DNA of 64,000 nucleotides from Strigamia acuminata (Eukaryota; Arthropoda; Chilopoda; Geophilomorpha; Linotaeniidae): positions 3,724,186 through 3,788,185 of the forward strand of contig OX442317.1 of assembly GCA_949358305.1 (NCBI GenBank), in the 5' to 3' direction. The notes under the pieces were generated by a model. The model was not told the DNA's origin. It did no database searches and saw nothing but the letters and a program-made list of their open reading frames with translations. This document shows, in pieces, positions 1 to 64,000 of the stretch; within the stretch, counting starts at the first letter, position 1; the number at the start of each line of letters is the position of its first letter. Both the position numbers and the translations under genes were made by a program.

Positions 1-353
1 TTAAAAGCGCCGAATCACGGGTTAACGACCTTTCATTTTTCCACGCGGTAACCACAAAAGACACGAGAGGAAAAGCAACGTTTTGCCACTTGTAAATCTG
101 CAGAAAAGAATTATCGATTATTAACTTATTCACACTCCAACCTGACGTTCAAAAATCGGAACCAACGATCGACACAAATGATTAAATATGACCCGAGACC
201 AGCGATGTGTTTTGCCTCCATCACGTCGCGCTTTTAAATTCCCTCACGCGATGTCGCCAGTAGTTCTATTCTGTGAGAGTTGAGAAAACCTCGCGGGAAA
301 TTTAAATATTTTTTAAAAAATAAAAATAATTTTTTTTTCTATATTTATCTTAG
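1..353 (+). other. Intron/upstream sequence of Dscam-A
   Basis: This stretch ends in a pyrimidine-rich tract and the acceptor TTAG at 350-353, directly before the Ig1 exon. I see no signal-peptide exon in it, so the first coding exon of Dscam-A lies left of the window. No other gene or repeat is recognised here. Confidence 0.6.
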
Positions 354-3300
354 ATAATGGTGATGCATTGCAATCTCCGGAGTTCTCGACTGAGCCTCCT
401 TTCCGCGTACAATTCTCGAATAGTACGGGAATTAAAATCCCATGCAGTGCAAACACCCCGATGAATATTTCTTGGATATTGATTGACGGAACCCCAGTTT
501 CCAATGTGAATAGACTGAGAAACGTCTCGAGTGATGGAACTTTGGTGTTCCTACCATTCGAAGCCAAAGATTACCGACAAGACATGCACGCGGTCACCTA
601 CAAATGCATTGCATCCAACGCAGCTGCAACAATAATCAGCCGAGAAGTTCATGTCCAAGCCGGTAATAAATAAATACATAAATAAATAAATAAATAAATA
701 AACAAATAAACAAACAAACAAACAAACAAACAAACAAATAAATAAATAAACAAATAAATAAATAAATAATTTTATTTTTAATTTTAATTTTTTTTTTTAT
801 TTTTTTTTTATTTTTTTTTTTATTTTTATTTTAATGTACTGGATTTTATTTCAGTCATGGATCAGCCGTTTGGGCCCCATGTGTACGACGCTTTTGCGAC
901 TAAGGGCAGTACTGCAGCCCTCAAGTGCGTAATATCGGGCACAGTTAGCAAATATGTGATTGTTGACACTTGGATTAAGGACAACCAGCAGGAAATTAAA
1001 ACTTCTTTCTTCGACGGTATTGAGATATTACTTCGGCGATTTCACGGCTATTTCCGGATTTCTGCGCTTAGATTACAACGTTTCATTTGCAGATAAAAAA
1101 TACACGGTGACAAATGCCGGCGATTTGTTGATATCCAATGTTGATGGCGCAGATGCGGGTCGAAGTTATCGATGCATAGCAAAACACCGTCTTACCGGCG
1201 AAGTTAAGACCACCGCCACTGCAGGAAAGCTTTTCGTCACCGGTACGAACGGTTAACAAAAAATAAAAATTTAATTCCAAAATTTAAAACATTTCACGTT
1301 ATCTGTAGAATCGCAAGGAAACGTCCCGTCCAAGATTTTGGATACTGAAAAAACTATTTCGGCGACTGTGAGTGGTCAAGCGGTGCTGCCCTGTGTAGGC
1401 CAAGGCCATCCATCACCAATCATCGAGTAAAACTGCAAAACACAATCGAAAATAACAAAAACAAAAAATTTTCTTGCATTTTTTTCTTAGATGGTTTAAA
1501 AAAAGTGATGATGGGAAATTGATCCCAATATCAACGGGAGATAACATGAAAACAACTTCGTTGGCACTTCTTATTCGAAACGTACAAGATGGCGATTCAG
1601 GAGTGTACGTATGTGTCGCTGAAAATGCTGCTGGAACAGCCAGAAAGGAATTGACGTTGACTGTCCAAAGTGAGTTATTTATTTTGTTTTTGTTCATACA
1701 TTTTCGACCATTTTCTTAGTCGTTTTAAATGTTTAGAACCTTTGGAAATCGCTGTAAACACTCAAGAATTACAACTGGAATCAAGTGCAAGTCAAAGTTT
1801 AGTTTGCGACGTAACAGGTGCTGTCGATTTTGCCATTTCCTGGTACAGAAATGGCGATTTAATGCCGGAAAACAATGGCATGAAGACGTTGGATTTGGAC
1901 CAAAGTGGTATTTATCAGTGCTTTGCAAAATCCGAAGATGAAATGGTCCATGCGACTGCCCAAGTCACTTCTGGAGGTATAAACAATCAAAATTCAAAAT
2001 GACGCCAAAATGACGTCACATTTTCAAATTCATTGCAGAAAATAAACCGAAAATAACCAAGAAATTTTACGGAAAGATTTTGCATCCTGGAGAGAGTGTG
2101 AGTCTGGAATGCAAGGCCGCGTCGAATCCAGTTGCAACAATAACCTGGTACTTGGACGACCAGAAATTATCAACAACAGACGCAATAAAAATCAATGAAA
2201 AAATGGAAAATTCTGAAATCTCTCTGAGTGTATTAACATTGAATCAATTGACTGTGGAAAGCGGGGGCACGTACAGTTGTGTAGCATCAAACAATGCCGG
2301 AAGTGACACTTACAGTGCACGAATTAACGTTTACGGTATAAGTGTCGCCATTCTACATTAGTTACAAGTTTTAACTGATAATTGCATTATAATTTCGCAG
2401 GCAAATTAGGTATGCGAGCGATGTCGCATAAAACTGTGGTGGCTGGAGACAATTTTGTTATAACGTGCCCCTTTTATGGTTACCCCATAACCAGGATTGA
2501 ATGGCAAAAAGGTGCGTATCAATTACCGTATTTTTCCGATTAAGAGTAGCCCTCGAATTGTAGCCGCCCTCAAATAGTAGCTGCGGCTAAAAAAAAAATT
2601 ACCGTATTTTTGCGTAGGGTATTGTTGATAAAACACGGTAGTTGTATTCGATTTATTTGCTAATTTGTTGGGTTTTGCTTAGATTCACAAGAATTACCGA
2701 TAATGTTTCATCAAAAAGTATTTCCAAATGGCACTTTAATCGTGAGCAATGTAAAGAAAGGACTGGACGATGGAAAGTACACATGTATTGTGTCAAACAT
2801 CCAAAGCGAGAGAGCAGTTGGGACTGTTGAAATGGTCGTAATGAGTGAGTACAATACCAATATTTATTAATAATTATTCAAATGACGAAGTCAATCCTAG
2901 GACGAGAAAAAAGATAACTGCGTTTTCATGTCATGGATAAATAAAAAATTAGTACAGTCGAACCTCGTTATAATGAATCGCAACGGACAAGAGAAATCGG
3001 CTCATTATAACGAAAATTAGTTACAACAAACGAGCTAAAAAAATTCAATTTCATCATTTAAAAAATCGTTAATTATTCACGTACAGTGTGATTTGTGTAC
3101 GAATGGAAGTTTTACTTTTGCAAAAGTCATGTTTCAAATGTTTAGATGTATGTGTATTTACTTTGTAATGTTAAACATACAAAAACAGAAACACAGATAC
3201 CTAAAACACACGAAACCACTTTTTTCATGCAGCAATTATTTTTCAAAATAAAATGTTTAGTTTTATTAATTTAAAAATCAATTAATAATGTTCAACTTGT

Positions 3301-6300
3301 TTGCCCAAAAATTGCTTTCCGGTTAGCAGCCTAAATAAGGACATCGATTTTGAGTAACGTCATCAAAATTCTAATGGCGAATCGTCTAAGGGCGAATTTA
3401 CAAAATTCGCCATTGGAAAGCTATTTTGACGTTTCCAATGGCGAATCTAGGAAAATTCGCCATTAGAAACGTAATTTTGAAATTCGCCATTGGAAACGTT
3501 GTTTGCCAACGTTTGCGTTTGCGTTTCCAATGGCGAATCTGGGTTCATTGAAATTCGCAATTGAAAACGTTATTGCGTTTCCAATGGCGAATCTGTAGGC
3601 GTGTCATCTAGCGCGACTGCGACATGAATCTACCCCGACTTTGGAACTTGTATTTTGGGTATTTCTTCTTCTTCCAATTCGTAAGAATGGCTAACAAGGG
3701 GGGGCTGCACCCCCCTTGATCCCCCGCAAACCTAACCTTACTAGTTTTTTGATGCAAAACCATTTTTTTGAGACGGCTTGTCGCTGTCGTGGTAAATAAT
3801 GTCGCGCTAGATGTGCGCCCCTGTGGCTAATTTCTTCCATTTCGCCATTAGAAATGTAAATAGACCTTTCTAACAACGAATTGGTTTAATGTTTACCAAT
3901 TTGCCGTTAGAAAGGTCCAAATACGTTCCCAATGGCGAATTGGGAGAAATTTGCCATTGAGACTGCTTTTGGACAAAAGAAAGTAGAAATTCGCAATTCG
4001 TCCAAATGGCCAGATTCGCCGTTGGAACGGCACCCCGAATAATTCAATGTGTTAAAATTTGTTACATCAAAAATATTTTACATGGTGTTCTATGGCTGGC
4101 CAACCAAGTCATTTTTAACAATTCGTTACCGGTATATCAAAAATTCGTTATAAAGCAATTTGTAATAACGAAGTTTGACTGTAGTACCATACATTGCATT
4201 GAAAATTTGTCAAACACTTCTATCACTTTTGTTTTCAATGGAAGTGCAAACGATGCTGTATTCACTGTTTTTTCCAGTTGCACCAAAAATTATGCCATTT
4301 TCATTCCAAGAAGACTTGTTGCGAGAAGGCATGAGAGCGAGACTTCAATGTGTTGTGAGTGAAGGAGACTCACCAATCACGATTCAATGGCTTAAAGACA
4401 ATGCTGTAATTCCAAATGAATTAGACATTAAAATACAACAGATCGATGAATTTTCAAGCATCCTTAACATAGGACAAGTAACTCCCAAACATAATGGCAA
4501 CTACACTTGCAAAGCTAAAAATGCAGCAATAACTGTGGAACATTCAGCCGTATTAAATGTCAATGGTAATGGTTTTCTTATCTTGTTTTTTGCCTTGCAG
4601 TTCCTCCAAAGATCATTCCCTTTGCCTTTGTGGATGATCAATTCTACAAAGGAATGCGTGCCCATATCACATGTGCTGTGAGCCAAGGAGATCCGCCGTT
4701 GACCTTTCAATGGTTCAAAGACGATCGCCCGATCCCAACTTCTTTGCAAGATGTGGCAACGCGCCAATATGACCAGTACACCAGTTCTCTTAGTATTGAG
4801 AGCGTGTCTTCCGGCCACACGGGAAATTACACCTGTGTCGTATCAAATCGGGCGATGACAGTCAGCCACACGGCGCAACTTCTGGTTCACGGTAAATAAT
4901 CAATCCATTGATTTAATCCATTCGGGGGTTTCTTTTCCAGTTGCGCCCAGGATTATTCCCTTCTCGTTTCAAGACAAATCTGTGGTGGAAGGCAGACAAG
5001 CGAGGGTTATGTGTGGGCTAATTGAGGGAGATGCTCCTGTCACTTTTACCTGGTTGAAAAATGGAATGCCAATAAAGCAAAACGATATCGAAGTTTCTCG
5101 AGTTGTTGATAACTACTCGATCCTCTCCATCCACAGTGTCGCTCGTGGCCACACTGGAAACTACACGTGTGTGGCTACTAACCGCGCTACCAGTTCACAA
5201 TTCAGTGCCACCTTAATAGTAAATGGTAATTACTAATGAAACTATGTTTCAATTGTTTTCAGCTGCCCCAAAGATCATTCCATTCTCCTTCCACGATGGT
5301 CAATTATTCGAGGGAGTTTTAGTGAAGGTTACGTGCGTAGTCTATCAGGGAGACCTCCCAATTACCATAACATGGCTGAAAGATAACCAACCATTATCCA
5401 ACGTGGAGGGTGTTAATGTCCGACAAGTTGATCAATTTTCCAGCATGCTAACCATAGAGAAAGTGCAACAAATTCACAGTGGCAACTACACTTGCACAGC
5501 GACAAACTCTGCAGCTTCTGCCAGCTCGACGGCAATCCTTGTTGTCAATGGTACGACAATCAAGTGATTAGTATTTTCTTTTCTTGTATTTTGCAGTCCC
5601 TCCAAAAATTGTTCCATTTACTTTCCAAGATGGGCATTTACTCGAGGGCATGTTAGTTCGTGTGTCTTGTGTAGTCAGCCGAGGAGACTTGCCATTGAAC
5701 ATATCCTGGCTCAAAGACAATAAAATAGCTTCTCAAGAATCTTCTATTAGCGTGCATAACTTAGACGATTACTCCAGTGTCTTGTCAATTGACCCAGTGA
5801 CGAAAAAACATGATGGCAATTACACATGTGTTGCTAAAAACATGGCTGGAACGGACACATTTGTTGCATCAATAACTGTTAATGGTAATTAGATTAAACC
5901 GGGCATTATGAGCGCATCTGCTAATTAAAACCTTTTATTACGTTAAAACAATCAAAATTTTAAACAAAATTAAAAAAATTAAAAAATTAATAATTAAACA
6001 CCAACTTTGTAGGAACTTTAAAAAAAATTTTTTCCCTCAAAAGTATACACTCAGATTTATTACAAATAGAAATATTTTCCTTGTAGAATTACCAAAATGG
6101 GTTGTAAAACCTAACAACACTAAAATCTCAGTTGGAAGTTCAGCTCTAATGCCCTGCATTACGACTGGATTCCCAAAACCAAAAAACACATGGTATAAAG
6201 TCAAAGGTCAGTTAAGATTCCATTTAGTGAAAAGCTGAAACCATGTTTAAACTGCTAAATCTTCTTAGGTTCCAATCCCCGAGGAGAAACAGACGTGGTT

Positions 6301-9300
6301 AAAAATGAAAATGGTTACAAGCTGTTGTCCAATGGGTCCCTTCAAATCCAAAACGTCAATTTGCAACACGCCGGATATTATTTTTGCCTCTCCAACAACA
6401 CAATTGGAAGCATCAGTGCAATGGCACTTCTCTCCATCAGTTGTGAGTAATCCCCATCCCAATCTCTTCCTTCCAATCAGGCTAAAATCCTTTTCCAGCA
6501 GTTCCACCTCAAATGCACAACAAACTACAAAACAACACAGTTTCTAAGGGCGACTCAGTTTACTTCAAATGCGTTGCCCATGGCGACCAACCCATGAAAT
6601 TCACTTGGTACGCAAATGGTCGCGTGATCAATCAAAGCGCAGGAATAAATGGGTAATGACAAAGACCACTTGCACAGTACATACACACAACCTCCTTTAT
6701 TCCAACATTAATTTTCACTTACAGATATATAATTAAACAATCAAACGACACCGCGAGTGTAACCTCTGAATTTGCAATCAAAAAGGCAGAAAGAAAGGAT
6801 TCCACTTCGTTTATCTGCAGCGCGGAAAACTCTTACGGATCGGAAAATGCTACATTCAATTTACTCGTTTTGGGTAACACCCAAAAAACCCAAATTTAAA
6901 TTCAATTTACTTAAAATTTATATTTCAACAGAATCACCTGATGCACCACAAGACATCAAAATACTCGAAGCAAACAATCGCACGGTCGTCATAGGCTGGC
7001 AAGCTCCTTTCGATGGAAACACGCCAGTTAAGAAATTCATCCTGCAATACAAGCTCGTAGCAGGTAGAACAGTAATTCACGAATCAAACCTAAACTACTC
7101 ATAACAAATTATATTATCTATTAACTATTCAGATAATTGGGAAACCGGTGTTAGAAATCTAACATTACCAGGAAATAAATTACAATCAGCAATCAGCAGT
7201 TTAAAACCATCAGCCAACTACCACGTTCGCATAATTGCCGGCAACGATATTGGCTTGGGTTCGCCCAGTGCAGCAATAGACGTTTCAATGCCAGACCAAG
7301 GTAAATATTATCACACAATGCACTCGTGTAAATAAACATTTACAAAACGTTTACAGCACCCGCTGGACCTCCTCTGAATGTAAATGCCATCGCAACCGAC
7401 TCCAACAGTTTAAAAGTCTCCTGGCAGGTAAAATAAACAAAAATCCACCAACTTGATCTCATGATTGACACTTTTCATTGCCCAGGCTCCTCACGTACAG
7501 CTCAGAAATGGCATCATAAAAGGATACAACGTTGGCTGTAAAATTGCGAGCTCATCGGGCGCTTATCAGTTTCGCATGTTGGAAGTTCCCGAAGATTACA
7601 CGGCCACTCTGTCGCTGCCCATCAATGATCTGCACAAGTTCACTCAGTACAGCGTCGTTGTTCAGGCGTTCAATGACGGCGGAAAAGGACCGCTGTCGAA
7701 ACAAGTCATTGCCGTCACTTCGGAGAGCAGTTGAGAATGTGACCATTCCATAGTAACTTTGTATTTAGAGTTTACTTTCTAGTTCCAACTAAACCACCCC
7801 AAGACATCAAGTGTTCGGTGTTGTCGTCGCAAAGCATTCATCTTACATGGCAGCCACCCCCACAGTCGAGCATTCACGGGATTCTGCAGGGATTTAAAGT
7901 GATTTACAAACCAGTCGGTGATCCAAGTAAATCCAAGTAATTTTGTCACAAATTTCTTTGTGATTAATTAAATCTTTCTAATAATCAGAAGACGTATCAA
8001 CCCAAGTTCAAATACCAAACACATCCACCAAAGTTACAGTAGAGAATTTGGAAAAGTACGCAAACTACAGCGTACAAATTTCAGCACTGACTCGAATAGG
8101 AGACGGAGTGAAAAGCGAACCAATTTTCTGCAAAACGTTTGAAGATAGTACGAAAACATCTAATTGCAAAATAAGTTAGATAAATGCCTTTTCCATTACT
8201 TCTAGTTCCTGCCGCTCCATCTGACGTCAAAGTATTCCCAGCATCTGCGCAATCAATTGTAATTGCGTGGAGAGCACCAGCTCAAGCTAATGGACGAATA
8301 ACAAAATATACCGTATACGTAAAACAATCTGGATTGACCAGTAAAGTACATCATGCAGTGCCCACAAACGTTTATGTAACAAAATACATTCACACGAATT
8401 TATCCTCTCTTAGGATATTAAAAAACACGTGGTCCGCGGCAACATCACCAATAACGAACTCACTGACCTCAAACCTACTGAAACCTACCAATTGTGGCTG
8501 ACTGCATCAACGTCGGTCGGCGAAAGCGCGAGCAGTCGAGTTGTTTCTCAGTCGCCGAACAGTAAACTGCGTAAGTTCAGTTTCTTAGTTTAAGTTAGGC
8601 AGCGGGCTGAACCGATCGCATATATTGTCATGCGGCTAAGCCGTACCAGATCACCGGTTGGCTTATACACGCATTTGACCTAGTTTTAATTCAATAAATC
8701 ATCCCATGATGTCATAGTAGCCAAACGCCATTTATGGATAATTTATTGAACTAAAACTAAATCAAATACGCGTGTAATCCAACCGGTGATCGGTACGGCT
8801 TATCCGCGTGACAATATACAAACTACAGGTGCTTCAGGAATCTTTGTAGCCAGAAGTGTCTAATGCATCTAACAGAATTACTAATGCAGGACAGCAAGTT
8901 CCCTGCACAGACTGACTAAGTTCAGTTCCTTGCTTTAGGTTGGGCCGTAGCAATACAGGCTAGATCATCGGACGGGCTGGCTCGTTCATCGAGCAGGCTC
9001 GTCCACTGGGCAAGATCGGTCATGTACACCTATGGACAAAAAAATCTTCACATGCTGTCAGGCTACTTCAGTTCCAAATGTGAAGATTTTTTGGACCATA
9101 GGTGTACATTGGGATCCCTAACCCCTAAAACAAACCGAATAAATGCCATAATAAACCAGTGAATCTCACGGTCATTTATTAGCGAGTTTGTGCATCCAGT
9201 TCCCATTTGGTTCTCCTGTAACCAAGCAGTGTTAGGGTCCATCCGCCACTTACAAGTTTGTCCATTGATAGGTGCTGCAAAAATTGCCGGATTTGGAAAC

Positions 9301-12300
9301 ACCATTGTAGTCACTCAAGGAGAAGACGTGTTGTTGGCGTGTAAAAGCGTCGGCATGCCACCACCACAACAGAAATGGATGAGTGAGTACTCAAACAAAT
9401 TCCTGAAACATTGTATTAATTATTTAAAACCGATTCGATTTCTTTTGGGAGTGGAACCGGAATAGATTTGGACAGCAGACACGCAACATTGGCAGACGGT
9501 TCGCTCCTAATCAAAGACACGGACGAACACGATTCCGACAACTACACTTGCCACGTACACAATGAACATGGACAAGACTACATCACCTACAACCTCATTA
9601 TCCAATGTATACGTTCAAAAAATTGATTCCTCTTCACCAGACGCAATGTCAAACAATTTATTCTTCTTGTAGCGGCTCCTGGAGTCCCATTTGTGGAAAT
9701 TTCATTGGTCACAACATCTTCCATTGACGTGCAATGGAAAGTAGACAAAGACGGCGGCAGTCCAATAATTGGATACAAATTATATTACAAACACGATCAA
9801 AGCGACTGGGACATGATCGATTTAGACGGCGCCATCAATTCCTACCGCTTGGATGGTTTGCTTTGCGGCACCAAATATCAATTATACATGGTCGCGTACA
9901 ATAAATTAGGACAAGGAAAGGCCACCCACGTCATCGCATCAGGAACTAAGGGAGGCAGTAAGATGTCGCACCAATATATCTAAAAAAAAATTTCTTTAAA
10001 TGGTCTTTTTTTATAGTTCCAATTTCGCCATCTAAGGCCAGACTGATCGAAGAAGGGTCGACTTACATAACAGTCAACCTCGATTCCTGGTTGGTTGATA
10101 AATGTCCCGTTAAATATTTCGTTGTGGAATACAAAACACGCAATTCTGCTCAATGGAGACTTCTATCCGACGACATCAAGTCCGACAAACACAAGCTCTC
10201 TTTGTCAGATTTGGCACCTGCAACTTGGTACAATTTGCGAATTATCCCTCACAGTAGTGCAGGAACCGCAGCAGCCGAATACACCTTTGCAACACTGTCA
10301 GTCGACGGTGGTATGTTGTTGACATTAAAAAAATTCATCTTCAGTCTATTAATCGATTTCATTCCTTTCAGCGACTATAATTCCAGACACAATGTCGGAC
10401 GAAGCTAACATTAGACCAATCGCATTCAAATTTGAACTCAAGCACGTTATTGCAGTCGCATCAGGAACCTTGATACTCATACTAGTAGTAGTGATCGTGT
10501 GGATTTGCAACCAAACTACTAAATCCAAAAAAAGTCGCAGACCAAAATCAGGTACAGGTTCACAGATCTAAAAAGTAGATGGTCTTTTTTTGGTCTTTTT
10601 GGTCTTTTTTTGGTCTTTTTTTGGTCTTTTTGGTCTATTTTTGTTTTTTTTGTCTATTTTTGTTTTTTTTTGGTCATTTTGATCTTTTTTTGGTCTTTTG
10701 GTCTTTTTTTGGTCTTTTTTGGTCTTTTTTTGGTCTTTTTTTTATTTTTTTGGTCTTTCAGCTTTTGGGATTTTGGGATTTAAGATTGTGGTGATTTAAG
10801 ATTATGGTAATTTAAGATTACGGTATTTAATTGCTCATTTCAGATCACTAACATTAAAACATTTGTAAACACAACATGACTTCATTCTAGGTCCTCAATT
10901 CTTCCCGCAATCTGAATGCGGAAGTGACACAACCTACAATGGTAGTTACGGTTATGCGCCAGGAAAATCCACTTTGCGAAGAGACTACCACAACTCACGT
11001 AAATTAAAACCAAAAAAAAATTAAACCATGCACAAATTACTAAGAAACCGCCTTTATCCAGTGAGAAAAGGCGATGTAGCTCCTTACGCCACCGGTCACT
11101 TCTCCGATCACTACCAAGCCGAAGAACTCGCAATGTTCCACTCCAATCATCCAATGATGGGCTTCGGCAACATGATGAGCGCAACGGTATTTTTAAATCT
11201 CGCTATCACTTCTTTTTAACGTCTAGCATTCACAATATATTACAGACCGTCCCCTTCTATCCGCAGGGTCGTGCCAGCATCCCTCCAGAAGGACCAGGTG
11301 ACTAATTATCCAAACTCAATGAGTTAATATAATAAACCTCGCTAATGTTAGCCACTGCAGTATTTCCAAACACTGCTGAGTTTCTCCACCTACAAGATTT
11401 TGCTACGGCCCCGCCAATGTCAGATTGCTACGGAGGCAACTCTGCTTACCAAGTGAAAAACCAGAAACCGGTCGTCCCAACTACACCTCAACACAAAATG
11501 GACGGCATGACCTTCAATCTACCTCCTCCACCACCGCCACTGCCACCACCAACTCAATGGTTCTCACTTTATTACTTACAACAACCACTAACCAGAGCCA
11601 TATTGACAAAATATACTTTGACCGACCTTAAGAAGGGCCCTAACTCACAGCGTCATTACTCCTAACTGTGGAGTGTGTCACACTACCACAAAAAGTAGTT
11701 TTAGTCAGTTTTAAATTTTAATCGATTTTTTACAATTTGTAATCGTTAAAAATCTATTAAAATCGTTAAAAATCGATTAAAACCGTTAAAAATCGATCAA
11801 AATCGTTAAAAATCGATCAAAATCGTTAAAAATCGATCAAAATCGTTAAAAATCGATTAAAATCGTTAAAAATCGATTAAAATCGTTAAAAATCGATTAA
11901 AATCGATTAAAATCGTTAAAAATCGATTAAAATCGTTAAAAATCGATTAAAATCGTTAAAAATCGTTAAAATCGATTAAAATCGTTAAAATCGATTAAAA
12001 TCGTTAAAAGTCGATCAAAATCGTAAAAAATCGATTAAAATCGTAAAAAAATCGTTAAAGATCGATTAAAAATTGTAAGAAATCGATTAAAATCGTTAAA
12101 AAAATTGATAAAAATCGATTACAATTTAAAACTGACTGAAACTACTTTTCTGGTGGTGTGACCCCTTCAATAGTTAGGAGTAATGAGGCTGTGAGTTAGG
12201 GTCCTTCTTAAGGTCGGTCAGAGTATAGAGAACCCAGCCAAGACAAACGCCACGCCATCTTGTTGATGCTAGATAATAAAAGTTCCTTTTAGCCAGTCTG

Positions 12301-12586
12301 TCCTCGCTGAAAAACATTAGGATGTGACCGATATTTGCCAAAATATTGGTATCCATACAAAATTTACAGAGGGGCCCATAGAACGTCCGGGATCAAAAAA
12401 ATTCACTCTGTTTAGTGTTTGTATCGATTGAAATATTAACTTTGATCTCTCTTTTTTTTTAGCACTGCTGAAACTACTTTCACATTTCCTTCATTGGCCG
12501 ATGCACCAGTTGCAGCCGCTAAAGACAAGGTGGAAAACACCGGAAAATACGATGCACCGTGGGATGCAAAAGCCGATAAAAACTAA
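354..12586 (+). CDS. Dscam: Dscam-A, Dscam-type cell adhesion receptor (5'-partial, spliced)
   Basis: Immunoglobulin-superfamily adhesion receptor at the plasma membrane; the family mediates homophilic recognition in neurons and, in arthropods, possibly haemocytes. Exons: Ig1 354-662; Ig2 855-1016, 1093-1242; Ig3 1309-1426, 1491-1669; Ig4 1737-1976; Ig5 2039-2335; Ig6 2401-2511, 2683-2844; five Ig7 exons 4278-5884; Ig8 6087-6206, 6269-6442; Ig9 6499-6652, 6725-6873; FN1 6932-7063, 7133-7300; FN2 7357-7427, 7486-7729; FN3 7783-7926, 7989-8147; FN4 8206-8345, 8414-8570; Ig10 9272-9382, 9448(or 9466)-9606; FN5 9673-9957; FN6 10017-10310; TM 10372-10551; tail 10891-10998, 11062-11186, 11246-11297, 11397-11559, 12463-12586. 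With one Ig7 exon the total is 5,429 nt, in frame throughout (about 1,809 codons). Ig1 carries the Dscam signature around FSNSTG and DYRQ. The signal peptide is missing from the window. The TM helix (LILILVVVIVWIC) is followed by a short tail with a polyproline run. Splice sites are hand-placed. Confidence 0.93.
672..771. repeat. (AAAT)n/(AAAC)n tetranucleotide repeat
   Basis: Near-pure AAAT and AAAC tetranucleotide run inside the Dscam-A Ig1-Ig2 intron, followed by T-rich low-complexity sequence up to the acceptor at 854. The matching Dscam-B intron carries a MITE instead. Confidence 0.85.
2955..4181. mobile_element. pogo/Tigger-like DNA transposon remnant
   Basis: The left end CAGTCGAACCTCGTTATAAT at 2955 is the approximate reverse complement of the right end, where AATAACGAAGTTTGACTG finishes at 4181. 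Both ends are flanked by TA (2953-2954 and 4182-4183), the Tc1/mariner-pogo target. No transposase survives. The element lies in the Ig6-Ig7 intron of Dscam-A and accounts for its 1,433 nt, against 191 nt in Dscam-B. The same family gives the 161-bp MITE at 13733. Confidence 0.7.
3368..4032. repeat. Alternating inverted repeats of TTCGCCATTGGAA
   Basis: About 14 copies of TTCGCCATTGGAAA or its reverse complement TTTCCAATGGCGAA, with point variants, alternate in orientation inside the pogo-like element (for example near 3402, 3434, 3456, 3481, 3525, 3580, 3839, 3927, 4013). Between about 3605 and 3820 a further segment is bounded by CATCTAGCGCGAC and GTCGCGCTAGATG, which looks like a nested insertion. 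Confidence 0.75.
4278..5884 (+). other. Dscam: Dscam-A Ig7 exon cluster (five tandem variants)
   Basis: Five consecutive exons, each one complete Ig domain: 7.1 4278-4565 (288 nt), 7.2 4601-4891 (291), 7.3 4941-5225 (285), 7.4 5263-5550 (288), 7.5 5597-5884 (288). All are phase 1-1 and open with a P-K/R-I-I/V-PF-S/T/A-F motif typical of Dscam Ig7. Each has the Ig cysteine pair and tryptophan (CVV/CAV, W-L/F-K, Y-T-C). Intervening introns are 35, 49, 37 and 46 nt. The canonical receptor has one Ig7 between Ig6 and Ig8, so these are best read as mutually exclusive alternatives, as in the insect Dscam1 exon 9 array. Inclusion of all five in series would also keep frame and cannot be excluded without transcripts. 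Confidence 0.85.
6003..6060 (+). promoter_or_regulatory. Conserved intronic element downstream of Ig7 cluster (A)
   Basis: Two blocks, AACTTTGTAGGAACTTTAAA (from 6003) and AAGTATACACTCAGATT (from 6041), lie in the intron between the last Ig7 exon and Ig8. They recur almost unchanged at 18040 and 18088 in Dscam-B, while the surrounding intron has diverged. In insect Dscam1 the exon 9 docking site lies in the equivalent intron. A docking function here is inference; I found no clear complementary selector in the short introns. Confidence 0.4.
8619..8822. mobile_element. Foldback MITE in Dscam-A FN4-Ig10 intron
   Basis: Two arms of roughly 85 nt are inverted copies (ATATTGTCATGCGG ... CCGCGTGACAATAT), with matching inner blocks around ACCGGTTGG / CCAACCGGT. 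The short loop has no coding potential. The palindrome indicates a miniature inverted-repeat element; the superfamily is not resolved. Confidence 0.75.
9019..9108. mobile_element. Short hairpin element
   Basis: GTACACCTATGG plus a block reading AAAAATCTTCACAT is repeated in inverted orientation as ATGTGAAGATTTTTT plus CCATAGGTGTAC, around a loop of about 30 nt. It is probably another small MITE in the same intron as the 8619 element. Confidence 0.65.
10575..10765. repeat. GGTC-T(n) low-complexity repeat
   Basis: Degenerate repeat of GGTCTTTTTTT with a spacing of 10-11 nt. It fills most of the Dscam-A intron at 10552-10890, an intron absent at the same codon in Dscam-B. Confidence 0.8.
11611..12228. 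mobile_element. Inverted-repeat element with 20-nt minisatellite core
   Basis: Arms of about 110 nt, around ACCTTAAGAAGGGCCCTAAC on the left and GTTAGGGTCCTTCTTAAGGT on the right, are inverted copies that include GTAATGACGC/GAGTAATGAG-type blocks. Between them (about 11745-12110) is a minisatellite with unit AAATCGTTAAAAATCGATTA (20 nt). It sits in the last intron of Dscam-A (11560-12462). No ORF is recognised; the family is unknown. Confidence 0.75.
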
Positions 12587-12966
12587 ACAATCTTCACAAC
12601 CCCCAGCGTAGAATCTCAACTTAATAGCTTAGCATTAAAATCTCAATGCGCATTACGTAATGAATAACAATTTCAAGCTCTTCAATATTTGTTTAAGTGT
12701 ATTTAGTGATGTCTTTCGTGAGTATTCAAAAACCGTTTTTTGTACTTTTTTTGATAAAACTAGTTGTTAGTTTTCCTGTAATACTCATCAATGTCGTCAT
12801 AGCGAGTTTTTCATAGTTCTGTGTCATTTAACACACCAAAATAAACCTTTGATTCGTAAAACCTCAATTTATGTCGATCACTGAATCCAAATTTCGTGCA
12901 CATTTTCGGACACCACTGCCATTGGCTGGATCTCACGGCACCCGAGTACCGAAGGCTATCCTCAAC
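12587..12966 (+). promoter_or_regulatory. Dscam-A 3' UTR and Dscam-B promoter/5' UTR
   Basis: Only 380 bp separate the Dscam-A stop from the Dscam-B start codon. AATAAA at 12839-12844 is the only good poly(A) signal, leaving about 120 bp for the Dscam-B promoter and leader. No TATA box is evident; an inverted CCAAT (ATTGG) is present in GCCATTGGCTGG near 12917. Initiation sites cannot be set from sequence alone. Confidence 0.55.
12839..12844 (+). terminator. Poly(A) signal of Dscam-A
   Basis: AATAAA about 250 nt after the Dscam-A stop and before the Dscam-B start codon. This is a motif-level call. Confidence 0.55.
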
Positions 12967-15900
12967 ATGGCCTTGTATTCCAACTCCGGAGTATTCTTTC
13001 TTCTCTTTACCATATACTACAAAGGTAAGTAAACGCTTTGATTTAAATAAGAAAAATCAACAGAGGTTGATCACCTCTCCTCACTCGACCCCACGTGATT
13101 CACGCTATCCCCCCCAAACAAAGAACGGCCGAACAACTTATTACACCTTTAATTGTCCCAAAATTCACCTATCCCGAACACTTATGGTTCTAAAGCCTGC
13201 GCAGATACTTTATGTGTACGATTTGTCTCAGAAAACTATATTAGCTCGTGATAATTTGCTGCACAATCGCTGTGAATCCACACGAGTGTTTTGTTTGCTA
13301 GCGGTTGGGTTCTAATTTTGGTCACTAGATGACGCCAGAGATGTCATCATGCTGGGATGAATAAAGAGCGGGAATTTTAAAATGTGTTTTCTATATTTTT
13401 TTAGGTTTGGCCGATGCTTTTCAAGCTCTTGAATTCGCAAACGAACCTCCGTTTCGCGTCGAATTCTCCAACAGTACCGGTACTAAGATACCGTGTAAAG
13501 CAACCGCCCTTGTGAACATCTCATGGATATTGATTGATGGAACACCCGTATCTAATGTGAATCGACTGAGACACGTCACAAGTGATGGAACTCTGGTGTT
13601 CCCACCGTTTGAAGCCAAAGATTACCGACAAGACGTGCACGCAGTCACCTACAAATGCATTGCATCCAACGCAGCTGATGGGGCAATCATAAGCAGAGAA
13701 GTTCACGTCCAAGCCAGTAAAATAAACAAATACAGTCAAAACTGTTTATAACAAATCGCGATATAACAAATTATCGATATAACTACCGTAATACCTAAAA
13801 ATGGCCGGTTAAAAAATTTCAATGTAACGAATTCTCGTTATAATGAATCGATTTTTCGAGTCCCTTGCGATTCGTTATAAAGAGTTTCGACTGTAAATAT
13901 AAGAAATTATTTTCCTTTTAATTTTACCGACTCGGATTTCAGTCATGGATCAACCATTTGAACCTCACGTCTACGACGCTTTCACTACCAAAGGGAGCAC
14001 TGCAGCCATCAAATGCGTGGTGTCAGGAACAGTTAGCCAATATGTGATTGTTGACACTTGGATTAAGGACAACCAGCAGGAGATTACAACTTCCTTCTTT
14101 GACGGTAAACAAAGTTATTCCTTTTTCAAATTGCTTTTTTTCTAAAACAAAACTAACTTTCAGATAAAAAGTACACAATTACTAAAACTGGAGATTTGTT
14201 AATTTCAAATGTGGACGGTTCGGATGCCGACAGAACTTACCGATGCAGAGCCAAACATCGTCTGACTGGACAAGTAAAAACTAGCGCCACCGCAGGAAAG
14301 CTCTTTGTAACAGGTGGGGGGCATTTACACCAACAACAATTCACCGATACAACAATGCGCAGTTTTAATTTTGCATCAACATATTGGGTGCAAACTGTAG
14401 ACTGTTCAGACCAGGGGGTATCACGACACTCAACCAAATCTCCTACATGGGCTTTCCGATCCTGTTCCGAATCCCCGAATCTTTACATTTTATAAAAATT
14501 TTGACAAAAGTTAAAATATTTTAGACTTTTTTATTAAAATAATCATCTAAATCTTTCCGAATTCCATCCGAACCCTATGACATATTCGAATCTCCGACAC
14601 GCAGATTCTGATTGTCGTACCACCTGGTTCAGACTAATAATGGTTTGTTTGATTTGGTTCGATTTGATTTTACAGAATCCCACGGAAATGTGCCATCAAA
14701 AATTTTAGATACTGAAAAAATTGTGTCTGCATCTGTGAATGGGCCGGCGGTTTTACCTTGTATAGGTCAAGGTCATCCAACACCTGACATTAAGTATATT
14801 TATCCCCAATTTCAAACAAACGCATCCTCCCAATACATTTTCTTTTCATGTATGCCAGATGGTTCAAGAAAAGTCAAGAAGGAAATCTCCTACCTTTAAC
14901 TTTAGGTGACCGCGTAAAGACTACTCCATTGGCGTTGATTATTCAAGATGTCCAAGAACTCGATTCCGGAGTTTACGTGTGTCTTGCTGAAAACGTTGCC
15001 GGATCTGAAAAAAAAGATTTTATATTAAGCGTACAAAGTTAGTCGATTTTTTAAACAGAATATTTATATCAAGCACGTTTAAGTCATTTTTAATAATACA
15101 ATGTGCAACAACAGAAACAATGGAAATCAGTTTGACTCCCCAAAATATCAAACTGGAATCAACCGAACCACAAAACTTGACGTGTGACGTAAAGGCAACC
15201 TCAGATTTCACCATCTCTTGGTACAGAAATGGCCAGTCAATGCCACCAAATACTGGAATTAAGACATTCATTTTGGATAAAAGTGGTATTTATCAATGTT
15301 TTGCACAATCTGACGATGAAATGGTTCACGCTACTACCCAAGTCATCTCTGGCGGTATGTAAAGACATCCTTCACAAATATCCACTAGACTTGTTAACGA
15401 CAAATCAATTTATTTCAGAAAACCCACCTAAACTAACTAAGAAATTTGAAGAAAAGACCTTGAATCCTGGTGAAAACGTTCACCTCAAATGCGAAGCTAC
15501 GTCTAATCCCATTGCAAAAATCACGTGGTCTTTAGACGACCAAACTCTGTCTCCAGCGGACATAACTATTGACGAAAAAAAGGATAATAGCGATACCATT
15601 GTAAGTGAGTTGGTATTGAAGCAGGTGTCCGTGGAAGATGGCGGGATTTACAGATGTACAGCGACAAATCAAGTTGGAAGTGATTCTTTTGAAGCAAGAG
15701 TTAATATCTATGGTAAAATAATCCGTTTTGTTTTAAGACTAAAAACTGCCAACGTTTTCTTTAATTCTCAGGTAAATTGGGCATGCGGTCTATGGTGCAA
15801 AGAACTGTAGTTGCTGGAGATAATTTTATCGTAACATGCCCATATTTTGGTTACCCTGTGAGCAGTTTAAATTGGCACAAAGGTACAGGCAAGAAGCTTG

Positions 15901-18900
15901 CTTGGGTTTTTAAATGAAATGTGTAGATATATTAATGAAAATTTTCTTTTAGACATGGAAGTCTTGCCAATTATGTTTCATCAAACCGTATATAAAGATG
16001 GCCGTTTGATTGTAAGCAATGTGAAAAAAGGGTTAGACGATGGAAAATATTCTTGCATTGTGTCCAATATACAAGGAGAAACAGCAGTTGGATCAGTTGA
16101 CATGGTGGTCATGAGTGAGTACAATAAATGCCAATATACGCTATTGCATAAAAAACTAGGTCATTTTTTCTTGTGAATTAACAACGGCAAATAGAATTGC
16201 TTGGAATCATACATATATATTTTTGTGTTTATTTTTAATTTTAATTTAATTTTAATTTCTCTCGAAATGACTGCATTTCGATTTTATACGCTCGTACCTT
16301 TTCAGTTGCACCAAAAATTATGCCATTTTCATTTCAAGAAGACTTACTGCGAGAAGGCATGAGAGCTAGACTACAATGCGTTGTGAGTGAGGGCGACTCA
16401 CCCATCACAATTCAATGGCTCAAAGATAATGCTAAAATACCTGCAGAATTAAATATAAAAATTCAGCAATTAGACGAATTTTCAAGTATCCTCAATATAG
16501 GACATATAACTCCCAAACATAATGGCAACTACACTTGTAAAGCTAAAAATGCGGCCGTAACCGTGGAACATTCAGCCGTATTAAATGTCAATGGTAATGG
16601 TTTTCTTATCTCGTCTTTTGTCTTGCAGTTCCTCCAAAGATTATTCCTTTTGCCTTTGTGGATGATCAATTCTACAAAGGAATGCGTGCCCATATCACTT
16701 GCGCTGTGAGCCAAGGAGATCCGCCGTTGACCTTTCAATGGTTCAAAGACGATCGCCCGATCCCCGCGTCGTCAACTGACGTGGTAACGCAGCAATACGA
16801 CAAATATGCAAACTCGTTAAGTATTGAGAGTGTGTCTTCCATCCATTCGGGAAACTACACCTGCGTCGTATCAAATCGGGCGGTCACAGTCAGCCACACG
16901 GCGCAACTTCTTGTTCACGGTAAATAATCCATTCATTGATTTAATCCATTCGGGGGTTTCTTTTCCAGTTGCGCCCAGGATTATTCCCTTCTCGTTCCAA
17001 GACAAATCTGTGGTAGAAGGCAGACAAGCGAGGGTTATATGTGGGCTAATTGAAGGAGATGCTCCTGTCACTTTTACTTGGTTGAAAGATGGAATAGCAA
17101 TAAAGCAGAGCGATGCCGAAGTTTCTCGAGTTGTTGATAACTACTCAATCCTCTCCATCCACAGTGTTACTCGTGGCCACACTGGAAACTACACTTGTGT
17201 GGCTACAAACGGCGCTACCAGTTCTGAATACACTGCCACCTTAATAGTTAATGGTAATTGCTAATGAAACCGTTTCAATTGTTTTCAGCTGCCCCAAAGA
17301 TCATTCCATTCTCTTTCCATGATGGTCATTTGTTCGAAGGAGTTTTAGCAAGAGTTTCGTGCGTAGTCTATCAAGGAGATCTTCCAATTGCCATAACATG
17401 GCTGAAAGATAACCAAGTGTTATCCAGTCTCAAGGGCTTTAATGTACGACAAGTTGATCAATTTTCCAGTACGCTAACAATAGACAAAGTGCAACAAATT
17501 CACAGTGGCAACTACACTTGCACAGCGACAAACTCCGCAGCTTCTGCCAGCTCGACGGCAATCCTTGTTGTCAATGGTACGACAATCAAGTGATTTTTCT
17601 TATTTGTTCATTTTGCAGTCCCTCCAAAAATTGTACCATTCGCATTCCAAGATGGGCATTTACTCGAGGGCACTTTAGTTCGATTGTCTTGTGTAGTCAG
17701 CCGTGGAGACCTTCCATTGAATATAACTTGGCTCAAAGACAATACACTTGCTTCCCAACAACCTTCTGTTAGCGTGCATAATTTAGACGACTACTCCAGT
17801 GTCCTGTCAATTGACCCAGTGACTAAGAAACATGATGGCAATTACAAATGTGTTGCTAAAAACATGGCTGGAACTGACACTTTCGTTGCATCAATAACTG
17901 TTAATGGTAAATTATTAAATTGAATTGAATTGGGCATTGTGATAGTATGTGTTAAATAATTTTAACGGTGAAACAATTAACATTTTTAAAATAAGTAAAC
18001 AAATTCCATAAATATAAAAATAAATAAATATAAAAAAGCAACTTTGTAGGAACTTTAAACATTGTGTAGACTATACTTCTTCCCAAGAAGTATACACTCA
18101 GATTAATTACAAATGGAAATATCTTCATTGCAGAATTACCAAAATGGGTTGCAAAGCCCAATAACACAAAAATTCCAATTGGGAGTCCAGCTATGATGTC
18201 TTGTTTGACCACAGGATTCCCTAAACCAACAACAACTTGGTATATAGTGAAAGGTTGGTACTTGGTATTACTGTACGACCATTCAGATGGTGTTAGTTTG
18301 CTACACTGCGCTCCAATTGTCTCATTTTAGGATCGGATGCTCAAGGAGCAAAAAACATTGTTCAAAATGGAAATGGTTATCAGCTCGTGGAAAACGGCTC
18401 GCTCAAAATTGATCACGTCAATCTACAACACGCGGGCTATTACTTCTGCTTATCCAACAACTCAATTGGAAGCATCAGTGCGATGGCTCTCCTCTCAATA
18501 AGTTGTGAGTAAAACTTCCCTATCTTTTATTTAAATCGTGCATTTATCTATTTCTTCCTCTCCAGCAGTTCCACCCCAGATGCACAAAAAATTCCAAAAC
18601 AACACAGTTCGTAAAAACGACGCCGTCCTCTTTAAATGTGTTGCATATGGCGACCAACCGATGACATTCACTTGGTACGCAAACGGACATCCAATCGCTC
18701 AACCCAACGAAATGACTACGTAAAGAAAATCCCAAAAATCCAAAAATCTTAAAAATTTACAATTTAACCAAAATTTACTCAGGTACTTAATTAAACAATC
18801 CAACGATACCGGAAGCGAAACCTCCGAATTTGCCATCAACAAAGCAGACAGGAAAGACTCGACAACCTTTACCTGCAGTGTGGAAAACTCCTATGGGATG

Positions 18901-21900
18901 GAAAACGCAACATTTAATTTACTCGTTTTAGGTTTGTGAATTAAAACAAATGAAAACTTTTCAAAAAAAACTCCAAAAAGTGATCCATTTCACCCAATTC
19001 ATGCAGAAACACCAGACGCACCGGAGAAAATAGAAATCGTTGAAGCAAACAACCGTACAGTTGTCGTAGCATGGACCGAACCATTCAATGGAAACAGTCC
19101 AATCAATAAATACATCCTACAATACAAACTGACCACGGGTAAAGATTTAAAAAAAATTGAAAACTAACAATACAACCCAAACAAAATAATTCTAGACAAA
19201 TGGAAATCCGGAGTTCGAAATCTAACACTACCAGGGCGCAAACTGCAATCAGCAATCAGCAGTTTAAAACCATCAGCAAACTACCACGTTCGCATAATTG
19301 CCGGCAACGATATTGGTTTGGGTTCGCCCAGTACAGCAATAGACGTTTCAATGCCAGACCAAGGTAAATATTATCACACATTGCAACCGCGCTGCAATAT
19401 TGAAATATTTCAACTTCATGTGTCGTGTGTTAGGGGCCGTCCATAAATTACGTAACGCTGATTTTACGATTTTTAGACCCCCTCCCCCCCCTTGTAACAA
19501 GGTCGTAACAAATCCACAAACCCCCCCTAGAATATTACGTAACAAAACTCACTAACCCCCCCCCCTAAAAAAAAATTTGATACAAGCTTATAATACAAAA
19601 TTTTACACAAATTTAAAATTTTTTACACAAATTTAAAATTTTTTACACAAATTTAAAATTTTTTACACAAATTTAAAATTTTTTACACAAATTTAAAATT
19701 TTTTACACAAATTTAAAATTTTTTACACAAATTTAAAATTTTTTACACAAATTTAAAAATTTTTACAAAAATTTCAAAAAAATTTCAAAAATTTTCAAAA
19801 ATTTTCAAAAATGCTAAAAAAAAATTTGTTATGTAACATAATTAAGACCCCCCCCCCCCTACCCGTCGTAACAACCCGTAACAAAATTTGAAACCCCCTC
19901 CCCACCCTCCAGGCATTACGTAATTTATGGACGGCCCCTTATAACGAAATCGCACGAAATCACAAGGCGCTTCGGCCAACGCGCGACGATGAAGCAACCT
20001 ATAGCAGGGGTTCCCAAACTTTTTAGCATCGCGCCCTATTTTTAAGCAAGGCGATCTTCTGCGCCCCACTTCATCTACCGATGCATTAAATTTTTCAAAA
20101 ATAAACTACTTAAAAGAAAAAAGAAATTTTTATATAATATTGCATACAATTTTATACAATTTTACATATAATTTTATGAGCATGAAGGCTTATTTATCAG
20201 CCATTTATCCATAATAGAATTGAGCACACAAACGAAAATGCATTTGAATTTGGCAGTTGTGTATTGTCTAGATGGAATAGACTCTTCTAGACGACAAGAC
20301 AAGTGCACTATTCTAGGGGGAGAGCATCATGTCTATAAGTTAGTTTGATTGTTAAAATTTAAAAAAAAAAAAAATTTGTGAGCGATGCGTCGCGCCCCAC
20401 CAAAAATCAGCTCGCGCCTCACCGTTTGGGAAACGCTGACCTATAGTCTACGTGCAACGCATGTGGACGAAGCAGCTTTGGTGCGCTAACGCATGCCAGT
20501 GAACTAGGCTTAACATTTACAAAACATTTACAGCACCCGCTGGACCTCCTCTGAACGTAAATGCCATCGCCACCGATTCCAACAGTTTGAAAGTTTCGTG
20601 GCAGGTAAAATAAACAAAAATTAACTTACTGGATTTAATAGCTGACACTTTTTATTGCACAGGCTCCTCATGCGCAGCTGAGAAATGGCATCATAAAGGG
20701 ATACAACATTGGCTACAGAATTGCGAGCTCAAACGGTGCTTATCAGTTTCGCATGTTGGAAGTTCCCGAAGATTACACGGCCACTCTCTCGCTGCCCATC
20801 AATGATCTGCACAAGTTCACTCAGTACAGCGTCGTAGTTCAGGCATTCAATGACGGCGGGAAAGGACCGCTGTCGAAACAAGTCATCGCCATCACATCAG
20901 AAAGCAGTTGAGACCAACAGTTCTCAACATTTCTTAACACTTTTTACAGTGATTTTGAATTTCTAGTCCCGACTAAACCACCGCAAGACGTCAAGTGTTC
21001 CGTATTGTCATCACAAAGCGTTCATGTGACCTGGCAACCACCGCCATTGCCAAGCATTCACGGTGTCCTGCAAGGTTTCAAGGTTACTTACCAACCAGTA
21101 ACTGACCAAAGTAAGCTCCATCCTGTTGTGTTATTCTATTCAAACGTACTGATCGACGTTTCATTCCAAAATACTCAGGAAATTCCGTGTCGGAAATGAA
21201 AACTCTGAATGTATCGAATAAAATAACGCTTCAAAACCTGGAGAAATACACAAACTACAGCATTAAATTATCAGCAATGACTCGAAGTGGCGAAGGAGTA
21301 AACAGCGAACCAATTTTCTGCACAACTTTACAAGACGGTAATAAAATCTACCGATAATTAACTCCTTCATTTCCGAATCCCAACAGCACTTTTATTCCCC
21401 CTCAGTCCCGACCGCTCCGTCAGACATCAAAGTTTTCCCCGTATCCGCTCAATCGATCATAATAGCGTGGAGAAATCCAATCAGTCCTAATGGTCTAATA
21501 ACCAAGTACACAGTTTACGTCAAACAATCTGGAATGGTCAGCGAGGTAAAACATACTTTACATTGGTGTACAATTCGTAAATCTACTTATAATTCTTCAT
21601 GTAGGATAAAATAAAAAAATATACCGTGCTCGGTAACATCACTTTCTACGAAGTCTCCGATCTGAAACCGAGCAACACTTACCAAGTTTGGGTATCTGCC
21701 TCAACCCTAGTTGGAGAAAGTGCTAAAAGTCGAGTTGTTTCTCAGTCTCCAAGCAGTAAAATACGTGAGTACGCCGTATTATACTTCTACGGTAGAGCCT
21801 CGATTATCCGAACTAATTAAGAATATGGGTGTTCATAAAACCGAAATGTTCGGATAATCAAACGTTAGGTTTATACACATAGTGTACTGTATATGAAGAA

Positions 21901-24900
21901 AAAAAAGTCATTAAAATATAATCCTAAAATATAAATTGGAGTACAACATCACACAAAATATTTTCCTGGGGTGCAGATAATAGCTAATTCTAGTATGTCA
22001 TGCTAAAAACTGTGTTCTATTGAAAATTTTTCCTGTTCTGAGGCAGATTTTTACCACAATTGTGGGTATAGTTTACAAAGCATTAAAACCAACCAAAAAT
22101 TGAAAAATATTGTCAAAAACAATTAAAAACCAATTAAAACTGGAACTTCCAATTAATTGAAATGTGTGATTTACTTCAGATGGTGCTAAAGTAGCAGGGT
22201 TTGGCCGTTCAATTGTAGTCACACAAGGAGAGGATGTGTTGCTACCCTGCAAAGCAGTTGGAATGCCACAGCCGCAACAAAATTGGATGAGTAAGTGAAA
22301 ATCTACTAATTTGTATATACATTACGATATTTTCAACAAATTGTAAATTATTTTTCTATTACTGGGAGTGGAAATGTTCTTGTTCTGGACAACAGACACA
22401 CAACCTTAGCTGACGGATCTCTCTTAATCAAAGATGCGGATGAAATGAATTCTGACAACTACACATGCCGAGCACAAAATGAACACGGACAAGATTACAT
22501 CACCTACAACCTCATAATCCAGTGTAAGCCATTCAAAGTTACAAAGCATGAATCTTAGACCAGTGTTTCCCAAACTATTAAATTTATATCATTTCAGCTA
22601 CCCCTGGAACTCCATTTGTTGAAATTGCATTAATTACAACTTCATCTATCGACGTACAATGGACGGTTGAGAGAAACAGTGGAAGTCAGATCCTAGGTAA
22701 TAAATTAAAACGAATTAAAATTAATAATTTCCATAACTTTTCACGTATAAACAAATTTCAGGTTACAAATTATACTACAAACATGAACAAAGCGAATGGG
22801 AATTAAAAGACATAGACGGAGCAGCCAATTCTTATCGTTTAGAAGGCTTGCATTGCGGCACCAAGTACCAATTATACATGTTGGCCTACAACAAATTAGG
22901 ACAAGGCAAAGCAACACATGTCATCCCAACAGCAACTAAAGGAGGAGGCAAGTAACACTTTGATTTTGCAAAATCCTAACTAAATAATCGGTATTTTTAC
23001 TTCGTTTAGTTCCAATTTCCCCCTCCACGTCGTCGCTGATTGAAGAAGGATCATCTTTCATTACCCTCAATCTCGATTCGTGGTTGGTTGATAAATGCCC
23101 CATCAAATACTACGTAATTGAATACAAAACTCGACTTTCCGACCACTGGAAACTCTTTTCGGACAATGTTAAACCAGAAAAACATAAGATGGTGTTGTCT
23201 AACTTAGCACCTGCTACCTGGTACAATCTAAGAATGATCACTCACAGCGGGGCAGGAACAGCGGCTGCCGAATACACTTTTGCAACTCTCACACTTGATG
23301 GAGGTATGTAACACTCAACACACACCCAATTAATTCTCTTTTTACACAATATACTGTATAGGTTCCAGAAAAGAACCATACACCTAAAGACACTAGCTGC
23401 ATTCAAAAAGTCGCGCTACAAGTGTTCTAGGTCAAAGGTTCTCAAACTTTTTAGCATTGCGACCCATTTCTATCCTACAAAAATCATCACTTTGGGGAAT
23501 TACAATAGCTACAAACCTCCATTTTTGGGAGTTTTGGCTGGTTTTTGTAGGTTTTTGGAGAATTTTGGGTGGTTTTTGTGAATATTTTAGAGGATTTTGT
23601 AGCTTTTGCTAGCCTGTGTTGTATCGCAACCAACTACAGGCAGTGTGTTTGAATTGGAATTGGCAAAAATTGAAGAAATAAAATTTGAATAAAAAAAAGC
23701 CCCACCAAAAATCATCTCGCGCCCCACAGTTTGAGAAAACCTGTTCTAGGTGATGTGTTTTCTTCTGCGTTGTTAAAAGATTCAAAAACAATCACACAAA
23801 CACTAAAAACAATACTTTTTCAATGCAGCTGCTTTTTAAAAATCTTTCTAAAATACTGTGTTAAATCAAAAGTAATCGTGTAAAATCGGAATTGAATTTA
23901 TTTTTCTTAATTTAGTTAGCTTATTTCGTATTCTTAGCAACCATAACTCCTGAGACAATCATGTCTGATGACGCCGGTATCAGACCAATTGCATTCAAAT
24001 TTGAACTCAAACACGTGATCGCGGTAACCTCGGGAACCTTAATACTCGTACTGGTCGTAGTGATCGTGTGGATTTGCAACCAAACAACTAAATCCAAGAA
24101 AAGTCACAGACGAAAGTCAGGTCCCAAATTCTTCCCCCAATCAGAATGCGGGAGTGACACCACCTACAATGGAAGTTACGGTTATGCACCCGGCAAATCA
24201 ACTATGAGAAGAGATTTTCAAAATTCACGTAAATAAATATCTAAATCACTCATAACTTGAAAAAACGAATAATTTTTCTTCAAGTGAGAAGAGGCGATGT
24301 GGCTCCGTACGCTACCGCTCATTTCTCTGACCATTACCAAGCCGAAGAACTCGCCATGTTTCATGCAAATCATCCGATGATGGGTTTCGCCAAGGTATTT
24401 TCAACGTCTAAAACTTGCATCTGAAAACTTTATGTGCCTAGCTTTCAAAATATATTATAGACAGTCCCCTTCTATCCACAGAGCCGTGCTAGCGTCCCAC
24501 CTCAAGAACTAGGTAAATGTGTAATGGTAAAAGGAATCTTTCGGAACCTGGTTTCAGCATTTAGAACTTACCGCATTTCTTCGATTAAAAGTTGCATTTT
24601 TTTGCACCGATGTATAGGGTGTCCCAAAAATAATGCAAGATTTGTATTAGCCGCCATTTGTTCAGTAAATTGTTGGCAACCCTGAAACAACAACGATTTG
24701 ACAGCTGAAAGTTTAGGGTTTTATCTGCCGAAATTGGATTGAATTGATGTGGCCAATATGTGGTTTCAACAAGACAGTGCCACATGCCATATTGCCATAC
24801 AACCATGGAAACAATTCAATTACTGACTAAGACATCACCGTTTTCGGTGATCAGAATTGGCCCCTTTTTCTTGCACAGTCTTGTTGAAACCACATATTGG

Positions 24901-25786
24901 CCACATCAATATAATTCAATTTCGGCAGATAAAACCCTAAACTTTCAGCTGTCAAATCGTTGTTGTTTCAGAATTGCAAACAATTTACTGCACAAATGGC
25001 GGTTAATTCAAATCTTGCGTTATTTTTGGGACACCCTTTATAATCGAGGGCATTTTAATTTGAAGAAATACGGTATTACAGTATTTGTTATTCATACAAT
25101 TAATATTTTGCTTCATAACTTTGCAAAATTTAAAATTTATTCTTATAAATTTCCAATTCTTAACGCTGAAATTACTCCCATGCAGCACAACTATAACGGC
25201 ATCGATTTAATATTGACATGCTGTTGCTTAAGTGCTATTGACGGGAAAAAACAGATTGAGGTTTTACAATGTAACAATACTAAACCTTTTGCGTGGTTAT
25301 CGTAATTCCCCGTTTTAATGGCACTCTGTATTTCCCGTCAAACTAGATGCATAATTTCTAGTTCCAAAATAAAACACTTTTGCGTCAACATTATTAATCT
25401 AAATTCGGCTGAATTTCTCCATCTCAAAGAACAAAACTATGATTTTGCTACCGCTCCACCGATGTCTGATTGCTACGGCGGAAATGCTGCTTACATGGTG
25501 AAAAGTCAGAGACCCATAACCCAAATTACACCTCAACACAAAATGGACGGCATGACGATGAATCCTCCTCCGCCTCCACCACTCCCAACTCAAGGGTATT
25601 TGTTGTTTGAAAATGATTAGAATTTTCTCTTTTTTAATTCCTCAAAATTTTTTATGTCACAGCCCAGTTGAAACTACTTTCACATTCCCATCTTTGGCTG
25701 ATGAAGCTGCAGCAGTTGCTAAAGAAAAAGCTCAAAAATATGACGCGCCTTGGGATGTCAAAGGAGACAAAAACTTGAAAGGGTAA
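12967..25786 (+). CDS. Dscam: Dscam-B, Dscam-type cell adhesion receptor (complete, spliced)
   Basis: Tandem paralogue of Dscam-A. Exons: signal 12967-13024; Ig1 13405-13716; Ig2 13943-14104, 14164-14313; Ig3 14676-14793, 14859-15037; Ig4 15115-15354; Ig5 15419-15712; Ig6 15772-15882, 15953-16114; five Ig7 exons 16306-17906; Ig8 18134-18253, 18331-18504; Ig9 18566-18719, 18783-18931; FN1 19007-19138, 19196-19363; FN2 20534-20604, 20663-20906; FN3 20967-21110, 21179-21337; FN4 21406-21545, 21605-21764; Ig10 22180-22290, 22365-22523; FN5 22598-22696, 22762-22947; FN6 23010-23303; TM and tail 23938-24228, 24285-24394, 24461-24512, 25430-25595, 25663-25786. The sum with one Ig7 exon is 5,481 nt, giving 1,826 aa. 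The start ATG at 12967 opens a hydrophobic signal peptide (GVFFLLFTIYY) joined in phase to Ig1. It has an extra FN5 intron and lacks the post-TM intron of Dscam-A. The Ig10 acceptor at 22363-22364 is TG, and the FN5 donor is GC. Confidence 0.93.
13733..13893. mobile_element. pogo-like MITE
   Basis: CAGTCAAAACTGTTTATAAC on the left pairs with GTTATAAAGAGTTTCGACTG on the right. TA duplications flank the element (13731-13732 and 13894-13895). It lies in the Ig1-Ig2 intron of Dscam-B and shares TIR sequence with the 2955-4181 element. Confidence 0.8.
16306..17906 (+). other. Dscam: Dscam-B Ig7 exon cluster (five tandem variants)
   Basis: Exons 7.1 16306-16593, 7.2 16629-16919, 7.3 16969-17253, 7.4 17289-17576 and 7.5 17619-17906 (288, 291, 285, 288, 288 nt), all phase 1-1. 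Introns between them are 35, 49, 35 and 42 nt. Each exon matches the same-numbered exon of Dscam-A best, so the cluster of five existed before the gene duplication or has been homogenised since. The upstream intron is 191 nt and the downstream intron 227 nt. Exon 7.2 is almost identical to its Dscam-A partner even at silent positions. Confidence 0.85.
18040..18108 (+). promoter_or_regulatory. Conserved intronic element downstream of Ig7 cluster (B)
   Basis: Counterpart of the 6003-6060 element. In this copy TATACTTCTT is followed, after a short spacer, by AAGAAGTATA (about 18072-18094), which could fold into a hairpin. Function is inferred only from position and conservation. Confidence 0.4.
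19433..19938. mobile_element. Non-autonomous element with TTA duplication (PIF/Harbinger-like?)
   Basis: The ends GGGGCCGTCCATAAATTACG and CGTAATTTATGGACGGCCCC are perfect inverted repeats. They are flanked by TTA on both sides (19430-19432 and 19939-19941). The core is a minisatellite of eight copies of TTTTACACAAATTTAAAATT (20 nt; about 19598-19757), with poly-C/G-rich arms. A TTA duplication is usual for PIF/Harbinger; the superfamily is inference. It is inserted in the Dscam-B FN1-FN2 intron. Confidence 0.85.
20005..20438. mobile_element. hAT-like MITE
   Basis: It begins CAGGGGTTCCCAAACTTTTT and ends GTTTGGGAAACGCTG, a hAT-type imperfect terminal inverted repeat. A perfect 8-bp duplication ACCTATAG flanks it (19997-20004 and 20439-20446). 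There is no transposase ORF. It lies about 65 bp from the previous element, in the same intron. Confidence 0.88.
21790..21870. mobile_element. Possible Tigger-like TIR fragment
   Basis: GTAGAGCCTCGATTATCCGAAC followed about 40 nt later by GTTCGGATAATC resembles the ends of pogo/Tigger MITEs. The right boundary and target duplication are not clear. Confidence 0.35.
23433..23743. mobile_element. hAT-like MITE, second copy
   Basis: It begins CAAAGGTTCTCAAACTTTTT and ends CAGTTTGAGAAAACCTG. A perfect 8-bp duplication TTCTAGGT flanks it (23425-23432 and 23744-23751). The subterminal TTTTAGCATTGCGACCC and the CACCAAAAATCA block are shared with the 20005 copy, so it is the same family. It sits in the Dscam-B FN6-TM intron. 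Confidence 0.88.
24615..25038. mobile_element. Foldback mariner-like remnant
   Basis: Long inverted arms run inward from AGGGTGTCCCAAAAATAATG and its inverted copy ending GGGACACCC. Near 24757-24790 the plus strand reads W-F-Q-Q-D-S-A-T-C, the box around the second catalytic Asp of mariner-like transposases, followed by frame breaks. It is therefore a deleted, rearranged copy. It lies in the Dscam-B tail intron 24513-25429. Confidence 0.7.
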
Positions 25787-27496
25787 AAATATTTTCATCC
25801 CATTTTTTCCAATACGAAAACTTTTACATCAATATAACCCACTCGTTTGTCGAAGCTGTATAATAATAGACAATAATCGTAAATCGTATTAGCAATCAGT
25901 CAAGTATTTATGAAATTATCAACTTTTCTAAACATTTACCACAAATAACAATTTATACGCCATTTTGTCGTTGTTCGTCTGCAATCTGCATTTACGTGTT
26001 CTAATTAATACCGTAATAATTACTTATTCACGAGCTAATTTTTAAAAATTATTACGCTAAATTTATCTGTACGTTTGTCAGTAGCAATAGATTAATGTAA
26101 TGTGTCAACGTACCTTCGTAGTTGCACTTTGTAGTCCCATTGCGGTCACAATGTCATAGCATAGACTTGATATTTCCGGCGTAGATACCTAGTGGAATGA
26201 CGAACCGCTAGTCGGTACCTGTTCGAATTTCAAATATTAACACATTTCTACTGGCATTTAGTAAAAACGATCAAATGACTTACTTTTTCAACCACCGTAA
26301 AACAATGTTTCCTATCAAAACCGCTTGTCATTCACTAATCTTCGTACATTACTTAAAAAGTGCTCGAAACGTTTTAACCCGCGAAATGTTGTTGATGCTT
26401 TTTGCATACAGCTCGGTGCTTGATAGCAGCGCCATCAAGTGTTCTATAAACTCATTAAATTATTGATGTAATATGTAGCGCCGTAACTTGTATTACTCTC
26501 AAATGTTTTGTATTCTTTTTCAAACAATAAACAGCTAAATAAAAGTATCAATCAGTTTTTGTGAGAGACTAATTGAAGTTAATTTCAATAGGCATGTTTA
26601 TTTCGGTATAAACAAAATTCTTGTATCTACATAGCTTTTTTTTTTATGTCCAATAGAAACCTGGTAATAAAGTTGGTTAGCATCAAACATTTTGTGAAAT
26701 TGGTGCAAGGCAAAGTTAAGCAACAATGACAAACTGACAAATAAGCTATTGTCTGGAAGAAATCGCAATCTTGGTTTTTCCACACACAAATTAAGGGGAA
26801 AAAAATATCAAAAAATAAAATAAAAACAATCAGATGACATTGCGTGGCATTTTACTTGAATTAATTAAAAAAGACCAAAATATTTTTTAAAAAAAAAAAA
26901 AATTAAATTCACTCAAAAACTAAAAAAAAATTAAAATTAATTAAAAAAAAAAAATAAACCAAAAATCTGCTCAAATAACCAAATTATTATTCTCGATAAG
27001 AAATTTACAGCAAGTTTGAGAGCACAGTGATCAAAATAAAATTAAAATTAAAATTAACTGATAATTATCTACAACTGATTCATTATTTCTTTGTAAACAA
27101 TTACATTAGATTTTTGATTTCCAACTGAGCAGTTTTTTTTACAAAAATTCATTCCAAACCTTACAAAATTGAAATATAAAATTTAAATGAAGAGAGAGAG
27201 AGAGAGACGTAGAAAGAGAAGAAAAATAAATTGAAACCAATTAATGAAATCGAGTAAAGCACCAACAAATCAGGAGAAAACTTTCATCAATCTGCGGAGT
27301 AATGAAATAAAAATCTCCTGCCAATCTCTTCGGCCATTTTTTTTTATTTAAATAAATGATATGATCTTGTCTGCGTAAAAAAAAATTTTTAAAAAAAAAA
27401 TTAAAAAATTAAATTTCCTCCAAATTATACTCAAATTCTAAATAAATTTTACCATCCAGGTTTTTTTTTTCTTTTTCTTTTTTTCCTTTTTAGTTA
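25787..27496. other. Convergent 3' region between Dscam-B and ariadne-1
   Basis: AT-rich, with no coding exon recognised. It should contain the Dscam-B 3' UTR (AATAAA at 26526-26531 and 26538-26543). On the minus strand it should contain the ariadne-1 3' UTR (TTTATT, i.e. AATAAA, at 27343-27348). A short (GA)n run is at about 27190-27207. Confidence 0.55.
26526..26543 (+). terminator. Poly(A) signals of Dscam-B
   Basis: Two AATAAA hexamers 12 nt apart, about 740 nt after the Dscam-B stop codon. Confidence 0.5.
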
Positions 27497-30400
27497 TTAT
27501 TCAGTGTACTCCCACCATTCCTTTTCGTAGCCTTCATGTACGTGCTCCAATAAAACTTTACATCGACTTTCGCAATACCTGTAAAAGAAACTATTATAGC
27601 AAGATTGCTTAATTCTTTACTTCACGCTTAATTTAACCTGTATTTATCTTGTACTTTCTGCTTTATGTCTATAAGGTTTTCTTGCGTGATATCGCGCTCC
27701 AAATATTCCGAAAGCTTCTCCGTAGCACTTTCTAAATCACGTTGGTTGTCCTGAGAAATAAATCAATTTAAGTATGTTTTTAACAAAATTTCAACTGTTT
27801 AATTGCAACCAAACACAGTTTTGCACCTCAAAATGCAATTTTTATCGAAAAAGGTTGCTTTTTCATAAAAATACAACCAAATGTGCACATTTAAATACAG
27901 TTTTTCCTGAAAATACAACCAATTTTGCATACTTAAATGCATTTTCATGAAAATACCACCAATTGTGCATATTTAAATGCATTTTTCATGAAAATACAAC
28001 CAATTGTGCACATTTAAATACAGTTTTTCATGAAAATACAACCAATTGTGCATATTTAAATGCATTTTTCATGAAAATACAACCAATTTTGTATATTTAA
28101 ATGCATTTTTCATGAAAATACAACCAATTGTGCATATTTAAATGAATTTTCATGAAAATACAACCAATACTGCATATTTTCAGGACTAAGGTTCATTTTT
28201 GAACTTCAAAATGTATTTTTTGCGGTTTAAAACTGTTCAATTTGATGCTCGTAAAACTTTCGCAGATTACCTCAAATATAACCGATTGGTTATTTTTTTT
28301 CAAATAATAAGCGAACACGTAAGTATACATCAAAGTTTGTCGACACTGACATAAAATATCGACGGCTTTTTTCAAAAATTGAACTTCGATCCACGACATA
28401 TTGTGCTGTTGCATCTCCTCCATTTTTTCTTTTACGGCCGAGTAAAGCTAAAAAAAATAACAAAATCATATTAAATTTAAAATTAAAATTAAAATTATTC
28501 TTCCCCACCTTATGCTCGAAGCGTAAACTCTGCATATGATTCATGTAACGATTACAATAAAACAGGTACCGCTGTAAAGCGGCTCTCGATCGTTCTTGAG
28601 CATCTCTTGCTGCTTTGGCCTCCTCTTCATCGTACCTGTTACAATTGTACCTGCACAAACCAAATTACAAATCAATCGCACATTTTATTACTCGATTAAT
28701 CAACGTACCAAGAAGAACCGTGCGGTTCCCATGGTCCGAGACAGACCCAACAAAAGTCTGCCTTACAGTTCTGATTTTTACAAACCATGTGGTTGCAACC
28801 ACCGTCCTTCTCTATCGTTACATTGCACTTGGGACATTCCTTGGTGTTTGCCGCAATCCAATTTGATGTTTCACTGTCATCGTCGCATTTCTTTTGCCAT
28901 TTTTTCAAAAGGTGACATTTCACTGGATCGTGCCAATTCTCGCCACACGCAAAACTGGAAAAAAAATTCATCATTTTCTTCAATTTTTCATCAATTTTCA
29001 TCAACTTTTTCAAATTTTCATCAATTTTTTCAAACTTTCATCAATTTTTTCAAATTTTCATCAATTTTTTCAAATTTTCATCAATTTTTTCAAATTTTCA
29101 TCAATTTTTTCAAATTTTCATCAATTTTTTAAAATTTTTATCAATTTTTTAAAATTTTTATCAATTTTTTCAACTTTTTATCAATTTTTTAATCAATTTT
29201 TTCAAATTTTCATCAATTTTTCATCATTTTCTTCAATTTTTCATCAATTTTTTTAAATTTTTATCAACTTTTTCGAATTTTCATCAATTTTTTCAAATTT
29301 TCATCAATTTTTTTGAAATTTTTATCAATTTTTTCAAATTCTCATCAAATTTTTCAAATTCTCATCAAATTTTTCAAATTCTCATCAAATTTTTCAAATT
29401 CTCATCAAATTTTTCAAATTCTCATCAAATTCTCATTAATTTTTTCGTTAATTTTTAATAATTTTATAAAATTGCCAACAATAAATTACCAAAACACATG
29501 AGCACAGCTGCACTTAACGGGTCGTGAATCTACGTATTGAACTTTGACGACGTTGCTACAATCGGGCGAAGGACACCAACGCAATAACCTATTACACTAA
29601 AAAAAAAAATTAAAAATTATTTATTTATTCAACCAAATCAAAACTCTGATGCAACAAACCTCAACAAAACTATTGGTTATTAGATGTTGGTATTTTAACT
29701 TTACTTTTGGTTCTGTTATTAACCTCCTAAATAAAAAACTCGAATTAATCCATCAAAAAATTAAACCAAATTCGCAAAACATTTCATTACATGACAGTTG
29801 CGTCATCGACTAAAATGTCGCAACCATGAGCGGCGCAAGATATTGTTTGTCCCATGCCCTCTTCCATAATTTTCGTCGTTAAATACTCAGTCCAACATTG
29901 TGTGCAAAATCGATGTCCGCACTCCAGCCCAGTCATCATCTAAAAAAATCGCGACAAATCATTTAAAATTTCACCCAAAACCAACAAAACTGTGGCTAAC
30001 TAAACGATTTTCGACTAAACTTCCAAATTATTACAAAAAATAAGTCGTTTAAGTCGTTTAGCACAAACCACAGTCGTTTTAACCGACAAAACACTCACAG
30101 ACGATGGTAAATTGCTTAAACAGATTTCACATTCTTCCATTCCCGAGTGTGTTTGCCGAGTGTTCTTCTAAAAACATCAAAACATTTAATATTTAAAAAA
30201 ATAATTACCAAAAAAAAAATAAAATAAAATTTAATTATTTCAACCTTTTGAACCTTGGCATAATTCTTTCTATACGGGCTGCAAACATGCGCTTCGGAAA
30301 ACAGTTTCTCTTGATCGCCATCATAAAACCTAAAAGAAATAATTAAAAAACAAAAATTTTAAAACAAAAATTTAAAAAAACCAATTAAATATTTCTCCCA

Positions 30401-30861
30401 CGAACAAAAAACAATCATTTTTACCGCTCCATCAATTTTTCCTTATCCCATTTGAAGTGATTCAATAAAATCCTAGTAGTCGTTGCAGGAATCTTCAAAC
30501 AAAAACAGCAAAAACAATTACAAAACAAACTCCAAACAAAAACGAAATTATTTTTTAAAAAAAAAAAAAAAAAGAAAAAAAAAATTTCTTTTCTTTCTTC
30601 CAAAATTATTTTTTTTCCCTTTCTATTTCCACAAGCAAAATCCAAGTTCAATCTTACTTCGACGACAGAATTAACATCTTTAATGGAATCGATCATGTGC
30701 TGTAGTATTTGTTCCGTGGTCAACACCTCGTAAGGAAAATCCTCAATTTCCATTTTCTCTCGGGCAGTACTTGGTTCAGCCTCCATAGGGAAACCATCAT
30801 CCTCGTCGTTGCTTGATTCATTACCGGAATCGACTTCGTACAAACAGTCTTCTTCCTCCAT
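27497..30861 (-). CDS. ari-1: Ariadne-1, RBR-type E3 ubiquitin ligase (ARIH1)
   Basis: RING-between-RING ligase that takes ubiquitin from an E2 such as UbcH7 onto a cysteine and works with neddylated cullins (family knowledge). Exons: 30658-30861, 30425-30492, 30245-30329, 30099-30167, 29791-29939, 29660-29726, 29490-29596, 28709-28954, 28509-28650, 28271-28447, 27638-27750, 27497-27578. The total is 1,509 nt, 502 aa, close to the fly protein length. An acidic N-terminus is followed by RING1 (CEICL ... [10 protein letters not shown]), the IBR (CSCAHVFCFACGENW) and RING2 ([19 protein letters not shown]), where the first Cys of GGCNHMVC is the expected catalytic residue. A coiled Ariadne domain follows and the protein ends DLWEYIED-like as WWEYTE. 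All phases join. Confidence 0.96.
27870..28175. repeat. ~41-nt minisatellite in ariadne-1 intron
   Basis: About seven degenerate copies of a unit built on TTTTTCATGAAAATACAACC and AATTGTGCATATTTAAATGC, repeated every 41-42 nt. It lies in the intron between the 28271 and 27750 exon borders. Confidence 0.75.
28974..29445. repeat. 20-nt minisatellite in ariadne-1 intron
   Basis: Tandem TTTTCATCAATTTTTTCAAA (20 nt) from about 28974, changing to the variant TTCTCATCAAATTTTTCAAA (20 nt) at about 29335-29430. It fills the intron between the IBR exons (28955-29489). Confidence 0.85.
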
Positions 30862-31703
30862 TTCTAACTTGTGTCACTTTAAAAGGGCGATAAAAAGAAA
30901 ATTCAATGCTCTCATCAACTGTTAAAAACCATAGGACCAATGTTACCACCGATACAGTTCGATTTCGTTAGTTTTGCAATGACGTCATCCAATGTCGCGC
31001 TGCACGAGGCTAGGGTCGAGATATCGTCGGTGTTTACTCGATCATTTTATACTTGAAATTTTGGTCTTGCGTTGATTCATGTTGATAGATGGGGTGCAAA
31101 GATAAGGTTTAATGTTGTTTGTTCGCCGTGGTTAAGGTTTGGGGTCGAATTGTTATCTTGGACTTGAAATTTTATTGATACGAAAATAATTCAGTTCGGG
31201 TATTCGGTGAGAGATGTGGCGTCTTCGCTTCTCGTTGTTCGCTGCTGGAGTTGAGAAAACGTGATGTAATAATTCGGGAAATTTGTTTACAACGTATTGA
31301 ATCAACTGCGAAGCAATCTCGACAGATGGCGCGACTAATTACAAACAAAACAAAACGTGTACACAAAAATGAATTTATTGAATAAATTAAAAAAAAAAAG
31401 AACAGCATCAACTTGAAAAATTAATTTTATTACTAGTTATTAAGAAATTGCCCCATTAAAAAAAATTTACAATTATTTATCACTAAATAACAATTCTGCG
31501 TGATTCTCAACTCTTAACACAAACAAAAATATCATTACATAAATAAAAATATCTTTTGGAATGTATTGCATCATTTCACCCGTAATTATTCTTAAGTAAC
31601 TCAAAAACTACTCCATTAAAAACAAAAAATAATTATCTAAAATCGAAAAAAACCACCAATCAAATCAAAAAAATCAAAATAAAATCTTCTAAAAATATCC
31701 AAT
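30862..31703 (-). other. Furin 3' flank and ariadne-1 promoter region
   Basis: No coding exon is seen. TTTATT on the plus strand (AATAAA on the minus strand) at 31426-31431 and 31374-31379 is a candidate poly(A) signal for furin. Nearer ariadne-1 the sequence is less AT-rich, with CRE and CCAAT motifs near 30980-30993. Confidence 0.5.
30980..30987. promoter_or_regulatory. CRE-like palindrome upstream of ariadne-1
   Basis: TGACGTCA, a perfect CREB/ATF palindrome, 119 bp upstream of the ariadne-1 ATG and followed by CCAAT. The function is a motif-level inference. Confidence 0.4.
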
Positions 31704-34700
31704 TCATAAATCCTCAAGTTGACGTTTCATCGGCTCGACTTGCTCATCGTCCGAGTAAGGTTTAATCAAACCCTTATTTTCAAACGTATTTTTCCCATAA
31801 GTATAATCGGTGTAGTAATGTCTTCGCCCGGTGCAGGCCAAATAAGCGGCCGAACACAGAACAACAAATCCAAATACAAAAAACAAAAGTGTCATGCCCA
31901 TCTGCCATTTCTGGGCGTGTTGTAAAGCTGTCAGCAACGATGCCAAGTAGCAGTGCCCGTCGTCGGTGAGCACGGCATCGCCGAAGCAAGTGAGGCATTG
32001 ATAATCGTTCGGACCTTCGCACGATTCACATGAGTAATGACAAGGCAAGCAACCACTCGCTGGTTCGTTCAAAACCGTCGAATAACTCGAAGATCTCGCA
32101 TCAAACGTTCCAGATGGGCAAGGAATCACGCACGAATCGCCGATTAATTGCAGTCCCGTGGAGCATTCTACAAAAAACAAACAAATTCGTTTAATTATTT
32201 GCGATTTTCACGATTTTCAAGCGAAAAATAAAAATAAAAGTGAGAAAAATTAATAAAGTAAGATAAACAACGAGTGTGCATGCCATAATAGAGAATAAAA
32301 TTGGAAAATAAAATAAATAAGAGATAAAACATGGCAGCAAAATAAGTAGATTTACCGTGAATGATATCCACGGGATTGATCCCTCAGGTAGATGCGACAT
32401 CGCAACGTGATGAGGGTAAATGAGATTAATATATAAATTATTAAACTATTAATTTCGACATTAAACGATGGTTAGTCGAAACGTTATTTTTTTTATATAA
32501 TGTAGATTTTATTTATATATACAGGGAAAATGAAGGTCGCATTATACAACCGAAGATACAAGCTATTTAAATCTCTATTCCAATGGCAAAATGAAAATTT
32601 TTTAAAATCTACCAGATTCCAGTCGAGTTATGAACGACACAAGTGCAAACTACAGTTAATGTGAACTAATTGCCCATTCACAACCGGACTGGAATTTGAA
32701 ATACGCCATTTTTTGATGGTGAATTTTTGTGACTAAATACTTATATCCCGAATTGCAGACGAGCGAGGGGTGAAAAACGAAGACAAGCTAAGAATAAAAA
32801 CAAAAAATCAGAGTGGGGGGAGGTCCTTCAATTTCCCTATTGGACTGATTATCTGCCATCTGTAAAAATATAAGGCCATTAAAACATATTCCACTTTGAT
32901 TAGTTTTGTTTTGAAACCACATTAGTTTTATTCTCACGACACAAACCAGACTATACAAGTATAAAAATTAAGAAGTCAACACATTAAATTACAGAAAAAA
33001 GGAATAAAATCTCATTCTCATTCTTTCCTCCGCTTTTAACACATTACAAAGACAAAACATCAAACTTTACTCTCATTTTTATTAGATTTAAAACGTTCTT
33101 TTCTTTGGAAAACATATCGATTTTTCTTTTATTACTCTACATAGAGAGAAAGGATTTAATCACACATGCAAACACGCCCAAATACACTCGCACACATAAT
33201 GATAATAATAATAATAATGATAATAATAATAATAATAATAATAATAAAGAAATAGAAATAGAAAATTAACATGGGACAGAAAAGTGTCTTTGGAAGCATT
33301 AGAAAAATTGTACACACACAACGTGAGAATAAAAGCCAGAAAAGTGTTGAAACCTTTCTGAATATTGGACTGTATAAGAAATAATTGAGAATGAGAAGTA
33401 AATTGTTATCGTTTTTAAATTCTGGCGAGTTAAAATGCCATTTTTTTAAATATTAAAATCGCGGTATCGGTCTCGGCACAGACTCGGTTCAAGTTACGTA
33501 ATTGCAAATGGCAGCGGAAATAGTTGAAGCGAAATGTATACACTTTTAATTATCGCAATTTATCGATCAAAAATCCAAATAAATCGTGACAAAACTGTAA
33601 AGACAGAATTAAATTTAAATTTTTGTTCCAGCTCGACGAAAACGTCTATTTTTAGTGCATTAATTTCACTAAAATAATGTTAACACGACCATCATGCACA
33701 GAAAAACTATTCCTGACCTTAGAGAGCATTATTTATACCAAAAAAACAAAACTAAAAAACATTTTTTCACATATTTCGGTACATTTTAGACCCGATCGCA
33801 CCACTATTGATTCTTCCAAACACTTTTTGCTTAGCCACACAATACCTTGCATCAGTGCCTGCAGACTTTGAGCTTCAAACATCAAAACTAACTCACAATG
33901 TGCAATAAAAGACCTTTCATGTCATTTCCAATGCTCCCAAAGTGTTGTAAAAAGTGGCTATAGACTAGAAAAAGCTTACACATAATAACGATCAGAAAAT
34001 ATAACAAAATAAAAAGGATTCCAAATAAAGAAAAAGAAATAAAAATGATTTTTTTTTTCTTTTTTTGCCAAAATCAAATTGTAAATGTAACAAAAACTGC
34101 TACAAAATAAGTTTGAATAATTTCTTTCTATCTTTCCTTTGAAATTGTAATGAAATAGCTGCTACCAAACAGCGAAATACATACTGTATATACACTATAT
34201 ACACGTTAAAGGGGAAAAAAATCGATCCAAACAAAAAACATCCGACCGAGTCAGAAATCCAAAAAAACCAAAAAATTTAAAACTTTTTCTTTTTTTCTTT
34301 AAATTTCAATAAAAGAAAAATATATATATAAATTAATATATTTATGAGTAGTTTTCTTGATCCTCAAACGAGACTCAAAAGTATTTTATAAGAAAAAAAA
34401 ATTCTATAAATCAACAGGAACTTGGTACTAAAAAAAAAAAAAAAACTAAGCAAAAATCAAGTTTGCATTCAAGTTTCAACATGGTTTTTGTGCTTGTGCT
34501 TTGTAGAATGTTGAGAGTTAATACATAGAAAATAAATAACATAAAACACGAGTACACTGAGTAAATAAACTTGAAATGCAAATGTGAGTAATTCAAATTG
34601 ACATGGAAGGAAAATTCAAAATACTTGTACACATTTCGTGTTTATTTATTTCAAGATGAAAGCAACTCCTGGCTAACATCAAATGCTGCTGCTTGAGCAA

Positions 34701-36297
34701 CTCGTAAACAAACACTCACAATAGACAAACCTGCATGGACAAGACACACTAGACGCATTCACAAACTCATTTAAACTCGTTTATATTTTTTAAACCAGTC
34801 GAAAAGTAAAAATTTTCATTCACTTGTTAGTTACCGTATATAAGCTCGCGTATAATGCGAACTAACAATTTTGGATAAAAATAAACCCTAAAATAGCTTG
34901 TGCAAGTATAACTATTAATCTTTGTTCCATAACTAAGCCTGCTATTTTTGCGGACTTAAAACAGTGAAATTGCGGGCAGAAAGCGGCATTAAAATACAGC
35001 ATTTTGCGGACTTATTGCGGACTCATCCGGGAAGTTTTTGACCAAATTTCAAGGTTTTAAATGAAATTTGAAGTTTTTAAAGGAAATTTGAAGTTTTTAA
35101 AGGAAATTTGAAGTTTTTAAAGGAAATTTGAAGTTTTTAAAGGAAATTTGAAGTTTTTAAAGGAAATTTGAAGTTTTTAAAGGAAATTTGAAGTTTTTAA
35201 AGGAAATTTGAAGTTTTTAAAGGAAATTTGAAGTTTTTAAAGGAAATTTGAAGTTTTTAAAGGAAATTTGAAGTTTTTAAAGGAAATTTGAAGTTTTTAA
35301 AGGAAATTTGAAGTTTTTAAAGGAAATTTGAAGTTTTTAAAGGAAATTTGAAGTTTTTAAAGGAAATTTGAAGTTTTTAAAGGAAATTTGAAGTTTTTAA
35401 AGGAAATTTGAAGTTTTTAAAGGAAATTTGAAGTTTTTAAAGGAAATTATTACGTGATATTGGCAAATTGCAGATTTTCCGCAAAATTGCGGCATTAAGG
35501 TCCGATTACAGCGATTGCGGACTAAAAAATACCTCCAATTTCAAAAATTTTGTTGTCAAAAAGCTCTATTTGCATTATCCACACTTATGAAACCATTTTG
35601 GAGAAGTTTTATTTTCCGCAAAAATAGCAGCTTTATCCATAACGTTCTGAATTATGCAATACGAATTAACGCATGTTTAGTGTAAATTACTTTACGAATG
35701 CGCCTATTGATTTTCCACACAAATTTTATGCAGAAAATCAGTGTCTATTGGAGGAACTAAATAAAAAATTTGTGCGATAATTTGTGCAATAATAATATCA
35801 ATTCCAGGGTCTACCAAAATGGCGCCTATCCCACAAAACTCGCACTTGCGTCTTTCCCAATGAGTATTTATTTACTTCTGATAATAACCAAGACCCCGAT
35901 TACTTCATCTGATTAAATTTTTTTTTTTCCATTTAAATTTTAAATTATAACGAGCTTAATCAAAATGTAAAAAAAAATAAAATAAATATATAAAAATTAA
36001 AAAAAATTAAAAAAAATTAAAAAACCTCCCATATACCAAATTGCCTTTGAATAAAACGCGTGATAATGGGGAATACAAAATCAATAATAATAATAGTAAA
36101 ATAAATTCAGTTAAACTGAAAAAGAGAAATCAAATTACGAGGTAGAATCTCTACGGTATAGAATCGAACCAACCCAAACAATATTGCTCGATCGTAAGCA
36201 ATAAATTAATTCAATGTCACTGGAATGTTTCAACTACGCTTAATATTAACAAAACCATAAATTATTCCACGCAAACCTGAGAGAGAACAAAATTCAC

Positions 36298-36331
<34 letters not shown>

Positions 36332-36817
36332 TCGAGGTTATCTTATAAGGCACGATTAATTAACACACAACACAACACGGTAATACGAGTAATAATACTG
36401 ATTTAAACGTTAAAGCCACCGCTCGTGACCCACGAACCATAATACTGACTATTATTTTGTTTGCATGATCATTTAATGCAAATTTACACACTTAGTAAAG
36501 ATTCAATTACCGGCAGCCATTTTGAGAAATGTTTATATCTTCACATCCGCCGAGCGAATTTTCCAAACAAACAAAAAAAAATTTCAATTATTTTACGGAC
36601 GAAAACGAGTGCAAGAGGAAGAATTTTTCTTCTTTTAATTTTATATATATATTTTTTTTTTGCTTAATTTGGCAGTGTTCTCACGTGGAATAGAATGGAA
36701 TTTCGATCAATACGATCGAGCATGATTAGGACCCGCAATAACATCGACGGCGATCGACGCCGTCGATTATAATCTTTTCGTTTTTTCTTTTTTGTAATTG
36801 GAAAAAGAAATAATAAC

Positions 36818-36849
<32 letters not shown>

Positions 36850-39800
36850 TAATAAAACTGTCACGCCACAAACGAGGATCGCGTAATTAGTAAAACCTTC
36901 ACCGCAACACGCAGAAGAAAACACCAACCTAAGCAGATTCCAGCCGGATTGTAACGGATGCACGACGACTTTGCGACGTCCGCCGATTGTTTTCGGTCGG
37001 GGTTTTCTTTCGTACCGTACAACAACATGTGCCAATCTCCCAGAGTAGCTAAAAAATAAATCAAAATAAAAAACAATGAAAAACCAGTTAAATAATTCGA
37101 AAAATATTGAATAATCAGTTTAAAAATTAAAAAAATAACGAAAAATCAGTTTTAAAAATTGAAAAAATAACGAAAAATCATTTTAAAAATTGAAAAAATA
37201 ACGAAAAATCATTTTAAAAATTGAAAAAATAACGAAAAATCAGTTTAAAAATTCAAAACATAACAAAAAATCAGTTAAATAATTCAGAAATTAGTTAAAC
37301 AATAAAAATAAAAATAAAACATTAGTTTAAAAATGAGAAAAAGAATAAAATGCGCATCTATCTATCTATCTATCTATCAATTACAAGTAGTAGGTGGGCA
37401 GTAGGTTAGCATGCAAGGTTCACTATTCACTATTCATTCCATCATCCACTTGCCTGCACCGTTCTGCTGATCGGTCGATAAGACATTATTATCTTTGTTA
37501 TTTTTCGGCAAAACTGAACCGACGGGTTTGGCGCCCTTTCGTAGCCAAGGTGCAGACTTAGCAATACTGGTAATAACAGTAGTAGTGGTGCGAAGAGTGG
37601 TAGAAGTGGTGCTAGCGGCGGTGCTGGTTGAAGCAGTGCTGGTGGGTAAAGGTTCATCACCCAGGTATGCAGTGCCGTAAAGAATGAGTATCAGCTCCTC
37701 CAACCTGGCTTTACCTGAATTACGGGCATCGCACAAAGAAAAGAGAAAGAAAGCCGAAATAGCAGAAAAATACAACAACTAAGACTTAAAAGTGCTCACA
37801 AAATTCCCTCCATTACTTAATTAAATACTTAATTACAATTCCATCTCTTTTTACCCTGATATCTGGCGTCGTTGTGAATCTCGAGGGTCCAAGTTCCTTC
37901 GGGATTTTCTCCCCAAGAATGAACGGTCATAAACGGCCAAGCCTGGAACCCGGCCCTCGAATTATCGTGCGGTCGAGTGAATAAAAGCGTCGACCTAACG
38001 ATTAATAATTCAAAATAATTAATAATACAAAGCGGCAATTACGCCTCGTTCAAATCCACCTCGTGCCCATCGGTGAAATGAGGTAAAAGTGAATATCACC
38101 TCTACGTGCGGCACTCAACGATATTTTCGCTTGTACGTGCTCCAAGTATTTCACTTGGGGACATCGCACCACGATATCTAACTTCACCTCGCTTTTTGCA
38201 GGTATGAGTCTACAAATAATACACGCCATCAACAAAATTTAATTTCAATATTCAACGCCGCTCACTTTCCCCTGTGTGGACTTTGCACCTCACATTTCTT
38301 CTGTTCGGGAACTGTCGTCCAATTGCGTGCAAGGTCCACCATAGCGGCAGCATCCATCAACCCATAACCAAACGCGTGACTAACTACTCGACAACAAAAA
38401 ATCAACAAACTTATTTCCATCGAAACACAAACAAAACAAACAAACCGTTTCTCCCGACACCGTTGGTTGCCCAATCAAGAGATCGAAGATTTCCAGGACG
38501 TGCAGATCGGACGACAATGTGTTGCATATCACGCCATGTGAGTCTTCGATTGACCTGAAGAGCTAAAGCGCAGATTCCAGCTGCCAAAGGAGCAGATGCC
38601 GACGTCCCAGTGTGACTGGACGTGCATCCGTGATGAAGATCTGTCGTCACCTAAAACAAAAACAAAAAATTTTAACTTTTAAATTTAAATAAAAAATTTA
38701 AATTTCATTTCGCACCACTTGTTTTTCTCCGGACGAACCACTACTGTACGTAGTAGCTAAAGTGGACGAGCAGTGCTCGGAATACCAGGGAACGAGTCCA
38801 TTTTCCGTAGCACTGCTGATGGACAGTGTCCAAATACTGTTAGTGTAACCATCGCAGTTGCAGTTATCGTGATCGCGTCCCCCGTTGCCGGACGCCCACA
38901 CAAAAATCGAACCCAGACCGTTTCGACCCTGAAAAAAAGCGCCCAATGTGTTTTTTAACCAACAAACGAGACTTCCCAGCAGTCTCTGCGCAGGATCTAC
39001 TGACGTGAGTGACACCTTCGATGAAGGCACGAGTGGCGAGTTCACCGGGCCCGTCGACAGTTTTGCCGTCATCGTCAGGACCCCAACTGGCACTGTAGAT
39101 ATCGATGTGCATCCGATTCAAGCTGAGAGAACGCGCTTCCACAGCGTCCGTCACGTCTCCGTCCAACATGCGGACGCCTGCAAGCACAAAAAACATAAAA
39201 AACTCATTTCCAACCTCTCAATTCCGCTTCACCTCCAACTTTTGCATCGTAGGCGACTCCTACGGCACAAATACTGTTGTTGGCATCGGCAGCCACTTCG
39301 CCTGCACACCTTGTACCATGCCTGTTAGAATCGATTAAATCATATCTGGGTTGCGGATCGTCGTCGTGATTGTTCACGTCATAACTAGCTAGCGGATCCT
39401 GTGTAAAAAAAATTTAATTAAAAAAAAAATTATTTTTTTTTAATTTTTCCAAATTTACGTAATTCTTTTTAATATCTGGATGATCTTTCTCCAGTCCGTC
39501 ATCCAAGATGGTAACGACGACGCCTTTTCCCGTCACGTCTTGCAACCAAGCTGTTTGCACGTTCATGTCCAATCCTTTCCCTCGATTCTAGATCAAAAAA
39601 ATTAAAATTAATTTTTTTTTTAAATGAAAATCTAAACCAACAACAACAGGAGTTTGTAATTAACTTTTTTTTTAGCAATTCACCTCGGAATTAATTTCAT
39701 TGCGCAAGTATTTTACGTAATTTAACACCGCAATTTACTCACAATTATCCTTCACTTTAAAAAAAAAAACACAAAAAAAAACAACAACAACACGTGTTTA

Positions 39801-42308
39801 GAATGATCATGTTTCCTGCGCCACACTTACCAAATACCACATCTGTGGCCATCGCGGGTCGTTCAAAGGTCGCACTACGGGTGTGCTTTGTCTCGTTGTC
39901 CAGGGCGGCGCACCTTTCACCTGACGTTTCGTTCTGGACTTCACTACCTGCTGTCGCGCCCATTTTACCTACAACAGTAACAAATTTCACGTAAAACAAA
40001 ATTTATTGAAAATTATTTATTTAAAAAAAATTACTCTCGGCTCCTGGATCAATTTTTCATGATGTTCGTCGCTGGTGTGATAGGATCGTTTCACTACTTT
40101 ATTATGCGTAAAGTGATAATAGTCTTTGTGTATCGGTATCTAAAATTTTCAACAAAAAAAATAAATTAATAAATTTTAAAATTTAATAAATTTAAAAATG
40201 TCACATTGGAAGGAAAAAAAAATGTAATCTCCTTAAAAAATTGGTTCGCCTAAATGACAAACTGGAAAACATTTCCTCCAACCTTTAATTTTGTGCAAAG
40301 TCATCGCAAACTTTTGTTGACGAGAGAAGACTGACATTTTGGCGTCTAAAAGAGAGCACCCCAATGACCATTATTCCACGCTCCTTTCGACCTTCGATCG
40401 AGAGAAACGAGACGTGATGACACAATAAAAAGTCCAAACGACTTTAATAATAATTTAACATCCAAAAAATCCCAAAAAAATCCCAAAAAAAACTCCCCAA
40501 GAAAAAAAAATTAAATTTTTAATTAAAAACTCATAAAATTCAAATGTCCTCATTTTTCATTTCACAATGGGATTAAATATTAATAAGATTAATCCTAAAT
40601 TACAACTCTCGTTATTAAAGCCGACATTTTCCTCCCCCAAAAAAAAAAATAATTTAAAATATATATATTTATATATTTTTAAATATATTTTTTTTTAAAT
40701 TTATAAATAACGATGCACGTGCATCGAAATGTGCGACAAGTACAGCCTTCTTTTAAAAGTCAGGGCTGACAGATCGTCTGTTTCGATAAGAGACGTTTTC
40801 GCATCTCATTCAAACTGTGACGCGCACAAAGATTACATTTACAAATGCGGAGGTCGCAATTTCCGTTCCCTCCTCATTACGTAACCAATTTCATCCGTTA
40901 GAAACCCAAATTGCGGTATTAAGTGTTTAAAAACATCCTATTTTTCCTAATAAAAGCCTAAATTGCGAGTCAGGAAGCTTCCCGTGGTTATTCGACCGTT
41001 TTGCATCGAAAGATGGTCGCTAATAACAGTCATCAAAATAAAACGATGCACGGCTGTTAAACATTTTTACGGAAATTGAGAACAATTTTATAGAAAACAT
41101 ATATATATATATTTTTTAAATAAAATAATTTTATTTAAAAAAAAAAAATAATAAGTAACTTTGTAACTTTGTTATCGAATTGCAAATGGCTGCCGTTTGT
41201 TATCAAACGGGTTCATCTTTTGAGACTGGAGCACAAAACTAAACTAAAGGTATGTCACGTGAAAGAGCGCCTTTTCTCATAACCAGTTCAACTGGTCGGA
41301 TCAACTTTCTCGAGTTAAGTTTTCGCGGCACGAAATGTAGTGTCAAGTTCACAATCGTTTATTTGTGAAAATTGTCACGTAAATCGATCGAGAAATCGAT
41401 CGCGACGATGCGCACTTTGTAAATAGAAACAAATCTCATTTGTGATTCATCGATCGGCGCATCATGAGATCTTGACAAATCACTTCGCCGATCGGAAACG
41501 AAGTCCTATTATTACGTTTCTTTTTACGGAGGAGGAAAAAGTAACTAATAAAAAAAATAATAATAATTTCTCTCTTTTTTGTGCGAAATTCTTCACTTAA
41601 AAAAACAAATAAAGAAACAGCGTGTCGTAATCAGTCAACTAAAACATGGAATGGCCGAATGGGTCATTCTATTACAAATTCCTGCAAATTAAAAAATATA
41701 TAAAAAAAAAATAACAAGAAAAATCGAGTTTGGATGAGGGAAATTTGCAAGGCCACTGAATCAAGGTTCCACGCAAATATAAACAAATAAATTACATAAT
41801 TCGATTTCCATATTCCCAGAATTTAAATATTTTAAAAAAAAAATATTTAAAAATTTAAAAAAATTTAAAAAAAAAAATTATATCACTAAAATATAAAAAT
41901 AAAAAATATATAGAAATATTTTCCCAAAAATTCCACGAATTAAAAAAAAATAAATAAATAAATATAAAAAATATATTTTCTATATAATAAAAATTCTCCT
42001 GAATCGTCAGCATCCTTCTCTTTATCCTCCTGACATTTCATTCACAACATTTGTTACATTTCCCATCCAAAACTGAAAGGAAAAAAATAAAAAATCGTCC
42101 AAAAATTAATCAAACCCAAATGAAATAACCAAAAAAAAAACTCAACCTGTCCTCTATTGACAAATCCGTGTTTTTCCGCGATTTGGTCCGCGAATTCTGG
42201 TCCACCTTCAACGAGCACGGCCCACTGGTCACTGTAAATGAGTGGTTGACAGATGACAGCGTGAAGCGAGCACAAAACAACCACGACGTAGCAAACTGCA
42301 TTCATCAT
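31704..42308 (-). CDS. Furin-type proprotein convertase (spliced, two isoforms predicted)
   Basis: Subtilisin-like serine protease of the secretory pathway that cuts precursors after basic motifs. Exons: 42147-42308, 40035-40139, 39831-39968, 39459-39587, 39233-39398, 39005-39177, 38716-38928, 38446-38650, 38266-38383, 38060-38209, 37855-37994, then 37454-37714 or 36929-37048, then 31704-32167. Predicted lengths are 807 or 760 aa. The signal peptide ([16 protein letters not shown]) is followed by the pro-domain with DYYHF and the autocleavage site RTKR. The catalytic triad is Asp in TILDDGL, His in RHGTRCAGE and Ser in [11 protein letters not shown], with oxyanion Asn in ASGNGG. The P domain ends in LYGT. 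One Cys-rich furin repeat precedes a TM helix ([19 protein letters not shown]) and a cytoplasmic tail with acidic and tyrosine residues. It is closest to arthropod Fur1; that orthology is inferred. Confidence 0.95.
33198..33247. repeat. (AAT)n microsatellite
   Basis: Almost pure AAT/ATA trinucleotide run with a GATAAT interruption. Confidence 0.9.
34932..35642. mobile_element. Inverted-repeat element with 20-nt minisatellite core
   Basis: The outer arms AAGCCTGCTATTTTTGCGGA and TTCCGCAAAAATAGCAGCTT are inverted, and inner GCGGCATTA and ATTGCGGACT blocks occur on both sides. The core (about 35057-35447) is about 20 copies of AAGGAAATTTGAAGTTTTTA (20 nt) with almost no variation, which suggests recent expansion. 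Confidence 0.7.
36298..36331. repeat. (AAT)n microsatellite
   Basis: Pure AAT run of about 11 units in the long furin intron. A similar run is at 36811-36858. Confidence 0.9.
36929..37048 (-). other. Furin alternative exon 12b (end of P domain)
   Basis: 120 nt, acceptor TTTTTTAG at 37049-37056 and donor GTTGGT at 36928-36923. It starts after phase 1 and ends in phase 1. It encodes [20 protein letters not shown] plus 20 further residues, where the WHMLLYGT block is the last P-domain strand. It is homologous to the LILILYGTA block of exon 12a, so the two would replace one another. Confidence 0.8.
37090..37270. repeat. ~31-nt minisatellite
   Basis: About five degenerate copies of a unit containing ATTTTAAAAATTGAAAAAAT and AACGAAAAATC, in the short interval between furin exons 12a and 12b. 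(TCTA)n follows at 37361-37377. Confidence 0.75.
37454..37714 (-). other. Furin alternative exon 12a with GC donor
   Basis: 261 nt, acceptor AATTCAG and donor AG|GCAAGT (GC at 37453-37452). It completes the P domain with [11 protein letters not shown] and then adds a Ser/Thr/Ala-rich linker ([14 protein letters not shown] and onward) of about 60 residues before the Cys-rich exon. Entry and exit phases equal those of exon 12b. Confidence 0.82.
40140..42146 (-). other. Furin intron 1
   Basis: 2.0 kb between the signal-peptide exon and the DYYHF pro-domain exon. It is AT-rich with poly-A and (TA)n runs near 40655-40690 and 41098-41110. No gene or mobile element is recognised. Confidence 0.5.
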
Positions 42309-42682
42309 CGTATATTGGCAATAACAAAAAAATTATTTAAAAAAAAAAAAATTAAAAAAAATAGAAGAAATTTCTGTTCTAGTTGTCGACGAGGTAAAAG
42401 GTTGAAGCAAGTGCAGTTCTGTGTCCAACACAGACAGTGCAGAGGCAGTGATCAAGAGCGACCGATGTTGTCCCGTTTTCACTTAGCATGTCCGAAACTG
42501 TTGGTTGCTACTCGTTATTCATCAGTGTGTCGTTCGAAGTCCGTCTTATGACTGACCGAGGCATCCGTCAGCTCAAACGACCAACATTGATGAAAAAAAA
42601 AACCGATTACGGCCGCACCACACCGCACCACCTTCGCTTCACTTTTTTTCTTTCGTTTCCGCAAGAGAACTTACGCATCATG

Positions 42683-42690
42683 TGACGTCA
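42683..42690. promoter_or_regulatory. CRE-like palindrome upstream of furin
   Basis: TGACGTCA, a perfect CREB/ATF palindrome in the interval that should hold the furin promoter. The same octamer occurs upstream of ariadne-1. Confidence 0.4.
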
Positions 42691-42935
42691 TTGCACAGCG
42701 CCAACTGGTGATCTTAGGAGGAAATTACTACACATTTATGAAAATAATTCGTGGAATTTCAAATTCCGATCAAATTTTCAACGTTATTTTATCTTTTTAT
42801 AGTCGAAATCTTCCCGAAATTTGATACGGTGCTATCGCTCGACCTTGATAGCGGCGCATCAAAGCCCAATTAAATTAATATCAATGGAAAATATAGTAAT
42901 TTGAATTAACTGCATTTGCACATACCGGTACGAAT

Positions 42936-42941
42936 TTTATT
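42936..42941 (-). terminator. Poly(A) signal of HERC1
   Basis: AATAAA on the minus strand, about 110 nt past the HERC1 stop codon. Motif-level call. Confidence 0.45.
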
Positions 42942-43051
42942 TCACACTTTAAAATAAATAAATAAATAAAAACAATTTTAAAAAAAACAAAACAAAATAG
43001 TAGCAATTTTTTCTTTCTTCTTCTTCTTTTTTTAAATTAAACAAAATAATC

Positions 43052-61672
<18,621 letters not shown>

Positions 61673-62258
61673 CTTAAATTGTCGTAAGGAAGAAAAAAAA
61701 TTGCCTTCAGACGACCGATTTGTTCATTCCCTCTTCGATCGATTCTTCTTTTAGTCCTTTACGGCATTTTTTTTCCAAACATCGGGCGTTGTTTTCGCCG
61801 CTTACTCTTTACGAAGCCACAGAATTTCTCGTGGAAAATTGCATTTCATTACGTTAATATTAAATTTCTCGTCTTATTTGGATTCTTTCCTATTTACAAA
61901 CTCTTGTGTCAGCTTGTGTCAGCTGCATAACGATCGATTGGGGCGACATCTAACGCCAAAAGATGAAATTTTCAAAATGACGCCATTTTTGAATTATGAA
62001 TTATGTAAAAATAAAAACTCGCAAATTTACTTCGATGTGAACAACCATTGGCTTTTAATTTACATACAGAGCTACATTGGAAAAAAAATCATTCGTTGCC
62101 AACATTAATCGGCAAAAAGATAAAGATTATTTACATTTAAAAATGACGTAAAAATTTCATGCATGAAGCAAAATCACAACGACAAAAACACACGCTTAAA
62201 ACAAAACCACAACTGAATTTGAATAAATACAAACTAAACGAATTATTACACGTAAAAA
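61673..62258 (-). promoter_or_regulatory. YTHDC2 3' flank and HERC1 promoter region
   Basis: 586 bp between the YTHDC2 stop and HERC1 start, same strand. It contains an inverted CCAAT (GATTGGGG) near 61933 and AAAATGACGCCATTTTT at about 61972-61988, whose reverse strand includes a YY1-like AAAATGGCG. There is no TATA box in an obvious place. Confidence 0.4.
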
Positions 62259-64000
62259 TCATTTACTGGTGTGAGAACCTGGTCTATTTACGGACTGAGG
62301 GAAGAAATTGAACACAGAGTTATTCGAATACGTCGAATTACAATTAAAAGCTGCCGACGAATGTTGAAAACCACGAATCGGCCGACCTGGAAACTGCTGT
62401 ATATTTTTCACGTTTAAACTGCCCGAATCATTCCCACCATCGTCATCCATCCGGCTCTCACACTGTTCCTTCATGTGCGAAAATAGCGCGCATTTGGGAA
62501 CAAAAGATGGAACTTTATCCCACAACTTACACAGCGCTTCACCGACACTCGGCTCAACTTCCTATTTAAATTTAAAAATTATTTACCCAACATATTTTTT
62601 CCACTCAAATTTCAAAATACCTGTCCATCACGACTGATTTGAATTTTTCTATTTTCATTCCACGGATTTTGTAAATGTCGAGTACTTTGGAATGGAACGT
62701 TAGCCCTTAAAAAAAATCCAAAAAAATGTAATTAATCAATTAATTTAATTAATTAATTTATGTTAAAATACCTTTTGATCCATTCAATTCGATAAACCTG
62801 TCCCAAATTGGGTGCGGAAAACTCCGAGATCTTTTCGGCAATTAAATCGCACGTCAAATGTGCGTAACCCTGAAAATGTCCGCTGCCTTGCACCGAAAAA
62901 ATCAAATACAATACTTTTCCTTCCTAAAAAAATTAAAAAAATAAATAAATAAATAAAATAAAATATTCAATTTTCCCACTTTAAGCGACTTCTGCAACTT
63001 GCGCTCCGTCGACGGCGTAAAAGCCCACACGCCACGAATCAACGACACCTCGATCATTTTCTGACTATTCGACTTGATGATGTAATATCTACAACTCCCA
63101 CCGGAGGACGACGAACAACCCAACAGCGATTCCTTCTCCGCGCACCCCGGCGGACTGGGACACGGACTGATGCTCGTGCTCCCGCAAATGCTGCTCGTTG
63201 AACGTATCGAACTCGAGTCGGATCTCTCATCCGACCCCCGCGAAAGACCTAAAAAAAATCACAAACAAATTAAAAAACCAAAAAAAAAAAAATGAACCTC
63301 CAAATCCAAAAAGAAACATCAAAAGCGTACGTGAAGATTCTTTTTTTTTGGGCGGCGAAGCGGACACAAACGGTTGGTTCTGAGGTCGAGGAGCAAAGCG
63401 ATTAGACTCCTGCGGCACAAAATCTTCGATCGACTCGTTAATGTCACCGGAAGTGCGCCGCATGCCAGTGGTTGCAGGAGTGCTCGAGAAATAATCGGTG
63501 GCTAAAGCGAAAGCAAAGCGTGCAGAATGATTGCGTACAAGAAAGGGAATAACCGAGTGCTCAAACTAAATCAAAAATCCATTTACCCATCGGTCGCGGT
63601 CGTTGGCCGATCCCCAGCGGTTGTTGCAGGCCCAACGCCTGTTCCTCGCTGCTTAAAATATTAATTATCGTACGAACAACCGCTTCGTCTACTTGAGACC
63701 ACGGTTTAGACGGCGCGCGCATGCGCCGCAAGAAGAGGGAATGCCATTTCTGACGTAGCTGCAAAGCCAAATGCACAGCCTGCGAGTAAAGACACACAAA
63801 ACGACGTTAAAACAATGCGAAAAATGCTTTTTTCTAACGTTTTATACCTCTGAATCGACGCGAAACGACACCCAGTCGTCGATTTTCAGCATCGCCTTTT
63901 GACTTTCGTTTTTTTCTTCAAATTCGCTGTCGCTGTCGTTGTCTTGATAGCCGTCGCCGCGCGCGCCGCTGTCCGCTTCCGTCACGGCATCGTGCGGTAA
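62259..64000 (-). CDS. YTHDC2: YTHDC2, YTH-domain RNA helicase (C-terminal part, cut by window)
   Basis: 3'-5' RNA helicase and m6A reader; in animals it drives the mitosis-to-meiosis switch with MEIOC (family knowledge). Only the C-terminal exons lie here: 63848-64000 (partial), 63587-63779, 63331-63501, 62980-63248, 62772-62923, 62621-62705, 62259-62561. The first encodes the region entering the C-terminal RNA-binding fold (KIDDWVSFRVDSE). The second holds the family-specific SLFLRRMRAPSKPW and GLQQPLGIGQRPRPM blocks. A Ser-rich linker then precedes the YTH domain (RYYIIKSNSQKMIEVSLIRG through NPWNENRKIQISRDGQ). The helicase core lies beyond 64000. The first cage Trp is present (RGVW); the second is replaced by Phe at codon 62819-62821. 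The tail after YTH is about 80 residues, with no known domain. Confidence 0.93.

Follow-up and report, generated by a model that had tools for sequence, protein, structure and literature searches.

Inter-variant introns below the ordinary size floor in a five-exon Ig7 array of a Strigamia acuminata Dscam gene: neighbouring variants probably barred from joining, with candidate elements for a second layer

How one exon is chosen among many is a long-standing question in Dscam research. The closest described system is the congeneric centipede Strigamia maritima, for which the relevant text of PMC4244043 gives 40 Dscam genes with an Ig7 exon duplicated two to five times and with Ig2 and Ig3 unduplicated. 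From the transcripts of this species the same text concludes that many of the duplicated Ig7 exons might be mutually exclusive, and a review, in its passage on S. maritima, states that mutual exclusion of Ig7 occurs in at least one gene (PMC5465998). Both credit Brites et al. 2013 for the S. maritima Ig7 duplications, and neither mentions intron lengths or a mechanism in the relevant text. A sequence-only reading of the S. acuminata DNA treated here had suspected that Ig7 variation of this kind was already described, and for Ig7 arrays and their probable mutual exclusion in S. maritima this is indeed the case (PMC4244043, relevant text). Our literature search on myriapod Dscam splicing and steric rules, which covered few subscription papers, returned no treatment of intron size in centipede Dscam. 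The array described below shares genus, domain and variant positions with the S. maritima arrays; relative to these, what looks new is the positional rule, together with the sub-floor introns and the candidate elements.

The window, i.e. the whole 64,000-nt stretch of S. acuminata DNA that was analysed, contains two five-exon Ig7 arrays (Table 1). For the first, the sequence-only reading had given five Ig7 exons at 4278..5884 separated by introns of 35, 49, 37 and 46 nt, and our analysis reproduced these coordinates and lengths exactly. All five exons are preceded by AG and followed by GT, are of phase 1-1 and stay in frame, and the introns between them are GT-AG. A simple gene finder returned, in this order, paired exons for Ig6, the five Ig7 exons, paired exons for Ig8 and for Ig9, fibronectin domains and a transmembrane exon; the domains flanking the array were named by reading its output. 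Ig7 is here a single exon between Ig6 and Ig8, as in canonical Dscam, and the Ig6-Ig7(v5)-Ig8 segment aligns lengthwise to residues 530-808 of Drosophila Dscam1 (3dmk; E 9.1e-93). The tandem exons are of equal phase and near-equal length (285-291 nt) and are orthologous to those of S. maritima, whose database model P0005 matches the five one to one at 83-88%. A scan against NCBIfam gave no family, as expected for an animal protein. The introns on either side of the array (Ig6-v1 and v5-Ig8) generally exceed the other introns of Dscam in length, v5-Ig8 measuring 86-325 nt in 17 predictions, whereas the majority of constitutive introns are close to the minimum. Between window positions 3380 and 4030 the Ig6-v1 intron holds, as judged by eye, several short copies of a motif like TTTCCAATGGCGAAT in both directions, which may fold into hairpins.

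Table 1. Positions of the Ig7 arrays, their introns and the candidate pairing elements in the window.
Feature	Position	Strand	Remarks
Ig7 variant exon v1	4278..4565	+	288 nt, phase 1-1
Inter-variant intron v1-v2	4566..4600	+	35 nt
Ig7 variant exon v2	4601..4891	+	291 nt
Inter-variant intron v2-v3	4892..4940	+	49 nt; weakest link, 2 nt below the 51-nt floor
Ig7 variant exon v3	4941..5225	+	285 nt
Inter-variant intron v3-v4	5226..5262	+	37 nt; branch-point-like ACTAAT, A 10 nt from donor
Ig7 variant exon v4	5263..5550	+	288 nt
Inter-variant intron v4-v5	5551..5596	+	46 nt
Ig7 variant exon v5	5597..5884	+	288 nt
Intron Ig6 to v1	2845..4277	+	about 1433 nt; Ig6 exon end (2844) taken from the reading frame
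Intron v5 to Ig8	5885..6086	+	202 nt
Second five-exon Ig7 array	16306..17906	+	introns 35, 49, 35 and 42 nt
Conserved intronic element AACTTTGTAGGAACTT	6003..6018	+	kept in 12/15 window-type arrays
Second copy of the conserved element, 3' of the second array	18040..18055	+	about 0.01 chance matches expected in the window
Acceptor and start of exon v2	4598..4612	+	complement of the element at 6003-6018

We consider it most likely, with a probability of roughly 0.57, that this five-variant Ig7 array of a canonical Dscam is mutually exclusive, and that it is so by two layers, a steric one and a second factor. In the first layer no more than 35-49 nt (27-49 nt in sister arrays), less than a floor of 51 nt, separate the donor of one variant from the acceptor of the next, with the branch point in between; such a donor and the next acceptor would not be usable together, so that adjacent variants would stay unjoined. 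In the second layer some other factor would block joins between non-adjacent variants, probably RNA pairing or a repressor acting via the flanking or spacer introns. Judged from the genomic sequence, the claim that neighbouring variants are sterically barred from joining each other is well supported, and the packed introns would probably explain part, although not all, of the use of one copy at a time.

The size floor was derived from two sets of control introns. The constitutive Dscam introns, 200 predictions with 182 distinct sequences, were accepted if their exon ends matched the window's gene, and the gene finder was free to call introns down to 20 nt; the set includes locus L018, and the window's two genes were substituted for L020 and L021. 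These introns measure 51-1170 nt, 152 of the 200 falling at 51-79 nt and 169 at 51-117 nt, and none is shorter than 51 nt. The second set comes from the neighbouring genes of the window, which we take, by reading, to be YTH-domain-like, HERC1-like and furin-like. After exclusion of introns beside nine sub-50-nt predictions or flanked by exons of less than 90 nt, 46 predicted introns were left, with a minimum of 53 nt and none below it. When introns shorter than 51 nt were forbidden, the nine sub-50-nt predictions lost 0-4.3 log-odds units; the losses of the two Ig7 arrays in the window were 34.5 and 28.5 units. Because the controls start at 51 and 53 nt and the score losses contrast in this way, the inter-variant introns belong to a length class avoided by ordinary introns. 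The sequence-only reading had set the floor at 53 nt; its statement that the short Ig7 introns lie beneath the floor holds, but the value does not. Set against minima of 51 nt (n=200) and 53 nt (n=46), the introns of 35, 37 and 46 nt are below the size range of ordinary introns and the 49-nt intron just so, v2-v3 introns in general (48-49 nt) being no more than 2-3 nt beneath the floor.

The branch-point motif was dropped as a sharp criterion since constitutive introns and those of 48-49 nt overlap: the donor-to-branch-point distance is 24 nt in the v2-v3 intron of the window and 15-77 nt in strong-motif constitutive introns. In the v3-v4 intron of the window-type arrays the best motif is CTAAT, whose A stands 10 nt from the donor; in some introns of 27-29 nt (e.g. 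L030, L031) the best motif overlaps the donor; both motifs are weak and carry little weight. Any usable branch point in an intron of 27-49 nt necessarily lies near the donor. Counting against the steric rule, human introns of 43 and 49 nt are described as spliced in the passage concerned of PMC4463651.

The same genome contains at least 55 Ig7-bearing places, of which 40 stretches were read; 36 of the 40 hold two or more Ig7 exons. Ig7 exons were found with a profile made from the window's five exons, and L001-L008 stand outside the counts. Exons outside the window-type reference arrays were assigned to whichever of its five positions they matched best, except that the third exon of L036 was assigned to v4 by position although its best match is v1 (98 vs 95 bits); the first exons of L042 and L048 were near ties. 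The spacing counts exclude v4-v5 of L009 (19 nt, v4 end miscalled), v3-v4 of L014 (donor not found) and L018. Introns between neighbouring types (v1-v2, v2-v3, v3-v4, v4-v5) measure 27-49 nt in 81 of 89 cases and 54-472 nt in the other eight, so the size rule is not universal. Where an intermediate variant is missing, none of 18 introns is 49 nt or shorter, and in 14 of 14 sister arrays with v4 directly after v2 the spacer measures 131-1479 nt, lengths that are easily spliceable. Only three of 107 inter-variant introns have a length of 50-130 nt, where the constitutive introns of the same genes are concentrated. The paralogues retain the order v1-v5, and their Ig7 exons share 47-73% of their residues with the best window-type match, and since order and spacing are common to such diverged paralogues, the spacing must be old and has been kept. 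The paralogues are not independent of each other, the window-type arrays being recent copies that are mostly 91-95% alike in v1. A search for remnants of exon v3 in 13 of the v2-v4 spacers gave no convincing match (best E 0.043).

Some copies of the array may be decaying, as exon v4 has a frame break near its end in L009 and about three quarters through in L014. Furthermore, L017 (C5:3690300-3700200) and L018 (C5:3701600-3711500) are neighbouring Dscam genes that agree in their Ig7 spacings and, as far as printed, in their flanks; every Ig7 protein of L018 is matched at 100% by one from the reference arrays, and the two represent a very recent tandem duplication.

The size rule forbids four of the ten possible two-variant joins and permits six, as the intron from 7.1 to 7.3 would measure 375 nt and all other non-adjacent pairs are at least 371 nt apart. 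These six remaining joins call for a second layer, unless two variants are in fact included together. All 148 Ig7 exons measured are multiples of three, so every combination stays in frame and frame shift or decay cannot enforce exclusion; decay-enforced exclusion was ruled out on these grounds. Incompatibility of U2 and U12 introns is likewise not supported, the pooled Ig7 donor profile being GTAA-like and not U12-like.

The sequence-only reading had proposed that short introns by themselves leave room for only one variant between Ig6 and Ig8. For neighbours steric exclusion by short introns stands, given the sub-floor lengths and a spacing kept across diverged paralogues; as a complete rule it fails, with six of the ten pairs remaining and the v2-v4 spacers of the sister arrays far above the floor. 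We therefore regard the view that short introns suffice for single-variant use as quite unlikely, even though all four introns of the window's array are below 51 nt and this spacing is kept in the window-type arrays. Besides the six joins that remain possible at spacings of at least 371 nt, and the v2-v4 spacers of 131-1479 nt in every one of the 14 sister arrays, the published rule itself argues against it: according to the introduction of PMC6071210, exclusion by a short intron is limited to clusters of two exons, and the present cluster has five.

If nothing else acts, the geometry would instead lead to a steric rule for neighbours only, combined with real double inclusion, i.e. proteins with non-adjacent Ig7 domains such as v1+v3 or v2+v4. 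The frame is kept in every combination (148/148), and several Ig7 domains do occur in S. maritima database models. Among the matches listed (120 of 617), 12 of 14 S. maritima database proteins string two to five Ig7 domains in series. These look like automatic models, because they join neighbours too; should any of them rest on RNA, it would count against strict exclusion. In addition, the S. maritima transcripts are reported, in the relevant text, as pointing to mutual exclusion (PMC4244043), and we consider double inclusion unlikely. A search for S. maritima cDNA fragments in the protein collection gave five matches, of which three are S. maritima entries; none carries the name of a cDNA.

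An even simpler reading, the constitutive inclusion of all five Ig7 exons in series, can draw on S. maritima model P0005 with its five consecutive Ig7 domains. It would require the splicing of four introns each shorter than any of 246 control introns (200 + 46), it conflicts with the reading of the S. maritima transcripts given in the relevant text of PMC4244043, and it is in our view highly improbable. As a separate observation, the Dscam-like models P0019, P0021, P0022, P0025, P0030, P0032 and P0049 of the millipede Chamberlinius hualienensis each carry a row of four or five Ig7-like domains, so that the multiplication of Ig7 may go far back in myriapods.

Under the favoured two-layer reading a further factor should be sought in the introns, and two candidate elements were found there. 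The first lies downstream of the array. The intron following v5 is mostly divergent among the window-type arrays except for a block, AACTTTGTAGGAGCTTCA; 12 of 15 arrays, two of the 15 (L017 and L018) being copies of each other, retain at least 15 of its 18 bases. The element is absent from L009 and L014 and reduced to a recognisable core in L016. In the set without L009, L014 and L018, 11-mers of the element core recur with one mismatch in 12 of 12 arrays, and no other 11-mer of four reference loci, in the downstream or the upstream intron, was found in ten or more of the 12; for L012 and L024 the upstream scan used the last 600 nt (Ig6 end not found). For 11 of 12 arrays the predicted pairing of the element with the acceptor and start of v2 has an energy between -13.2 and -17.9 kcal/mol, and for L024 the value is -31.9 kcal/mol. 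Over six arrays, none of 60 permuted elements paired as well at an exon start as the element does at that of v2, and two of 60 did so at any position. Pairing with all five variants was not better than in permutations (27 of 60 as low, six arrays), and a docking site common to all five is not supported by these tests. A pairing scan of the whole flanks in eight arrays did not place the start of v2 among the best sites; its best mean energies were at offset 45 of v1 and v3, with either flank or close by, which looks like an effect of base composition. If the downstream element acts, its pairing with the v2 acceptor would enclose v2-v5 in a loop and draw the v1 donor closer to Ig8, which would favour a v1-Ig8 join.

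The second candidate is found in sister arrays on contig C4 that lack v3. Here the v2-v4 spacer holds the sequence TTYAGGATTCTGGAGAATT in seven of 14 arrays (L036-L040, L046, L047), and the spacer of L041 has 13 of its 19 bases with no pairing at that place. The element is antisense to coding sequence inside exon v1, at offset 168-193. The core of the pairing comprises 18 positions; four loci have 17 of them paired, two loci 16 and L037 14, and a single central mismatch is constant in all seven. The predicted duplex amounts to -27 to -35 kcal/mol in six of the seven loci and to -13.5 kcal/mol in L037. In a permutation test with five of the seven, leaving out L037 (weak) and L040 (near L039), the mean was -22.9 kcal/mol and none of 60 permutations was as low; in five loci, tested against all four exons of its arrays, the element did no better than chance order (11 of 60 permutations as low). 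At one position of the duplex both A-U and G-C occur, the pair being lost in L047; L046 has lost a different pair, and L037 three pairs. A general inverted-repeat search recovered the pair of spacer and v1 at the same place in five loci, and the sole other recurrent inverted pair of exon and flank occurred in two loci with an E of 3. Within 700 nt of the flanks of window-type arrays no match to the spacer element above 13 of 19 bases was seen.

The duplex of spacer and exon v1 may be a splicing duplex or an RNA-editing duplex. For the arrays lacking v3, in part, the spacer element is a candidate for the second layer. One could then think of a lock in which sub-floor introns bar neighbours and, where the chain of short introns is interrupted (7/14 v2-v4 spacers), the coding exon v1 itself serves as selector; we put this forward as a doubtful idea rather than as a conclusion. 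If it were true, tandem duplication could generate arrays that need little regulation by introns.

The two elements also bear on the proposal of the sequence-only reading of a physical rule simpler than docking/selector pairing. A replacement of RNA pairing by such a rule is not borne out, with the downstream element kept in 12 of 15 arrays and a spacer element antisense to exon v1 in seven of 14. Going to the other extreme, one could suppose a classical docking-selector competition for all variants, in which the short introns are no more than compact spacing, as in beetle Dscam1 exon 6. That exon has short introns and selectors that lie partly in exons, as the relevant part of PMC8042237 describes, and the downstream element together with the strong exon-spacer duplex, seen in six of the seven sister loci with the spacer element, could be read in the same sense. 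Against this, neither element pairs commonly with all variants, a selector at every variant was not found, no 11-mer is common to ten of 12 upstream introns, and the scan of the whole flanks gave no common site. Such a competition is thus hardly probable, and the two-layer reading stays our preferred one.

Our results also point to a simple evolutionary route, by which a tandem exon duplication could be mutually exclusive from birth. In the S. acuminata genome one array exists in many natural versions, some with sub-floor spacing and others lacking it, so that junction counts in RNA reads could show how much is due to physical exclusion and how much to RNA pairing.

Among known systems outside the centipedes, Dscam1 exon 6 of Coleoptera concerns another domain and many more variants than the centipede Ig7 array. 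More than 45% of its inter-variant introns are under 50 bp according to the relevant part of PMC8042237, where RNA pairing is also doubted for Dscam exons 4 and 9. The docking site of the beetle exon lies upstream of the cluster, whereas the centipede candidates are located downstream of the array or in a spacer, and the search for a common selector was negative. What the centipede array shares with OGDH exons 4a and 4b and with human exon clusters is a donor placed too close to the branch point of the exon that follows: the relevant OGDH text (PMC7969005) cites about 50 nt as the steric limit for the distance from donor to branch point, and the corresponding passage of PMC5740500 uses a donor-branch point distance below 50 for 57 human clusters. 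OGDH is an exon pair whose branch points are 25-41 nt away from the donor but at a long distance from the acceptor (PMC7969005, same text). The centipede array differs from it in being a chain of five exons in which the whole intron is under the size floor. Finally, Drosophila Dscam exon 17 is said to be a pair of transmembrane exons, for which Yue et al. 2013, to go by the title, reportedly describe steric hindrance combined with RNA secondary structures. Although it is not an Ig7 array, exon 17 would by that title be the same hybrid of physical exclusion and RNA structure as is proposed here for the centipede array.
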